From NCBI GenBank assembly GCA_903887845.1, contig CAISRC010000122.1, positions 1-64,000 of the forward strand: a stretch of DNA of 64,000 bases. The letters run 5' to 3'. This document shows, one piece after another, positions 1 to 64,000 of this stretch. The notes under the pieces were generated by a model, which was not told the origin of the DNA, did no database searches, and saw nothing but the letters and a program-made list of their open reading frames with translations. The position numbers were made by a program, and so were the translations under genes. The stretch comes from an uncultured Chlorobiaceae bacterium (GTDB lineage: Bacteria > Bacteroidota > Chlorobiia > Chlorobiales > Chlorobiaceae). Within the stretch, counting starts at the first letter, position 1; each line of letters opens with the position of its first letter.

Positions 1-2
1 AG

Positions 3-122
3 ACGCTCACCAAGGTGAACTACTCGGGAAAGTATGGTCACATCCTGACCGAACTGACCAAGCCTCAGCGTCAGATTCTCACGGCCCTCGATATTCCCAT
101 CCTTGACCCGGCATCGTTATAA
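3..122 (+). mobile_element. 3' end of a probable IS transposase gene, partial
   Basis: An open frame enters from the left edge and stops with TAA at 120-122. It encodes about 39 residues ending LDIPILDPASL, with a stretch LTELTKPQRQIL that resembles the C-terminal tails of IS4/IS1634-type transposases; the family is a guess from memory. The last codons lie only about 20 bp from the point where dxs homology begins, so the right end of the element should fall between about 123 and 140. No clear terminal inverted repeat can be defined because the left end is outside the window. Confidence 0.45.
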
Positions 123-188
123 TTTTCCGGGAATTTAGGGGTCAATGGCGGCCATTTTGCCTCAAGCCTTGGCGTCGTCGAGCTGACC

Positions 189-1925
189 GTGGCGCTGCAT
201 TATGTCTACAACACTCCCCACGACAAAATTATCTGGGATGTCGGGCACCAGGCATACGTCCATAAAATCCTGACGGGAAGAAAAGAGCAGATGCAGACCA
301 ACCGGCATTACAACGGACTTGCCGGATTTCCCAAGAGATCAGAGAGCCCTCATGACGCTTTTGGAGTTGGCCATGCATCGACCTCCATTTCCGCTGCAGC
401 AGGAATTGCCGCTGGTGCAAAGCTGGCCGGAAGCAATGAGAAGGTTATCGCCGTTATTGGTGACGGAAGCATGACCGGAGGTATGGCATTTGAGGCGATG
501 AACCACCTCGGCGATCTAAAAAATGATGTTCTTGTCATCCTGAACGACAACCAGATGGCCATCTCGCCAAGTACCGGCGGACTCAGAACCCATCTGATCA
601 ACATCACCCTCAGCAAGAGCTACAACAAGGCGCGCTCCCTTCTCTGGAAATCGATCTCTCTGGTCAACAATGACCTTGGCGAGAAGGCAAAAAAGGCCAT
701 ACGCAAGCTTGAGGATGGATTCAAGGCTGCATTAACACCAGGCGCATTTTTTGAGGCTCTTGGCCTGAGATATTTTGGGCCGATTGATGGTCACAACATG
801 GAGCAACTCGTTAAAGCGCTCAAGGAGATGCAGGCGCTTCCCCACCCCAAGCTGCTGCATGTTATCACCACAAAGGGCAAAGGATTCAAGCCTGCTGAAG
901 AGAACCAAAGCAAATGGCACGCACACAACGGGGGCTTTGATACCACAACCGGTAAAAACCTGAAAGCTGCAGACAGCTCCCTACCACCAAAATACCAGGA
1001 GGTCTTTGGAGAGGCGCTGGTCGAACTTGCCCTGAAAGATACCCGGATTACCGCCATTACAGCCGCCATGCCAAGTGGCACGTCACTCGACCTCTTCCAG
1101 AACGCTTTTCCAAACCGTTTTTATGATGTCGGTATTGCTGAACCTCATGCTGTCACCTTTGCCGCAGGACTTGCGACACAGGGGTACAAGCCGGTCTTTG
1201 GGGTTTATTCCACCTTTCTCCAGCGTGCGTTTGACCAATTGATTCATGATGTGGCGCTGCAGAACCTGCACGTTGTCTTTGCCATTGACCGGGCAGGCCT
1301 TGTAGGCGAGGACGGCCCCACCCATCACGGAGCATTTGACCTCTCCTGGCTTCATGCTGTTCCAGGACTTGTCATTATGGCACCAGCGGATGAACAGGAG
1401 TTGCGCGATATGCTCTACACCGCGCTCTATGATATAAAAGGCCCGGTAGCCATCCGATACCCCAGGGGTAATGGCACCGGTATCCCCCTGCGGAAAAACT
1501 TCACCTCTCTTCCCATCGGAAAAGCGGAGATTCTTCGTCAAGGAAAAGGGTTGGCTCTGCTCAGTATTGGAAACATGACGGGAAAAGCACTGGAAGTGGC
1601 TGGCTTGCTGGAAAAAGAGGGCATTGACGCCACCGTGGTCAATATGAGATTCCTTAAACCTCTCGACACCGAAGTCATTGAGACACTGGCATCACGCTCT
1701 ACCCATTTTGCGGTGATTGAGGAAAACAGCGTCATCGGTGGACTGGGCAGCGCGGTAATCGACCACATCAATGCAATAGAGCTGAGCCGTCCCGTCCTGA
1801 AAGTTGGTCTTCCGGATGCATTTGTGACCCATGGACATATTGATGATCTGTACAGGAGCATCGGTTTCGACTCCAGTACAATGGCAGCGAGAATAGAGCG
1901 ATTTTACAAAGAGGGCCAGAGATGA
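189..1925 (+). CDS. dxs: 1-deoxy-D-xylulose-5-phosphate synthase, 5'-truncated
   Basis: Thiamine-diphosphate enzyme that condenses pyruvate and glyceraldehyde 3-phosphate in the first step of the MEP isoprenoid pathway (and thiamine/pyridoxal supply in many bacteria). From the GTG at 189 it has 578 residues against about 630 for the family. The ThDP motif GDGSM is at residues 91-95 with NDNQM at 119-123, and the transketolase pyrimidine part contains EDGPTHHG. Homology continues upstream in the same frame to about 141 (NGGHFASSLGVVELT), including the conserved active-site His, but a TAA at 120-122 closes the frame and no good start codon lies between. The 3' end overlaps convergent pgpA by 22 bp. 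Identity is certain; whether it makes a working enzyme is doubtful. Confidence 0.9.
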   Translation: MALHYVYNTPHDKIIWDVGHQAYVHKILTGRKEQMQTNRHYNGLAGFPKRSESPHDAFGVGHASTSISAAAGIAAGAKLAGSNEKVIAVIGDGSMTGGMAFEAMNHLGDLKNDVLVILNDNQMAISPSTGGLRTHLINITLSKSYNKARSLLWKSISLVNNDLGEKAKKAIRKLEDGFKAALTPGAFFEALGLRYFGPIDGHNMEQLVKALKEMQALPHPKLLHVITTKGKGFKPAEENQSKWHAHNGGFDTTTGKNLKAADSSLPPKYQEVFGEALVELALKDTRITAITAAMPSGTSLDLFQNAFPNRFYDVGIAEPHAVTFAAGLATQGYKPVFGVYSTFLQRAFDQLIHDVALQNLHVVFAIDRAGLVGEDGPTHHGAFDLSWLHAVPGLVIMAPADEQELRDMLYTALYDIKGPVAIRYPRGNGTGIPLRKNFTSLPIGKAEILRQGKGLALLSIGNMTGKALEVAGLLEKEGIDATVVNMRFLKPLDTEVIETLASRSTHFAVIEENSVIGGLGSAVIDHINAIELSRPVLKVGLPDAFVTHGHIDDLYRSIGFDSSTMAARIERFYKEGQR

Positions 1926-2380
1926 AAAAGCACAAGCAACGCAAGCGCTGCCCAGACTGAAAGATTTGCAAACAACCCTGCAAGCAGATCATCAGCCATG
2001 ATTCCCCAACCACCGGGGAATCGTTGAGCGGAATCGACCGGCCCAGGTTTTGCTATGTCGAAATAACGGAAAAAAGCCAGCGAGAGCAAGGCGGGCAACC
2101 AGCCATCAGGCAGAAAAGCCAGCGCCAGCCACTGACCGGCAAGCTCATCTATCGTCACAATTGAGGGATCATTCCCGAATTCCTCCTCCATCAGCGTTCC
2201 AGACCAGACGCCCACAACAGTGCAAAGCGAAATAAGGGAGAGCTGAAGCGACGGCTCATGAAGTATCGGGATAAAGTAATAGCAGAGAACCGCCACAATA
2301 CTCGTCACCGTCCCTGGTGCTACAGGAAAATAACCGATTCCGAAACAGGTGGAGAGAATTTTTGCCGCAAGCCTCTGCAT
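1904..2380 (-). CDS. pgpA: Phosphatidylglycerophosphatase A
   Basis: Membrane phosphatase that removes the terminal phosphate of phosphatidylglycerol phosphate to give phosphatidylglycerol. The 158-residue protein has the PgpA motifs: an N-terminal GxxPxAPGT stretch (GYFPVAPGT), an acidic segment TIDELAGQW in the middle and GIMADDLLAG near the C-terminus, between hydrophobic segments. It lies directly downstream of pgsA (4 bp gap), which makes its substrate, so the two form a phospholipid operon. Its 3' end overlaps the tail of dxs on the other strand. Confidence 0.9.
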   Translation of the reverse strand: MQRLAAKILSTCFGIGYFPVAPGTVTSIVAVLCYYFIPILHEPSLQLSLISLCTVVGVWSGTLMEEEFGNDPSIVTIDELAGQWLALAFLPDGWLPALLSLAFFRYFDIAKPGPVDSAQRFPGGWGIMADDLLAGLFANLSVWAALALLVLFHLWPSL

Positions 2381-2384
2381 GCTC

Positions 2385-2996
2385 TCAGCGCCCCTGAAGA
2401 GGCTTCTGAAAGTAAATACCCCAATTGCTGACCAGGTAAGAGATCCCGGTATAGACTGTAAAAACGGTCACAACGAGCATGATAAAGTCGAGATAACCTG
2501 AAGCCAGAAAACGGCTAACCATAAGCGACAAACCTTTTCCAAAAAAAGCCGCCTCCTTCATCAAAATGAGGGCCATGATCAGATAGACAAAGAGATTCTG
2601 CACCAGGGTTTTGTACTTCGCCTCCGTGCTGGTCACCACCGGCCTGTTTTTATATTCAGCATAAATCCGCAGTGATGTCACCACAACATCCCTGACCACA
2701 ACAAGAATAACCATCCAGAGCACCAGATAGCCCATCCAGACATAAAGCAGAAATGCCGCAGTAATCAGCAATTTATCGGCAAGTGGATCCAGAAAAGCGC
2801 CGAGACGAGTCTCAACACCATATTTCCGTGCATGATAACCATCATAAAGATCCGTCAGGGAGGCTACCGTAAAAACAATGACGCCAAACAGTTTGAGCCA
2901 GGGATCTACCTGCAGCAAAAGCGCGACAAAAACCGGTACAAGCAGAATACGCAAAGCGGTCAACTGGTTCGGTATGGTCAGATACTCGTCTTTCAA
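2385..2996 (-). CDS. pgsA: CDP-diacylglycerol-glycerol-3-phosphate 3-phosphatidyltransferase
   Basis: Integral membrane enzyme that transfers the phosphatidyl group from CDP-diacylglycerol to glycerol 3-phosphate, the committed step of phosphatidylglycerol synthesis. The 203 residues carry the CDP-alcohol phosphotransferase signature DG(x2)AR...G(x3)D(x3)D, seen as DGYHAR followed by GAFLDPLAD, and several hydrophobic helices. It precedes pgpA in the same direction. The 122-bp gap to mutS2 upstream probably carries its promoter, but no clear one was picked out. A class I CDP-alcohol transferase of other specificity is possible in principle; the pgpA neighbour argues for PgsA. Confidence 0.88.
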   Translation of the reverse strand: MKDEYLTIPNQLTALRILLVPVFVALLLQVDPWLKLFGVIVFTVASLTDLYDGYHARKYGVETRLGAFLDPLADKLLITAAFLLYVWMGYLVLWMVILVVVRDVVVTSLRIYAEYKNRPVVTSTEAKYKTLVQNLFVYLIMALILMKEAAFFGKGLSLMVSRFLASGYLDFIMLVVTVFTVYTGISYLVSNWGIYFQKPLQGR

Positions 2997-3118
2997 TGCC
3001 TGCTGGATTTATTTTATAACATTATCACGTCAATAGCGGGAATACCCCTTGTCTTATAAGATACAGTATTGCAACCTGTTTTTCAATGGCTCTGCATTAC
3101 CAGCAAAAATAATGGTTG

Positions 3119-5500
3119 TTACTCCAGCTCCACAAAGGTCACTCCATCACCACCTTCACCCCATTCGCCAAGCCGAAAGCTCTTGACCGCCGGATGCTGC
3201 TGCAAACACTCCGCTGTTCTTTTGCGGAGCGAACCGGTTCCCTTGCCATGCAGAATCATTGCTGCATGAATGCGATTCAGGCGCATGGTGTCAAGAAATC
3301 TCTCGATTTTCAGCGTTGCCTCATCAGCGGTCAAACCCCGTACATCAATTTTTGTTGACTCAATTCCTGTCGTCATGGCCGACCAGGAGCTTTTCTGCTG
3401 ACGCGGTTCAGGCAGTCGCAAACTCTTTTTTGCCTGCGTTTTTGATGTTTTCTCAAGATTTTTCAGCGCCGTGGTCAACCTGAAATTTCCGCACAACACC
3501 ACCACACTCTCACCATGAATACTCTCAACCTCACCGGAAGTATTGGTATCGAGAATACTGACAAGGTCGCCCGGACGGATCGTACGATCAACTTTGGCCG
3601 CTGCTTCAGCTCTGGCTCGCAGCAGCGATGCACTCTTTTCGGCCTGCTGTATTTTGATGCCAAGTTTTTTCCGTGCCTCATGCACCTTTTTATCGTCGGT
3701 CGGAGCCGCTTTAACCTCCTGAAGAATCTCGCGAATCTCCTGCCGGGCCTGCTCCAGCTCCCTCTGAAGCTCCCGCGATGCACCGAGCTTGTGCGCCCGA
3801 CGCTTCTGCTCAAAAGCTGTCTCCGCCTGCTGCAAGGAGAGCGCCATTTTCTCCATATTCGCTGTCTCCACCTCAAGCTGCTGCTTCAGTAAACGGTTCT
3901 CCTCAAACATGCGACTGAGGTCATCAAGCATCCGGTCAAGCCCGATGCGCTCATGCAGCATAAATCCCGACGCACGCTCCACCATTTTCACCGGAAAGCC
4001 CATCCGCTTCATCATGGCAAAGGCAAAGCTGTTGCCCGGCAGCCCCTTGACAAACCTGAAGGTGGGCTGAAGCTCCGCCCGGTCAAACTCCATCGAGCCG
4101 TTCACCACACCCGCCCGTTCATGGGCATAAGCCTTCAACTCGCCAAGATGGGTGGTGACAATGGTCTTGGTGGAGCGACTGAGCAGCTCCTCAATCACCG
4201 CACGGGCAATGGCTCCCCCCTCCTCAACATCGGTACCGGCACAGAGTTCATCAATCAGCACCAGATCGCGGCTGCCTGCACCATCAAGGATTGTTTTTAT
4301 TGCGCCAAGATGGGAGCTGAAGGTAGAGAGGTCATTCTCAATCGACTGGTCATCGCCAATCTCGATAAAAATATTGCGGAAAAGGGGAAAGACCGAGCTT
4401 TCACTACAGGGAAGCAGATAACCATGAACCAGCATACAGCAGAGGAGCCCGGCGCTCTTCATCGCCACCGACTTTCCGCCGGCGTTGGGGCCCGAAATCA
4501 CCAGCACCCGCTCCTCCTCATCCAGAATCAGCTCGAGAGGCTGCACCTCCTTTTGGCGATGCGAAATCAGCAGCCAGGGATGATACCCCTTCACAATGCA
4601 AAGCGCCTGCCCTTCCGTAATGGAGGGCAGCACCGCATGAGTTTCAACCGCAAACCGCGCCCGTCCATAGAGGGCATCAAAGGCCGCCAGCAGCGTTTCA
4701 TTGTGCTGGATGTTGTAGCGCTCCTGCCGAATCTCCTCCGTCATCTCCTTCAGAATGCGCTCAATCTCCCGCCGCTCGCTGATCTCCAGATCCTGAATGC
4801 GGTTACTGATCTCCAGCGTTTCAGCAGGCTCAATAAAGACAGTCTGTCCCGAGCCGGAGTAATCCTGGATATACCCGGCAATCTTGTACTTGTACTCCAC
4901 CTTCAGCCCAAGCGTGAGTCGGCCATTCTTGACTGCCACCCTCTCCTCCATCAGCCAGCCACTCTCCTGAGAGCGACGAAGCAGGCGCTCCATTCTCCGG
5001 CGAATCAGTTCACGACTGCTCAGCAACTCTCCCCTAATCATCAGAAGCGCATCACTCGCCGAATCGCGCACCCTCCCCTGCTCATCAATAATCCGGCGAA
5101 TCCCCGCCTGAAGAGCGCTCTCAAGCCAGAGCTGCAGGGTAAACTCATTGAGCAGCGGATAGACCTCGCGGTTCAGCGCCATGAACTTCCGCAACTGCAC
5201 CGATGAAAAGAGGAGATGGTAAATATCCTGCAACTCCTCCGTCTCCAGATAGCTCCCCAGCAACTCCAGCTTTTTCAGCAGTGGACGGGTGTCGGGCAGA
5301 TTGGAAAAGGGAAGCGCCATCCCTTCCTGAAGCAGATTGCGCAACTCAAGCAGCCGCTCAAGCTCCGCAACAAGCGCCTGCCGATCTCTTTGCGGGACGG
5401 CTGCAAGAAGCTGGTCGCGCCCCATCGCCGAGAGGCAGAGCCGGGCGGCGTAGTTGGCGACTTTGTCGAATTCGAGCTTTTTGAGGGTGGTGGGGTTCAT
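3119..5500 (-). CDS. mutS2: MutS2 family DNA-binding ATPase/endonuclease
   Basis: MutS-like ATPase that binds branched DNA and, in studied bacteria, suppresses homologous recombination or acts on collided ribosomes. The 793-residue protein has the MutS2 order: N-terminal helical core and clamp (1-320), ATPase domain with Walker A GPNAGGKS at 337-344 and Walker B LVLIDELCAGTD, a coiled-coil KOW-like linker, and a C-terminal Smr domain with ILHGKGTG near the end. The usual Smr LDLHG is IDVRG here. Start ATG at 5500 is the obvious one. It is the last core gene before the accessory island. A 417-residue open frame on the plus strand is its antisense shadow. Confidence 0.93.
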   Translation of the reverse strand: MNPTTLKKLEFDKVANYAARLCLSAMGRDQLLAAVPQRDRQALVAELERLLELRNLLQEGMALPFSNLPDTRPLLKKLELLGSYLETEELQDIYHLLFSSVQLRKFMALNREVYPLLNEFTLQLWLESALQAGIRRIIDEQGRVRDSASDALLMIRGELLSSRELIRRRMERLLRRSQESGWLMEERVAVKNGRLTLGLKVEYKYKIAGYIQDYSGSGQTVFIEPAETLEISNRIQDLEISERREIERILKEMTEEIRQERYNIQHNETLLAAFDALYGRARFAVETHAVLPSITEGQALCIVKGYHPWLLISHRQKEVQPLELILDEEERVLVISGPNAGGKSVAMKSAGLLCCMLVHGYLLPCSESSVFPLFRNIFIEIGDDQSIENDLSTFSSHLGAIKTILDGAGSRDLVLIDELCAGTDVEEGGAIARAVIEELLSRSTKTIVTTHLGELKAYAHERAGVVNGSMEFDRAELQPTFRFVKGLPGNSFAFAMMKRMGFPVKMVERASGFMLHERIGLDRMLDDLSRMFEENRLLKQQLEVETANMEKMALSLQQAETAFEQKRRAHKLGASRELQRELEQARQEIREILQEVKAAPTDDKKVHEARKKLGIKIQQAEKSASLLRARAEAAAKVDRTIRPGDLVSILDTNTSGEVESIHGESVVVLCGNFRLTTALKNLEKTSKTQAKKSLRLPEPRQQKSSWSAMTTGIESTKIDVRGLTADEATLKIERFLDTMRLNRIHAAMILHGKGTGSLRKRTAECLQQHPAVKSFRLGEWGEGGDGVTFVELE

Positions 5501-5636
5501 GGGGGGATCAGTGATGAACGAATGCTGGCTGTTTTCTGAATATAGGGAACTGAGGGGAATAACAGTTCATGGAGCATCTACAAGCAATACTCTGAGGTAA
5601 TAAGCGCTGATTCTTTCTGAAAACCATAATATTGTC

Positions 5637-5652
5637 TATTATCATGATAATA
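5637..5652. promoter_or_regulatory. 16-bp perfect palindrome upstream of hipB, probable operator
   Basis: The sequence TATTATCATGATAATA is its own reverse complement and ends 19 bp before the hipB start codon. HipB proteins bind palindromes in their own promoters and repress hipBA, so this is a good candidate for the autoregulatory site. It is seen directly; the function is inferred from position. Confidence 0.6.
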
Positions 5653-5671
5653 AACTTCAAGAGATACTATT

Positions 5672-6004
5672 ATGGCTTCAGAGACAAGCACATTTTCATC
5701 AGATGAATGGGAGCTTCTCGTCGGCGACCAGTTCCGGGCCCTGCGAATCAGGGCTGATCTGGAGCAGACCGAACTTGCCGCTCTGGCCTCCATCAGTGTT
5801 GGTGCACTGAAAAATCTTGAAGGGGGCAAGGGTTCATCACTCAAAACAATTATCAAGGTTGCGAGAGTTCTTGGTCGAACTGACTGGCTGAACGCCCTGG
5901 CACCAAAGGTTTCGGTAAGCCCCATGCAACTGCTGAAAGGGCAACGGAAGGATACAGTCCGAACAAAGGTATCGCGCTCACGCAAACCTAAAACGGAGCT
6001 ATAG
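5672..6004 (+). CDS. hipB: HipB-like XRE-family antitoxin/repressor
   Basis: Small HTH protein (110 residues), expected to bind HipA kinase, neutralise it and repress the operon. An XRE-type helix-turn-helix occupies about residues 17-75 (pattern LRIRADLEQTELAALASIS followed by ALKNLEGG). The basic C-terminal tail (KVSRSRKPK) is typical of the longer HipB type. It ends 3 bp before hipA, and a perfect palindrome lies just upstream of its ATG, as expected for an autorepressor. A decayed paralogue of the C-terminal half lies at 8785-8940. Confidence 0.85.
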   Translation: MASETSTFSSDEWELLVGDQFRALRIRADLEQTELAALASISVGALKNLEGGKGSSLKTIIKVARVLGRTDWLNALAPKVSVSPMQLLKGQRKDTVRTKVSRSRKPKTEL

Positions 6005-6007
6005 CCG

Positions 6008-7288
6008 ATGTACCACCCTGTTAACCTCATCGAAGTCCGCGCCTGGAACAAAACGGTTGGTGCCATTTCGCTTGATTCCGGCACTGGCTTCTACGTTTTT
6101 GAATATGCCCCCTCCTGGCAGGTCGGGGGTATTGAGCTGGCACCGCTGACCATGCCGGTACAAGAGAGCGTGCATATTTTCCCTCTGCTTCCAGAACCCA
6201 CATTCCGGCGACTCCCGGCTATGCTTGCCGATGCCATCCCTGACGATTTTGGCAATGCCCTGATTGACGCTTATTTGGCAAAAGCCGGTGTACCAAAAGC
6301 CGCCATTACCCCGCTCGACCGACTGGCATACATGGGCAAACGCGGCATGGGCGCACTCGAATTCAGGCCAATACGTGGCCCGCGCCATACCAAAACAACC
6401 GCCGTTGAAATCTCAAAACTGGTCATCAGCTCCAGGGAGGCGCTGGCAGGCACCATTGATGATAACCGGGAGACGCAAGCGGCCATCATGAACCTCATTC
6501 AGGTTGGAACCTCGGCAGGCGGAGCACGAGCCAAGGCGGTCATTGCATGGAATCCCGACACCAAAGAGATTCGTTCAGGGCAACTGCCCGCAGATCCCGG
6601 TTTTGAGCACTGGCTGCTCAAGCTTGATGGTGTTGGGGAGGGTCACTATCTCAGTACGGGAAAAGGGTATGGGCGCATTGAATACGCTTACTACCTGATG
6701 GCCCGTGCAGCCGGAATATCCATCTCGGAGTCCCGCTTACTCGAAGAGAATGGCCGCGCCCATTTTATGACCCGCCGGTTTGACCGGGTAGATGGCACTA
6801 AACTGCACCTCCAGACACTCTGCGCCATGCAGCACCTCGACTACCGGCAGCGGGCCACCCATGATTACAGCCAGTATTTTCAGACCATAAAAGCGCTCAA
6901 TCTGCCCTTGCACGAATTGGCCGAGGCCTATCGCCGCATGGTCTTTAACGTCCTTGCGACAAATTGCGATGACCACACAAAAAACCACTCTTTTCTGATG
7001 GACCAAACCGGAGTTTGGCATCTCGCACCAGCGTACGACTTGACCCACTCCTTCAACCCCAACGGAGAGTGGACATATCAGCACCTGATGTCGGTCAACG
7101 GCAAATTCCGCAACATTAACCGCAACGATTTTTATGCTGTTGGGGATCGCTTTCTGGTGCCCGACTACAAGGGAATTATCAGGAGCGTAAGTGCCGCTAT
7201 CAAGCGTTGGCCTGAGTTTGCCGATGCAGCAGGAGTGGCGACGAGAGATGCGGAGCGGATTCAGGGCGACTTCGGGATAGAAGGGTGA
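6008..7288 (+). CDS. hipA: HipA-type serine/threonine kinase toxin
   Basis: Type II toxin kinase; the studied E. coli enzyme phosphorylates glutamyl-tRNA synthetase and causes persistence. At 426 residues it has normal length. Visible kinase elements are the Gly/Ala-rich loop GTSAGGARAKA, the ATP-lysine segment WLLKLDG, the catalytic loop NCDDHTKNH and the metal-binding segment APAYDLTHS. All are intact, so the toxin is probably functional. It is coupled to hipB (3 bp gap). The target cannot be read from sequence. Its 3' end has a diverged duplicate at 14113-14230. Confidence 0.88.
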   Translation: MYHPVNLIEVRAWNKTVGAISLDSGTGFYVFEYAPSWQVGGIELAPLTMPVQESVHIFPLLPEPTFRRLPAMLADAIPDDFGNALIDAYLAKAGVPKAAITPLDRLAYMGKRGMGALEFRPIRGPRHTKTTAVEISKLVISSREALAGTIDDNRETQAAIMNLIQVGTSAGGARAKAVIAWNPDTKEIRSGQLPADPGFEHWLLKLDGVGEGHYLSTGKGYGRIEYAYYLMARAAGISISESRLLEENGRAHFMTRRFDRVDGTKLHLQTLCAMQHLDYRQRATHDYSQYFQTIKALNLPLHELAEAYRRMVFNVLATNCDDHTKNHSFLMDQTGVWHLAPAYDLTHSFNPNGEWTYQHLMSVNGKFRNINRNDFYAVGDRFLVPDYKGIIRSVSAAIKRWPEFADAAGVATRDAERIQGDFGIEG

Positions 7289-7420
7289 ATGTCTTGACGG
7301 CATCTGCTTTTTTGAAATGCACCAAGCACCCAAGGCAAGAAAAATGGTCAACACAACCGGCAACTCTTCCGGGAGTGTTATCATTTTAATATCTGAAGTT
7401 TGGTACCTTTGCACCACCCA

Positions 7421-7978
7421 TTAATCCGATACTTCAGACTTGTAACTATTGATCATCTCAACGATTTTATGAGCTGCCTGAACTGGCTCCAGACCCGATA
7501 TGTCAACCTGGAGGTCTGCCCGCTTGTAACTTTTTCCAAAGTAAGTGATATCACCCTTTATCTTTCTCAGATACAATTTTTTCTCTTTGAGAGACAATTC
7601 TTTCTCGACCGGACGGGAGTCAATGTCGTAGAAGCTGATCCTCTCTACAATATTTTCCGGCTTATCAATAACGGCGACCTTGATTCCACTGTTATTCTTC
7701 AATGCCTTCAGGTATCCTCCCATCAAACCACTTGGCGGTAATGCTATAACACTCGCCATGCTCTCAGGGCGATTCAGTAAATGAGTCAGAGCTTTTGCTG
7801 CCTCGATCCGATACCCGTGCATATTGAAAAATTTACCCTGCAGGCGTTCAATGCTGGTTTGAAAAAAGGCTTCAACTTCCACATCGAGATCAAAAAACTT
7901 TACGCCAAGCAATTCGGCAATTATTGGGCCGATGGTTGATTTGCCAACACAACCCACCCCTGTTAAAAATATTCGCAT
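7421..7978 (-). CDS. Shikimate-kinase-like P-loop kinase
   Basis: Small nucleotide kinase-like protein of 185 residues. Walker A is at the N-terminus (GVGCVGKST, residues 7-15), followed by FFDLDVEVEAFF, which resembles the FxDxDxxIE motif of shikimate kinases. The rest diverges from AroK: the RGGG-like substrate loop is not evident. It therefore probably belongs to the shikimate kinase-like AAA family of unknown substrate rather than being AroK. It stands alone on the minus strand between hipA and satD in the island. Confidence 0.6.
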   Translation of the reverse strand: MRIFLTGVGCVGKSTIGPIIAELLGVKFFDLDVEVEAFFQTSIERLQGKFFNMHGYRIEAAKALTHLLNRPESMASVIALPPSGLMGGYLKALKNNSGIKVAVIDKPENIVERISFYDIDSRPVEKELSLKEKKLYLRKIKGDITYFGKSYKRADLQVDISGLEPVQAAHKIVEMINSYKSEVSD

Positions 7979-8032
7979 CAGCCCCCCCGCACTATTGTTG
8001 ATACTGGTAATTTTTCACCAACCAAAGGTATT

Positions 8033-8671
8033 TCAACGTGCCCCCTCTTCAGATAACCCCAACACGACATCTTTCAGCGCGGCATACTCATCAACATACA
8101 AATTCTTGCGTCGTTTCCAGACTTGGCTGCGGTTCTTGCCGTGCTCCACCGCAACGGCCTCGTTGTTTTGATTCCGCATCATGTCAAACAGCAAGCTGGC
8201 ATCTTCGCTTTTCCAACCGCGAGTCAGAGCAAACATGACTTCAAGAAGTTGGCTCAACTGCGAAGCCAAGCGTCGATCAGGAAGTTCAATACGGAAGCGA
8301 GACCGTCCCCGGCGCTTCTCGCGAGCTGCAGCAAGGCCCGGCCCAAGCATACCGTAAGCGAGTTGAGGGTTTAGCGGTGTCGTAATCTCTCCATAGTGGA
8401 CAACGTATCGAAGTTGGGAGCCAAAATCCCCTCTCAGCCGAACCTCTTCCAACCAAACCAGAACCTTGACGGCATCATGCAAGGTTTTCACTACACCCTG
8501 AAACTCGTCGTCAAGCGTGATTGTCAGAGGCGACAATATCCCCTCAGAGAAGAGCGTGTTCGCCGTGTTTACAAGCCTCTCAAATTCTCCCATGAGTTGC
8601 TGAGGCTGAGGCTCTCTGCTCCGACTTGCGATAACATCAGCCATGACCACAAAATAGTTGGGCATGTACAC
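8033..8671 (-). CDS. SatD family protein
   Basis: A 212-residue protein resembling SatD, an uncharacterised family. The N-terminus has VVMADVIASRSREP, the SatD-like start with an aspartate followed by xIxSR, and TITLDDEFQGV resembles the family's GDEFQ motif. The C-terminal part (RNQNNEAVAVEHGKNRSQV) looks like a helix-turn-helix. The membrane partner sometimes found beside satD is not present here. The operator-like repeats at 8701-8754 lie just upstream. Function is not known; assignment rests on these motifs. Confidence 0.65.
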   Translation of the reverse strand: MYMPNYFVVMADVIASRSREPQPQQLMGEFERLVNTANTLFSEGILSPLTITLDDEFQGVVKTLHDAVKVLVWLEEVRLRGDFGSQLRYVVHYGEITTPLNPQLAYGMLGPGLAAAREKRRGRSRFRIELPDRRLASQLSQLLEVMFALTRGWKSEDASLLFDMMRNQNNEAVAVEHGKNRSQVWKRRKNLYVDEYAALKDVVLGLSEEGAR

Positions 8672-8700
8672 CTCATAGCACTAATTTAAAAAAGCATATT

Positions 8701-8754
8701 TTAGTATCATAATTACTGACACTAATATACTCGTTTCATCTTAAATGATACTAA
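8701..8754. promoter_or_regulatory. Inverted repeat upstream of satD
   Basis: TTAGTATCAT at 8701-8710 is matched by its exact reverse complement ATGATACTAA at 8745-8754, with further ACTAAT copies between and around. The repeat starts 30 bp upstream of the satD start codon and directly before the hipB remnant, so it may be an operator for either. No factor can be assigned. Confidence 0.4.
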
Positions 8755-8784
8755 TTTACAAAAATGTCAACGACCTGTATGTAA

Positions 8785-8980
8785 CAATCATCAAAGTTTC
8801 AAGAGTTCTCCGGTCGGACCGACTGGCTGAACGCATTGGCACCAAAGATTTCGGTAAGCCCATGCAACTGCTGAAAGGGCAACGAAAGGATGCCGTACTC
8901 AAAAAGATGTCTCGCTCCTGCAAACAGAGTTATTGCCAATGTACAGCACCGTTAACCTCATCGAAGTACAAGTCTGAAAG
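8785..8980 (+). pseudogene. Remnant of a second hipBA locus (hipB 3' half and first codons of hipA)
   Basis: The DNA aligns with 5855-6045 of the intact hipBA: shared stretches include the codons for TDWLNAL/SDRLAERI-type sequence and QLLKGQRKDAV, and then MYSTVNLIEVQV against MYHPVNLIEVRA of HipA. The HTH half of hipB is missing, the frame is shifted within hipB, and hipA runs into TGA where the intact gene has a Trp codon. The matching 3' end of hipA lies at 14113-14230, so the second locus was broken by about 5 kb of other DNA. Confidence 0.75.
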
Positions 8981-9378
8981 AAAGCAAGATTTGTAACTGG
9001 TGTGGCAGATATACTTGATGATGGCTTCCAGTTACACCGTTAGACATTGAAACTTCCACTCCACAACCAGAGCGTCAATGTTGTTCTTGATGAGGACTCT
9101 ACTGTCAATACCGCATAACACAATTTATCTGCGTCGTTTCGCTTTTAAGGAAGCAAGGTATTTAAAAACAATGAGTTGAGTTTTTTTACCCCTCTTAAAT
9201 GACTTTGCTTTTAAGGAAAAACTCTATGCCCAAAATGGAGTATAGCTTCGATACCTGGTGGAAGTTTGTGTGGGATCCGCAAGCTTTATTTTTCCGGCAT
9301 CTATTGATGCAGAAATGATTTGTGATATATTCGGGCTTTTGTTTTCAGGTCTTGATTTTTCATGGGCTTTCTTTTCCT
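8981..9378. other. AT-rich stretch without a recognisable gene
   Basis: About 400 bp between the hipB/hipA remnant and the ATPase remnant. No supported reading frame or RNA gene was seen. Two short direct repeats GCTTTTAAGGAA are near 9142 and 9210. It probably consists of decayed coding DNA. Confidence 0.4.
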
Positions 9379-9399
9379 TTACATCGTCCGTATAACACA

Positions 9400-9625
9400 A
9401 AGTTCAGGTGCGCCGTAGAGCGTTGTTATCAGAAGTTGCGTACGCTCACTGGCTGCACGGCACTCCTCTGCAAGTTCAGGGAGAAGGCGTGGATGCAAGA
9501 AATTCTCCGGCTCTTCGATACCCATAAACGGCGCCGGAGCAGGATCATGCAACAACAACAGCAAGACCAGCATTTTGAGTGTCCCGTCAGATGCAAACCG
9601 CGCAAAAACGGGATGGATGAAGGGA
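9400..9625 (-). pseudogene. C-terminal fragment of an AAA_21-type ATPase
   Basis: Reading the minus strand from about 9625 gives [18 protein letters not shown], then [13 protein letters not shown] and TQLLITT. This is the signature/Walker B/switch region of RecF- or OLD-like AAA_21 ATPases (SDGTLR, EEPE, HP, THSP). It is interrupted after LLITT, where THSP should follow, and lacks the Walker A part. The complete-length relative at 28031-29231 shows the same order. It is a fragment with no likely product. Confidence 0.65.
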
Positions 9626-9663
9626 GAACCATCTTTTTCACCTGTTGCACCCTTTCATTTTTT

Positions 9664-9697
9664 CGGCTATTTTTATACTTTATAATAAAATTAGCCG
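9664..9697. promoter_or_regulatory. 13-bp inverted repeat upstream of the AAA/DUF4143 gene
   Basis: Arms at 9664-9676 (CGGCTATTTTTAT) and 9685-9697 (ATAAAATTAGCCG) match at 12 of 13 positions around an 8-bp AT-rich centre that could serve as a -10 region. The right arm ends 4 bp before the ATG at 9702. An operator or a promoter-embedded palindrome is likely; it could instead form an RNA hairpin covering the start. Confidence 0.5.
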
Positions 9698-9701
9698 AGT
9701 C

Positions 9702-10922
9702 ATGCCGTACAAGACCAGAACACTTGAGATCTTTTTCCTGCAAGCGAGTCAACAATTCCCCGTCATGCTGCTGACCGGACCTCGCCAAACCGGAAAAACA
9801 ACATTCCTTCGACACCTGGCAGGAGAAGAGCGGTCGTATGCCACTCTTGACAACCCAATGCTCCGTGCACTCGCCAGGGAAGAACCCGCCCTGTTCCTGC
9901 AACGCTTTACCGCACCGGTTCTCATCGACGAAATCCAGTACGCACCCCAGCTCCTGCCCTACATCAAAATGGCGGTCGACAACGAACCGCAAGCCGGAAA
10001 ATTCTGGCTTACCGGTTCACAGCAATTCCATTTGATGAAGGGGGTCACTGAATCCCTCGCTGGTCGTGTCGGGGTGGTCAACCTGCTTGGATTCTCGCAG
10101 AGAGAGCTTTTTGACACTCCTTCTGCAGAGCCGTTTCTGCCGATTCCGGAAGTCATGAAACAACGTGCAGAAAGCCGGCAATGGATTCTGCCTGAACTCT
10201 ACCGGAAAATCTGGCTCGGATCGTTTCCCGCTCTTCATCAGGAGAATCCTGCCGATCATGACCTGTTCTACAGTTCATACGTCCAGACCTATCTGCAACG
10301 TGATGTGCGGGATCTGGCCAATGTCGGCGACGAAAGTGCATTCCTGAGATTTCTCCGCTCCTGTGCATCACGAACTGGCCAGATGCTCAATATCCTGGAC
10401 CTTTGCCGCAACAGCGACATCAACCATGCGACCGGAAAACGATGGCTCTCGATTCTTGAAAATTCAGGAATCCTCTACCTGCTCGAACCATGGCACACCA
10501 ATATCAATAAAAGAGTGGTGAAAACCCCGAAACTGTACTTCCTCGATACGGGACTTGCAGCCTGGCTGACCGAGTGGACTTCACCCGAAACACTGGAAGC
10601 GGGAGCAATGTCAGGAGCCATTCTTGAAAGCTGGGTAGTATCGGAGATCATCAAAAGCTGGTGGCACAACGGCAAGCGTGCCCCCATTTACTACTATCGC
10701 GACAAAGATGCCAAAGAGGTCGATCTGCTTATTCATCAAAACGGCACACTCTATCCGGTAGAAATAAAAAAATCGGCAAGTCCAGGAAAAGATGCTATTC
10801 GCCATTTCGAGGTACTTCAAACCCTGAAACAACCGATCGGGCAGGGATGCATCATCTCGCTTGCCCCCATGTATCTCCCGATCACATCAACCATCGATAA
10901 CGTACCAGTAGGAATGGTGTAA
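9702..10922 (+). CDS. AAA_14/DUF4143 ATPase
   Basis: ATP-binding protein of the widespread AAA_14 plus DUF4143 family, whose role is not established. From ATG 9702 it has 406 residues; the longer frame from 9645 has no support because the palindrome lies in it. Walker A is GPRQTGKTT (about residues 27-35), Walker B VLIDEIQYAP, sensor 1 LTGSQQF. The C-terminal DUF4143 part has AILESWVVSEI and a nuclease-like pattern (KEVDLLI then VEIKKS), the D..ExK arrangement of PD-(D/E)xK folds. All motifs are intact. It stands alone among gene fragments, with a palindrome at its start. Confidence 0.82.
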   Translation: MPYKTRTLEIFFLQASQQFPVMLLTGPRQTGKTTFLRHLAGEERSYATLDNPMLRALAREEPALFLQRFTAPVLIDEIQYAPQLLPYIKMAVDNEPQAGKFWLTGSQQFHLMKGVTESLAGRVGVVNLLGFSQRELFDTPSAEPFLPIPEVMKQRAESRQWILPELYRKIWLGSFPALHQENPADHDLFYSSYVQTYLQRDVRDLANVGDESAFLRFLRSCASRTGQMLNILDLCRNSDINHATGKRWLSILENSGILYLLEPWHTNINKRVVKTPKLYFLDTGLAAWLTEWTSPETLEAGAMSGAILESWVVSEIIKSWWHNGKRAPIYYYRDKDAKEVDLLIHQNGTLYPVEIKKSASPGKDAIRHFEVLQTLKQPIGQGCIISLAPMYLPITSTIDNVPVGMV

Positions 10923-11145
10923 CCCCGGGTTCAGGAATACAGGGCATGAACCCTGGTTGAACCGACTCAGTATCCTGCCGGTCAGTTCAGGAGACTCGTT
11001 TCTCCGAAGCGGATCTCCGGCGTTAATAAATCACGTCATCGAGACCGCTTTCGATAGCGGCTATCTGTAATTCATGGAGATATATTTCAGGCGATATGGC
11101 TCATCTTTTCAGCGTTGAACTGTTTTTCGAAAAAGCTGCGGGCTC
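10923..11145. other. Gap after the AAA/DUF4143 gene with a weak hairpin
   Basis: Just after the stop codon GGGTTCA and TGAACCC can pair across 13 bases (about 10926-10952), which could act as a terminator although no T-run follows. The rest shows no supported gene on either strand. Confidence 0.3.
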
Positions 11146-11761
11146 TTGAACCTGCATAAAGTTCAACGGTTTTCATCAGTTGTGATTGATCCTGCCCGCA
11201 AATTGGGAGCCATTACACTTGAGGTCACAAACTGTGACCTCAAGCATGCACGGTGGCAGGAAGATATCTTCCCGTTGCCTTTACCGAACAGGGAGTCTCC
11301 ATGCTTTCAGCCGTGCTCCGCAGTGACACGGCGGTTAAGGTAAGCATCAAAATCATCAATGCCTTCGTAGAAATGCGGCGTTTCATCAAAAACAACGTGC
11401 AAGTGTTTGCCCGACTGGATTCGGTTAAACGGCATCAGCTTGTTTTTGAATCCGAAACAGAAAAAAAATTTGAACAGGTATTTTAAGCAAACGATCTTCC
11501 GGTGTCTCCTGTACGATTTACACAAAAGCCATTTCAAAACAACTTGCATTGGATAGCGAAAAACATAACCAGCAATACCCACCTGTTGTCATGGAATCTT
11601 TCAAAAATGCTCATGACCGGTTTTTAATTATTGATAGAACAGAAATTTACCATATTGGAGCATCTCTCAAAAACTTGGGGAAAAAAGTGGTTCGCTTTTC
11701 ACGATTTGAAACCGGCGGACTTGAGATGCTTATAAAGCTTGAAGGGAAAAGAAATGAATAA
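11146..11761 (+). pseudogene. Decayed ORF6N-domain protein gene
   Basis: Three pieces of one family are seen in different frames. A short EVTNCDLKH piece is followed, after a shift, by RYLPVAFTEQGVSML and VEMRRFIKNN, the core of the ORF6N (KilA-N-like) DNA-binding domain common in phage and bacterial accessory DNA. A second piece from 11549 has YPPVVMESF, HDRFLIIDRTE and YHIGASLKNLGKK, the usual C-terminal part of these proteins. The central section is missing and the frame is broken at least twice. No functional product is expected. Confidence 0.65.
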
Positions 11762-11846
11762 ACTGACAATGCACTCGCCACGCCTGACGGATGAGAATAT
11801 TGCCCAAATACGAGAGCTGTTTCCCGGCTGTGTCACGAAGAAATAA
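11754..11846 (+). pseudogene. N-terminal stub of a type III-like DNA methyltransferase (mod)
   Basis: An ATG overlapping the end of the ORF6N remnant starts 30 codons reading MNKLTMHSPRLTDENI and RELFPGCVTKK before TAA. This matches the usual first residues of Mod/adenine-specific methyltransferases (xxKLKMHSPxLTxxNIxxxRxLFPGCVTE). Everything after the leader is lost. The intact Mod at 19316-20908 starts differently, so this is the stub of another system. Confidence 0.6.
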
Positions 11847-11996
11847 CCCTCTGGATCAAGTAGCTGCAAATCCTCAATCACCGGCTTTGCTGCACATTAT
11901 TTTTATTACCTTTTTTATACAACTTCGTGAGGCGAGTAAAGTTCCTCCTTCTGTCTCAGAAAGCTCAAAAATTTTCAGATCAAGCGGATACAATCC

Positions 11997-12257
11997 ATGC
12001 AAAAGCAACTGACAGTCATTATCACGCATGAAAATGGGGGGTATGTGTCACTTTGCCCCGAATTTGATATCGCAAGCCAAGGGGAGAGCATTGAAGAAGC
12101 CCGCAAAAATCTTCGTGAAGCCTTGGAGTTATTCTTCGAGACTGCATCCAGTGAAGAGATCCAGACACGCTTGCATGAAGAGGTATACGTAACCCGAATG
12201 GAGGTTGCTGTTAGGGAAACTTCAATCACATCATCAGCATCAATACAAGGCAAGTAA
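11997..12257 (+). CDS. HicB-like antitoxin, orphan
   Basis: An 86-residue protein with the HicB partial RNase H fold pattern: a beta strand start (QLTVIITHENGGYVSLCPEF), then IASQGESIEEARKNLREALELFFE. In HicAB modules it neutralises the small dsRBD-like mRNA-cleaving toxin HicA. No HicA gene or recognisable fragment lies within several hundred bases on either side, so this is an orphan, kept as a relic or acting on a distant HicA. It faces the ImmA/IrrE operon and ends 3 bp before that operon's last gene. Confidence 0.7.
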   Translation: MQKQLTVIITHENGGYVSLCPEFDIASQGESIEEARKNLREALELFFETASSEEIQTRLHEEVYVTRMEVAVRETSITSSASIQGK

Positions 12258-12260
12258 ATA

Positions 12261-12746
12261 TTAAACAGAAGGTTTTCCATAATTTTTTGCGATATTTAAA
12301 TCACGCAATGTAGTAAATAACTCCACCATTGTACCATTCGATACTATCCATGCTATAACAATATTGAGTAATTCTTCTTGATCAGAAATATATCCCATAC
12401 GACTATCTCCGCCACGAGTTCCATCCCGCTTTTTTCTTTTCCCTCTTGTTAAAAACGTATTTTTTTCTTCATAGATAAAGTCTCTGGCTATTTTATTCTC
12501 TTTTCCTTTCTCAAGGTATCTTCGAAGAAGTTTTGTAATCCCTTTGTAGTATATCTCATATTTTTTTTCTGGATCATCATCCAATCCTAACGCAAAATTC
12601 TTTAATTCATACTCCGTGACTAAACCTTCAGGCATAACCAACAACTGCTCACCTTTTGCTTGATCTGTTTTAGCAAGAATAAGTAATTTCTCCTCATCAT
12701 TACTTTTTTTCTTTTTGGATATTTTTGACGTTGACATATTTTTCAT
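12261..12746 (-). CDS. Hypothetical protein in ImmA/IrrE operon
   Basis: A 161-residue protein I do not recognise. It begins with a Lys/Ser-rich tail (about 1-20), then a mixed acidic region with LLVMPEGLVTEYELKN, a charged central segment (YLEKGKENKIARDFIYEE, GKRKKRDGTRGG) and a C-terminal hydrophobic stretch LLNIVIAWIVSNGTMVELF. There is no signal peptide and no clear enzyme motif. It starts 10 bp after the HTH-ImmA/IrrE gene and is surely co-transcribed. The base composition is strikingly AT-rich compared with the core genes. Partner toxin or target of the peptidase is possible but only by position. Confidence 0.6.
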   Translation of the reverse strand: MKNMSTSKISKKKKSNDEEKLLILAKTDQAKGEQLLVMPEGLVTEYELKNFALGLDDDPEKKYEIYYKGITKLLRRYLEKGKENKIARDFIYEEKNTFLTRGKRKKRDGTRGGDSRMGYISDQEELLNIVIAWIVSNGTMVELFTTLRDLNIAKNYGKPSV

Positions 12747-12756
12747 AATAATTTAT

Positions 12757-13977
12757 TTAAATAATATTAAAGACTGCTTTTTTAATCATATCAACACTCT
12801 CTTGGATAGTTTCTTTTTCCCAAGGGTTTGTGTTAAACCTTTCTAGTGTTTTTTTGATATCCGGAAAATATTGTTTGTATTTACTCCAGGCATTATGATA
12901 CCCCTGATTGTTTCGATCGTAATTATAAAAACTATAAATAAGACTTGGGTGAACTTGAGATTTTTTTGCAAACTCTCTGACAATTAATTCATTATTTATA
13001 AACGGTGCTATGTATTTGCTTTTTTCTTCGGAAAAAAGGTATTCTCTGGAAAAATCATTTGCTTCATCTTCCCCGATTAAAAAGAGATCTAATTCCCCTG
13101 AAAGATGATACGCGTTTGTTTGTATTATCTCCAAATCGTATAAAATATGATGAATTTCGTGTATCAGTGCAAACCAAATCGTTGGGTAGTTTTTTTGAAG
13201 ATCAGTCAAGACAATACACGGCTTATTATTTACAAAAAAAGTAGCTCCTCTTACTTGAACAGTAGGAAGATATGGCTGATATATTATGGTTATTCCTATA
13301 TTATACAGTGCTTGAGCAACAACAAATAGTCCTTTTTCCGTATCCATTGTATATTGCCTAATCTTGGGAAGTAAACTCACTAAAGCTGCCCTGTCGAATT
13401 CGTTTTTATTATTGATTTTCTGGAAGTGACTATATGCTGATCTCACCCAGAAATCTCGCATTTTATTATTGGATGATCTTTTTGTCCGACTAAATAATGG
13501 GTATAATTTTTGATCATTGTATTGAAATATATTTTCTATTCCAAAAAATGATTTGATCCGGCATTCAATTTTATCGAAATCAGTCTTTGAATCTATAAAT
13601 TTTGCTTTGTAAAGGTTTTTTAAATCAAAATTACTGGCAATAAAATTGAGCTTTCTTGCTCTCTCCAGTTCACCGATTGATTCTGGAGACATTTCTGTTA
13701 AATAAATATTAATAAATTTCTCGGGATTCAGATTCAGAAAACTACTCAGCTTTAGTGCATTTACGATATCAACTCTTTTTGCTGTGCGGTCTAAAATACC
13801 TTCAAGAGATTTACGCTCGATATTCAACAACTTCTCTATTTGATATTGCGACAGCCCAACTTCGAGTAAACGACATTCAAAAAGCTGTTTTATTGAAGTA
13901 TCCGCACTTGGTTCAACCGAGCTACTTAAGGGCTGTAGCAAAGATTGAAGAAAGATGTTAAGCTCGTTATCATTCAT
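12757..13977 (-). CDS. HTH-domain ImmA/IrrE family metallopeptidase
   Basis: A 406-residue protein joining an N-terminal XRE-like HTH (about residues 25-85, with LSQYQIEKLLNIERKSLEGIL) to a C-terminal zinc-peptidase domain of the ImmA/IrrE (COG2856) type. The zinc motif is HEIHH, followed by EDEANDFSREYLF carrying the third ligand. In this family the peptidase cleaves a repressor or antitoxin-like partner and the HTH binds the operon's own promoter. Three copies of an AGGTnAAATCACC-like motif lie just upstream. AT-rich, as is the small downstream gene, and likely transferred as a unit. Confidence 0.82.
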   Translation of the reverse strand: MNDNELNIFLQSLLQPLSSSVEPSADTSIKQLFECRLLEVGLSQYQIEKLLNIERKSLEGILDRTAKRVDIVNALKLSSFLNLNPEKFINIYLTEMSPESIGELERARKLNFIASNFDLKNLYKAKFIDSKTDFDKIECRIKSFFGIENIFQYNDQKLYPLFSRTKRSSNNKMRDFWVRSAYSHFQKINNKNEFDRAALVSLLPKIRQYTMDTEKGLFVVAQALYNIGITIIYQPYLPTVQVRGATFFVNNKPCIVLTDLQKNYPTIWFALIHEIHHILYDLEIIQTNAYHLSGELDLFLIGEDEANDFSREYLFSEEKSKYIAPFINNELIVREFAKKSQVHPSLIYSFYNYDRNNQGYHNAWSKYKQYFPDIKKTLERFNTNPWEKETIQESVDMIKKAVFNII

Positions 13978-13997
13978 TACGTTGTGCGAAATTTTAT

Positions 13998-14111
13998 TTT
14001 CTTAGGTAAATTCACCAGCGTAATTTAACAAAATATAGCAAATTTTCAAGTTTTCAGGTGAAATCACCTAAGAAATCGGAACGCATGAGGATTTTCTGAG
14101 GTCAAATCACA
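13998..14111. promoter_or_regulatory. Three operator-like motifs upstream of the HTH-ImmA/IrrE gene
   Basis: Copies are AGGTAAATTCACC at 14004-14016, AGGTGAAATCACCT at 14056-14069 (an almost perfect palindrome) and AGGTCAAATCACA at 14099-14111. The first two also form an extended inverted pair: 13998-14016 and 14057-14075 match at 16 of 19 positions. The spacing between copies is 52 and 43 bp, near four to five helix turns. They lie upstream of the minus-strand start codon at 13977, where an autorepressor would bind. Confidence 0.6.
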
Positions 14112-14112
14112 A

Positions 14113-14230
14113 GAAAATTATCAGGGGTATGACTATCGCCGTCGAGCGTTGGTCCGAATTTGCCCAAGCGATGAAGTTGACGACGAGAGAGGCAGAACAA
14201 ATTCAGAGCGATATCAGGGTAGCAACATGA
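14113..14230 (+). pseudogene. 3' remnant of a second hipA
   Basis: One frame reads AVERWSEFAQAM, TTREAEQIQSDI and stops at 14228-14230. It matches the last residues of the intact HipA (AAIKRWPEFADAA, ATRDAERIQGDF) and the DNA match runs on through the stop into the following bases (TGAATGTC). It completes the 5' remnant at 8785-8980. Only about the last 38 codons survive. Confidence 0.75.
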
Positions 14231-14473
14231 ATGTCCTGAATTTACCGATAAAATAACAGGATAGGTCAAGGCCAGACAAAAAACGTAATCAGGATGATAA
14301 CAGGCATAAAGGTCGAACAACAGAATTTTGCACTCCCCAGCGACATACTCCGCAAACGGGCAATACAAAAATACAACATAGCTCACCGGTCAAGCTCATG
14401 AACCTGACATCCTGATCAAGCGAAACACCCTGACCCGCAATGGTGCAAGCAGGGCTTGCCCTTTATACACAAT

Positions 14474-16717
14474 TCACTTGAAACGTTTCAAATCATCTTT
14501 TTCTACAGGAGTTAAACCTTGCAACCCTTCGCGATATTTATCGTCAAAATGCTTTTCAAGCTCAGCCGTCAGCCCTCGACGTGATGATTCTTCTACTGCA
14601 TTGTTATCAGGAATCTGACGGATAATACCCCGTGCAATCTCGGGAGATTCACTAGCGAGAGCAACGAGAAAGTCATTGAGCTGCCGGGTAAAGTCATCGT
14701 CCTCTTTCAGTTTTTGAGGATCATACCGTTTTGCAAAACTGATCTGAGTGTTAGCCTCCGCAAGAATTGACTCGAGATAAGGTTGTGGCGCATCCGGTTG
14801 ACTGGCACTCTTCAATCTATTCATAACTTCCTGAAGTCGAACCGGATCCGCTATGACTGTTTTCAAAATAATAACTAACTCTTCAACATCGTTTTTACCC
14901 AAAGGCTTCCCGACAACCTCTCTTGCATCAATAAGTGTTGTTGCTGCATCTGTAAAATCAGCGGTATAAAGATTTGCCCCACTCAAATCCACTCCCTGAA
15001 GATTTGCCCCACTCAAATCCACTCCCTGAAGATTTGCCCCACTCAAATCCGCTCCCTGAAGATTTGCCTTTTTTAAGTTTGCACCCTGAAGATTTGCCTT
15101 TCCCAAATACGTGCCCTGAAGTTTTGCCTCTCCCAAGTTCGCACCCTGAAGATTTGCTCCACTCAAATCCGTTCCCTGAAGATTTGCCCCACTCAAGTCC
15201 GCTCCCTGAAGATTTGCCTTTCCCAAGTTCAGGCTCTGAAGTTTTGATCCCATCAAGTTCAAGCCTTGAAAATTTACCTCTTCCAAGATCGCATCTTGAA
15301 GATTTACATCTCTCAAGTTCGCGCCCTGAAGCTTTACTTCCACCAAGTACGCGCCCTGAAGCTTTACCGCCTCCAAGTTCGCACCCTGAAGATAAGCATC
15401 ATTCAAGCTCGCGCCCCGAAGATCTGCATCCCTAAAATCAGCACCAATAAGAACGGCATTACTCATATCGGCATGTCGCAAATTCCGATGCTGGAGGTTG
15501 ATCGGTTCGAGCTGTGTTAACCCTTCCTTCCATTTTCCTGAACGAATCAGAGCAAGCGTCTCAGGCTTTGGAGGTTTAACAAACAGGAGCTGCTCATTCA
15601 GATCAAGCTGACGTTTATCATCCAGCAAATGCCATGTTGATAAAACCGTGGAGTTCATTTGAGAAGCTTGAATACTAATCAAGCCCTGTTCCAGGTGCTC
15701 CCCGTCAACCATAAGAGCAAGTGGCAGTAAGGAGCCAAAGAGTGTCAATAATAGAGCAAAGCTTCCACGTGGAGCTTGCTTGTGCCATAGAACAGGAAGA
15801 GCAAAAATAAATAAATAAATGGATGCAAAAGCCCTCCCACCTGTAAACAATAATATCACCACACTAAGAATAGCTCCTCCAAGAAGAGGAAAACCATACT
15901 CGTGGTTCCTGCTGAGACGTAACAGTACTGACCACAACGAAAGAGGAATCATAATCTGGCCTGCAAAGGCAAGTTTTTCATTAACAGCAAACAAACAGAT
16001 TGTGATTCCGGCAAATAAAAGCAGAAACGAACGCCAGACTCTTCGACGAGGAACATGTACCGCAATCAGAGCACGCCAATAGCCCTTCCAGTCATCATCG
16101 GGATGCAGAATAGTGGGCCAGAAAATGTTAATCAGGGCAATATCCAGCCATATCGCCATGCGTTGCAACCAGGTAACACTCTCGTCCTGATAGGCAAGAA
16201 ACTGAAGCTGCATTGAAAACAAGACAAAAAGCGGAAGCAGCACCACTGTGATTGAAGTCATCACTGCCAGGAAGAATTTCACCAGAGGGCTTGGCTGGCC
16301 AACCAAATAGTAGGTAAAGGGAAAAATATGCAACCGGTCATGCAGCCCACCAATGCCCTCAACCCCCGGCGCTGCTGCATCGAATGCAAAGAGTTTGCGC
16401 GACAGAAGCTGAAGCTGCAACAGCAAATTAAAATGAACAAGTACCAGAACAAAGGGTGCAAAAGCAAAAAAGCCGACAATGGGCATCTCCACATCCACAA
16501 ACGGCAACCTGATGCCCTTGCCGATCAGCAGGTCGAGGTCGGTTGTTCCAAACACAATAACCAGCACACAGGCACATGCCGCAATAAAGGCAGTATGCTG
16601 CACGGCCAGACGCTCTGAGGAGTGATTGGCTACATCAAGCAGCACCTCTGGATTTTTTTCTCCCAATTTTTTTAACTTTGGGGAGACATGAGTATGCATC
16701 CGAATTAGTTTACGCAT
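14474..16717 (-). CDS. Membrane-anchored pentapeptide-repeat protein
   Basis: A 747-residue protein of unknown function. Residues 1-345 are a membrane domain with about eight hydrophobic segments (near 42-56, 78-100, 147-172, 186-201, 229-245, 252-266, 279-292, 297-310, 320-336). Residues 405-597 are an uninterrupted pentapeptide-repeat solenoid (A(N/D)LxG pattern, as in ANLQGADLSG), and 600-747 is a charged helical tail. Pentapeptide solenoids can mimic DNA or scaffold assemblies. Its ATG overlaps the res stop (8 bp shared), so it is translated with the type III R-M operon. At DNA level 30-bp units are repeated almost exactly at 14971-15060. Confidence 0.8.
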   Translation of the reverse strand: MRKLIRMHTHVSPKLKKLGEKNPEVLLDVANHSSERLAVQHTAFIAACACVLVIVFGTTDLDLLIGKGIRLPFVDVEMPIVGFFAFAPFVLVLVHFNLLLQLQLLSRKLFAFDAAAPGVEGIGGLHDRLHIFPFTYYLVGQPSPLVKFFLAVMTSITVVLLPLFVLFSMQLQFLAYQDESVTWLQRMAIWLDIALINIFWPTILHPDDDWKGYWRALIAVHVPRRRVWRSFLLLFAGITICLFAVNEKLAFAGQIMIPLSLWSVLLRLSRNHEYGFPLLGGAILSVVILLFTGGRAFASIYLFIFALPVLWHKQAPRGSFALLLTLFGSLLPLALMVDGEHLEQGLISIQASQMNSTVLSTWHLLDDKRQLDLNEQLLFVKPPKPETLALIRSGKWKEGLTQLEPINLQHRNLRHADMSNAVLIGADFRDADLRGASLNDAYLQGANLEAVKLQGAYLVEVKLQGANLRDVNLQDAILEEVNFQGLNLMGSKLQSLNLGKANLQGADLSGANLQGTDLSGANLQGANLGEAKLQGTYLGKANLQGANLKKANLQGADLSGANLQGVDLSGANLQGVDLSGANLYTADFTDAATTLIDAREVVGKPLGKNDVEELVIILKTVIADPVRLQEVMNRLKSASQPDAPQPYLESILAEANTQISFAKRYDPQKLKEDDDFTRQLNDFLVALASESPEIARGIIRQIPDNNAVEESSRRGLTAELEKHFDDKYREGLQGLTPVEKDDLKRFK
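14971..15060. repeat. Three near-identical 30-bp tandem repeats in the pentapeptide gene
   Basis: Units at 14971-15000 and 15001-15030 are identical, and 15031-15060 differs by one base. Each encodes ten residues (two pentapeptides), so changes in copy number keep the frame. Related but diverged units continue to about 15420. The near-identity suggests recent duplication. Confidence 0.85.
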
Positions 16718-19319
16718 TCATCTTCCCCCCAATCCCCGTCAAGTCCCTCCCCTTCGGCATCACAAACAAACAGGTGCCGTTGCTCCGTTTCTCCCACAAC
16801 TCCCCCAAGGCGAGCTTTTCCCGTGAATCTTCATTGCTCCATGATGTCTCCGCTTTGTACTCGACAACCAGAAAGCGCTCGTCCTTGAGTTTGCAGACAA
16901 AGTCGGGGTAGAATTTGTCGGTGGAGGTTTGGAGCCAGAAGGAGTGTAACTCGCGCCGTTCGATGTTGCGCACCCAGAATTCAACTTCGGGGAGTTGATC
17001 GAGGTAGATGGCGCACTCCTCCTCTTCGCCATTCAGGGAGGCAATCTCCTTGTAGTAGTGCTTTCTGAACTTGAAGCTGCCCTGATATTTTGCGTTGCAG
17101 GGGTATTCGTCCGGTTTGAACCTGAAGCATCGGGCTGGCGTCACCACAATCGGGGTTGCACATTCCGGCAGGAGAAACGTCTGGTATGCTTTCTGCCGCT
17201 CGGTTCTGCGCAGGGCATCTATTTTTGCAACAATCCTTTGGCGCAGGGTGTACTTGTCGTGGAAAAGCTCCTGAAGGGAGATATTTCGCTCGTTCAGGAG
17301 ATAGTGAATAACGCCGATCAGCCAGGGGCCGCTCTCTGACGGGAAGATATCTGCGCGGTTCGGAATGTTTTTGTCAATCCAGTGAACCAAAGCGGCAACA
17401 CTTTCGTCGTCGTCTGGCTCCAGAAAAGAGATCTGGTGGCGCAAATCCTTGAGGAATGACTTTGAGACCTTGCCGCGATCGTCAACGTCGATGTCAATCA
17501 CTTTGCCATCGAACTGCTTTGCTGCATAGTCTGACTCGGTGAAGGTCGGAGGGTATTTGGAAAGTCTCCACGGAATTTCAAGGAAATGGCTCTCCTCGAA
17601 GGGTTCAAAGAGGTCGCCCTGCTGCACGGAGAGGAGAGGAACCGAGAAGTCAACCCCGCGTTCAGCCGCTGTTTTTGGCTGTTCCGGCGGTATACCACAG
17701 CTTTTGCGATAGAGCCGCTCGATAGTTGCCCTCGCTTCCGGCGTTGTGCAGCAATCAAGAATTGCGTACTTCTCCGGCTCTTCCATGATGCCGACAAAGG
17801 TGCAGGTTTTGCTTGACTCGTCATAGGTGAATTTATTGGCCACGGTTTCGGGCAGCCCTGCAAGGAGTGGCGCTTCTGCGAGAGGTTCCGACACTTTGAA
17901 GAAGAGGTCAAGCATGCCCTGTTCACCGGCTGGCATACGGGTTATCAACTCTTTGGCCTCCTGCCGGTTAAAGCCGTTTTGAATCAGCGCATCTTCAAGG
18001 GCGTTGGCCGCCTCAACAAAGTTTTTCGATGCTGAAAAAGCATAGGCCATGTTCAGCTCTACCCGCTGCTTTCGCTTTGCCTGGTGCAGCCGCATGATCC
18101 GACCGAGAATCTGTTCAACCGCCGTGGAGGAGCGCATTTCGGCAACAGAGCAGAGAACGTAGGCAAAGGGGCAGTCCCACCCCTCGCGCAATGCCTGCAC
18201 GGTAATGATAAAGCGCACCTTGCAACTCGATACCGCAAGGTCAAGATTCTCCAGCCCCTTGTCGGTTCCTGTGGCCCGGCGAATCTGCTCCGCCGGAATA
18301 TTGAAATCATCAATCAGGCACTGCTCAACCACCTCAACGGTGAGTGTCTCGTGAGTCTGGCTTTTGGCCTGTGCCTGAATGAGCATGATCGGCCTGATGT
18401 ACTCGCCTGTCGCCTGCTGCTCTTCAAGGGCAAGCTGTTCAAGATGTTTGCGGCACGCGATGGCATCCGTCAGCAGCTCCTTCCAGTTTGGCCTTGTTTC
18501 GAGGCGGATGGGCATTTTTATCATCTGGGCCGCCTTCAGCTCTGCCGCCGAGACGGAGTAGAGGATGTTGCTTGGATTGTGCTCGGTGGCCGGTGTTGCC
18601 GTGAACTCGATGATGCAGGAGGGGTTGAAGCGGGCGAGCGTTTCAAAGGAGAGCTGCGTCCGGGAGTTGTGCGCTTCGTCAACAATCACAATCGGACGGT
18701 GCATTTTCAACAGATTGGCCAGCGACTGAATCGGCACACCGTTGTCGTAGGCTTCAAGGGTTTGGGCGAGAGCGGTGTCAAGATCAGTGAAGTGCTCCAT
18801 CAGAACGCCGGATTGCTCATAGACCTTTCGCCCCTCCGTTTCATCGACCCTGAAGGCCTGAATGGTGGAGACAATAATGGTGGCATTGTTGGCAAGCGTC
18901 GGGCGGGTGACGTAGAGTGCCTCCGGCATGGTCAGCACCGCAACCGATGGCATCGACTCCTCAACCGCCTGCCGGTAGGGGTGGTTACGATCTTTCAGGG
19001 CGTTACAGGTCTGCTCCTTGATGGTATTGGAGGGGACCAGCCAGAGGACAACCGGAGTTTCAGTGTGCATCAACTCTTTGGCGGCAATACCGATGGCATG
19101 GCTGGCAACAATGGTTTTGCCTCCGCCGGTGGGCATTCTGAGGCAGATATAGGGCAGCCCCGGAAGCTCCTTCACCTCCCGATAAGAGAGCGCCGTGCCA
19201 AAGGAGTGCCGGGTGACGGTGGCATAAGCCATCCCGGCACTCTCATCCTGCTGAAAGGCGACAAAATAATCGGTGAGGGCCGATAACGAGCGCCGCTGGT
19301 AATCCTTGAGGGTTATCAT
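16710..19319 (-). CDS. res: Type III restriction enzyme Res subunit
   Basis: Helicase-nuclease subunit of a type III R-M system; with Mod it translocates or slides on DNA from unmodified sites and cuts. The ATG at 19319 overlaps the mod stop (ATGA); a GTG two codons earlier is also possible (871 residues from there). Walker A PTGGGKT is at about residues 65-71, DEAH at 216-219, the C-terminal helicase motif has EQILGRIMR, and the nuclease motif is FYPDF...VVEYK near the C-terminus (about 805-825), a PD-(D/E)xK core. All catalytic motifs look intact. It overlaps the downstream pentapeptide gene by 8 bp. Confidence 0.9.
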   Translation of the reverse strand: MITLKDYQRRSLSALTDYFVAFQQDESAGMAYATVTRHSFGTALSYREVKELPGLPYICLRMPTGGGKTIVASHAIGIAAKELMHTETPVVLWLVPSNTIKEQTCNALKDRNHPYRQAVEESMPSVAVLTMPEALYVTRPTLANNATIIVSTIQAFRVDETEGRKVYEQSGVLMEHFTDLDTALAQTLEAYDNGVPIQSLANLLKMHRPIVIVDEAHNSRTQLSFETLARFNPSCIIEFTATPATEHNPSNILYSVSAAELKAAQMIKMPIRLETRPNWKELLTDAIACRKHLEQLALEEQQATGEYIRPIMLIQAQAKSQTHETLTVEVVEQCLIDDFNIPAEQIRRATGTDKGLENLDLAVSSCKVRFIITVQALREGWDCPFAYVLCSVAEMRSSTAVEQILGRIMRLHQAKRKQRVELNMAYAFSASKNFVEAANALEDALIQNGFNRQEAKELITRMPAGEQGMLDLFFKVSEPLAEAPLLAGLPETVANKFTYDESSKTCTFVGIMEEPEKYAILDCCTTPEARATIERLYRKSCGIPPEQPKTAAERGVDFSVPLLSVQQGDLFEPFEESHFLEIPWRLSKYPPTFTESDYAAKQFDGKVIDIDVDDRGKVSKSFLKDLRHQISFLEPDDDESVAALVHWIDKNIPNRADIFPSESGPWLIGVIHYLLNERNISLQELFHDKYTLRQRIVAKIDALRRTERQKAYQTFLLPECATPIVVTPARCFRFKPDEYPCNAKYQGSFKFRKHYYKEIASLNGEEEECAIYLDQLPEVEFWVRNIERRELHSFWLQTSTDKFYPDFVCKLKDERFLVVEYKAETSWSNEDSREKLALGELWEKRSNGTCLFVMPKGRDLTGIGGKMNA

Positions 19320-20908
19320 GAGCACCTCACTTCGTAGGGGATTTGTCGGAAAATGATATTCTCCCGATTGAGATGCGATGAGCCAAGCAGGCAGCCATTG
19401 CCGTACACAATTTTTGTGCCCTCAGTTTGCGGCAACCGGCTTAACACAGCACGGGTAAGCACATTGCCGCCCTCCTTCTCGTTATCGCCGAGAATTCCGT
19501 TGTAGAGAAGGTAGACTGCGATATTGTTCGATGTGCCAAGAAATGGAGTTGAAAAATCGGTGGCCGGTGGCAGCGGCTCCCCGGTCGCAATGAAAAAGAT
19601 GTGGTGCGCAAGCTCTTTGAAGGTGACTGCCTTGTTGATGGAGCCATCTGCGTCGAAGAGGGGTGCGCCGAGTTCGCAGAAGCGGAAACCACCGCCAAGG
19701 GCTAAAGTATCAGCGTAACCATTGATAACATGCTCAAGTCGCTTGGCCATGACATTAGAGCAAATATTCTGATCCATTTCGATGAGAACAAATCTCCTGT
19801 TTCCGCCATCAAAGTGATTTGCTGCCAGTACCGCTTGACCTGTTGTCCCGCTTCCAGCAAAGGCATCAAGTATCAAATCGTTTTTATCCGTAGAAAGCTG
19901 TACGAGTATCTGAATAAGCTTTGAGGGTTTGGGGAATGAGAACGCTTTCCCGTCGCCAAACATAGCTTTGATTTCATTGGTTCCTTGCTGTGTGTATATG
20001 CCATCAATAATAGAATAAGCCTTACTCCCTCGCTCGCCACCTTCAGAGTCCTTCAGATACTGTTTGTATGAAACCGTCCATTTCCCAGCTTTTTTGGTAA
20101 AAACAAGCCCATCATTTTCAAGCGCAGATAATACCCTTTCTTTTGACCATTGCCACTGTCTTTCAGGCATAATTTCTTCGCCTTGGTATTCTATAGCATA
20201 ACGGAGGTTAGGGCGTTCATCCATGCTATTCGTTGCTAATGGTTGCAAACGATATGGCCCTCGTTCATTAAATTTAACATCCCGATATTTGTAGTATTTC
20301 AGTGCCTTCTCATCCGGCGGCAGCTCCATTATCGGAATCAAACTTTTATTCTTTGCAAAACAGAGAATGTATTCATGCTGGTTTACAATGTGCTTGGATT
20401 TAGAACCACCGCCATAACTCTTTTTCCATATCAATGTTTCAAGGTGATTCGTCCCGCCAAAAATTTCATCCATAACCAAAGAGAGAAAACGGAATTCGTT
20501 ATTGTCAATGCTGACAAAAATAATCCCGTCTTCCCGCAAAAACTCTTTCAACAGCACAAGCCGGGGATACATCATGCACAACCACTTGTCATGCCGCGAC
20601 AGATCTTCTGCTTCTTTCCCGACTGCTTTCCCCAGCCATTCCCTCATCTCCGGGCTGTTGACATTATCATTGTAAACCCAGCTTTCATTACCGGTGTTAT
20701 ACGGCGGGTCGATATAGATGCACTTCACCTGCCCGGCATAGTATGGGAGCAGTGCCTTCAAGGCGACAAGGTTATCCCCCTGCACAAGAAGATTCCTTGA
20801 CTCAGGATCACCAGCCGACAACTCCATATTCTGACGCAACAAATGAAACGGCACCTGCTTGTGGTGGTTTACAACAGCTTTCTTCCCAATCCAGTCAAGT
20901 GACGGCAT
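19316..20908 (-). CDS. mod: Type III DNA adenine methyltransferase Mod subunit
   Basis: Site-specific N6-adenine methyltransferase that gives the system its recognition sequence. The 530-residue protein has the beta-class motif order: catalytic DPPY at 67-70 first, SAM-binding FAGSG at 350-354 later. The region 160-330 between them is the target-recognition part. The N-terminal QGDNLVALKALLPYYAGQVK matches the usual approach to DPPYNTG. Length is normal, with no sign of simple repeats for phase variation. Its stop overlaps res. A 55-bp footprint of a COG2865 gene lies just upstream (20935-20989). Confidence 0.9.
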   Translation of the reverse strand: MPSLDWIGKKAVVNHHKQVPFHLLRQNMELSAGDPESRNLLVQGDNLVALKALLPYYAGQVKCIYIDPPYNTGNESWVYNDNVNSPEMREWLGKAVGKEAEDLSRHDKWLCMMYPRLVLLKEFLREDGIIFVSIDNNEFRFLSLVMDEIFGGTNHLETLIWKKSYGGGSKSKHIVNQHEYILCFAKNKSLIPIMELPPDEKALKYYKYRDVKFNERGPYRLQPLATNSMDERPNLRYAIEYQGEEIMPERQWQWSKERVLSALENDGLVFTKKAGKWTVSYKQYLKDSEGGERGSKAYSIIDGIYTQQGTNEIKAMFGDGKAFSFPKPSKLIQILVQLSTDKNDLILDAFAGSGTTGQAVLAANHFDGGNRRFVLIEMDQNICSNVMAKRLEHVINGYADTLALGGGFRFCELGAPLFDADGSINKAVTFKELAHHIFFIATGEPLPPATDFSTPFLGTSNNIAVYLLYNGILGDNEKEGGNVLTRAVLSRLPQTEGTKIVYGNGCLLGSSHLNRENIIFRQIPYEVRCS

Positions 20909-20934
20909 TTATTTGGTTCCCGTGAGGTTTTGTA

Positions 20935-20989
20935 ATGAAATATTCTGTTCAGGATGTCTTGCGAATATCCGCCAGCGATCGTCATCCTT
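20935..20989 (-). pseudogene. Footprint of a COG2865 regulator 3' end
   Basis: This 55-bp stretch matches 26145-26199 at most positions. On the minus strand it reads RSLADIRKTS then stop, against RLLADIRQTS at the end of the decayed COG2865 copy, and the match continues past the stop. It lies in the short gap between the STAND gene and mod and shows that a third copy once stood here. Confidence 0.6.
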
Positions 20990-21018
20990 TAACTATCAAC
21001 GAATTAGTGACTTATGAG

Positions 21019-24000
21019 TTAAACTTTGTTAACCTTTTTCATCTCATCAAGAAGTTTAGTGAGATTGTTTCTATGAAGAATAGTGTCTGGATGATCCTTT
21101 CGAAGTGCAGTTTCATCAATCACCAGCGCACGACGATAGAGCGGCTCTGCTTCTTCAAAACGGCCTTGAGCACACAACAACTCAGCAAAATTGTTCAGGC
21201 TCTTGGCAACATGAGGATGCTCGTTGCCTAACTGCTTTTCTCTTATCATCAATGCCCGGTGATACAGTGGCTCAGCCTCATCGTATTTGCCCTGCGCTCG
21301 ATATAATTCAGCAATGTTGTTAAGACTTGTGGCCACGAAATGATGGTCAGGCCCCAATGTCTTTTCGTAGATGGAGAGAGCTTGGTGATGAATCGGTGCT
21401 GCATCGTCATACTTGCCCTGCGTTTTCAACAGTAACCCAAAATTACTCAAGCTTGTGGCTACTTGGTGATGATCCTTGCCAAATGCTTTTTCCAATATCG
21501 CAAGCAAACGGCGGTAAAGCGGCTCAGCTTCCGTGTACTTGCCCTGAAAAAACAACATCAGCGCAAGATTGTTCAAACATGAAGCCACATGAGGATGCTC
21601 AGAACCTAATAATTTTTCGCATATCATCAGCTCTCGCCGAGATAACTGCTCGGCTTCGGCATACCTATCTTGTCGCTCCAGCAAGAGTGCGTAATTGTGT
21701 AGGCTCTCCGCCACATCATGGTGTTCATTGCCCAACAACTTCTCCCTGATCAACATCGAACGGCAATAGATCTGCTCGGCTTCTGAATACTTTCCCTGAT
21801 CTCGAAGCGTGTTCGCCAAACTGGTCAAACAGTTGGCTACATGGACATGCTCATTGCCTAATGCTTTTTCAAAAATCGCAAGTGCTTGGCGACTTAATAT
21901 CTCTGCATCAGAAAATTTCCCTTGTTCATTCAATAAAAAGGCAAGATTAGTCATGGGAGTTGCAACTTCCAGATGCTCATTGCCAAAAAACTCTTGTGTG
22001 ATAACCAGCGCACGACGATAGAGCGACTCGGCTTCTGGATACTGGTTTTGGTCATGAAGCAAAACCGCCAAATTACCTATAAACGTCGCAACTTCCGGGT
22101 GATCCTTGCCAAACAAAGTTTCGTTGATCACCACTGCACGACGATAAAGAGGCTCAGCTTCAGCATACTTCCCTTGTTGAGCCATACAAAGCGCTAAATT
22201 GTTCAAACTCGTTGAAACAGAGGGAAATACTTTCCCATAATGGTGTTCCCTGATGGCCAATACTCGACGAAACAACGATTCGGACTCAATATACGAGGCT
22301 CGACCCATGAGATACAGTCCCATATTGCTCAGTAGATCCGATACATTCTCTCCCGCTTTATCGTCGTTTGCAACGGCATCAACAACGGTTTCGGCATGAG
22401 GCATGAGTGCTGCGCATTCTGACCAACAAGCTGGATTTTTATTTGAATAACCATCCGGGGGAAAAAGTTGAGTCAATGCGTTGATTGCCGAAATCCTGAA
22501 TCCGGCAATTTCTTCACCATCCATGCGGTCTTGTGCAACGGCCTGCACCAGACGATGAATAGAGATCGTTTCAGTTTCGGCAGATACAAGAGCGTAATTG
22601 GACAACGCAGCAATGGCAGCATTGATTTTCATACTGTCGATGGGTGCGGCATCACTGTCGTTGCTTGCATGATAACCCAATGCCGTTGTAATGAGCGTTC
22701 GGGGAATTGCGTCAGGTGCAAAAAGAGTACAGAGATTGAGGATATCCTTTGCAAAAAGAACATCCTTGATTGCTGTAAACGCAAGTTCCCATGTTGTCGC
22801 TACTGTTGATGGATAGTCATAAGGCTGTTGTTCAGCTTTCCAAAGCTCTTTTCGTCGGGTTTTGAAAAGCTCAAGATATGTGACATAGCTGATGTGCATC
22901 GTCCTGCAATAGGCTGCGGCCTGTTCAAGTGCAAGCGGCAAATCTCCAAGTGCAGCGGCAATGCCGTTTGCGGCTTTATCGTCGTGCTGCCCGGTTCGTT
23001 TGTTCAGAAAGGCGACAGACTCTTCCCTGTTCCAAACCTTTATTTCCAAAGGGATAATAATGTTACTCCACTGCTCGTTTCTTGAGGTAATGAGCACATG
23101 ACCACCACTGGATTTCGGCAGAAAGTTGCTGATAGTGACCACATCTACGGCATTATCAAACACCAGAAGCCAGTTACTGTGGTGATCCAGCCACTTACGA
23201 ACTGCCTGAATGATCTTCTCCTGCTCTGGAGCCTCTTTTTCATGCAAATTCAATTCCGCAGCAAGCTCCGCGTAATCGGAGAAAAGTGTTGAGGGCTCTG
23301 CAGAACGTATCCACCAGATAACCTCGTATTCGGCACTGTGCCGATAAGCATACTCAATCGCCAATTGGGTTTTGCCAATTCCTCCCAGTCCGTGCAGAGC
23401 TTGTTGTGTCAGGGCAATATGAACTTCCTTGACCAAGGAGTGACGGAGCTGCTCAAGAATATCTTCTCTTCCAGTAAAATTCGGGTTACGGCGCGGCACA
23501 TTACATATCGGCGGTAACGTGCCAGCAATTCGAGATTTCTCGACAACAGAAACATTTTCTTGACCGTTGGAAGGAATTTGTCCTGCAAACGTTGGCACAA
23601 CGTCACCCTTTCCGGTTCCTGAAGAAACCTCTGAGGGTAGCTTTGGAGAGGCATCCAATGTGTCTTTGATGAACTGACAAAGTAAACGATGCTGTTCATC
23701 ATCTCTGTCTTTCGGTTCAGCAATGGTAAAATGATCGGAATTGTAAATTTTACGTGAATCCGCAAAATATCGTGCAGCAGAGAAGGGTTCAACAACTTGC
23801 CGTCCGAATAGTTTGGTAAAAACAGGGCTCTTGAAAAAAGGGCGGTCTTCATAAATCTCTTTTCCATATATCTTGAGGTTGCCTGCCTCTTTGAGATTTA
23901 TGAAGTGTTCATCCAAATCCTGTAACCACGGATTATTCCGAACAAAGCGCAAGGTATTGGCCTGTTCATGCCCCAAGGTCTTTGCCAAGGGACTTAACCA

Positions 24001-24408
24001 GTCTGCATAGGATGAACCAAGAGAAGGCGACGCTACAAGAAAAAGACCGATTTCCTGCCTGTTCCGAAACAGTTCAATCTGTTGATCGACAAGTAACTTC
24101 CTGACAACAATGCCTCCCATGCTGTGGCAGACAAAAATAAGCTTCTTACATTCCGCCGCCTTATTATGACGCAGTTGATCCTGAAGGGTATTAACAATAT
24201 CACCAAGACAAAAACTGCCACTAAACATGTCCGTTGGATATGAAAAAACAAGGATCCCCGATGAGTGAAGTTCTGTTTCGTCCTTCAGTAACTGAGGCCA
24301 ATAGCTTCCGTTTTTGTGCCTCCAGCAAGTTGCCTCCTTTGCCAAAATGCCGTGTACAAACACTATGGCCGTCCCATTGCTTGGCTCTCTTAACCACTTA
24401 CCATTCAT
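21019..24408 (-). CDS. STAND NTPase: alpha/beta-hydrolase, NB-ARC and TPR domains
   Basis: A 1129-residue NLR-like protein. Residues 1-250 form a SERAC1/PGAP1-like alpha/beta hydrolase: oxyanion segment VFVHGIL (16-22), nucleophile elbow CHSMGG with Ser96, and a candidate catalytic His226 in SDHFTIA. Residues 310-600 are an NB-ARC domain: FTGRED, Walker A GLGGIGKT (340-347), Walker B LLVFDN (about 414-419), ITSRN (440-444) and a GLPLAL-like GDLPLALEQ. From about 690 ten 42-residue kinesin-light-chain-type TPRs follow (pattern SLNNLA...QGKYAEAEPLYRRAL...HP). The layout of effector, switch and sensor suggests a phage-sensing defence protein with a lipase/esterase effector; the defence role is inferred. 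It lies beside type III R-M. Confidence 0.85.
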   Translation of the reverse strand: MNGKWLREPSNGTAIVFVHGILAKEATCWRHKNGSYWPQLLKDETELHSSGILVFSYPTDMFSGSFCLGDIVNTLQDQLRHNKAAECKKLIFVCHSMGGIVVRKLLVDQQIELFRNRQEIGLFLVASPSLGSSYADWLSPLAKTLGHEQANTLRFVRNNPWLQDLDEHFINLKEAGNLKIYGKEIYEDRPFFKSPVFTKLFGRQVVEPFSAARYFADSRKIYNSDHFTIAEPKDRDDEQHRLLCQFIKDTLDASPKLPSEVSSGTGKGDVVPTFAGQIPSNGQENVSVVEKSRIAGTLPPICNVPRRNPNFTGREDILEQLRHSLVKEVHIALTQQALHGLGGIGKTQLAIEYAYRHSAEYEVIWWIRSAEPSTLFSDYAELAAELNLHEKEAPEQEKIIQAVRKWLDHHSNWLLVFDNAVDVVTISNFLPKSSGGHVLITSRNEQWSNIIIPLEIKVWNREESVAFLNKRTGQHDDKAANGIAAALGDLPLALEQAAAYCRTMHISYVTYLELFKTRRKELWKAEQQPYDYPSTVATTWELAFTAIKDVLFAKDILNLCTLFAPDAIPRTLITTALGYHASNDSDAAPIDSMKINAAIAALSNYALVSAETETISIHRLVQAVAQDRMDGEEIAGFRISAINALTQLFPPDGYSNKNPACWSECAALMPHAETVVDAVANDDKAGENVSDLLSNMGLYLMGRASYIESESLFRRVLAIREHHYGKVFPSVSTSLNNLALCMAQQGKYAEAEPLYRRAVVINETLFGKDHPEVATFIGNLAVLLHDQNQYPEAESLYRRALVITQEFFGNEHLEVATPMTNLAFLLNEQGKFSDAEILSRQALAIFEKALGNEHVHVANCLTSLANTLRDQGKYSEAEQIYCRSMLIREKLLGNEHHDVAESLHNYALLLERQDRYAEAEQLSRRELMICEKLLGSEHPHVASCLNNLALMLFFQGKYTEAEPLYRRLLAILEKAFGKDHHQVATSLSNFGLLLKTQGKYDDAAPIHHQALSIYEKTLGPDHHFVATSLNNIAELYRAQGKYDEAEPLYHRALMIREKQLGNEHPHVAKSLNNFAELLCAQGRFEEAEPLYRRALVIDETALRKDHPDTILHRNNLTKLLDEMKKVNKV

Positions 24409-24721
24409 AGTCCACTCGGTCTGGTTTATCAGGAGTACTCAGGGCTTTTGCTGTTAAAGGATCCACATTGACATGTTGAGTCAGTGAAAATACTCGATAA
24501 GATTAAAAATATTTTCTTTCCAATCGGCGGCAGACAAATTTTCAATATAGAAGAGCTGCCACAGAGACTGTTGACTTCACATATTTGGAAATACCGGTTA
24601 TTTTATTGTCTCGTAAAACGCTTATGAAACTCAATATTTTACGAGAACGTAAGCGATTAATTTAATACAAGTTATAAAGAAACTGTTACGTATTTCCTTT
24701 GGTAATTCGTCTTCCGCCGTT
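24409..24721. other. Intergenic region upstream of the STAND gene with interleaved inverted repeats
   Basis: No gene is seen. TCTCGTAAAA (24609-24618) pairs with TTTTACGAGA (24637-24646), and CGCTTA (24619-24624) pairs with TAAGCG (24650-24655), giving two crossing stems. The near side should hold the promoter of the STAND gene, but no confident -35/-10 pair was found. Confidence 0.45.
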
Positions 24722-24949
24722 CTATTTTACGAGAACCCACTGAGGAGTAGCCATGCTACCTTTATTGACAATCAATTGATTCCTGCAAAGCTCTCCCATC
24801 AGGTTACCTATCTTATACATTTTCTGCTTGTCACTCATCCAATCCGGTAATTTATTCCACAAGAGATCATTAATAACCTTTGCGAGTCGATGAACCATGA
24901 CAACGCAACAGCCAATCAAGCAACGGTCAAGCAAATTACTACTACCCAA
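24722..24949 (-). pseudogene. Possible C-terminal remnant of a COG2865-like DNA-binding protein
   Basis: The last 57 codons read NDLLWNKLPDWMSDKQK, IGNLMGELCRNQLIV and TPQWVL, which resembles the C-terminal winged-helix end of divergent-AAA/AlbA_2 (COG2865) proteins (LPDxLxxxQKxxKIxNLL...L). No upstream domain remains. The assignment rests on this pattern and is tentative. Confidence 0.35.
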
Positions 24950-25428
24950 TTATCATTTATTCATATCGTTAGCAGAAAATAAACAAGTTTTTCCCCTTCT
25001 CCATCAAGCAACAGTCAAGCAACGATGATTACGGCTTAGTGATCACCGCGAAATTCTTTTGCCGGAAAAACGCTTGTAGCCAAGCAATTTACGCTCTCAG
25101 ATTTGAAAAATTGGATTTATATTCGGATTAAGCTACTTTGTTGGAAGTGAAAAAAATGTGATATATCGGAGTAATAACAGGTTGACTGTTGTAGCCCATA
25201 AGATTTTTCCAAACCCACTCTACCCAGATTTTCTGATATGCAGCGGAATATCAAGTAAAAATACTCTGACAAAAACCATTATATGCACCTGACGCAAAAG
25301 ACGCATTATTCAAAAACTCAACCGAAAGCCTGAATGAACACCGTTGCCATACCTGCATGGAATACGAATGGGGTTTTGCCGCCTGTTGATCCACACTTGC
25401 CAACAAGTCCGGTTCGTTCGCCCTGTCC
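24950..25428. other. 480 bp with no supported gene
   Basis: AT-rich DNA with repeated CAAGCAACRGTCAAGCAAC-type words near 24915 and 25005. Possible decayed coding DNA; no frame is supported on either strand. Confidence 0.35.
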
Positions 25429-25980
25429 ATGAACCCGCAAGATCGAATTCATCTACTCTCTGAGCTGACGTTTCTGCGAGAAGGCCTGGCTGAACTCCCT
25501 GATTCTGCAAAGATCATGCGGATAAGCACCGAATCCCGCATTCGTGGAATTGAGAAGCGTTTGGCAGAAGAACCTGTCAATGAACGAGAGCCTGAACGCG
25601 TTCAACTGACCGTCAATGACCCTCCTTTTATTGACACTATTTGCTCAAAGCAATATCGTGATCGTGGCTTTCGATTCTGTGATGTTGGCCAGATCCGTAA
25701 CAGTCTGGCACGGCTTGGGCAAGATAACCTGCGTGAAAATGAGCAGTACCTCAATGGAGAGTTTCAGGGAGTTCTGCCTAAGGGACGTTCTTTTGAGTTC
25801 AAGCTTACCGATAACAGTGAGGTGATACGAGGCAAGATAGGCCCGGCTATCCTGAACGCTGATGAACTGAATGCCCATTTGCATCAATCAGCAAAAATCA
25901 AGGTCATGATGACGCAGATAGGAGGAGGCAAACCGCGCTACGTACTGACGGATATACCGGAGTGGATTGAAGGCAACTGA
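25429..25980 (+). CDS. Hypothetical protein, possibly internally deleted
   Basis: A 183-residue soluble protein. The N-terminal 60 residues (DRIHLLSELTFLREGL, RISTESRIRGIEKRLAEEP) form an amphipathic helical start shared with a family of larger uncharacterised proteins, and the C-terminal part (SFEFKLTDNSEVIRGKIGPAI, GGGKPRYVLTDIPEW) matches what I recall of the end of that family. The stretch between is short, so an internal deletion is likely. A further frame starting at a TTG inside its last codons (ATELEKEIIQTLNF) may be the stub of a coupled second gene that is lost after about 35 codons. Confidence 0.5.
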   Translation: MNPQDRIHLLSELTFLREGLAELPDSAKIMRISTESRIRGIEKRLAEEPVNEREPERVQLTVNDPPFIDTICSKQYRDRGFRFCDVGQIRNSLARLGQDNLRENEQYLNGEFQGVLPKGRSFEFKLTDNSEVIRGKIGPAILNADELNAHLHQSAKIKVMMTQIGGGKPRYVLTDIPEWIEGN

Positions 25981-26158
25981 GCTGGAAAAAGAGATAATCC
26001 AGACACTGAATTTTCACTATCCACCGCCATGTATTGCCAGGGAATTGGAGGAGCTTTTTTCTGTTGTCTGGTTTTTCCCAATGCCACTCTTCCATAGAGA
26101 AATTTTCAGCATCGCACAGCTTCCCTTCTCGACACCGTTGGTTGTGAAATATTTAGAT

Positions 26159-27637
26159 TCAGGATGTCTGGCGAATATCCGCCAGCAATCGTCTGCCTTT
26201 TTCGGTCAAGGTATACTGCTGACGGGAACTGGTCGGTTTATCCGGGATAGTCATGGCCAGAATATCTTCCTCCAAAAGCGGAGTGAGATATTTTTTCCTG
26301 AACTTGCTCCGGTTTTTCAAAACCATGACCGTCATCAATTCCTGAATCATCACCGGTTTGTCACAAGCAATCAGCATTAGTCCCGACTTGGTCCCGACTT
26401 GGTCCCGACTTGGTCCCGTCTTGGCCCCAGCTTGATCCCATACTGATTCTCCAATCATCGCAGTGGTTCCATAAGGCTTGTAATCCTTTTTGGTAAACTG
26501 AACCTGAAACTGAAGTCCTCTTTCAAACCATTTGAACTCGATTTCCGGGTACTCTTTCAGTTCATCAGCAATCAGCTTCAACCCATTGCCCCATTGATCG
26601 ATGATACCAAGCTTTTTAAAAACAGGGGCGATAACCTTGTTGCGGATATCGGACTGGCGGGCATCCATTTCATTAAAGTCGATGGAAGGCAGCAACTTGC
26701 CGGGGCTGGTAATTTCAAGCATGTCATCATAAATGGCAACCTTGATATCCTTGCCAGCAAGGGAGTAATCACGATGAACCACCGCATTGCGAATGGCTTC
26801 CCTGATGGCAACCACTGGATATTCCCAGCGGCTTTCGGTTTATACCCCTGTTACCGTTGACCCTTTGTTGATATGGCGAAGTACAAAATCATAAGCGCCT
26901 TCAGCCTGAATGGCAATATTTCCGTCGGCGGTTTTCTGGTCAATAAACTCGTGAGAGGATCTTCCTTTAAAGCGTGCACACTCAATTTTGGCGTAAGGAA
27001 ACAGCTCTTGTTTTACCGAACTGTCTGAAAAAAGCACATAAGCGTTCGTCGGCAATGGTGAACCCTGAAATTCTTTCAGTAATTCCAGTTTCCGCAGTGT
27101 GGCTTCAGTCAATACTTCGCCTGTTTTTTCCATGAAGAATTCCTGAAATGGCTCCAGAGAGATGTCGGTAAGCGCTTTGTCATGCACCAGCTCACTGTCG
27201 AACGAGATATTCCTGCGCTGCCGTTCAAGTGCTGCGATGATTTCCGCATCAGCAGGACGATTGGAGGAGCCGACACGAATGTAGGTGCCAGCAGCTTTGC
27301 CTTTTGATTTGAGTTAATAGGGCAGATTGCTGCCCCGATAAATCTGAACTTTGATGAATCGCTTGCCTTCAATACCGTGGAAAGAGATTTCAGGGATAAT
27401 GACCGGATGACAGTGGTCGTGAATGAGGTGGCTTATCTGCTCTTCAAGAGCCATCACCTCATCTTCTGCAATACCGGTGATCTCTCTCGGCTCATTTTTT
27501 ATCCCGATAAACAGCTCTCCGCCCGCATCGTTGGCGAATGCCACAATGGTTTTGGCAAGGTCGGAAACCGTTGGCAGTGACTCTTTAAACTCGATTCTGC
27601 GACCTTCCGGTTGATGGATGAGTTCGGTAATTTTCAT
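26159..27637 (-). pseudogene. COG2865 (AlbA_2/Schlafen-like) transcriptional regulator, copy A, two nonsense codons
   Basis: One continuous frame of about 492 codons starts MKITELIHQPEGRRIEFKES, has the AlbA_2 nucleic-acid-binding core FANDAGGELFIGI, a divergent histidine-kinase-like ATPase region (REAIRNAVVHRDYS, ITSPGKLLPSIDF, KLGIIDQWGNGLK) and a C-terminal winged helix. It is interrupted by two TAA codons, near 27316 and 26840, both at positions where copy B has a Tyr codon. The linker before the winged helix is made of 11-bp repeats (26381-26435). Direct-repeat partner of 32147-33612. Confidence 0.8.
26381..26435. repeat. 11-bp tandem repeats in COG2865 copy A
   Basis: Units TCCCGACTTGG start at 26381, 26392 and 26403, with one-base and several-base variants at 26414 and 26425. 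Read from the minus strand, three units encode an 11-residue linker repeat (GPSRDQVGTKS). Because 11 is not a multiple of three, gain or loss of one unit shifts the frame. Confidence 0.85.
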
Positions 27638-27768
27638 GATGCTTCAGTAGAGCCTGATATCGTTTTATTGCCAGCAAGTTACTACAACTTATATTCATTT
27701 CCTTGATTGCCTGTTACTCCTGACGCGGCTATAATTTCCACATCGGCCATGTGAGGCAACGCCAACAA

Positions 27769-28045
27769 TTATTCCGCCTCTCTTGCCAACTCCAGCATTT
27801 TATCCAACAGTTCTCGAAGCCTGGGGCATTTTTGACTGGCGATTTCAGGATTGAGTTTACCAAAAAGCTCTCTGCCATGAACAACCTTTTTGTATGAACG
27901 ATGTGTATGGAGCGAATAAAGGCGTTCCAGTAATTTTGCCGGTGGTTCAGTAAAATTGACCGTTTCAGGCCTGTCAATCTTTTTGGGAAATGCGTTTTTA
28001 ACTCTTTGCGGAAATATTTCAGGATCAATCTCATCCCATCTCCTC
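27769..28045 (-). pseudogene. C-terminal fragment of a DUF4276-like protein
   Basis: The frame reads WDEIDPEIFPQRVKNAFP, KKIDRPETVNF, HGRELFGKLNPEIASQKCP and ends LLDKMLELAREAE. This resembles the C-terminal half of the TOPRIM-like DUF4276 proteins that follow AAA_21 ATPases in accessory cassettes. The N-terminal half is missing: the fragment begins inside the end of the ATPase gene, so a deletion joined the two. Assignment to DUF4276 is from memory of the family pattern. Confidence 0.5.
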
Positions 28046-29231
28046 CAGTTCACCGGATTTGAAAAGAGAACCAAGAGGGTACTCCTGAAGCCAGTAGTTC
28101 AGATCGTCCCCCTGTATGGTTCTCAGTTGCGTCTCCCCATTTTCCCATTTCGCAACAGTGGTTGTGGGTATGGTTCCGGCAAAAGCGTTCAAAAAGTTGG
28201 GCGAATGGGTCGTCAGAATAACCTGTGACCTGGTTGATGCATCTATTGCATATTCAGCAATAATGGGAAGCATTGAGGGGTGAAGCCCGGTCTCAGGCTC
28301 ATCAATGGCAATAACCGGAGCGGGAGAAGGGCTCGCCAGTACGGTCAGTAAAAAAAGAAAACGGAGCGTCCCATCCGACAGTTCTGCCGCCGATTGCTCC
28401 CGTTTCAGTGATTTCCAGCGAATCCGCATTTGTATTCTTTGATCCGATGCCGGTGGAAAAACCAGCTCTTCAAAATCATCACCAAAGGCTGCCTGCATGG
28501 CGGAATTAATATCCTTTTTGAAATCACGATCACCCGTATACAGAGTATGTAGCACACTGATAAGGTTTTGTCCATCCGGGTCAACCCGTTTTTCCATCCT
28601 CGCAATTGCTGGCTGGCGAACTGGAGCATCCTTATTGGTATGGAGATCATGATAAACTGCTATAGATGATAACCATCTTTGGAATGGTGGAACAAAGTGA
28701 TTATTGATAAATGGCCCGGATGCGATAGAAAGAAGGCTCTCTTCGTCTGAAATAAATTCTTCCGCAGGGGTAAACGTATGTTCCATTTCATCAAAAACAA
28801 CCGTTTGCTTTCCTGTTCTTTCCAAAAACTTAAAAGGCTGTGTTTCAAGATTTTGCTTGAACTTGAATAAGTTTGTCAAACTCTCTTTTTCAACCTTATA
28901 TGAACTTCCCATACCAAGTCTTGACAATTCGAGATCATAGTGTTCAGGCCCATAATCTCCCCCATCAACCGTTGTTTCCAGAGAAAACTTGATGGATGAT
29001 GCAATACCAAACGATTGGCTCCATTCCGCCTAAAGACTGAATATATTTGCCCAGCCTTCCTTGAGCCGAAATTGAAATCAACTCTAACACACGCAATAAA
29101 TTAGATTTACCGGTACCGTTTGGCCCAATGATCACATTGAGAGCCCCGGGAGTCCAGGATACGTTCCGAAGAGAACGAAATCCCTCAATATCAAGTTGTT
29201 TAATTTTCACTCTCTCTTTATTTATGGACAA
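28031..29231 (-). pseudogene. AAA_21 ATPase gene with a frameshift
   Basis: The first frame (29231 to 28965) has the RecF-like start KIKQLDIEGFRSLRNV with Walker A GPNGTGKSN and ends at TGA after VWYCIIHQVFSG. Shifting frame near 29008 restores ASSIKFSLETTVDGG and joins 28927-28031, with the signature ELSDGTLRFLF, Walker B VIAIDEPETGLHP and TTHSPNFLNAF. A single indel thus separates two halves of an otherwise normal ATPase of about 395 residues. It follows the COG2958 gene after one base and precedes the DUF4276-like fragment. Confidence 0.82.
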
Positions 29232-30197
29232 TTACTCCTGTTCAATCTTTAATTTTTCGCGAATGTAGCTTCGGATATCCTTGACAACACTATCATACTC
29301 ATTTTTGTGAAACCGCTTGGACTCAAAGTCGATCTTGACCGCTTTAAGGAACTCCTCAAAGTCTGAGTTCTGCTCACACAGTTTATTGACAGTTTCCCAG
29401 TCAAGTGTCTCCTTTTGGCGTGCAGGGTAAAGAACCCTGGAGCTGTCAATATCGACCGGGTCGAGTTGAATAATACCAATCCCGAAGGATGAGGCAAGGC
29501 GCTGGAGTTCTGAAAGAAACTCATCATCCTGGAGAATATCAATAGCGACAAGATACCCTTCATGAGCCCAGGAGGAGTTTGAAACCGCCTGAAAATATGA
29601 TTCCCTGTAATTGGCTTTTGTGAGACTCTTCTTTAACTCAAAGGAAAAAAGGCGAAGCGAATTGTTGTCGGAGAGTCGATTGAATGCGATGACATCTGGT
29701 TGCCAATCGTCGAGGGGCAGATAAAACCCTACAATGTCGGGATGAATCCATTCATTGCAACCAGAACGCAGAGATTTTTCGTGAAATATTGTTTTTGTAA
29801 AAATTGATCGTCCACGATTGAACAGGGAGTTGGTATAGACGAAATAGGTCAGCAAAGGATGAAGATCCCGCTCGTGGTAGGTCGTCGATTTGACTTTCTG
29901 GCAGATCTCTTCTTTTTCGATTGTAATCACGGTATCCGGGAGCAGCTCGCGTTCACGTCCTTTCAGAAAAAAACGCGTCGGGCGTCGACCAACTTTGATA
30001 AAAGAAGATTTATCATTATCCCGCACTTCTACATAGAGTTGCGCTCCAAGGCTGTTCCAGGGTGTCTTGCCGGATGTCCTGATTTTTCCACTAAAGCCCT
30101 TCTCTTTTCCGATTTGCCAGATCTCCTGATACGTCAGAGGTTTTGTGGTCTCCTTGAGCACCTCCTGAGCAAGATCAAGGAAGGAATACACTGCCAT
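29232..30197 (-). CDS. COG2958-type protein: HARE-HTH with a nuclease-like domain
   Basis: A 321-residue protein. Residues 1-78 are a HARE-HTH/winged-helix domain (FLDLAQEVL, LTYQEIWQIGKEKG, WNSLGAQLYVEVR). Residues 110-230 contain HPDIVGF (152-158), PDVIAF with D168 and FSFELKKS with E187-x-K189, the spacing of a PD-(D/E)xK nuclease. A restriction-like or DNA-repair activity is therefore plausible but unproven. It has an AAAAGGAA ribosome-binding site and is followed after one base by the AAA_21 ATPase, with which it would form a defence-type operon. It appears intact while its partners are broken. Confidence 0.72.
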   Translation of the reverse strand: MAVYSFLDLAQEVLKETTKPLTYQEIWQIGKEKGFSGKIRTSGKTPWNSLGAQLYVEVRDNDKSSFIKVGRRPTRFFLKGRERELLPDTVITIEKEEICQKVKSTTYHERDLHPLLTYFVYTNSLFNRGRSIFTKTIFHEKSLRSGCNEWIHPDIVGFYLPLDDWQPDVIAFNRLSDNNSLRLFSFELKKSLTKANYRESYFQAVSNSSWAHEGYLVAIDILQDDEFLSELQRLASSFGIGIIQLDPVDIDSSRVLYPARQKETLDWETVNKLCEQNSDFEEFLKAVKIDFESKRFHKNEYDSVVKDIRSYIREKLKIEQE

Positions 30198-30487
30198 AGC
30201 TTTTTTCCTTTTCTAACTATAACCGCATTGTGCAAAAATTATGCCCAGCAATAAACCGTTGTCCATCGTAGAGAGCGCCCGGGGTTTTGATGACAAGAGT
30301 CATGTTCCTTCCTCTGGCTCCAACTTCGCAATGGTCGCTTCAGATTCGGCTGCCATTTCTCATTGAAAGAATATAACTCAACCGTCAATAGTACCGCATT
30401 TCTTACATTCAGATTCTCCGACTCAAACCGCAAATTCAGCAACCGGTTATCAATGACTTCGGCATCCTTGATCTACTTTTAACCTCT
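30198..30487. other. Gap with degraded coding sequence
   Basis: On the minus strand one frame reads LLNLRFESENLNVRNAVLL and another AAESEATIAKLEPEEG followed by an overlapping ATG (TLVIKTPGALYDGQRF). These look like the ends of one or two former genes, but I cannot name the family. The right part upstream of 30197 holds the COG2958 gene's ribosome-binding site. Confidence 0.35.
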
Positions 30488-30637
30488 TTACCCATCTCCC
30501 GCAATCGCTTGCACCAGCTTGCTGATTTTGTCGACAAAGAAACGTTCGCTCCACAATGAAAGGCTTGGCTGCTCTGTGGAAGAAAGAAAAGGAGCGACAT
30601 CCTGCGCAGCTTTTGGCCATTCAATACTCTTTATTTT

Positions 30638-31351
30638 TTAGGTCAAGGCACTTGCCAGCCATGAGGCATCAATCGCAAGGCTCTCTCCTGCCCACGGCCC
30701 AAACTGTTGCAGGGCATTGGCAAGGTGTGGCAGATTTGGCTTGATCTTTTGCTTGCAATACCAGGTAAAATCAAACCAGTCGCGACCTTTCAGGTAGGGT
30801 CTGCAAAGCAGTGCATGGAGTTTAAGCGCATAGTTGCTGGGCAAATCTTGCGCACAGATTTCAAAGTCGAGGGGGAAATCAAGATAGTGCCAACTTGTAC
30901 CCGTCCCGGCAGGCGGGCTGGTATCAATTTCAAGCTTGACCAGAAGTTTACGCTGTTTGTCGGAATCAAAAAATGACAGGTCAAGTTGCCGCCCAATGGA
31001 ATCATTCTTGATCATAGCCTGACGTACTGCCTTGTTCATGTTGCTGCGATCGCTCAATTCGCAATGCACACCAAACTCTGCCATCGTCTGAGTAAGCGAA
31101 TCGAAATAGAACGACCAGTGAAATGACTGATCTGGCGCCAATAGAATAAAATCCAGATCTTCTGAAAAACGCGGTAACCCATGCAGGATACGCAGAGCAG
31201 TGCCGCCCTGAAATGCCGCCTTTTCAAAGAATTCTGCTCGCCATAGGGCATAAAGCGCAACCTCCTGCAACATCTCCTTGATCGCCTGTTCCTCCTGTAC
31301 GGCATTGGTCAGCGAATAGTGTTGCAGACGCCTGCGAAGCAGTTCAATCAT
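30638..31351 (-). CDS. AbiEii/AbiGii nucleotidyltransferase toxin, probably C-terminally truncated
   Basis: Toxin of a type IV AbiE abortive-infection system; AbiEii enzymes are GTP/nucleotide transferases. The ATG at 31351 overlaps the antitoxin stop (ATGA). The DNA polymerase beta-like motifs are GGTALR at 49-54 and RFSEDLDF at 61-68, followed by LDLSFFD and KLEID and a C-terminal ALKLHALLCRPYLKGRDWFD. The protein stops at 237 residues with TAA at 30638-30640, but the same frame stays open to 30488 (KIKSIEWPKAAQDVAPFL, LWSERFFVD), giving 287 residues in the ancestor. Activity may be lost. Confidence 0.82.
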   Translation of the reverse strand: MIELLRRRLQHYSLTNAVQEEQAIKEMLQEVALYALWRAEFFEKAAFQGGTALRILHGLPRFSEDLDFILLAPDQSFHWSFYFDSLTQTMAEFGVHCELSDRSNMNKAVRQAMIKNDSIGRQLDLSFFDSDKQRKLLVKLEIDTSPPAGTGTSWHYLDFPLDFEICAQDLPSNYALKLHALLCRPYLKGRDWFDFTWYCKQKIKPNLPHLANALQQFGPWAGESLAIDASWLASALT

Positions 31352-31998
31352 CTGGCCACCTCGCGGCGGAGTGACTGAATGCACTCCCTCATGCGTTTGT
31401 GCAGATAGACCTGTTGCATCAACTCCCATGTGGCTGGATTAACAGAATCGAACAACTCGTCATCAATGCGCATGGATGCTGTAAGCGTTTTCATGTCGGT
31501 CACTCCAAGTTTGCGAAAACAGAGCATATCAAGCAGCGCCCGCAGGGGTTGTGCTACTAAAGCCACTTGACCGGAAAAAATGTGCCGATCGACCGCCTGC
31601 AAAAACTGCCCGCAGTGCAGTGCCAGAGGATAAAAACGATAAAGCCCCAATAATGGGTGATTCACCACCAACTGACGCCTCCCGGGTAACACCGAAAGAG
31701 TGGTCGGCACCGATTCGGGAATCCAGCCGTGAAAGCTCAGTGCCGTCTCCATTGAAATGTATGAACCGGGTTGCAGGGCCTGGGCAAGCACATAAGGGTG
31801 GGGCGAACTATTTTGCAGGTTTGGTGCAAGCAGGTACAGACCGCGCCGCAATTGCAGCAACTCGCCATGCTGCATGGCACGATTGACGAGGTTGTAGCGA
31901 CGCTGGGGAGTACCATCAACCAGACGAGCCAACTGAGCCTGCGATACCACCCGGTGCCCGAGACCAGAGTGCATCAACTTTTCTGTGATCGTTTGCAT
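31348..31998 (-). CDS. AbiEi antitoxin family protein
   Basis: Antitoxin and autorepressor of the AbiE type IV toxin-antitoxin system. The 216-residue protein has an N-terminal winged-helix part (VVSQAQLARLVDG, LVNRAMQHGELLQLRRGLYLL) and the AbiEi C-terminal domain with SYISMETALSFHGWIPE and QPLRALLDMLCF. It is translationally coupled to the toxin. A palindrome at 32010-32028 sits 12 bp upstream of its ATG, where AbiEi repressors bind inverted repeats. Confidence 0.85.
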   Translation of the reverse strand: MQTITEKLMHSGLGHRVVSQAQLARLVDGTPQRRYNLVNRAMQHGELLQLRRGLYLLAPNLQNSSPHPYVLAQALQPGSYISMETALSFHGWIPESVPTTLSVLPGRRQLVVNHPLLGLYRFYPLALHCGQFLQAVDRHIFSGQVALVAQPLRALLDMLCFRKLGVTDMKTLTASMRIDDELFDSVNPATWELMQQVYLHKRMRECIQSLRREVAR

Positions 31999-32009
31999 TC
32001 ATGTATGAT

Positions 32010-32028
32010 ACTTTCATTTTTTGAAAGT
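32010..32028. promoter_or_regulatory. Palindrome upstream of abiEi, probable operator
   Basis: ACTTTCA and TGAAAGT flank five Ts, forming a perfect 7-bp inverted repeat just upstream of the antitoxin start codon. AbiEi antitoxins repress their own operons through inverted repeats, which suggests this role. Confidence 0.55.
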
Positions 32029-32146
32029 TACAAACATTTTTGTGTAAAAAAGTCCGAACAATTTCGCTGGCAACACAGGAGCAAATCTGTCGGATTCCAG
32101 ATTATCTGCACACACCATAATGAAATGCGATATTTATGAAGTCGCT

Positions 32147-33612
32147 TTAATATCGCCTGCCTTTTTCGGTCAAGCAGTACTGCTGACGGGAACTGGTCGG
32201 TTTCTCCGGGATAGTCATTGCCAGAATATTCTCCTTCAAAAGCGGTGTGACATATTTTTCCCTGAACTTGCTTCGATCTTTCCACTCCATAATCGTCATC
32301 AATTGCTGAATCGTCGCAAGTTTTTCGCATGAACTCAAGACGATTTCAACCTGGTGCCGACTTGGTGCCGACTTAGTGCCGACTTGGTGCCAACCTGGTG
32401 CCAACTTGCTCCCGGCCACACTCTTCCATTACCGTAGAGGCTCCATCCGGCCTGTAATCCTTTTTCAAAAACTGAACCTGAAACTGAAGCCCTTTTTCAA
32501 ACCATTTGAACTCTATTTCAGGATACGCGTTCAGTTCATCAGCGATAAGCTTCAAGCCATTACCCCACTGGTCAATGATTCCAAGCTTTTTGAAGACAGG
32601 CGCTATAACCTTGTTGCGGATATCGGACTGGCGGGCATCCATTTCATTAAAGTCGATGGAGGGAAGCAAGTTGCCGGGACTCGTGATTTCGAGCATGTCG
32701 TCATATATGGCGACCTTGATATCTTTGCCAGCAAGAGAGTAATCGCGATGAACAACCGCATTGCGAAGAGCTTCCCTGATGGCTACCACAGGATACTCCC
32801 AGCGGCTTTCCGTGTAAACACCTTTTACTGTTGCTCCCCTGTTGATGTGACGGAGCACAAAATTGTATGCAGCTTCAGCCTGAACAGCAATATTTCCATC
32901 GACAGTTTTCTGATCAAGAAACTCGTGAGAAGAGCTCCCTTTAAACCGGGCACACTCAATTTTGGCGTAAGGGAAAAGCTCTTGTTTTACCTGACTGTCG
33001 GAAAAAAGAACATAGGCGTTCGTCGGCAAGAGTGAGCCCTGAAAATCTTTCAGCAATTCCAGTTTTCGCAGGGTTGCGTCATTCAATGCTTCGCCTGTTT
33101 TTTCCCTGAAAAATTCCTGAAATGGTTCAAGAGAGATGTCGGCAAGCGGTTTGTCATGCACCAGCTCACTGTCGAACGAGATATTCCTGCGCTGCCGTTC
33201 AAGTGATGCGATGATTTCAGCATCAGCAGGACGATTGGAGGAGCCGACACGAATGTAGGTGCCAGCCACTTTGCCTTTTGATTTGAGGTAATAGGGAAGA
33301 TTGCTGCCGCGATAAATCTGGACTTTGATGAATCGCCTGCCCTCTATACCATGGAAAGAGATTTCAGGGATAATGATCGGATAACAGTGGGCGTGAATGA
33401 GATTGCTTATCTGCTCTTCAAGGGCCATGACCTCATCTTCTGCAATGCCGGTGATCTCTCTTGGCTCATTTTTTATGCCGATAAACAGCTCTCCGCCCGC
33501 ATCGTTGGCAAATGCCACAATGGCTTTGGCAAGGGTCGGAAACCGTTGGCAATGACTCTTTAAACTCGATTCTGCGACCTTCCGGTTGATGGATGAGTTC
33601 TGTAATCTTCAT
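32147..33612 (-). pseudogene. COG2865 (AlbA_2/Schlafen-like) regulator, copy B, two frameshifts
   Basis: A paralogue of copy A with very similar sequence over its whole length. The start MKITELIHQPEGRR is followed after about 27 codons by an extra G near 33534 (AAGGGTCGG against AAGGTCGG), then an open frame 33518-32373 covers the AlbA_2 and ATPase-like regions. That frame ends in TAA inside the 11-bp repeat tract (32355-32409), and the winged helix continues in another frame (32419-32147). The C-terminus also stops nine residues earlier than in copy A. Confidence 0.8.
32355..32409. repeat. 11-bp tandem repeats in COG2865 copy B
   Basis: Five units related to TGCCGACTTGG at 32355, 32366, 32377, 32388 and 32399. 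Upstream and downstream parts of the gene are in different frames across this tract, consistent with a change in unit number or an indel in the tract. Confidence 0.85.
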
Positions 33613-33701
33613 TCCGATTCAGTAGCAGCTTGGAATAAACTCAAAAAGGCACGCCTCTCTGTTCGAATTTGCAAAGTTACAAAATAATCATCATAACCCC
33701 T

Positions 33702-34358
33702 CTACGACGCCTCGCAGCTCCCACCACAGCAGCAGCCAAGTTTGCCGGTGCGGGCGGTTTCGAGCGACTCTTTTCCCTCCCTCCAGGCAAACCAGGCAAT
33801 GCCGAGCGACCCGACGGCATCAACCCAACCAAGGTGAAAGAGTTCAAACAGAACACTTCCTGCAAGCAGCACCACCGAGAGCAAGAGACAGGTTTTCGTG
33901 CAATTCGCATCAGCAATAATTGCCTCGGAATGTAGAGCTTTTCCAACCTTCATTTTGGCGCTCATCAGCCACCACATGGTAGCTATCGAAACCAGAGACA
34001 CAAGAATTCCGGGAACTGTTGTCACCGGTCGATTTCCCTGCAGCACGTTGAGCAGTGCACCAAGAAGCATGCCTGCGGCAAGCAGGTAAAAAGCCCAGCC
34101 GGTAATCCGCAAGGCCTGCCGTTCAAATTGATCGCGGGATTCAACCGGACTTTTGCGCATTCGAAGGACTGCGTGAACAATTCCAGCACCGGAAATCACC
34201 TCAACAAAACTGTCGACACCGAATCCAAGCAGTGCCAGAGTGTCATCATTCAATCCGAACCAGATACTGACGGCGCCTTCAATAATATTGTAGCCAATGG
34301 TCACAAGGCCCAGGAGCAGAGCAATATTCAAAAACGATGCTGTTGAAGGTGTTTTCAT
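33702..34358 (-). CDS. Cation diffusion facilitator-like membrane protein
   Basis: A 218-residue membrane protein resembling the transmembrane half of CDF metal-ion exporters. About six hydrophobic segments are visible (near 10-30, 38-60, 82-105, 112-132, 150-170, 172-190). Conserved polar positions include the helix-2-like GFGVDSFVEVISG and HSEAIIADANCTKT, where H and D replace the usual zinc-site residues. The cytoplasmic C-terminal domain is missing; instead there is a short tail CCCGGSC, which could bind a metal or be an adventitious Cys-rich end. It closes the island before pdxJ. Confidence 0.7.
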   Translation of the reverse strand: MKTPSTASFLNIALLLGLVTIGYNIIEGAVSIWFGLNDDTLALLGFGVDSFVEVISGAGIVHAVLRMRKSPVESRDQFERQALRITGWAFYLLAAGMLLGALLNVLQGNRPVTTVPGILVSLVSIATMWWLMSAKMKVGKALHSEAIIADANCTKTCLLLSVVLLAGSVLFELFHLGWVDAVGSLGIAWFAWREGKESLETARTGKLGCCCGGSCEAS

Positions 34359-34823
34359 AAGATGCTCTCCATGACGAATAAAAGAATAACAATTCAGGAA
34401 ATCCCCTCTGGTTCGTAAAAATAAAATAGAAACTCTGCATGATCTGGCAATGAGCTGGAGATAATTGCAAATATTTGGATATGATTTTTACGGGGTTGAA
34501 AGATAAACTTGAACGAGAATGCCGAGCTGGAGCTCGGCGTTCCCAGGAATAGACCAGCGATTTAGATACATCCTTACCGAATAACCTGTACTTCCCATAA
34601 CATTACAAGTATTGCTACGCTGTCTGGCACTGCCTCGTTGTAATATCTACGAGAAATAAGAGTTCATGGCAAATGACGGCATCGAACGCTCCAATCAATC
34701 CCGCAAAAACTCTTCTGTTGCCCATTCTGCCATTTTTTCATTACTTTCGCTGTAGCATTGGCAGTAGCTCTGCTCTCTGTCACAACGCGCCGATTTTTAC
34801 ACCATTGATTTATTTCGACGTTT
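34359..34823. other. Intergenic region with a dispersed-repeat hairpin and the pdxJ promoter area
   Basis: No gene is seen in these 465 bp. It contains the hairpin at 34511-34545 and, nearer to pdxJ, unremarkable DNA where a promoter is expected. It also marks the junction between the island and the core genes. Confidence 0.5.
34511..34545. repeat. REP-like palindrome
   Basis: GCCGAGCT and AGCTCGGC (34521-34528 and 34531-34538) flank GG, with further imperfect pairing of GAACG and TTCCC outside. Palindromes containing GCCGAGCTCCAGCTCGGC are dispersed in several bacterial genomes as I recall, so this may be a REP/MITE-like element. Confidence 0.5.
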
Positions 34824-35531
34824 ATGAGATTAGCTGTTAATATTGATCATATCGCCACCCTGCGGAATGCGCGGGGTGAACAGGAGCCTGACCCGGTGGC
34901 GGCCGCCCTGCTTGCTGAACAGGCCGGAGCGGCGGGCATAGTCTGCCACCTGCGCGAAGACCGCCGACACATCAAGGATAATGATCTGGCAAGACTCCGC
35001 CAGGCAGTTACCACCAAGCTTGACCTTGAGATGGCCATGACCACGGAGTTGCAGCAGATAGCCCTGAACACAAAGCCGGAGCTTATTACCCTGGTACCTG
35101 AAAAAAGGGAGGAACTCACCACGGAAGGGGGGTTTGATATTGTTCGTCACTTTGCAAGCCTGGTTGAATTTCTGAAACCATTCAAACCCGCAGGAATTGA
35201 GGTAAGCCTCTTTATTGAGCCCAACAGAAAAGCGGTCGACCTTGCCGCAGAGGCTGGCGCTGATCTTGTGGAGCTGCACACCGGGTTGTACGCCCTGAAA
35301 CAAGGTGATGAACAGAGTCTTGAACTGAAAAAAATCCGTGAGGTCGCTGCTTATGCAAAAAGCCTCGGTCTGAAGGTTGTTGCTGGTCATGGGCTGAACT
35401 ATAGCAACATCGCGCCATTCAGGGAGATTGCCGACATTGAGGAGGTGAGCATCGGCCATGCCATTATCGCCCGTGCCGTCATGACCGGCCTTGAGGAGGC
35501 GGTCAGGGAGATGATCCGAATCATCAAGTGA
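34824..35531 (+). CDS. pdxJ: Pyridoxine 5'-phosphate synthase
   Basis: Condenses 3-amino-2-oxopropyl phosphate with 1-deoxyxylulose 5-phosphate to pyridoxine 5'-phosphate, the last ring-forming step of DXP-dependent vitamin B6 synthesis. The 235-residue TIM barrel has the family start [17 protein letters not shown], the catalytic and phosphate-binding stretches HLREDRRHI and [10 protein letters not shown], and [12 protein letters not shown]. It needs 1-deoxyxylulose 5-phosphate, the product of the damaged dxs at the left edge. The stop overlaps the GTG start of the next gene. Confidence 0.95.
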
Positions 35532-36244
35532 CCATTCCAATGACTGATACTGACATGAACCAGATTGCCATTATCCTTGCAACCGGCAACCGCGACAAGA
35601 TAAGGGAACTTCGTCCGCTGCTTGAAAATATTTCGCCTTTTTTCAGGGTCTTTGCGCTGCATGAAATTGGCGTCAAAGTCGACATTGAGGAGACCGAGAC
35701 GACGCTGGAGGGAAATGCACTGCTGAAGGCAAGAGCTATTTTTAACCTGCTTGCTGAACGGTTCCCCTTCATGATAGCGCTGTCCGACGATACCGGGCTG
35801 GAGGTTGGGTCCCTGAACGGCGCGCCTGGTGTCTATTCAGCGCGATATGCTCCCATGCCTGCGGGAGAGTCTCCGACATATACGGATAATGTCAGGCACC
35901 TGCTGCTGAGCATGAACGGCATTGCCGACAGAAGCGCCCGTTTCAGAAGCGTAATTGCCCTGAAAGGCTCTCTGCCTTCTTCGCAGGGCCCAATCCTGTT
36001 TGAAGAAACTGCCGATGGAGTTGTTCCCGGTTCCATAACCCTTGAACCAAAAGGTGACGGCGGATTTGGATATGACCCTGTCTTTCTTGTCGATTCCACC
36101 GGAAAAACATACGCTGAAATGAGTATGACAGAAAAAAACGCCCTCAGTCACCGCTCTCTTGCTGTCCAGAAAGCCATTGCCATCCTCAAGGAGATGCTTG
36201 CAGGACAGGGCATTCCGTCAACCGTTACCACTGCACCACTATGA
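35528..36244 (+). CDS. rdgB: RdgB/HAM1 non-canonical purine NTP pyrophosphatase
   Basis: Hydrolyses dITP, XTP and related deaminated nucleotides to prevent their incorporation. Family motifs are [14 protein letters not shown] near the N-terminus, [25 protein letters not shown], the [11 protein letters not shown] signature and [11 protein letters not shown] at the end. The start could be the GTG at 35528 overlapping pdxJ (238 residues) or the ATG at 35555 (MNQIAIIL), which fits the family's length better. The last bases overlap uppP by four. Confidence 0.93.
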
Positions 36245-37089
36245 CTCTTCCTGAAGCTGCTCTTCTCGGTATTGTTCAGGGACTGACGGAATTTCTTCCG
36301 GTCAGCAGCTCCGCCCATCTCAGAATTATTCCGGCTCTGGCAGGATGGGCTGATCCCGGAGCGGCTTTTACGGCGATTGTACAGATTGGCACTCTTGTTG
36401 CCGTTCTTCTCTATTTTCGGAAAGATATTGTGAGTATTGTCCGGGCTGTTGTCGCGGGAATGATGAAGGGTAAACCACTTGGAAGCACGGAAGCCAAAAT
36501 GGGATGGATGATTGCAGCCGGAACACTCCCGATTGTTGTTTTCGGTCTTCTTTTTAAGTCAGAGATTGAAACCAGCCTCCGTTCACTCTACTGGGTCAGC
36601 GGCGCCCTGATCGGCCTTGCCCTCATCCTCTCTCTTGCTGAAAGAAATATAAAGCGGCGACTTGAACAGGATCTGCCGCTGAAATCGATGAAAGAGATCG
36701 GTTGGAAAGAGGCTCTGCTGATCGGCCTGGCTCAAAGCGTTGCCCTTATACCCGGCTCATCGCGCTCGGGTGTCACCATTACCGGTGGGCTTTTCCTGAA
36801 TCTTTCCCGTGAGACCGCAGCCCGCTTTTCATTCCTGCTCTCACTCCCTTCGGTCTTTGCTGCCGCGATGCTGGAACTCTATAAAACATGGGGCGGCATC
36901 ACCTCCTCTCCTGACGGCATTACCAATATCATGATCGCAACCCTCACCGCCGGTATTGTCGGCTACGCATCGATTGCTTTTCTTCTCAACTATCTCAAAA
37001 AGCACACGACAACACTCTTTATTACCTATAGACTTGTGGCCGGTGCAGCCATTCTTTACCTCGTTACAACTGGTGTTCTGCAGCCGTAA
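36241..37089 (+). CDS. uppP: Undecaprenyl-diphosphatase
   Basis: Integral membrane phosphatase of the BacA/UppP family that recycles undecaprenyl diphosphate for peptidoglycan and O-antigen synthesis. The 282-residue protein has GLTEFLPVSSSAHLRI near the N-terminus and the second motif LIPGSSRSGVTIT near residue 175, with about eight membrane segments. It overlaps rdgB by ATGA and forms the last gene of the pdxJ-rdgB-uppP run. Confidence 0.95.
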   Translation: MTLPEAALLGIVQGLTEFLPVSSSAHLRIIPALAGWADPGAAFTAIVQIGTLVAVLLYFRKDIVSIVRAVVAGMMKGKPLGSTEAKMGWMIAAGTLPIVVFGLLFKSEIETSLRSLYWVSGALIGLALILSLAERNIKRRLEQDLPLKSMKEIGWKEALLIGLAQSVALIPGSSRSGVTITGGLFLNLSRETAARFSFLLSLPSVFAAAMLELYKTWGGITSSPDGITNIMIATLTAGIVGYASIAFLLNYLKKHTTTLFITYRLVAGAAILYLVTTGVLQP

Positions 37090-37206
37090 TCAAACAACGC
37101 ACAGAGCAACTTTTTAGCCCGAAAAATAATTCAAGTTTTCTCGAAAGCAGGCGGAAATTTTTTCTTATATACAAGTAATCTAAATTAACATATTAATTAG
37201 TCAGCC

Positions 37207-38070
37207 GTGCCATACAGCGTGTCAAGCGTAGGGCATAGTGGCTTTGAAAAAGCAGACTTACACATACACACGAAATGTTCGGACGGCATCTTTTCACCGA
37301 CAGAAATTATTGAGAAAGCAAAACTTGTCGGATTAAAGGCCATCAGCATTACTGACCATGATTCTGTTTTAGGTATTGAGAAAGCAAAGCCATTAGCCTT
37401 GGAGAAAGGTATTGAGCTTATTCCTGGTGTAGAGATGAGCTCAACCTACAAGGGCTATGATATTCATGTCCTTGGTTATTTTTTTGATTATCAGCATTCC
37501 GAGCTGAAAGAATATCTTGACCACTGCCGTCACCTGCGCACCGAAAGGGCTGAGCGCATGGTAAGCAAACTTGCCAAAATGGGTGTAAAAATCGGTATTG
37601 AGCAAATCATCGTCAAGGCCCAGAACGGCAGTGTGGGACGCCCCCATATTGCGGCAGTGCTGCAGGATGTCGGTTATGTGAAAAGCTTCAGCGAAGCATT
37701 CAGCAAATATCTCGGCTCACACAGTCCGGCTTATGTGAAAAGTATTGAGACGCATCCTGCTGATGTTATCAGGCTCATCAACAAGGCCTCAGGGCTCTCT
37801 TTTCTTGCTCATCCCGCGCAGAATGTTCCTGATGAAACACTGAAACAATTGATCACTTTCGGACTTGATGGCATTGAAATTGTCCATCCCTCTCATGATG
37901 CCTACAGGCAGAACTATTACCGTGAAATTGCCAATGAGTACTTTTTGCTTTTTTCGGGAGGTTCCGATTATCATGGCATGAGAGAGCGAGATGACGATGT
38001 TTTCGGCAAGGTAACGATCCCCTACGATTGGGTTAAGAAAATGAAAAGCCGACTTTTACACGCATTATGA
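37207..38070 (+). CDS. PHP-domain phosphoesterase
   Basis: Metal-dependent phosphoesterase of the PHP superfamily, TrpH/YciV (RNase AM-like) type. The 287-residue protein has the four PHP motifs: ADLHIHTKCSDG, ITDHDSVLG, PGVEMSS and a late SGGSDYHG. Close relatives act on 3',5'-nucleoside bisphosphates or as 5'-3' exonuclease, but the substrate is not readable here. GTG at 37207 is the only reasonable start. The 117-bp AT-rich gap upstream probably holds its promoter. Confidence 0.85.
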   Translation: MPYSVSSVGHSGFEKADLHIHTKCSDGIFSPTEIIEKAKLVGLKAISITDHDSVLGIEKAKPLALEKGIELIPGVEMSSTYKGYDIHVLGYFFDYQHSELKEYLDHCRHLRTERAERMVSKLAKMGVKIGIEQIIVKAQNGSVGRPHIAAVLQDVGYVKSFSEAFSKYLGSHSPAYVKSIETHPADVIRLINKASGLSFLAHPAQNVPDETLKQLITFGLDGIEIVHPSHDAYRQNYYREIANEYFLLFSGGSDYHGMRERDDDVFGKVTIPYDWVKKMKSRLLHAL

Positions 38071-38113
38071 AAACAAAACGCTTTCAGGCTTTACACCTCA
38101 TTGCTCCCTTTCT

Positions 38114-38908
38114 ATGCCAGTAACGTTCATTCAAATTCTGGGCAAAAAGCTTGTCCTGCAACTGAAAGCTTTTTTCCTCACGATGCAGGAATTTTTTATT
38201 TTTTCGGTCAGGGCATTTATGTCCTTTCCAAAAATAATCCGGTACTGGCGTGATGTGCTTGATCAGGCCACGATATGCGGTACGGACTCGATTCCCATTG
38301 TGCTGGTCAGCGCTATTTCCATAGGCGCATTGCTTGCCATTGAGGTGGGAAACCTGCTTGAAGACTTCGGAGCAAAAACAATGCTTGGACGTTCTACAGC
38401 GCTCACCGTGATTCGTGAACTCGGACCGCTGTTGATGGGTCTCATGCTCTCCGCACGGTTTGGATCAAGAAACGGCGCTGAACTCGGGGCAATGCAGATA
38501 TCAGAACAGATTGATGCACTTAGAGCCTTCGGCACTGACCCCATAGCGAAACTTGTCATGCCCAGGCTTGTTGCGGCACTTATCATGTTTCTGCCCTTGA
38601 CCGCACTCTCGGACTTTGCCGGACTTCAAAGTGCATCATACATGGCTGAACACTACCACCGGATTGATCCTGGAATATTCTGGAACGCCGTCTATCCCCG
38701 ACTTGTCGCCAAAGACTTTGTGGTAGGGTTCCTGAAAGCCCCGGTCTTTGCCGTCATTATAACCCTTGTCAGCAGTTTCAATGGCTTTTCTGCAAGAGGA
38801 GGAACCGCAGGTGTCGGGCGTTCGACCATTAAAGGCATTGTTGTTTCATCAGGACTTGTCCTGATTGCCAATTTCTACGTTTCAAAGATAGTGCTGGAAA
38901 ACATGTAA
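38114..38908 (+). CDS. mlaE: MlaE-family ABC transporter permease
   Basis: Inner-membrane permease of an Mla-like lipid transporter that keeps the outer membrane asymmetric by moving phospholipids. The 264-residue protein has the MlaE pattern RELGPLLMGLMLSARFGSRNGAELGAMQISEQIDALRAFGTDP, the conserved cytoplasmic loop, and about five membrane segments. It is followed after 5 bp by the ATPase and then the MCE protein, giving the usual E-F-D order. Confidence 0.9.
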   Translation: MPVTFIQILGKKLVLQLKAFFLTMQEFFIFSVRAFMSFPKIIRYWRDVLDQATICGTDSIPIVLVSAISIGALLAIEVGNLLEDFGAKTMLGRSTALTVIRELGPLLMGLMLSARFGSRNGAELGAMQISEQIDALRAFGTDPIAKLVMPRLVAALIMFLPLTALSDFAGLQSASYMAEHYHRIDPGIFWNAVYPRLVAKDFVVGFLKAPVFAVIITLVSSFNGFSARGGTAGVGRSTIKGIVVSSGLVLIANFYVSKIVLENM

Positions 38909-38913
38909 TCTCC

Positions 38914-39648
38914 ATGATTGAATTACGAAAGGTCGGTTTAAAATATGGCGACAAGGAGATTCTTAAAAACGTCTCCCTTACTGTCGAGGACAACACGATC
39001 AAGGCAATCCTTGGACCAAGCGGCGTCGGAAAAAGTACGATTCTCAAACTGATGCTCGGTCTTATAAAACCGAACAGCGGACAGGTTCTTGTTGACGGCA
39101 CCGATATTACCAACATGAAGGAGACCAGCCTTTACAATATACGGCGAAAGATGGGGATGGTTTTTCAGGGAAATGCGCTCTTTGACTCGTTGACCATCAG
39201 CCAGAATCTTGGCTTCTTTCTTCGTGAAAACATGAAACTCCCGGAGGAAGAGATCAGCCGAAAAGTAGCCGAACAGATCCAGTTCGCCGGGCTTGAAGGC
39301 TATGAAGATCAGCTTCCAGAAAGTTTGAGTGGGGGAATGCGCCGAAGAGTTGCCATAGGAAGAGCGCTGATCTTTAAACCGCATATGATCCTTTTTGATG
39401 AACCAACGGCAGGGCTTGACCCGGTCAGCTCAAAAAAAATACTTTCTCTCATCAGCTCCCTGCGCCATAATAACAACCTCGGGGCAGTCATTGTCACCCA
39501 TATTATCGATGATGTTTTCAATGTCGCAGACTCCGTTGCCGTGCTCTACCAGGGCGAAATTATTTTTGACGATGTGACTGAAAAACTTTACGAGGCTGAG
39601 CACCCGTTTATACGTTCTATTCTTTCCGACAAAATTCTTGAATTATAA
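38914..39648 (+). CDS. mlaF: MlaF-family ABC transporter ATPase
   Basis: Cytoplasmic ATPase driving the Mla-like lipid transporter. The 244-residue protein has Walker A GPSGVGKST, signature LSGGMRRRVAIGRAL and Walker B MILFDEPTAGLDP, all intact. It lies between the permease and the MCE protein and shows no unusual feature. Confidence 0.93.
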   Translation: MIELRKVGLKYGDKEILKNVSLTVEDNTIKAILGPSGVGKSTILKLMLGLIKPNSGQVLVDGTDITNMKETSLYNIRRKMGMVFQGNALFDSLTISQNLGFFLRENMKLPEEEISRKVAEQIQFAGLEGYEDQLPESLSGGMRRRVAIGRALIFKPHMILFDEPTAGLDPVSSKKILSLISSLRHNNNLGAVIVTHIIDDVFNVADSVAVLYQGEIIFDDVTEKLYEAEHPFIRSILSDKILEL

Positions 39649-39672
39649 CGTTCACTTAAGACTTTCACCCGT

Positions 39673-40551
39673 ATGAAAAATCCGAACGCTTTGAAATGGA
39701 GCGACCTGAAAACCGGTATTTTTTTTGTTTTTGGCATCGGTTTTGCTGCCTATATGGGACTGGTTATCGGTAAAAACACCAATCTCTTTTCCGGTGTGAC
39801 GACCATAAAAATTGTGTCGAGAGATGTGCAGAGTCTTGCTGAAAACAACTTTGTCTCTGTCTCCGGTAAAAAAATAGGCACGGTTTCAAAAATGGATTTT
39901 TTCAGACGGAACGACTCGCTTTTTGTCGTTGCCTCCCTCCGGCTGAAAAATGAGTTCGCACCACTCGTCACAAAGGATGCCAAAGCCACTATCAAATCTC
40001 TGGGTGTGCTGGGCGACAAGTACGTTGATATCACGACAGGTAGAGGAGTTCCGGTTCAAAACGGAGATTATATCCCCCTTGAGACCGAAGAAGGCATGGC
40101 AAGCCTCACGGGCAATGCCAACAACGCTTTTGTCAAAATAAATGAGCTTCTCGATCACCTGAACAGCGGCAAAGGTATGGCTGGCAGGTTGATCTCTGAC
40201 GAAAAAATGGGAACCGAGTTGGCCGAAACGGTCAGCAGCCTGAAAACCACAACCACTGAGCTTTCGAAACTCACGCAGAAAGCCTCCAATGGATCAGGTC
40301 TTCTTCCGAAGCTCCTTAATGACAAGGCAATGGCAAAAAATACCGAAGAGACGCTTGAACATCTTAACCAGGTAGCCTTGAAAACAGAATCACTGATGAC
40401 CAAACTCAACAATGACAAGGGCACTCTGGCGCAGCTTTCTTCCAATCCGGTGCTCTATAATAACCTGTCACGGACACTCTCTTCGCTGGATTCTGTGCTT
40501 GTCGACCTGAAGGCGCACCCGAATCGTTATGTCAAGTTCTCGTTCTTTTAA
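39673..40551 (+). CDS. mlaD: MlaD-family MCE protein
   Basis: Periplasmic substrate-binding protein, anchored by one N-terminal membrane helix (about residues 14-32), that forms the hexameric lipid channel of Mla systems. The MCE domain spans about 35-120 (VSVSGKKIGTVSKMDFF, AKATIKSLGVLGDKYVDI). The long helical C-terminus (about 150-285) resembles the extended helices of larger MCE proteins. It completes the mlaEFD-like operon. Confidence 0.85.
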   Translation: MKNPNALKWSDLKTGIFFVFGIGFAAYMGLVIGKNTNLFSGVTTIKIVSRDVQSLAENNFVSVSGKKIGTVSKMDFFRRNDSLFVVASLRLKNEFAPLVTKDAKATIKSLGVLGDKYVDITTGRGVPVQNGDYIPLETEEGMASLTGNANNAFVKINELLDHLNSGKGMAGRLISDEKMGTELAETVSSLKTTTTELSKLTQKASNGSGLLPKLLNDKAMAKNTEETLEHLNQVALKTESLMTKLNNDKGTLAQLSSNPVLYNNLSRTLSSLDSVLVDLKAHPNRYVKFSFF

Positions 40552-40565
40552 CGGCAGAAAGCTCT

Positions 40566-41732
40566 ATGCAATTGCTTCGCGTCCTTATTTTCTCATGCAT
40601 GATTTTTGCGGGTTTGACCGTATCGCTCCCGGCAGAGCTCAAGGCTTATGATTTCAAACCTCTTGAAGCCGTTGTTGAGCACGCGATAAGCGACACTGTT
40701 TTTCCCGGAGCAAGTCTTGCCGTTCTCTACAAGGGAAAGGTTGTGTTTCACAAGGCTTTCGGCAGAATGACCTATAGCCCAGAAAGCGCTGCCGTTGATA
40801 CGACAACCATGTACGACCTTGCTTCTCTGACCAAAGCTGTTGTCACCACCAGTATTGTCATGCAGCTTGTCGAACGGGATTCGCTCTCACTTCGGGCACC
40901 AGTCGCAAGGTATTTGCCGGATTTTGCAAAAAACGGCAAAGGAAAGGTCACAATCGAGCAGCTTCTGCGACACACCTCTGGCTTGAGAGCCCACACTTAT
41001 TTTTCAAAAAGCTGCGAGACCCCGGAAGAGCTCTTCAATACCATTGCCGCCGATACCCTCCTCTCTGCACCAGGCAAAACAACTCTTTACAGTGATCTCG
41101 GCTTCATGCTCCTTGGAAAAATTATTGAAACCATTTCGGAAAAATCGTTGGCATCAAACTTCCATGAGCGATTTGCGGCACCCCTCAGGATGCAATCAAG
41201 CATGTTTACCCCGCCACCATCACTCATCCGGCGTATTGCTCCTGTAGAGAAAGATACACTCTGGCCGTTCAGAAGAGAGCGTCCACTGGTTCATGACCAG
41301 AATGCCGCGCTCCTTGGAGGAGTTGCCGGTCATGCCGGATTGTATGCAACAACCGGAGATCTGCTGCTTATGACAGCTATGATGATGAACGACGGGAGCC
41401 TCAACGGCCAAGTCTATTTCCGCCCGGCCACACTGAGAACATTTCTCGCACGGAGCAACTCTCCGAGAGCATTGGGTTGGGATTTGCGTTCTCCTGAGGG
41501 ACACTCCTCAGCAGGAGACTTTTTTTCAAATTCTTCTTACGGTCACCTCGGCTTTACCGGAACCAGCATCTGGATTGACCCTGAAAAAAAAATTGCCGTC
41601 ATTCTGCTCAGCAACAGGGTCTACCCGACATCAGACAACATCAAAATCCGCACGTTCCGTCCACTGCTTCACAACACTGTCGTGCAGTGCCTGAGGTTGG
41701 TCAGGCAAACAAACCTTCCATCGGCACAATAG
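40566..41732 (+). CDS. Beta-lactamase-family serine hydrolase
   Basis: Secreted or periplasmic serine hydrolase of the class C beta-lactamase/esterase fold. A signal peptide is visible at about 1-27. The catalytic SxxK is SLTK (near residue 88-91), the second motif is YSD (in TTLYSDLGFMLLG), and the third is HLGFTGTS. The KTG-type triad is thus HLG, as in many esterase-like members, so penicillin resistance is not implied. It lies 14 bp after mlaD in the same direction. Its 3' end overlaps the convergent crtU-like gene by 32 bp. Confidence 0.85.
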   Translation: MQLLRVLIFSCMIFAGLTVSLPAELKAYDFKPLEAVVEHAISDTVFPGASLAVLYKGKVVFHKAFGRMTYSPESAAVDTTTMYDLASLTKAVVTTSIVMQLVERDSLSLRAPVARYLPDFAKNGKGKVTIEQLLRHTSGLRAHTYFSKSCETPEELFNTIAADTLLSAPGKTTLYSDLGFMLLGKIIETISEKSLASNFHERFAAPLRMQSSMFTPPPSLIRRIAPVEKDTLWPFRRERPLVHDQNAALLGGVAGHAGLYATTGDLLLMTAMMMNDGSLNGQVYFRPATLRTFLARSNSPRALGWDLRSPEGHSSAGDFFSNSSYGHLGFTGTSIWIDPEKKIAVILLSNRVYPTSDNIKIRTFRPLLHNTVVQCLRLVRQTNLPSAQ

Positions 41733-43632
41733 GAAGAGGGGTGGGTTTCAACGATTCCTGCCGGAAAATGGCGTTGGCAGCCATGCGTCCGGTAAAGGCC
41801 GCCGCCTCCATAAGAAAAACTGGAGCATCAACTTTTACCCAGTCTCCAGCAAAAAAAAGGTTGGAGAAGGGCGTTACAAGCCCGGGACGACGGGCGTGAT
41901 CTCCCGGAGCCCAGCGGGTAAAATTAGACTGTTGCATAAAGAGTTCGTGCAGGATTATGGCATCTTTTGATTCCGGAAATAAAAGATGCAGCTCCTGAAG
42001 CATCGTTACCTTGATCTCCTCTTCTGGCCTGATATCCTTTGGCGCAATGGCGTAGGCATGCATTTCAACAACACAGCCTCCATGCTTTTTTGCCCATGAA
42101 ATATACGGCTCCTGGAAATGAGAATAGAGAGAGACAGAATCGGTATAGGTATAACCCGAAACGGTATAGAATGGAAACTCTGCCGTAGGAAGCGGCCGAT
42201 CAATCCAGAGGCGGTAGACCGCATAGGGATCAGCCTCCCCGAGGGAAGCGACGTGCGACTCAAACTCAGGATGAGGCAACTGCGAAGCCTTTATCAACTT
42301 TTTGGTACCCCGTACGTCAGAAGCTACCACACAATAATCACAAGCCAACAACTCCGCCTCTCCCCCGTTAGAATCCTTTTCACGGCTCACCATAAGCACG
42401 CCCCCTTCAAGTGCAACAGCAAGCCTGGCAAGGGAAGCCTTGGGCGGGCCACTCACTGGAGTCCCTGATGCATTATATTTGCCAGCATGGCAGGGACAAA
42501 AAAAGCCACCAGTCAAGGCATCAGGAGCAACAGGACATCCCATGTGTGTGCAACGCCCATCATAAGCAACATAACCGGCACCTTTTCGAGCTATCATAAT
42601 CGGCACACCTTCAGTAGTAAGATAAGCGGCAAATCCCTCTTGATGAACCGTATCAGGATCAAGACGCAAGAAAAGCGGGGTGCCGCTTTCCGGCGAGTCA
42701 ACAACAACCCCGACAACCTTCTTTTCATTGACCTTCATGCTTCTTGCCGTACTTCCCTTCCGAAGCTTCACCCCAAGCTGCTCCAGTCTGGTCTCGAGTG
42801 GCTTGATGAGAGCAGTCATACAATCGAGATTCGTTATTTTAAAGGAAAGTCCTTCCGGGCTGCCCATAAAATAAAAATGAAAATATCGGAGAGCTTCGGC
42901 TGCCGACAACATCTCCATGCGATTCATCGTCGCATCAGAAAAAGGGTGCAGCACCGTATCAACAAAGGCGGGCAAAGCCTCTCCTCTGCGACAATAGGTC
43001 ATGAAATCAATCGAATCATACTTGCTGAACGTTTTTTTGTACTCGTATCGGAACATCTCCCCCATTGAGGGCAATCCTTTGGAATTTTTCAGAAGGGAGA
43101 TCAAGTCAAGTCTGCGTGACTGCCCTACAATAGAGAGCACATTGAGAGGGAATAATTTCGGTGTCTGACCGAATACCTCTTCAGGAGAATTTTTAAACAT
43201 CACAGGATATCCGGGAGAGTCTGAAAAAACCTCCTGCTTTACACCAGCAGAGGCAAACATCTCATTGAGATTGTAGTACTGGTCAAAAAAGCCGTGAAAC
43301 CCGTGCTCCACAGGAAAACGTTCACCAAGAGCATCAAGATCCCAGCCGGTAAGTTTGCCGCCAAGGGCCGCAGAAGACTCGAGCAGGGTCACTTCAAAAC
43401 CCCTGCGAGCAAGTTCAAGAGAGGCGCTGATACCCGCCAGACCACCTCCAATGACCACCACTTTTTTTGATACGTCGAGTCTCTCTTTCCCTTCCGCTCC
43501 CTTGGCATCACTACCATAAAACTCTTTTCTCGGTTGGTAATATCCAATAAGCCCGGTTGTGCCTGCTACTGCAACACCGGCACCAATACCAGCGCGCATC
43601 AGTAGTTTCTTTATAAACTCACGTCGTTCCAT
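41701..43632 (-). CDS. crtU: FAD-dependent carotenoid desaturase/methyltransferase with Rieske domain, CrtU-like
   Basis: Enzyme expected to convert beta- or gamma-carotene rings to aromatic rings (chlorobactene/isorenieratene). The 643-residue protein has a Tat-like start RREFIKK with a hydrophobic stretch, an FAD-binding GGGLAGISAS near residue 60, the amine-oxidase-type body, and a Rieske [2Fe-2S] insert with CTHMGC and CPCHAGKY near 370-395. I recall green sulfur bacterial CrtU having this Rieske insertion. It could also be another carotenoid isomerase/dehydrogenase of the family. It is read toward the preceding hydrolase. Confidence 0.65.
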   Translation of the reverse strand: MERREFIKKLLMRAGIGAGVAVAGTTGLIGYYQPRKEFYGSDAKGAEGKERLDVSKKVVVIGGGLAGISASLELARRGFEVTLLESSAALGGKLTGWDLDALGERFPVEHGFHGFFDQYYNLNEMFASAGVKQEVFSDSPGYPVMFKNSPEEVFGQTPKLFPLNVLSIVGQSRRLDLISLLKNSKGLPSMGEMFRYEYKKTFSKYDSIDFMTYCRRGEALPAFVDTVLHPFSDATMNRMEMLSAAEALRYFHFYFMGSPEGLSFKITNLDCMTALIKPLETRLEQLGVKLRKGSTARSMKVNEKKVVGVVVDSPESGTPLFLRLDPDTVHQEGFAAYLTTEGVPIMIARKGAGYVAYDGRCTHMGCPVAPDALTGGFFCPCHAGKYNASGTPVSGPPKASLARLAVALEGGVLMVSREKDSNGGEAELLACDYCVVASDVRGTKKLIKASQLPHPEFESHVASLGEADPYAVYRLWIDRPLPTAEFPFYTVSGYTYTDSVSLYSHFQEPYISWAKKHGGCVVEMHAYAIAPKDIRPEEEIKVTMLQELHLLFPESKDAIILHELFMQQSNFTRWAPGDHARRPGLVTPFSNLFFAGDWVKVDAPVFLMEAAAFTGRMAANAIFRQESLKPTPLPIVPMEGLFA

Positions 43633-43733
43633 AACAGTGAAAAGAGCGTTAACCCGTTGAAAATCAATATCCTGAAGTGTACGACTATTTTAACGATAAA
43701 CGTCGTATGAGCAACCCTTCGATGAAAATGCAT

Positions 43734-44012
43734 TTACAACAGCTCCTTTTTCGGAAATTTCAGAAACGACCTGAACAGTTCGTACAAAAAATGGAACGAA
43801 TTATTGACCGAATGTTCGATGTGGTGAAATGCTTCAGGAATCTGACCCCCGCTAACAAAGAGATAAGCTGCATAAAGCACAAGAACAGCAGCTATTACAA
43901 GTAAAATCTGTACAATTTTTTTAAGAAAGGAGAACAGAATCATAACAGCGACAATGACGGCAAAGATAAACAACACCGGATGGTGGGCAAGATAATCAAC
44001 AGCTTTTTCCAT
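43734..44012 (-). CDS. Small membrane protein of unknown function
   Basis: A 92-residue protein with two adjacent hydrophobic segments (about 12-30 and 33-53) and an amphipathic C-terminal half. No family is recognised. It starts 17 bp downstream of lpxB, so it may be co-transcribed with it. The coding assignment rests on length, hydrophobic pattern and close spacing. Confidence 0.55.
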   Translation of the reverse strand: MEKAVDYLAHHPVLFIFAVIVAVMILFSFLKKIVQILLVIAAVLVLYAAYLFVSGGQIPEAFHHIEHSVNNSFHFLYELFRSFLKFPKKELL

Positions 44013-44029
44013 AGGAGCACGTTTTTCGT

Positions 44030-45172
44030 TTAAAGGTATTCCTGTAAAATACCGGCAACTCTGGGTGAGGGAGAAACTTCGGCCAGCTTTGCCCTTGCAG
44101 CAAGCAATTCCCGACGCATCGTGCTGGCAACAGTGGCATTATCAAGAATCATTAGGGCTTGACGGCATATCTCTGTTCCGTGAGCCTCATGCTGTATCAG
44201 TTCCGGTACCACCCGTTCACTACTCATAAGCCCTTTAACGACAATATTTGCCAGTGATATATTCTTCAGCTTTACCAATTGGCGGCCAATCAGATAATTA
44301 AGTTTTCCTGTTTTATAAACAACAATCATGGGCACACCAAAACAAAGCGACTCAAAGGTAGCGGTCCCGGAGGTGACAAGAACAAGCTCACTGTACTGCA
44401 TGACCTCATAGGCTGAACACTCTATAACGGAGAGATCATCGTATTCCGACAAAACCCGGTAAGCCTCTTCGTCGAGATTCGGTGCTCGCCCAAAAAGAAA
44501 AACGGCAGGATACTCACGGCTCAGCAACCGTGCCGCCTTCAGCATTTCCGGAAAAATGTGGGCAATCTCCTGCTTGCGACTGCCTGGAAGAAGCCCGATA
44601 AGCCGGGTTTCGGGCGCAAGAGTATGTTTTTTGAAAAACAGCTCTCTGGATGGAAGAGAAACTTCAGCAAGCTCTTCAATAACAGGATGACCGACAAATT
44701 CCGCACTAATACCGTGGCGCCGGAAAAATTCAACCTCGAAGTTAAAAATAACAAGCAACCGATCAACATGAGTGCGAATAGCCTTGACACGCCCCTCTTT
44801 CCATGCCCAAACCTGGGGGGAGATATAATAAATAACCGGTATGCCGAGTTTATGAAAAAAACGGGCCATGATCAAGTTCATGCCAGGATAGTCCACAAGT
44901 AAAGCTGCAAAAGGCTTTTCCCGATGTACAGCTTCCTTGAGGTCACGAATAACCCGCCGAAGAAATCCCGTATGCTTCAGCACATCAACAAGCCCCATAA
45001 TGCTCATTTGTGCAGTATCATATAACAAGTTCGCGCCGAGCTTCCGAAGTTTTTCACCGCCTATACCGAAAACCCTGATATCTGGCCTTGCATTCAACAA
45101 TTCAGCAATAACTCCGGCTGCATGCATATCCCCGGATACTTCCCCAGCTAAAACAAACAACATCTTTGGCAT
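44030..45172 (-). CDS. lpxB: Lipid-A-disaccharide synthase
   Basis: Peripheral membrane glycosyltransferase joining UDP-2,3-diacylglucosamine to lipid X to form the lipid A disaccharide. The 380 residues have the family N-terminus LFVLAGEVSGDMHAAG, the IYYISPQVWAWKEGRVKAI stretch, LLPGSRKQEI and SGTATFE with MIVVYKTG. Length is normal. It is read divergently from the phosphohexomutase across a 120-bp AT-rich gap. Confidence 0.95.
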   Translation of the reverse strand: MPKMLFVLAGEVSGDMHAAGVIAELLNARPDIRVFGIGGEKLRKLGANLLYDTAQMSIMGLVDVLKHTGFLRRVIRDLKEAVHREKPFAALLVDYPGMNLIMARFFHKLGIPVIYYISPQVWAWKEGRVKAIRTHVDRLLVIFNFEVEFFRRHGISAEFVGHPVIEELAEVSLPSRELFFKKHTLAPETRLIGLLPGSRKQEIAHIFPEMLKAARLLSREYPAVFLFGRAPNLDEEAYRVLSEYDDLSVIECSAYEVMQYSELVLVTSGTATFESLCFGVPMIVVYKTGKLNYLIGRQLVKLKNISLANIVVKGLMSSERVVPELIQHEAHGTEICRQALMILDNATVASTMRRELLAARAKLAEVSPSPRVAGILQEYL

Positions 45173-45292
45173 TAAAAAAGAGTGATAATTGGATGAACGA
45201 CATTGAATCCGTACCTTAGCAATATATTTATTTATTTTTCTTCCAAATGAATAAGAGAATTTTGTTCTTAATTATATCAACATCAATAAAGA

Positions 45293-46675
45293 ATGCAAGT
45301 TAGATTCGGTACTGACGGATGGCGCGCAATTATAGCAAAAGATTATACCTTCGATAACCTGAAACTTGTAGCTCTGGCTTCTGCCCGCTACTTTCTTGAT
45401 CATCCGAACAGGGCAAAAGGAGTCTGTATCGGCTATGATACCCGTTTCATGTCCAAAGAATTTGCCGAATATACTGCAAGCATTCTTTCATCACAGGGCC
45501 TCAGAGTATTGCTCGCAGACAGTTTTGTGTCAACTCCGGCAGTTTCTCTTTATGCTAAAGCTAAACAACTTGCCGGTGGTATTGTAATTACCGCATCTCA
45601 TAATCCGGCAATCTATAATGGTTTCAAAATCAAGTCACCTTTCGGCGGCCCCGCACACCCGGAAGTGATCGCTGAAATTGAGAACAACCTTACCCTGACA
45701 GACCCGCAAACGATAATTGTCCCCGATAAAAAGCTTATCGAGCTGATTGATATGAAGGGATTTTATCTCAGTCATCTAAAATGCTGCATTGATCTGCCCC
45801 TGATTCGCGAGTCAAGAATCAAAATAGCACATAATGCGATGTTCGGCGCCGGACAGGATCTTATCTCCAATCTGTTTGATGAATCAATGCTCAGTTGCTA
45901 TCACTGCAGCATTAACCCCGGTTTTGGAGGCATCAATCCCGAGCCTATGCCTCAGTATATCAAAGAGTTTATTGAATTCTTCAATGAGGTTGAAACTGAT
46001 GTTGGTATTATCAATGATGGAGATGCCGACAGGATTGGCATGCTTGACGAAAATGGCATGTTTGTGGATTCCCATAAACTTTTTGCTATTATTCTCAAGG
46101 ATCTGGTCGAGTATCAGCATAAAACCGGTGAAGTTGCAAAAACATTTGCGTTGACCGATGTCATCGACAAGATATGCAAGAAACATGATCTTATCATGCA
46201 TGAACTCCAGATAGGCTTCAAGCATCTCAGCAAACTCATGACCACGAATAACATCCTTATCGGAGGAGAAGAGTCCGGTGGCATAGGCATTCCCGCATTT
46301 CTGCCGGAACGCGATGGTGTCTATACCGCTCTGCTGATCCTTGAAATGATGACACGCAGGGAAAAGACTCTTGCAGAGCTGGTTCAGGAGTTGTACGATG
46401 AGTATGGCTTTTTCTGTTATAACCGCGTTGACCTGCGTGTCAGCGAAGCAAAAAAACAGGTCATTATTGATCGTGCCGCAGCAGGTGACCTTACAAGCAT
46501 CGCTGGATACAAAGTTCTGAAATTCAACGATCTCGATGGATACAAATATCACTTTGAAGGCGGCTGGATGCTTATCCGGCCATCCGGTACTGAACCGGTA
46601 CTGCGCCTCTATTGTGAAGCCGACTCACAGGAAAAGGTTGATAAAGTGCTGGCCTTTGCGGCAAAACTTGCTTGA
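45293..46675 (+). CDS. Phosphohexomutase (phosphoglucomutase/phosphomannomutase family)
   Basis: Alpha-D-phosphohexomutase of 460 residues that moves phosphate between C1 and C6 of a hexose. Active-site motifs are all present: phosphoserine loop TASHNP, metal loop DGDADR, sugar-binding GGEESGG and phosphate-binding RPSGTEP. The substrate (glucose, mannose or glucosamine) cannot be decided by sequence alone, but it differs from the second family member that begins at 62966. It is followed directly by an ECF sigma factor gene. Confidence 0.9.
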
Positions 46676-46710
46676 GCCTGTTTACAATAAGCACATTGCA
46701 TAAATCAGGG

Positions 46711-47253
46711 ATGGCATCCAAAGAACAGCTTTTCAGAGCCCTCGTTGACGAACACCAGGAGATGGTTGTCAATACATGTTATCGTTTTGTCTTTAATTGT
46801 GAAGATGCCGAGGATCTTGCCCAGGACGTGTTTGTCGAGGTGTTCCGCTCTTTTGAGCAGTTCCGTGAAGAGGCAAAGCTCTCAACATGGATATACAGAA
46901 TTGCCGTCACGAAATCGCTTGACCACCTGCGCCGTTTGAAAAGAAAAAAACGGTTCAGCTCATTGAAACGGGTTATTGGCATTGGAGACCCATCAGAGGA
47001 GATTGCCGCCCCACTGCGCGACAATCCTGCAGATGTATGTACTGATAGCGAACGAGCCGGGATATTGCTTGATGCTCTCAGTACACTCCCCGAAAATCAG
47101 AAAACGGCATTTCTTCTCAGCAAACAGGAGGGATACAGTAATCAGGAGATCGCTGATATCCTGAAAACATCGGTTTCAGCAGTAGAATCTCTGATACACA
47201 GGGCAAAAAAAAACCTTCACGACAAGCTGTATAAATATTTTTCAGATCATTAA
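46711..47253 (+). CDS. ECF RNA polymerase sigma factor
   Basis: Extracytoplasmic-function sigma factor. From ATG 46711 ([11 protein letters not shown]) it has 180 residues; a longer frame from the TTG at 46672 would overlap the previous gene. Region 2 shows [18 protein letters not shown] and [23 protein letters not shown], region 4 shows [26 protein letters not shown]. It is followed by a membrane protein with the arrangement of an anti-sigma factor and a periplasmic sensor-like protein, so the three may form a stress-response module. Confidence 0.88.
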
Positions 47254-47313
47254 AATAAAAATGCATGTTTTTGAGACGCCTGTCGTCTTATAGATTAATA
47301 AGGAGTTATAGAT

Positions 47314-47649
47314 ATGAAAAACAGTAAAGCAAGCATAGCCTCTGAGGTCGAAAAAACAATGAGGTTGGCTGATGAGATGGCGCCTCTTGAGGTTAATCCT
47401 CTTTTCAGGGTTCGGCTTCTGCAGAGAATAGAGCAGGAGCCTGAGGGAAGAACGCAGAGTCTGGATTTCAGACTTGCATTCATTGCCTTGCTTGTTATCA
47501 TCAACCTTGGCTCTACAGTGCTGACACTGCAGACAAAAAAACAACAGGCAACAACATTGAGCAGTGAAGTGCTTGAGAATCAGAGTTATGACTACACTAC
47601 CCAGGAGTTTGCCTACTATGATCAGACCAATGAAAACCAGACTCCTTGA
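47314..47649 (+). CDS. Probable anti-sigma factor or membrane partner
   Basis: A 111-residue protein with a charged N-terminal cytoplasmic part (1-52), one membrane helix (about 55-73, LAFIALLVIINLGSTVLTL) and a short tail. It lies 60 bp after the ECF sigma gene and before the sensor-like gene. This order fits an anti-sigma factor, although the N-terminal sequence has no recognised zinc-binding HxxxCxxC motif. The role is inferred from context. Confidence 0.55.
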   Translation: MKNSKASIASEVEKTMRLADEMAPLEVNPLFRVRLLQRIEQEPEGRTQSLDFRLAFIALLVIINLGSTVLTLQTKKQQATTLSSEVLENQSYDYTTQEFAYYDQTNENQTP

Positions 47650-47746
47650 ACATGGCCCGGTGTTATAATTACTTGACACAGGCTATTAAAAAATGAGCGT
47701 TCACAACTGAATCACAAACGCTAACAACCTGACACGGATACATCGC

Positions 47747-48238
47747 ATGGATTTCCTGACTTCAAAACGATTTGTTACAACAGCACTTGTTCTTCTTGTT
47801 CTGCTCAATGTAACACTCCTCAGTGTTCTGTGGTGGCACAACACACTCCAACCTGAGCCTCCAAACCATCAGTTTAACAGACCGCTCTCTTTTGGAGAAT
47901 CGCTTTCCCTTAGCAAATCTCAAGCCGCCAGTTTTCGGACGCTACGACAAGAGCATCTTCTCAAAGTCCAGCCCGAAATGGAGAGTATTGCGCTGTTAAA
48001 AAAACAACTGGTTGAAGAATCGGTTAAAGAGCAACCCGATACAAAAAAAATAGAAGCCCTCGCAGCGGAAATCGGGTCCCATCAGGGGGCAATAGAGCGT
48101 GATCTTGCGCTTCATTTTCATGAACTGGCCAAAATATGCACACCTGAACAACGGGATTCATTGAAAAAAGTGCTTAACCGTATCTCATCACACAAACACT
48201 CAATGAGAATGGATCAATCAAGAGAACATCATCCATAA
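47747..48238 (+). CDS. CnrX/CpxP-like periplasmic metal sensor or chaperone-like protein
   Basis: A 163-residue protein anchored by one N-terminal helix (about 10-30), with a periplasmic part rich in amphipathic helices. The motifs LSLSKSQAASFRTLRQEH and CTPEQRDSLKKVL resemble the LTxxQ pattern of the Metal_resist/Spy/CpxP group, and the C-terminus is His-rich (HKHSMRMDQSREHH). By analogy with CnrYXH, it could sense metal or envelope stress and relay through the preceding anti-sigma protein. The 97-bp gap to the previous gene leaves room for its own promoter. Confidence 0.6.
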   Translation: MDFLTSKRFVTTALVLLVLLNVTLLSVLWWHNTLQPEPPNHQFNRPLSFGESLSLSKSQAASFRTLRQEHLLKVQPEMESIALLKKQLVEESVKEQPDTKKIEALAAEIGSHQGAIERDLALHFHELAKICTPEQRDSLKKVLNRISSHKHSMRMDQSREHHP

Positions 48239-48250
48239 AAAAAGACACTA

Positions 48251-49765
48251 TCATTTCCCTCCGAATTTTTTGCCCACTTTAACGGCAAGAAGAGTAACCT
48301 CCTGGCTGAAAAGTGCTGCAGCAAAAGAAAAATAGAGTGCGAGCATCGTTATTTTTATTGCAATACCTGAGCCTCCTTCTGAGAGACCTGGAGCAAGACG
48401 AAACTGTAGCATCGCCAGTGCTATACCCGCAAGAAGAAGCAGAAAAAGCTTAAGCCAGTCATAACGGAGCGGAAAGACTTTGAGGGAATACCATGCCATC
48501 ACAAGGCACATGACAGCCGTACCGGCAACGATAGCATAAGCAGCGCCATCCATGCCGCTCAGAGGAATAAGCCACCAGCAAAAGAGTGCAGTCACCGCCG
48601 CTCCGGCAAAGGTGACAACAGGCAGATAGCGGGTATTGCCGGTAATAAGAAGTCCTGCGGAAAGATTTGTGGAAATCATGTCAAAGACATAACTCAGAAA
48701 TATCCAGGGAAGAATTGAAAGTCCAATCCAGTAACGCGGAGGCAGCAGGTAAAAGCGGTCTGAATAGTGGTAACGGACAAGGTCAGGAACAAAAAAGGTG
48801 GCTGCAAGCGCCAGAAACATGGTAAAAAGGGTTGAAATGCTGAGCACATGCTGAAAAAGCTTTTTTGCCTCGGGATCTTTGGCATGTTGTAGAAAAAACG
48901 GCTGCCATGCAAAACGGAATACCTGGATAAAAAGCTGCAACACAACGCCAAAAGCCGCAATTCTTCCATAAATGCCAACAATGTCAGAAGCCTGATAGCC
49001 CTGTCCATAGATTCGTTGAATCTCTGAAGGTGGTATGCGGATTAAAATATTCCTGTCAATCAGATGAATCAGCAGTCCGGCAATCCCGGTCGGCACATAA
49101 GGCAAGCCAATGCGAAGCATTTCACGCAACTGGACTTGTGAAAAAAAGATTCTGAATTGACGGAAAACCGGAATAACCAGCAGAAGACTGATCAGTGAAC
49201 CAAAGGCCTCTGCAATAAAAACCCCCGCCAATCCGAAATGAAAGGGAACAATAAGAATAATTGCACTTGCGACAACCGCTATAACACCGACTACTCGTGC
49301 AATGGCAAACTGCACAGCCTTTCTCTTCAGGCGAAGTTCAGCAAATGGAATGACCAGAAGAGTGTCAATCCATAAAATAAGGGCGGCATATCGGACAAAG
49401 ATGAAGTCTACAGCAGAAAGTCCTATGAGTTCGGCAATAAGCGGGGCAAAAAGTACAATGCTGATCGCAAAAAGCGTTGATGTCACAAAAAGAGTGATGA
49501 ACGCCGTGGAAAAAAGCTGGGTTTCATCCCTGTCTCTATGTGCCGAATCCGAAACTACCTTGAGATAGGAGGTTTCAAGGCCATAAGAAAAGAGAACATT
49601 TGCCAGGGCAATATTGGCATAGATAATAGTTTGTACACCATTATCAAACGTGGAAAGTTTGTTGGCGTAAAGGGGAACCAGAAGATAATTGAGACTACGG
49701 GCAAGAATAGTACTCGAACCGTAGATAACGGTGTCTTTGAAAAGAAGCTTTAATTTTGAAAACAT
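48251..49765 (-). CDS. Polysaccharide flippase (Wzx/PST family)
   Basis: A 504-residue membrane protein with about 14 hydrophobic helices and the polysaccharide-export (Polysacc_synt) pattern, beginning [28 protein letters not shown]. It would flip lipid-linked oligosaccharide repeat units across the inner membrane; the exact substrate is not readable. It lies convergent with the CnrX-like gene, 12 bp apart. Its upstream neighbour on the same strand is a small membrane protein, and kdsD is divergent beyond that. Confidence 0.8.
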
Positions 49766-49787
49766 GCAGAAGAAAAATCAGAAAAAC

Positions 49788-50135
49788 TTAAATTGTACCA
49801 TTATTAACCGTCCCTGATGTCTCCTCATCATGAGCTGCTGCACGTCGCTGGCGTATAGCTTCCTCGTCAATCTGAAATCTGCCATCCTTTTGAATAACAG
49901 GTATTCTTGATATAACGTCACTAAGGTGGCGCTGTGCTTCCTGCTGCTGCTGCTTGAGTTTTTCAAGTTCTTCCCGATTAAGACCAACAGGATTATCTTT
50001 GTCGATAAGCGAATCCTTGAAGGATTCTATGACCAAATTCTGCTCTTTTTTCATATAACCCAAAAACTTGCTGAAAAGAAAAACCAGAAGAAAAAAAACC
50101 AGAAAAGAAAAGCCAAGTAGAGGTACCCAACTCAT
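49788..50135 (-). CDS. Small membrane-anchored coiled-coil protein
   Basis: A 115-residue protein with one N-terminal membrane helix (about 5-27), a basic flank (YMKKEQ) and a helical acidic body containing REELEKLKQQQQEAQRHL. It has no recognised family. It starts 22 bp upstream of the flippase start and is likely in the same operon. The Gln-rich coiled coil is the only notable part. Confidence 0.6.
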   Translation of the reverse strand: MSWVPLLGFSFLVFFLLVFLFSKFLGYMKKEQNLVIESFKDSLIDKDNPVGLNREELEKLKQQQQEAQRHLSDVISRIPVIQKDGRFQIDEEAIRQRRAAAHDEETSGTVNNGTI

Positions 50136-50253
50136 GAGAAACGGTTTATGATTAGCAAAGAAAATTATATTGATTCAATTTAGCCGATATTACAGTATAT
50201 AAAAATAGCAATCCACAATCTTTTCTTCATTGAAGCATCTATTCTGACGACCT

Positions 50254-51234
50254 ATGAGCGCACCATCCCAATGCGGACACATTACACAAAATGGAAAAAC
50301 TATTCTTGAACAGGAAGCACAGGCCATTTCAATGATGGCAGAACGGCTTGATGAAAACTTTTCGAATGCAGTTAAACTTTTGGCGTCATGCAAAGGGAAA
50401 ATCATCATCTCAGGCATGGGAAAATCAGGTATTATCGGCCAGAAAATTGCGGCAACCATGGCATCTACCGGATCAACAGCCCTTTTTCTTCACCCGGCAG
50501 ATGCTGCTCATGGAGATCTTGGTATTGTCGACCATGACGATGTTGTCGTATGTCTGTCGAAAAGCGGCACGACTGAAGAGATGAATTTCATCATCCCGGC
50601 ACTCCGGCAGATCGGAGCAAAGATTATAGCTATGACTGGCAATCAACGCTCTTTTCTTGCTCAAAACGCGGATATCATGCTTGATACTGATATAGAAAAA
50701 GAGGCTTGTCCCTATGATCTAGCGCCCACCACATCAACAACAGCAATGTTGGCAATGGGAGATGCCCTTGCAATTTGTTTGATGCAGCAAAAAAAATTTA
50801 CACAGAGAGATTTTGCTCTGACACATCCCAAAGGATCGCTCGGCAGACGGCTGACCGTCAAGGTTACTGATATTATGGCAAAGGATGACGCATTACCACT
50901 CGTCAAAGAAAGTGCGTCGGTTACAGATCTTATCCTTGAGATGACCTCGAAGCGCTATGGGGTCAGTGCTGTAGTCAATGATGATGGACGTCTCAGCGGC
51001 ATATTTACCGATGGTGATCTTCGCCGTCTGGTTCAGAGTGGGAGGGAGTTTCTCGGCCTCAGTGCAGGATCGGTCATGACGGCAAATCCAAAAACCGTGA
51101 CAACCGGCACCATGGCGAAAGAATGCCTTGATATTCTTGAAACCTACCGTATTACCCAGTTGCTGGTCTGCGACAATGAAGAGCATCCTGTCGGCATAGT
51201 GCATATTCACGACCTGATAACGCTGGGTCTCTGA
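50254..51234 (+). CDS. kdsD: D-arabinose 5-phosphate isomerase
   Basis: Interconverts ribulose 5-phosphate and arabinose 5-phosphate, the first step of KDO synthesis for lipopolysaccharide. The 326 residues comprise a SIS domain (about 30-170, with GMGKSGIIGQKIAATMASTG and SKSGTTEEM) and two CBS domains (about 205-325, VTDIMAKDD, GIFTDGDLRRL, VMTANP). It is the single-copy KpsF/GutQ/KdsD type. It is divergent from the small membrane protein, with a promoter expected in 50136-50253. Confidence 0.92.
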   Translation: MSAPSQCGHITQNGKTILEQEAQAISMMAERLDENFSNAVKLLASCKGKIIISGMGKSGIIGQKIAATMASTGSTALFLHPADAAHGDLGIVDHDDVVVCLSKSGTTEEMNFIIPALRQIGAKIIAMTGNQRSFLAQNADIMLDTDIEKEACPYDLAPTTSTTAMLAMGDALAICLMQQKKFTQRDFALTHPKGSLGRRLTVKVTDIMAKDDALPLVKESASVTDLILEMTSKRYGVSAVVNDDGRLSGIFTDGDLRRLVQSGREFLGLSAGSVMTANPKTVTTGTMAKECLDILETYRITQLLVCDNEEHPVGIVHIHDLITLGL

Positions 51235-51250
51235 GGAATTTTAACAATGT

Positions 51251-51290
51251 TATAGAGGACTTATAGTATATATTTTACAAGTCCTCTATA
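51251..51290. terminator. 12-bp hairpin between convergent kdsD and sucD
   Basis: TATAGAGGACTT (51251-51262) and AAGTCCTCTATA (51279-51290) are perfect reverse complements around a 16-base AT-rich loop. The hairpin fills the gap between the two convergent genes and could terminate both, although neither side has a long T-run. Confidence 0.5.
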
Positions 51291-51303
51291 AACAAAGATG
51301 TTA

Positions 51304-52203
51304 TTATCTGCCAAGCGCTTTGATCATGGCTTCGCCTATATCAGCAGGGCTGTCAACAACCTTGATGCCAGCCTCTTCCATAGCTTTTATCTTGTCTTCG
51401 GCGGTTCCTTTTCCCCCGGATACAATTGCACCGGCATGACCCATGCGGCGACCTGGAGGCGCGGTACGTCCGGCAATAAATCCTATGACCGGCTTGTTGA
51501 AATATTTCTGGATATACGCAGCAGCCTCTTCCTCTGCGCTTCCTCCAATCTCACCAATCATCACAAGTCCTTCAGTCTCATCGTCTGCGGCAAAGAGTTT
51601 GACTGCGTCGATAAACTGAGTGCCAATGATTGGATCTCCTCCGATACCAATACAGGTTGACTGACCGAGACCAACCTGGGTAAGCTGGTGTACCGCTTCG
51701 TAGGTCAGTGTGCCACTGCGGGAAACAACACCAATAGTGCCTTTTTTATGGATAAACCCGGGCATAATGCCTACTTTGGCTTCACCAGGAGTAATAACGC
51801 CTGGACAGTTGGGCCCTATAAGTACTGCTCCTTTTTGCTTGACAAAGGCAAAGGCTTTCATCATATCGTTAACCGGAATCCCTTCGGTGATACAGATGAT
51901 GACTTTCAGCCCGGCATCAGCCGCCTCCATAATAGCATCAGCAGCAAACGGGGCCGGAACAAAGATAACTGTTACGTTGGCTTCGGCCTTTTCAACAGCT
52001 TCACGTACCGTGTTAAACACAGGGACTGGTCGGCAAAATTTGTCTTTTTCATTGCCGTGATAGAGGATATCTCCTTTTCCGGGAGTGACTCCAGCAACCA
52101 CATTGGTTCCATATTCAAGAATCTGGGAGGTATGAAAAGTACCTTCCGCACCGGTTATCCCCTGCACAAGCAAACGGGTATCCTTGTTGACTAATACACT
52201 CAT
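51304..52203 (-). CDS. sucD: Succinyl-CoA synthetase, alpha subunit
   Basis: Catalytic alpha subunit with CoA-binding Rossmann domain and the active-site histidine (in the [17 protein letters not shown] stretch). It interconverts succinyl-CoA and succinate with ATP/ADP; in green sulfur bacteria it works in the reductive TCA cycle. The 299-residue protein also shows [14 protein letters not shown] near the N-terminus and [15 protein letters not shown]. The beta subunit is not in the window. It faces kdsD and follows gatA in the same direction. Confidence 0.95.
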
Positions 52204-52246
52204 AGTACAGATTTATTAAGATTAACGCTACGTACTCCAACAAAAA

Positions 52247-53674
52247 TTATAACGAACACTGTAAATGTTTTGCAATCCCAAGCAGCTTTCCCTCCTCAAA
52301 AAAATTACAGATAAGATGCATGCCAACAGGGAGGTTGAAACTGTCAAACCCGAGAGGCACACTGATAGCCGGCATACCGACAATACTTGCAGGAACGGTG
52401 AATACATCAGCAAGATACATTTCGAGGGGATCGCCGGTTTTATCACCAATTCCAAAAGGAGGAAAAGGGGAGGTCGGCCCGGCTATAACGTCAACCTTCT
52501 CAAGAGCTTCACGGTACCGTTCCTGAAACACGCGTCTTACCTGTTGAGCCTTTTTATAGTAAGTGTCATAGTATCCTGCCGACAGTACGTATGTGCCCAG
52601 CATAATCCTGCGCTTGACCTCCCTGCCAAACCCTGCCGTCCTCGAATTCACATACATGGCTGCAAGATCACCGGCATTTTTTGAACGATAACCATACCTT
52701 GAGCCATCAAAACGAGCCAGGTTTGATGAGGCTTCAGCAGTAACAAGAATATAGTAAGCCGCTATAGCATATTTACTATCAGGAAGTGTGATTTCTACAA
52801 GTTCAGCCCCCTGATCGCGAAGCTCAAAAAGCTTTCCCTTCACCATACTGGCAACGTCCGGATTAAGACTCTCCGGGAAATACTCTTTGGGAACACCAAT
52901 CTTCAATCCCTCAACTGGAATCGCAGCCATTTCAGATGGGTAATCGGGCACGGCATGGAAGGAAGAGGTGGCATCCCGTCCATCTTTGCCAGCCATAACA
53001 CCGAGCACCAGCGCTGCATCGTCACAATTTCGAGCAAGCACCCCTATCTGATCAAATGAGGAGGCAAAAGCCACAAGTCCATATCGAGAAATTCTTCCGT
53101 AGGTCGGTTTCAACCCAACAATATTGCAGAAACCTGCCGGCTGCCGGACAGAGCCGCCAGTATCTGACCCAAGAGCCACCAGGGCAAGATCATTGGCAAC
53201 TGCAGCCGCCGACCCCCCCGAACTACCGCCGGGCACTCTTTTTTTATCAAAGGGATTAGGAACAGTGCCATAAGCCGAATTTTCATTCGAACTACCCATG
53301 GCAAATTCATCCATGTTAGTTTTCCCCAGAAAAATAGCGTCTTCATCTTCAAGACGGATCACTGATGTTGCATCAAAAACACTTTCGTAATTCTCGAGAA
53401 TTTTTGAGGCGCAAGTAAGTCGTTCCCCTTTTATGGCAATATTATCCTTGATTGCCATCGGTAAACCGAATAACTTCCCAATGCGGCTGCCTGCTTTGAG
53501 CTTTTGGTCAAGGCTTCTGGCCCGTTCCAGAGCATGCTCATAAAAAACCGTTATATAGATATTATCATCGCGGTAATCATCAATACGTTTCAGATAATAA
53601 CGCACAACCTCTTCACAGGTTACCTCATGCGAGACAAGCTTGGAGCGAAGATCTTCGTAACTACTTAATTTCAC
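52247..53674 (-). CDS. gatA: Aspartyl/glutamyl-tRNA(Asn/Gln) amidotransferase subunit A
   Basis: Amidase subunit of GatCAB, which converts Glu-tRNA(Gln) or Asp-tRNA(Asn) to the amide forms. The 475-residue protein has the Ser-cisSer-Lys triad context: IKDNIAIKG for the lysine and [13 protein letters not shown] for the serine pair. [26 protein letters not shown] is characteristic of GatA. The start ATG at 53674 is preceded by a 224-bp gap containing a short hairpin (AGTCAC...GTGACT). Confidence 0.95.
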
Positions 53675-53898
53675 GTTTTTTGTGAATTATTTTTAGAGAG
53701 CAGTCACTGTTACTGATAGTGGTGACTTTCAAAAGAAAAAATACCGGTATCCTTGCCGCATTTCCTCTCCATGTAAAGTTTGTATAATAAGAAATAACTG
53801 CATATTATTCAATTTGGATTGATTTAGTCTATAGAAGTATTATTCATGCGTTACACCCGCCATGATAGGCCGTCAAGAGATAAGGAATAACCCGAAGT

Positions 53899-54747
53899 AT
53901 GGCTCTCATAAAAATAACAGACTTTTCATCAACGCTTAAAGCCCACTGGTTCTCCTCAGATAGTGACTTTGCAGATAAACAGGTACAGGCTGAGCTGAAA
54001 TCCTCGTGTGACCTTCCCTGTCATATCGCCATCATTATGGATGGTAACGGTCGATGGGCAAGGTTAAAAGGAAAAACAAGAATCGACGGGCATGTCGCTG
54101 GTGTGGAATCAGTCAGGGATATAGTGGAATCCTGCTCACAGCTCGGCGTTAAATATCTTACACTTTTCACTTTTTCTACAGAAAACTGGAAACGACCGGA
54201 AAAAGAGGTCTCCGCATTGATGCAGCTCCTTGTCAAGGTTATCGGCAGGGAAACCCGTAAACTTCATGACAATAATATCCGGCTCAATGTCATTGGAGAG
54301 ATAAATCTGCTGCCCAAAGAAGTTGCTGCTGTTTTAAAGAAAACCATGGAACTCACCAAAAACAACAATAAACTTGTGCTGACCATTGCACTCAGTTACA
54401 GTGGTCAATGGGATATTATGCAAGCGTGCAAGGCTATTTCTTTTGATGTCAAGGCCGGGCTGCTCAATCCTGAAGCTGTCGATGAACAGCTTTTCGCCTC
54501 ATACCTTTCTACGTCATCGATACCCGATCCGGAACTTCTGATCCGTACAAGCGGAGAGTTCAGAATCAGCAACTTTTTGCTTTGGCAATGCGCTTATTCC
54601 GAAATTTACTTTACAAACACTTACTGGCCGGACTTTCGTCGCACACAGCTTTATGATGCCATACGGGAATTTCAGAGCAGGGAACGAAGGTTTGGACAGA
54701 CCAGCGAACAAATTCAGACAAAAAATTTCCCTGCCAACAAGCTTTAA
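53899..54747 (+). CDS. uppS: Isoprenyl transferase (undecaprenyl diphosphate synthase family)
   Basis: Cis-prenyltransferase that elongates farnesyl diphosphate to undecaprenyl diphosphate for cell-wall synthesis. The 282-residue protein has IAIIMDGNGRWARLKGK (catalytic Asp), GHVAGVESVRDIV, FTFSTENWKRP and RTSGEFRISNF with the C-terminal YFTNTYWPDF. A 45-residue extension before the family's usual start makes it a little long. The 3' end lies 22 bp before bamA, the order common in Bacteroidota/Chlorobiota. Confidence 0.95.
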   Translation: MALIKITDFSSTLKAHWFSSDSDFADKQVQAELKSSCDLPCHIAIIMDGNGRWARLKGKTRIDGHVAGVESVRDIVESCSQLGVKYLTLFTFSTENWKRPEKEVSALMQLLVKVIGRETRKLHDNNIRLNVIGEINLLPKEVAAVLKKTMELTKNNNKLVLTIALSYSGQWDIMQACKAISFDVKAGLLNPEAVDEQLFASYLSTSSIPDPELLIRTSGEFRISNFLLWQCAYSEIYFTNTYWPDFRRTQLYDAIREFQSRERRFGQTSEQIQTKNFPANKL

Positions 54748-54769
54748 CCTGATTGATTCCTCAAATTTC

Positions 54770-57277
54770 ATGAAACGAACCAAAAAACTGATCGCCTTTG
54801 TTCTGTTTGCTCTCACCCTTAATCCGGCGGGAAAAAATGTTGAAGCAAAAAACCTGCAATCAAAACAGTCCAGCATTATTGAACAGAAGACAATAACCGA
54901 AGGGAAACAAGATCTCTACACCGTAAAAAACATCTCTTTCAGAGGCCTTGAATCGCTCAGTGAACAGGAATTAACAGCCAGTCTTCCGCTCAAAGCCATG
55001 GACAGGATTGCAATTCCCGGAGTGGAACTCTCAGGATCGCTGCAATACCTCTGGAAACTGCAGCTTTTCAGTGATATTACTGTTGAAAAAAACGATCTCG
55101 GAGAAAACAACGTCGCACTTAAATTCATTGTTAGCGAACTGCCAGTACTTGACAAGGTTATCTTTGAAGGCAACAAAAAGTTCGATAGTGTTGAACTGAA
55201 AAAAACCGCAGCTCTTGTGACTGGCAAGAAACTCAGTGAACAGGAATTGCTTACCGCTGCAAATAAAATTGAAAAACTTTATGCATCCAAAGGCTATCTG
55301 ACTGCAGAAGCAAGATTTCAGCGTCAGGAAGTGATTAAAAATCATGTAACTGCACTTTTTTCAATTACCGAAGGATCAAAGGTTGCTATTGAAAAAATTA
55401 CCTTTCACGGCAACACTTCCTTTGACCAGAAAAAACTGAGAGGGGTTTTCAAGGAAACCAGTCAAAATTCCTGGTGGCGCAGAATCTTCGGCAGCCCCAA
55501 ACTTGATACCGAAAAATTTAATGATGATAAAAACCTTCTGGTTGAGTTTTACCGCAATAACGGTTATCGCGATGCACGTGTTTTACGCGACTCGATCAGT
55601 TATACCCATGATAACAAGGGGCTTTTCCTCGATATTTATCTTGAAGAAGGTCAGAAATACCATATCAGAAACATAACATGGTCAGGCAACACCAAGGAGT
55701 TTGCTTCAACAGACATTCTTGAGAACACCTTCAGGATCAAAAAGGGCGATATATACAATGCCAAACTGATTCAGGAACGGCTGAATTTCTCGCAGGATAA
55801 TTCTGACGTCAGTTCGATCTATCTTGATCGTGGCTACCTCTCTTTTAAGGCAAATCTTGAGGAACAGGTCATCAAACCTGATATGGTCGATCTGGTGATC
55901 TCTATAAGGGAAGGCGAACAGTTTCAGCTCAACACCATCAATATCAAAGGCAATACCAAAACGAAAGATCATGTGATCCGACGCGAACTCTACACTGTTC
56001 CAGGTGACATGTTCAGCCGAAAAAATGTTGTGCGCAGCATCAGGGAACTCAGTATGCTAAATTATTTTGACCCATCTCAGATTACTCCTGATATTGAGCC
56101 AAACCAGGAAACCAACACTGTTGATTTGACCTACAATGTAACCGAAAAACAGACAGATACCTTTAACGCTTCAGTAGGCTATAGTGGCAGCGGATTTACC
56201 GGCGCACTCGGTGTCACCTTCAATAACTTCTCATTGCACGATATTTTCAACCCTGAAGCCTACAAACCTTTACCTCACGGCGATGGACAGCAACTCGGCT
56301 TCCAGTGGCAGTTCGGCACGAGCAACTACAGAACCCTAAGCCTTAACTTTACTGAACCCTGGGCATTCGGCGGACCAACTGCTGTGGGATTTTCGGCATT
56401 CAAAACCCATAGCGCATACGATTATACCAACGACAACATCGTCAACCCGACCATCATTGACCAGTATGGAACAACCCTTTCCATTGGAAGGCGCCTGACC
56501 TGGCCAGACGATTACTGTTCCATCAACTGGAAGCTGAAATACCTGCACAGCAAAGGCGGATTCCTGAGTTTTATCGATTATACCGATCCTAATGCTCCGA
56601 GTCAGGCCGATGAATTTTCAATAACGCAAACGATTACCCGTAACAGCATCGACAACCCGCTTTTTCCGCGCAGAGGCAGCAAAAATGCTATAACGGGACA
56701 ACTTGCGGGCGGACCATTGCCTGGCACGGTTGACTTTTACAAATTTCTTGGCACATCAAGCTGGTACATCCCGATTACAAAGAACCTCGTCTGGAACGTT
56801 TCGACGCAACATGGCTATCTTGCAACCTTTAGCGAGAACGATTATATACCTTACACAGAGTACTTTTTCATGGGAGGCAGCGGCATGTCCTCTCTGCCCA
56901 CCGTTCCGCTGAGAGGTTATGACGACCGGAGTCTCGGCTCAAAGCTCGGTGCCAGTTCCACAACAAACACCAGTCTGTATGCAGGAAAGGTTTACTCGAA
57001 ATTCACATCCGAGCTGCGTTATCCACTTACCATGTCACAGTCAGTGAGTATTTACGGACTAACCTTCGTTGAGGCTGGCAATCTCTGGGAAAACACTCAA
57101 GCTGTCAATTTTTCTGACCTGAAAAAATCGGCAGGCCTTGGCCTAAGGCTTTACCTGCCCATAGTTGGTCAGATCGGGCTTGATTACGGCTACGGCTTCG
57201 ATGCGGTCAAAAGCATTCCCTCAAAATCAAAGCAGGGATGGAGCTTCATGTTCAGCTTCGGTACCTCAACAGAATAA
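54770..57277 (+). CDS. bamA: Outer-membrane protein assembly factor BamA
   Basis: Central outer-membrane insertase of the Omp85 family. From ATG 54770 it has 835 residues; the 117-bp longer frame overlaps uppS and is unlikely. A signal peptide (about 1-25) is followed by five POTRA domains (about 50-440, each with an LxxVxFxGN-like strand) and a C-terminal 16-stranded barrel starting about residue 460. The VRGY-like region is LRGYDDRS. It is the best-conserved gene in the block and needs no unusual explanation. Confidence 0.93.
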   Translation: MKRTKKLIAFVLFALTLNPAGKNVEAKNLQSKQSSIIEQKTITEGKQDLYTVKNISFRGLESLSEQELTASLPLKAMDRIAIPGVELSGSLQYLWKLQLFSDITVEKNDLGENNVALKFIVSELPVLDKVIFEGNKKFDSVELKKTAALVTGKKLSEQELLTAANKIEKLYASKGYLTAEARFQRQEVIKNHVTALFSITEGSKVAIEKITFHGNTSFDQKKLRGVFKETSQNSWWRRIFGSPKLDTEKFNDDKNLLVEFYRNNGYRDARVLRDSISYTHDNKGLFLDIYLEEGQKYHIRNITWSGNTKEFASTDILENTFRIKKGDIYNAKLIQERLNFSQDNSDVSSIYLDRGYLSFKANLEEQVIKPDMVDLVISIREGEQFQLNTINIKGNTKTKDHVIRRELYTVPGDMFSRKNVVRSIRELSMLNYFDPSQITPDIEPNQETNTVDLTYNVTEKQTDTFNASVGYSGSGFTGALGVTFNNFSLHDIFNPEAYKPLPHGDGQQLGFQWQFGTSNYRTLSLNFTEPWAFGGPTAVGFSAFKTHSAYDYTNDNIVNPTIIDQYGTTLSIGRRLTWPDDYCSINWKLKYLHSKGGFLSFIDYTDPNAPSQADEFSITQTITRNSIDNPLFPRRGSKNAITGQLAGGPLPGTVDFYKFLGTSSWYIPITKNLVWNVSTQHGYLATFSENDYIPYTEYFFMGGSGMSSLPTVPLRGYDDRSLGSKLGASSTTNTSLYAGKVYSKFTSELRYPLTMSQSVSIYGLTFVEAGNLWENTQAVNFSDLKKSAGLGLRLYLPIVGQIGLDYGYGFDAVKSIPSKSKQGWSFMFSFGTSTE

Positions 57278-57295
57278 GCCTAAACAAACTGAGTT

Positions 57296-57322
57296 CAGAG
57301 GTATCGCGTTCAGATGCCTCTG
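57296..57322. terminator. Hairpin between convergent bamA and the DUF151 gene
   Basis: CAGAGGTATC (57296-57305) pairs with GATGCCTCTG (57313-57322) with one wobble around a 7-base loop. It lies 19 bp after bamA's stop and just before the stop of the convergent gene. There is no long T-run, so its use as a terminator is probable but not certain. Confidence 0.4.
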
Positions 57323-57323
57323 C

Positions 57324-57914
57324 TCATGAGCTGCTTTTCAGACGGGATATTTCATCCCGCAGCCTTGCGGCCTCTTCATAGTTTTCATTGCTTATAGCCT
57401 CATTAAGGTCTGATTGAAGTTCATCGAGCAGGGCATCAGGAGTGAGCAGACCTGTACTGACTCCTTCAGGCTCCAGAACAGCCTCCTCCTCGCCCTCCTC
57501 TTTCGGTTCTTCCTTAATACCCGCCTCGTTCATAATCTCTTCAGTAACAAACAACGGTGCATTAAAACGCACAGCAATAGCAATTGCATCACTGGGACGT
57601 GCATCAATTTCATGCACCTCACCATTCACCTCACAAATAACTTTGGCATAAAAAGTTTCATTGTGCAGTTCATCAATAATGATTTCATTAACATGCAAAT
57701 GGAAAGCATCTGCAATATTTTTGAAAAGATCGTGAGTAAAGGGCCTTGGCGGTTTTATATTTTCAAGTTTAAGGGCAATGGCCTGAGCCTCAAAACCACC
57801 AATAATTATTGGAAGCTTTCGCTTGCCCTCCAGCTCATAAAGAATGAGAGCATAAGCTCCATTGGTATGAGGGCTTGTAGAAAGTCCGAGAATATCTACC
57901 TGAAGTTTACGCAT
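57324..57914 (-). CDS. DUF151 bifunctional nuclease with UVR domain
   Basis: A 196-residue protein with the bifunctional nuclease (BFN, DUF151) domain in residues 1-135 (LPIIIGGFEAQAIALKLE, NGEVHEIDARPSDAIAIAVRFNAP), an acidic linker and a C-terminal UVR coiled coil (SDLNEAISNENYEEAARLRDEI). Plant members have DNase and RNase activity; the bacterial role is unclear. UVR domains can bind UvrB-like partners. It faces bamA across the hairpin. Confidence 0.88.
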   Translation of the reverse strand: MRKLQVDILGLSTSPHTNGAYALILYELEGKRKLPIIIGGFEAQAIALKLENIKPPRPFTHDLFKNIADAFHLHVNEIIIDELHNETFYAKVICEVNGEVHEIDARPSDAIAIAVRFNAPLFVTEEIMNEAGIKEEPKEEGEEEAVLEPEGVSTGLLTPDALLDELQSDLNEAISNENYEEAARLRDEISRLKSSS

Positions 57915-57990
57915 GAGTTAAAAAAATTAACATTGTATTCAATGGATAAAATATTTGAATCCAGCTTTTCTAACAATAAAGTACAGTTAA

Positions 57991-58119
57991 TCATTTCGTC
58001 TTCAAAAAATCCTGTAACGTATCAAGCTCCTGACCAAGAAGCCGGATCAGCTTTTTTTGTTCCGGCACAAATTTGCATATTTTTTCCCTTTCACAAAAAT
58101 CAACGCTGGTCATAACCAT
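57991..58119 (-). CDS. Possible 42-residue small protein
   Basis: A short frame on the minus strand begins MVMTSVDFCEREKICKF and ends with an amphipathic helix KKLIRLLGQELDTLQDFLKTK. It lies upstream of the DUF151 gene, in the same direction. The regular heptad-like spacing of Leu and the lack of any other gene in this gap make it plausible, but there is no family match and no strong ribosome-binding site. Confidence 0.3.
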   Translation of the reverse strand: MVMTSVDFCEREKICKFVPEQKKLIRLLGQELDTLQDFLKTK

Positions 58120-58354
58120 AGAACTGCTCTCGCTGAGAGGAACAGTAAGAAATCAATCGTTTGTTTTCTTGCCTGCGTAACCATGCTGACAGTGGTTTTG
58201 CCGGGCATATTCAACTCTTTATCCGCGATGAGCAGTACCGGCAGACAACATCGATATATTCAACACCTTGTTCGATTTAATCTCAACCTGGATGCATTTG
58301 GACGAAGCGTGAAAAGCGGGGAATACCATTGACTTGATGCTGCAGAAGTAACAT
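58120..58354. other. Intergenic region without a supported gene
   Basis: About 235 bp between the possible small protein and the terminator. A 91-codon plus-strand frame crosses it, but it lacks a recognisable motif or ribosome-binding site. Confidence 0.35.
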
Positions 58355-58386
58355 AAAAAAAGCCGCATCAAAGCGGCTTTTTAAAA
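58355..58386. terminator. Rho-independent terminator, works in both directions
   Basis: AAAGCCGC (58359-58366) and GCGGCTTT (58373-58380) form a strong stem with a six-base loop, flanked by A-runs on the left and T-run plus A-run on the right. On the minus strand it follows the two tRNA genes. Confidence 0.8.
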
Positions 58387-58392
58387 AACAAG

Positions 58393-58474
58393 TGCCCGAG
58401 AGGAGATTCGAACTCCTACACCTTTCGGCGCTACCCCCTCAAGATAGTGTGTCTACCAATTTCACCACTCGGGC
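58393..58474 (-). tRNA. tRNA-Leu (anticodon GAG)
   Basis: 82 nt without encoded CCA. The acceptor arms GCCCGAG and CTCGGGC pair, the D arm contains AATTGGTAGAC, the anticodon stem CTATC/GGTAG encloses TTGAGGG giving GAG, and the T arm has GGAGTTCGAATCC. The long variable arm suits leucine. Terminated by the hairpin downstream. Confidence 0.93.
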
Positions 58475-58507
58475 TTGTCAAATTGCTGAATGCGTATATA
58501 CAATCAG

Positions 58508-58580
58508 TGAGAATAGAAGGACTCGAACCTTCGACCCTCTGCTTAAAAGGCAGATGCTCTACCGACTGAGCTATATTCTC
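58508..58580 (-). tRNA. tRNA-Lys (anticodon TTT)
   Basis: 73 nt, no encoded CCA. Acceptor arms GAGAATA and TATTCTC pair, the D arm has GTCGGTAGAGC, the anticodon stem CTGCC/GGCAG type encloses CTTTTAA giving TTT, and the T arm reads AAGGTTCGAGTCCTT. It lies 33 bp upstream of tRNA-Leu in the same direction. Confidence 0.93.
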
Positions 58581-58612
58581 AACCTATAACAAAGGTACAT
58601 GAGTACCGGAAC

Positions 58613-58720
58613 TTACTTATTCTGGTATCTCTGGCGCTTCTTGTGCCTGTTCTTACGACGCATCTTTTTACGCTTGTGTACCGCCATTTTATGACGTTTT
58701 CTTTTTTTTCCGCAGGGCAT
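58613..58720 (-). CDS. AURKAIP1/COX24-like small basic protein
   Basis: A 35-residue protein of almost only Lys, Arg and His, starting MPCGKKRKRHKMAVHKRK and continuing KKMRRKNRHKK. It matches the small AURKAIP1/COX24-domain proteins found in Chlorobiota and Bacteroidota, related to the mitochondrial small-subunit protein mS38, so a ribosome-associated role is likely. It is too short for ordinary ORF limits. It lies between rho and the tRNA genes, all on the minus strand. Confidence 0.7.
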   Translation of the reverse strand: MPCGKKRKRHKMAVHKRKKMRRKNRHKKRQRYQNK

Positions 58721-58881
58721 ATAGTAAGTGTCTTTCCTCTTGTTTTAAAGGCAGATAATATAGGAACTTTTTTCTGAACTACAAATCTTTTTAAGGTAAA
58801 GGGGTAATCTTAGCCTGGCAAGACACATAGTGGCCATCCAGTTCTATCATAGTTAACATGGTTTTACACCTCAACAGAGCA

Positions 58882-60171
58882 TCAGGCATTCATGTATTTG
58901 AAAAAGTCCTTGTTATCCTTGGTATCGGCCATTTTCTCACGCATAAACTCCATGCACTCAATCGGGTTTTTATCAGCAAGATACTTTCTGAGAAGCCAGG
59001 TTCTGGAAAGCTCATCCTGTGTAAAGAGCAACTCCTCTTTACGAGTGCTGGAACGAAGAATATCGATCGATGGAAATATTCGGCGCTCGGAGAGCCTGCG
59101 ATCAAGCAGAAGCTCCATATTACCTGTACCCTTAAACTCTTCAAAGATAACATCATCCATCCGCGATCCGGTATCAATAAGCGCTGTGGCAATAATGGTC
59201 AAACTGCCGCCTTCCTCGATATTTCTGGCCGCTCCAAAAAAACGTTTAGGTTTGGTAAGCGCATTGGCGTCAATACCTCCCGAAAGAATTTTTCCGGAAT
59301 GTGGAATGATGGTATTATGAGCCCTTGCAAGCCTGGTAATGGAATCGAGCAAAACCACAACATCCCTGCCAACCTCAACAAGCCGCTTTGCTTTTTCGAG
59401 AACCATATCCGCGACAAGAACATGGCGTTCCGGATCTTCATCAAAGGTGGAACTTACGACTTCTGCTGGCACACTGCGGGCCATGTCAGTCACCTCTTCA
59501 GGCCGTTCATCAATAAGAAGAACAATAAGATAAACCTCTGGATGATTTTTTATGATCGCATTGGCAATCATCTGCAACAACATGGTTTTACCGGTTTTCG
59601 GCTGTGCGACAATCAAACCCCGCTGCCCTTTTCCGATAGGGGTAAAAATATCCATGATACGGCCGCAAGCTTCTGACTGCTTGGTTTCGAGCTTGAACCG
59701 CTCCCGGGGAAAAAGAGGAGTCAGGTTTTCAAAGTAGGGCCTCTCCCTTGTGATTTCCGGATCGTTACCGTCAATCGTATTGATTTTCAGCAAGGCGAAA
59801 AAACGTTCACCCTCCTTGGGAGCCCTGACCTGGCCAGAAACCGTATCTCCGGTTCGCATATTGAAACGCTTGATCTGCGATGGAGAAACATAAATGTCGT
59901 CAGGGGAAGAGAGGTAGTTATAATTGGCTGAACGTAAAAAACCATACCCTTCCGGTATTACCTGCAGAACACCGGTGTTCACCATAACATTCCCGCTTTC
60001 AGAATCGGTATTCTTCTGTGACTGGGCTTCAATAATTTTGAAAATCAGCTCTTCCTTGCGTAAACCGGCAGCCATCACACCCAGCTCTTTAGCTAAAGCA
60101 TGCAGTTCAGCAACCTTCTTTTTCTGGAGCATATTAATGTCCAGACCTTTAAAAATCGAATTGTTCGACAT
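58882..60171 (-). CDS. rho: Transcription termination factor Rho
   Basis: Hexameric RNA-dependent helicase ending transcription of untranslated RNA. The 429-residue protein has an N-terminal Rho_N helical domain (1-50, [20 protein letters not shown]), a cold-shock-like RNA-binding domain (about 60-130, [19 protein letters not shown]), and an ATPase core with Walker A QPKTGKT and Walker [17 protein letters not shown]. The start at 60171 gives normal length. It has a 320-bp AT-rich upstream region and is probably alone or the first gene of the tRNA-side run. Confidence 0.95.
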
Positions 60172-60493
60172 TGTGTTTTGTATTCAAAGCTTGTTTTAAA
60201 AAAGCCACAGAAAAACGACGGATAGCACGTCGCCTCTTGAACGTACTCCCACATCATGGTCAATGCCTCGCATTATAAACGGGGATTACCTTTAACGCTT
60301 TTTCATAGAACATGAAAGCAGGAGAAAAAGAAGATGACAGGGGAAGAACCTCTATAATTGAAAAAGGTATAATCACAACAAGGAATTATGGAAAGGAATT
60401 TCTTCTTCTTTACATTGAAATGAAGAATCTCTGTAGCTTGAATTAAATATAAAAAAATTTCCATTAAAACACGCATTTCAAGTGATTACTTTA
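60172..60493. promoter_or_regulatory. Leader/promoter region of rho
   Basis: No coding frame or RNA gene is seen in these 320 bp between folC and rho. A TATAAT lies on the minus strand at 60273-60278, about 100 bp before the rho start, without a convincing -35 box. The remaining leader is A-rich with purine tracts. Rho genes are often autoregulated through their leaders. Confidence 0.35.
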
Positions 60494-61771
60494 TCACATA
60501 CCTGCCGCAAGAATGTCTCCAGCCAGATAAAAAGAGCCTGTCACAAGAATGAGGTCATCAACACCTGCTTTTTCACGTAAATAGTCAAGTCCATCTCTCC
60601 CGTTACTGCATACTGTTGCCTCTGCACCCTCTTTAAGGCATAAAAAGCAAAGTTCTTCAGCCGGAACACTGCGTTCCGAAGGAATATTGACCAGCACAAA
60701 CGAGCAGTCAAGGCGGAGGAGCTCGATAATAACCGCCCTGGCATCCTTGTCTGAAGCCAAACCAAGCATGACGTACACCCGACGATATGCTTGCCTGAAT
60801 GAATAAAGGGCACTAACTGTCGCCCGCATACCATCAGGATTGTGCGATACATCAAGAAGCACTGTCGGAGATGTACCAATCCTTTCAAGTCTTGCTCTGT
60901 AGCCAGTCTGCAAGAGCCGTTCAAGACCAGAAGAGATCTGCTCTGGGGTAATTCCGGCATCTTCGGCAACCATGACAGCAAGAGAGACATTAGAGGCATG
61001 AAACGAGCCGGTCAGTGGCGCCTTCAAAGAGGGGTAGTTCCTGCAAACTGTCCTGAGCTCAAGCTCAAGCATGCCCGGTTCAGCAGACAACACCCAGCTG
61101 ACTGAATCTCTTCCGGCCACAAAGATTGGAGCCCCAAATGATTCCGCCATTTTCTGGATTGGTGAAAATGCCTCAGGTTCAGTAACTGCAGTGAATACCC
61201 GGCACCCTTCTTTAATAATAGCGGCTTTTTCAGCAGCAATCGCTGCAAGCGTCTCGCCCAGCCATGCAGTATGATCCCTGCCAATACTTGGTATGACGAC
61301 GTAAGCAGAATCAAGCACATTGGTTGCATCAAGCCGTCCACCCATTCCGGTTTCTACGATAGAGACATCAACTCCCTCATCGGCAAACCAGGCAAATGCA
61401 ATAGCTGTTGTCGCTTCAAAAAAGGTGCACTGGTTCTCAATAACCAAACGCTGCAAAAGTGAACAGTAGTGAGCAACTTTTTCTTGAGGAATCTGGGCAC
61501 CGTTAATACGAATTCTTTCTGTAAAATCAACAAGATGAGGAGAGGTGTAGAGAGCGGTTTTCTTTCCGCCTGCCTGAAAGATCGAGGCAAGCGCAGCTGC
61601 AACAGTTCCTTTACCGTTCGTGCCGGCAATATGAACAACCAGCCCCAGTCGCCTATGCGGTGACCCCAGAAAATTGAGCAGTGTGTGTACACGATCGAGG
61701 CCGGGTTTAATACCAAACCGGTGCAAAGGATAAAGAAAATCGAGAGCTTCCTGGTAGGTCACCGTTAGCAA
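60494..61771 (-). CDS. folC: Folylpolyglutamate synthase/dihydrofolate synthase
   Basis: ATP-dependent ligase adding glutamate to dihydropteroate and folates. The 425-residue protein has the Mur ligase P-loop AGTNGKGTVAAALASI, SPHLVDFTERIRI, the FEATTAIAFAWF stretch and VETGMGGRLDATN, and the C-terminal LLDVSHNPDGM. The start is TTG at 61771, next to the ruvA stop TAG, or a slightly later GTG; the adjoining stop supports translational coupling. Confidence 0.92.
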   Translation of the reverse strand: MLTVTYQEALDFLYPLHRFGIKPGLDRVHTLLNFLGSPHRRLGLVVHIAGTNGKGTVAAALASIFQAGGKKTALYTSPHLVDFTERIRINGAQIPQEKVAHYCSLLQRLVIENQCTFFEATTAIAFAWFADEGVDVSIVETGMGGRLDATNVLDSAYVVIPSIGRDHTAWLGETLAAIAAEKAAIIKEGCRVFTAVTEPEAFSPIQKMAESFGAPIFVAGRDSVSWVLSAEPGMLELELRTVCRNYPSLKAPLTGSFHASNVSLAVMVAEDAGITPEQISSGLERLLQTGYRARLERIGTSPTVLLDVSHNPDGMRATVSALYSFRQAYRRVYVMLGLASDKDARAVIIELLRLDCSFVLVNIPSERSVPAEELCFLCLKEGAEATVCSNGRDGLDYLREKAGVDDLILVTGSFYLAGDILAAGM

Positions 61772-62374
61772 CTAACTATTATGAATTGAAACAAGCGCCG
61801 ATTTGATAACCTCTTCAACAGTAAGGCTGGTGTTTTGTTCGAGTATACTGACAACGGCTTTTTGAACAGTGAGCTTCGAAAATCCTAGCGTTACAAGAGC
61901 ATTGACAGCATCTTCCCTCAACCGGTTTGTCTGAAGTGAAACAGGGTTAACCATCCCTTGAACTGGAGAAAGTTTCAGCAGTTTATCCCTCAAGTCGAGG
62001 ATAATCCTTGCAGCGGTTTTCTTGCCAACGCCGCTAATTCCGTAAAGCTGTTCCGGAGCATTGGCCAGAATAGCCTCATGAATATCCTGAACCTGCATTC
62101 CGGAAAGAATCGCAAGTGCAAGCTTTGGACCAACACCTGAAACCAATAAAAGCAACCGAAACAACTGACGCTCCTCTTCCCGGGAAAAGCCATAGAGCTG
62201 CAGGGTATCCTCCCTGACATAAAGATGCGAAAAAAGAAGCACATCGCCACCCTGTTCGGGCAACTGACGTTTTGTCGTCGCAGAAATAAGGAATCGGAAT
62301 GCGACACCAGAAACTTCAAGAACCGCCTCTTCAGACAAGACTGAAACCAGCTTACCACGAAAATATGCAAACAT
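61772..62374 (-). CDS. ruvA: Holliday junction DNA helicase subunit RuvA
   Basis: DNA-binding subunit that loads the RuvB motor on Holliday junctions. The family begins [12 protein letters not shown], so the ATG at 62374 is chosen rather than the longer frame from 62431. At 200 residues it has the OB-fold domain (1-65, [21 protein letters not shown]), the two HhH motifs ([20 protein letters not shown]) and the C-terminal RuvB-binding helical domain ([15 protein letters not shown]). It is followed immediately by folC. Confidence 0.95.
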
Positions 62375-62470
62375 GAATCGATGGTATGGAAATCCGAACT
62401 GAAAAAGCCACCCAGTCCGGATGTCAGACAACGAAAACCACTTCTGGCCCTGCCAGCAGATTACCTACTC

Positions 62471-62746
62471 TTAATCAGCCTTAACATAACTGTTTAAAAG
62501 CCGTGTCAACTGTGATTTCTTGCGAGACGCTTTATTGGCGTGAATGTAATTCTTTACCCCAAGGCGATCCAGTTTCTGGACAGCCGAGCGATAGGCAACC
62601 TCGACAACAGCCCTGTCGGCACTGGTATCAATCAGTTTCTGCATGGTTTTAACAAGAACTTTCAGCTCTTTTTTTCTTGCTCTGTTCCTGGCATTTCTTC
62701 TTTCTGACTGCCGCAGTCTTTTTTCAGCCGATTTGTGTAAAGGCAT
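62471..62746 (-). CDS. rpsT: 30S ribosomal protein S20
   Basis: Small-subunit protein binding 16S rRNA near the 5' domain and helix 44. The 91-residue basic helical protein begins [17 protein letters not shown] and ends [18 protein letters not shown], which fits S20 throughout. It stands alone upstream of ruvA. Its gene is AT-rich upstream, where a strong promoter is expected. Confidence 0.93.
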
Positions 62747-62965
62747 ATACGCTTAGAATGTAATATTGTTGAATAACAAAAGGCATGTAATATAGAAGAA
62801 ACAATTCAAACGGCAAACAAGAAAAATAATGACGAAAAGAAGAATATCGTCTCTAACCCCAGCTCCCGTCTCTTATCCCTGATAGCCCCCCCCAACACCC
62901 TTATACTCTTCATCCCTGTTTTTTTTTATATTGCGCAGAATTTTAATCATGATAACCTCGCTTTT

Positions 62966-64000
62966 ATGAGTTTGATGATCAGCGTTTCAGGGATAAGAGG
63001 AGTTGTTGGCGAAAGTCTTACTCCAAAAAATCTCACTGCCTTTGCAATGTCTTTTGCTGCATGGACTATTCGGCGGAATCATGAAAAAAAAGCCAGAATT
63101 GTGATCGGCAGGGATACCCGGCCAACCGGAAGGGCAATCAGTGATCTTGTCAGCAATACACTGCTCCTGTGCGGGATCGATGTTATCGATCTTGGTATTG
63201 CTACAACTCCAACTGTTGAAATTGCCGTTGCTGCCGAACAGGCTGATGGTGGACTGATTATTACTGCATCACACAATCCCGTTGCCTGGAATGCTCTGAA
63301 AATGCTCAATCACCTTGGGGAATTTTTAAGCGCAGAAGAGGTGGATGAGCTTCTCGACATTGCAGAAAAAGAGCAATTTGTCACTGCACGCTGGGATTCC
63401 ATCGGAGCAGTCCGCTATAACAACCAGTATGACAATTATCATATTGAAGAAGTATTGCAGTTGCCCTGTATCGATCCCGCGTCCATCGCAAAAGAACGAT
63501 TCAAGGTCCTTGTTGATTGTGTTGAAGGTGCAGGCTCTTCGATTGTTCCGGGGCTTTGTGAACGGCTTGGTATTGAGACCGTTGTGCAAGTTGCCTGTGG
63601 TGGAACCGGCCTTTTTCCAAGAAACCCTGAACCAATTGAAGAAAATTTATCCGGCACCATCGCAACACTCCGGGAGAGCGGATGTGACTTTGCCCTGATT
63701 GTTGATCCGGATGTTGACCGGCTTGCTCTTCTCTGCGAGGATGGCACGCTTTTCGGAGAGGAGTACACCCTGGTGGCTTGTGCGGATTTTTACCTGAAGC
63801 ACAAACCAGGGCCAGTGGCAAACAATCTTTCAAGCAGCCGGGCACTCCGCGATATTGCCAACCGATACGGGGTGGCTTGTTACAGCGCCAAAGTGGGCGA
63901 AGCCAATGTCAGTGCGTTAATGAAAGAAAAAGCGGTTGTCATTGGCGGTGAAGGAAACGGTGGAGTCATTCTGCCTGAGTTACACTACGGACGGGATGCT
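62966..64000 (+). CDS. Phosphohexomutase (phosphoglucosamine/phosphomannomutase family), 3' end outside
   Basis: Second alpha-D-phosphohexomutase of the window. The start ATG 62966 gives [17 protein letters not shown], the usual substrate-metal N-terminus, then the phosphoserine loop TASHNP, the metal loop DPDVDR (GluM/PMM families have D(G/P)D(A/V)DR) and GGEGNGG. The last third, with the phosphate-binding loop, lies beyond 64000. The GGEGNGG motif and the DPDVDR loop distinguish it from the first one at 45293 (GGEESGG, DGDADR), so the two probably have different substrates. The upstream region 62747-62965 shows no other gene. Confidence 0.88.

Follow-up and report, generated by a model that had tools for sequence, protein, structure and literature searches.

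Two disrupted copies of a regulator gene

The window, meaning the whole stretch of 64,000 nucleotides that was analyzed, contains two genes with the domain order SLFN_AlbA_2 - HATPase_c_4 - winged helix (wHTH), here termed copy A (26159-27637) and copy B (32138-33612). These and all other window features given below are on the minus strand. Both are candidate COG2865-type genes. Copy A runs in a single frame with two internal TAA codons (27314-27316 and 26840-26842), at both of which copy B has tyrosine (TAC). Given these two nonsense codons, copy A is a pseudogene. Its domains were identified using Pfam, with E-values of 4e-20 for SLFN_AlbA_2, 7.5e-22 for HATPase_c_4 (26495-26755) and 4.5e-17 for the wHTH, which matches Fic-like_C (26162-26380). 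Copy B gave E-values of 2.6e-16 for SLFN_AlbA_2, 7.5e-21 for HATPase_c_4 (32469-32729) and 3e-15 for Fic-like_C (32147-32344). The reading frame is intact in neither copy, as copy B carries three indel lesions: an extra C at 33535, an 11-bp deletion outside the repeat tract at 32154 that alters the 3′ end of the wHTH, and, at 32391, one repeat unit fewer than its relative L021. Copy B adjoins an AbiEi antitoxin homologue (31348-31998), and an AbiEii toxin homologue of 263 aa (30638-31429; 313 aa in L021) lies nearby.

Between HATPase_c_4 and the C-terminal winged helix, both copies contain a tandem repeat within the ORF whose unit length is not divisible by three. Tandem Repeats Finder (TRF) placed the copy A array at 26380-26439 (sense-strand unit GGGACCAAGTC, 5.5 copies, score 85, frame kept) and the copy B array at 32352-32408 (sense-strand unit GGCACCAAGTC, 5.2 copies, score 86), in agreement with the roughly five 11-bp units that a sequence-only reading had counted before each winged helix. 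That reading also placed the two sides of the copy B tract in different frames, as is confirmed by the ORFs carrying the HATPase (32373-33518) and the wHTH (32147-32419). Its statement that all three frames of the tract are largely open fails in copy B, where a TAA arising from the unit GGCACTAAGTC lies in the HATPase frame (32373-32375). Open frames are in any case an arithmetic consequence of any perfect 11-bp repeat, which reads the same cyclic 11-mer in three frames. The two-unit pattern GGSACCAAGTCGGSACCAAGTC, allowing up to three mismatches, has eight matches in the 2.65-Mb genome, all within the tracts of copies A and B, and its reversed control has none in that genome.

Helically spaced arrays across the family

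A strong array was found in 96 of 143 non-redundant linkers, compared with 27 of 1306 (2%) control windows of equal size from the same loci. The most frequent periods in linkers were 11 bp (43), 12 bp (28) and 21 bp (12), with 10, 13 and 42 bp also represented. Nearly all array periods were 10-13, 21, 22, 24, 33 or 42 bp, or about one turn of DNA per motif, and this spacing recurs across phyla. In a further phylum-wide sample, in which the window searched was the HATPase end plus 360 bp, arrays were present in 21 of 64 cases, with best periods of only 11, 12, 20, 24 and 33 bp. Within one wHTH class, cores were spaced 11 bp apart in 94 of 128 cases. Core motifs were picked after inspection of the data, and wHTH classes were defined by regular expression. 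In 11-bp arrays, position within the unit explained 76% and 84% of the variance in conservation and codon position 0% and 4%, and the TCGG core was retained at synonymous third positions. The motif is thus conserved independently of reading frame.

The arrays depend on the winged helix, being present in 104 of 168 homologues that bear a wHTH and in 0 of 12 that do not (p 2e-5). Array similarity also follows wHTH similarity when HATPase similarity is accounted for (partial Mantel r 0.52, p 0.0005; reverse r 0.15), a result that is weak on its own because the linker and the wHTH are adjacent and co-inherited. A reverse-orientation motif, TTCACC, was seen in L139 and L177 and was not used, since a systematic test for similarity on the reverse strand was negative.

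Arrays also occur outside the coding sequence. In twelve homologues the linker is free of an array but flanking DNA contains one, in most cases 0-45 nt past the stop codon; no ORF of at least 80 aa spans nine of these flanking arrays, while such an ORF covers the other three (L244, L248 and L249). Gene bodies contained no arrays (0/185). The flanking arrays of L067, L123 and L166 are similar to the linker arrays that accompany the same class of wHTH (p 0.0002 for each of the three), and that of L123 has window copy A as its best match. No relic gene was found beside these three, and an origin of flanking arrays from relic genes was not supported, the only matches being weak ones at L255 and L232. 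Only L067, L166 and L260 have an array upstream of the gene, the linker array being absent from L067 and L260; otherwise, arrays are mostly within the ORF or just past the stop. Among the genes tested, extra phased copies of a gene's own array in its promoter were found only at L166, so that a classical promoter operator with additional upstream copies is absent from the remainder. In the 2.9-Mb genome of G788, which carries L166, the doubled motif (up to two mismatches) is confined to the region upstream of this gene and to its interior. For approximately 40% of wHTH-bearing homologues, neither the linker nor the DNA up to 350 bp from the gene contains an array.

Frame switching and other explanations

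The sequence-only reading regarded the 11-bp tracts as a possible frame switch, in which slipped-strand events would change the number of units and toggle the wHTH on or off. This proposal, a form of phase variation by slipped-strand mispairing, is only partly supported. L021, from a Chlorobiaceae metagenome-assembled genome, is ~98% identical to copy B over the gene, with no substitutions across ~1.2 kb around the tract, and its intact frame continues from end to end with exactly one unit more. The change in unit number between relatives is therefore not a multiple of three, although it is seen where copy B also bears other lesions. In Ruminobacter amylophilus DSM 1361 (L083), the upstream gene and the wHTH are each intact, and the tract alone puts them out of phase; L194 of G160, with both parts otherwise intact, looks the same; moreover, 11-bp units form the commonest array class. 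A dedicated switch is nevertheless disfavored, as the wHTH is reached in frame (ON) in 47 of 49 arrays with non-triplet units, a count to which L194 is an additional out-of-phase case. About half of the arrays have 12- or 21-bp periods that cannot shift the frame (wHTH reached in 49/49), some arrays lie outside the ORF, and most other out-of-phase copies carry further lesions: copy B, L085, which has another frameshift and was not counted as evidence, and L144, a 5′-truncated relic. L040 was left out since its frameshift lies within the wHTH. The conserved property is the motif with its spacing of about one helical turn, as opposed to the capacity for frame switching. On these grounds frame switching was rejected as the main function, and we consider this explanation quite unlikely overall. 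Plasmids, phages and viral contigs yielded no close homologues for strain-level unit counts. An 11-bp unit would instead require a total length that keeps the frame, so that slippage by one unit is for the most part costly and leads towards pseudogenes such as copy B.

Slippage could also have produced a neutral minisatellite, tolerated in a disordered linker and functionless as DNA. In the AlphaFold2 model of L021, the tract peptide (residues 389-418) is predicted to be disordered, with pLDDT below 50 as compared with mostly 81-90 for the wHTH. Unit numbers vary, as in the 21-bp arrays of Hespellia (L054), Blautia (L055) and G420 (L134) with ~2, 3 and 4 copies, respectively, and arrays are internally homogeneous; part of this homogeneity must stem from slippage. 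Neutrality is unlikely, however, in view of periods restricted to 10-13 bp and sums thereof, a core retained in all frames at silent sites, the need for a wHTH, and extra-ORF arrays that match their own wHTH class. The occurrence of arrays outside the ORF also speaks against a helical spacer or coiled coil built from 7- or 11-residue repeats. Although repeats of 7, 4 and 11 residues resemble helical periodicities, peptides such as GIND, ENVGDVG and QVGTKSGPSRD are rich in glycine or proline, the tract is predicted to lack secondary structure, and conservation is not explained by codon position; a coiled-coil or hendecad repeat was rejected on the modeled disorder, the irrelevance of codon position and the extra-ORF arrays, leaving a protein-level role highly improbable. 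A DNA element read by a factor other than the gene's own wHTH, such as another regulator, a nucleoid or partition protein, or an element for curvature or recombination, would fit a location within or close to the gene's 3′ end, which is unusual for an operator, and promoters that mostly lack copies. It is very unlikely given that the motif follows wHTH class more than HATPase and that arrays are missing where the wHTH is missing.

A putative self-addressed binding array

We favor the reading, at a probability of roughly two in three, that the 11-bp units act at the level of DNA, as an iteron-like array of putative protein-binding sites embedded in coding sequence, with the gene's own wHTH as the likeliest ligand. 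Direct repeats spaced by roughly one turn of the helix would form a row of binding sites, usually in the stretch encoding the disordered linker just before the wHTH and, in some homologues whose linker has no array, either immediately past the stop codon or ahead of the gene. Judged from sequence, binding by the gene's own wHTH is quite probable. Several protein molecules could then bind next to one another along a single face of the DNA at their own locus, and the bound array may repress or tune transcription of the gene and of those downstream, limiting a Schlafen-RNase/kinase-like defense factor. Autoregulation is somewhat favored as the purpose of the array.

Known systems share several of these features. 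The parC repeats of plasmid partition (R1, 11 bp; pB171, 10 bp; pSK41, 20 bp) are likewise direct repeats at near-helical spacing, matched to a cognate binder, ParR, in families without cross-recognition; parC, however, usually lies upstream of parM and is bound by a ribbon-helix-helix protein (PMC9426499), whereas the arrays described here are usually inside the ORF of their presumed binder, a winged helix. Winged-helix Rep proteins of plasmids cooperatively bind helically phased direct repeats, but these iterons are located in origins (PMC4980987), and no replication role is indicated for the present arrays. Direct repeats at one-turn spacing and a motif that co-varies with the DNA-binding domain are thus held in common with iterons and parC; placement in an origin, centromere or promoter mostly is not. 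BldC-type proteins also bind head to tail as cooperative multimers on direct repeats at sites of variable length, but through a MerR-like domain and in promoters (PMC5859096). The phase-variable mod gene of Haemophilus resembles the 11-bp arrays in its intragenic, non-triplet AGTC repeats, in which unit changes shift the frame (PMC3711429), but half of the present family has triplet-length units, in-frame unit numbers are kept, and some arrays are located outside ORFs. The proteins of BREX loci that combine a Schlafen RNase, a minimal histidine kinase and a wHTH have the same domain order as those described here (PMC12839542), and a word search of that paper found no mention of tandem or direct repeats. 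Literature searches found no report of gene-embedded, self-targeting arrays in this family.

More broadly, we lean narrowly towards the view that a defense-associated Schlafen/kinase/winged-helix family spanning several phyla has in cis a helically phased array cognate to its own protein, usually inside the ORF in a form compatible with all three frames, and that array and DNA-binding domain co-diversify as a self-addressed module controlling the effector at its own locus. If true, the DNA target of a large, poorly characterized family of defense-associated regulators could be read from their own genes, providing dozens of matched wHTH/motif pairs amenable to bench tests. Such arrays would also clearly exemplify how a DNA-binding constraint can shape coding sequence in all three frames, and would explain how non-triplet tandem repeats persist in coding sequence without a role in phase variation.

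Tracts of copies A and B

Both 11-bp tracts described in the sequence-only reading are real. TRF places period-11 arrays on the minus strand at 26380-26439 (copy A) and 32352-32408 (copy B), and a genome-wide pattern search found no doubled unit outside these two tracts (0 matches for the control pattern). Each lies inside a minus-strand gene copy encoding SLFN_AlbA_2, HATPase_c_4 and a winged helix (wHTH), and the two copies align with 92% mean column identity. Copy A, from 27637 to 26159, keeps a single frame across its tract and carries TAA at 27314-27316 and 26840-26842, where copy B has TAC at both. Copy B starts at ATG 33612-33610 (minus strand), and its tract does separate two frames, as had been claimed, the HATPase frame being closed by TAA at 32373-32375 within the tract.

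The nearest relative of copy B is L021, a homologue in a Chlorobiaceae MAG whose 1.6-kb gene region is 98% identical, with differences concentrated in the first ~240 bp and zero substitutions over the next ~1.2 kb around the tract. Relative to L021, copy B has an extra C at 33535 and lacks exactly one unit (GGCACCAAGTC) at 32391 and GATTTTTGGCG at 32154, indels that were read from MAG assemblies and need long reads as confirmation. The L021 gene, with 6.5 to 7 units, is intact and its frame is unbroken; thus either copy B has lost one unit or L021 has gained one. Copy B bears further frame lesions besides this difference.

An AAA ATPase (HEC-01A-like in PADLOC) at 28031-29231 is broken across two reading frames; together with copies A and B and a shortened AbiEii, it makes the region look like a decaying defence island. 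A 30-bp-period array at 14969-15427 is probably a pentapeptide-repeat gene.

Reading frame through the arrays

The tracts had been proposed to switch the wHTH on or off through slipped-strand changes in unit number, all three frames being largely open. Since 11 is 2 modulo 3, every frame of a perfect 11-bp repeat spells the same peptide, cyclic over 11 residues; the openness follows arithmetically and is therefore no added evidence for a switch, and a unit containing ...ACTAAG... blocks one of the frames. Homologues were taken from a collection of genome contigs and from Chlorobiales, Lachnospiraceae and gammaproteobacterial genomes. With array periods of 10, 11 or 13, 47/49 proteins read through to the wHTH, against one third expected at random without selection (p ~2e-20); the exceptions are L083 and L040, the latter frameshifted inside the wHTH, outside the tract. 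Where the period is 12 bp, 21 bp or another multiple of three, 49/49 read through.

Non-triplet changes do occur, as judged from six out-of-phase tracts: copy B, L083 (Ruminobacter amylophilus DSM 1361, gene intact apart from this), L194 (with 362 aa or more of open frame upstream), L182, L085 (which has a second frameshift) and L144 (a 5'-truncated relic, two units fewer than L052). These changes lend the frame-switch proposal partial support, but selection maintains the frame. At L056:2514-2834, the relic 3' end of another gene of this type has an 11-bp AAAAGGAGCC tract with flanks in different frames, and an intact copy lies downstream.

Arrays in linkers and flanking DNA

The linker between HATPase_c_4 and wHTH is a repeat hot spot: 96/143 non-redundant linkers have a strong array, versus 27/1306 control windows of equal length from the same loci (Fisher p 6e-88). 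Periods are 11 (43), 12 (28) and 21 (12; composed as 9+12 or 10+11), then 13, 10 and 42, while 9, 15, 18 and 27 are almost missing. A second sample across the phylum (HATPase_c_4 profile), scanned from the HATPase end to +360 bp so that arrays just beyond the stop codon count, gave arrays in 21/64, with best periods solely of 11, 12, 20, 24 and 33. Orphan winged-helix fragments without HATPase occur in other Chlorobiales genomes (L107, L108, L109, L114, L120), and several retain a few repeat units.

Twelve homologues without a linker array carry a phased array in flanking DNA. It follows the stop codon in L034 (+135 nt), L047 (+15), L123 (+20), L232 (+1), L244 (+45), L248 (+33), L249 (+5) and L255 (+4, ~12 units), lies at the stop in L254 and L282, and is upstream in L260 and L067 (TTCGGT repeated 11 times with 11/12-bp spacing). 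The arrays of L244, L248 and L249 each overlap an ORF of 80 aa or more; the other nine are free of one. Downstream arrays exceed the control rate (10/88, p 2e-9), and none was found within the first 350 bp of genes (0/185). L166 has a linker array plus upstream copies, and in its genome the doubled motif (two mismatches at most) is confined to this locus. The arrays of L067, L123 and L166 bear the motif predicted from their own wHTH class (p 0.0002 each), and no relic of a second gene was found beside these three.

In L047, from a Tissierellales MAG, a long, largely non-coding 11-bp array, TTGA[A/G]CGATGG (2030-2345 and 2730-2782), flanks a small ORF (2335-2721; four-helix-bundle-like, judged by eye) upstream of a COG2865-type gene. 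In L022 and L027, a distinct second AlbA_2 gene immediately downstream of the COG2865-type gene has 11-bp repeats at or just past its 3' end (L022:4932-4965; L027:6251-6298, GGGAACAGAAA).

Conservation of the arrays and their putative binder

Array clusters match wHTH types, classes being delimited by pattern: TCGG[A/T]GA with '...RHGSPKNGYWE', [C/A]CAAGT with the Fic-like_C type, as in the window, GTGCCGGATA/GCCGATAA with '...RSTIYVKN', and CAGCAGGAGTT with the Bacteroidetes type. Array similarity tracks wHTH similarity with HATPase accounted for (partial Mantel 0.52; 0.15 for HATPase with wHTH accounted for), part of which could be explained by linker-wHTH adjacency. Arrays occur in 0/12 homologues ending without a wHTH versus 104/168 with one. 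The linkers of L139 and L177 repeat TTCACC; the Lachnospiraceae motif contains its reverse complement, GGTGAA, and these two linkers could hold an inverted array.

Conservation of the array acts on DNA, not on protein. A unit of an 11-bp array falls in one of three reading registers, between which conservation is correlated (Spearman 0.69-0.85). In two classes, unit position explains 76% and 84% of conservation variance and codon position 0% and 4%, unit homogeneity being due in part to slippage. In the first class, TCGG (core motifs were picked post hoc) stands at 81-100% in each register, silent third positions included, with adjacent positions variable. In the largest wHTH class, TCGG core-to-core spacing is 11 bp in 94/128 and 9-12 bp in 116/128. 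The tract peptide is unstructured in the L021 model (pLDDT 24-36 per ten-residue block).

Literature searches found no published work on repeats in this family. Iteron (PMC4980987) and parC (PMC9426499) arrays consist of direct repeats spaced by about one turn and pair with a cognate binder. The family arrays likewise are direct repeats about one turn apart with a putative cognate binder, and by analogy may work in a similar way; they differ in lying mostly within the presumed binder's own ORF, and because of this, and because cooperative binding is putative, membership in either group is not claimed. Neighbours include AbiEi/AbiEii in the window and L021, BREX genes (brxC and pglX on either side of an Azotobacter homologue; also PglX/PglZ) and type I restriction-modification genes. 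We infer that the array would most plausibly serve autoregulation, since one would expect a defence-associated effector of this kind to be kept under close control.
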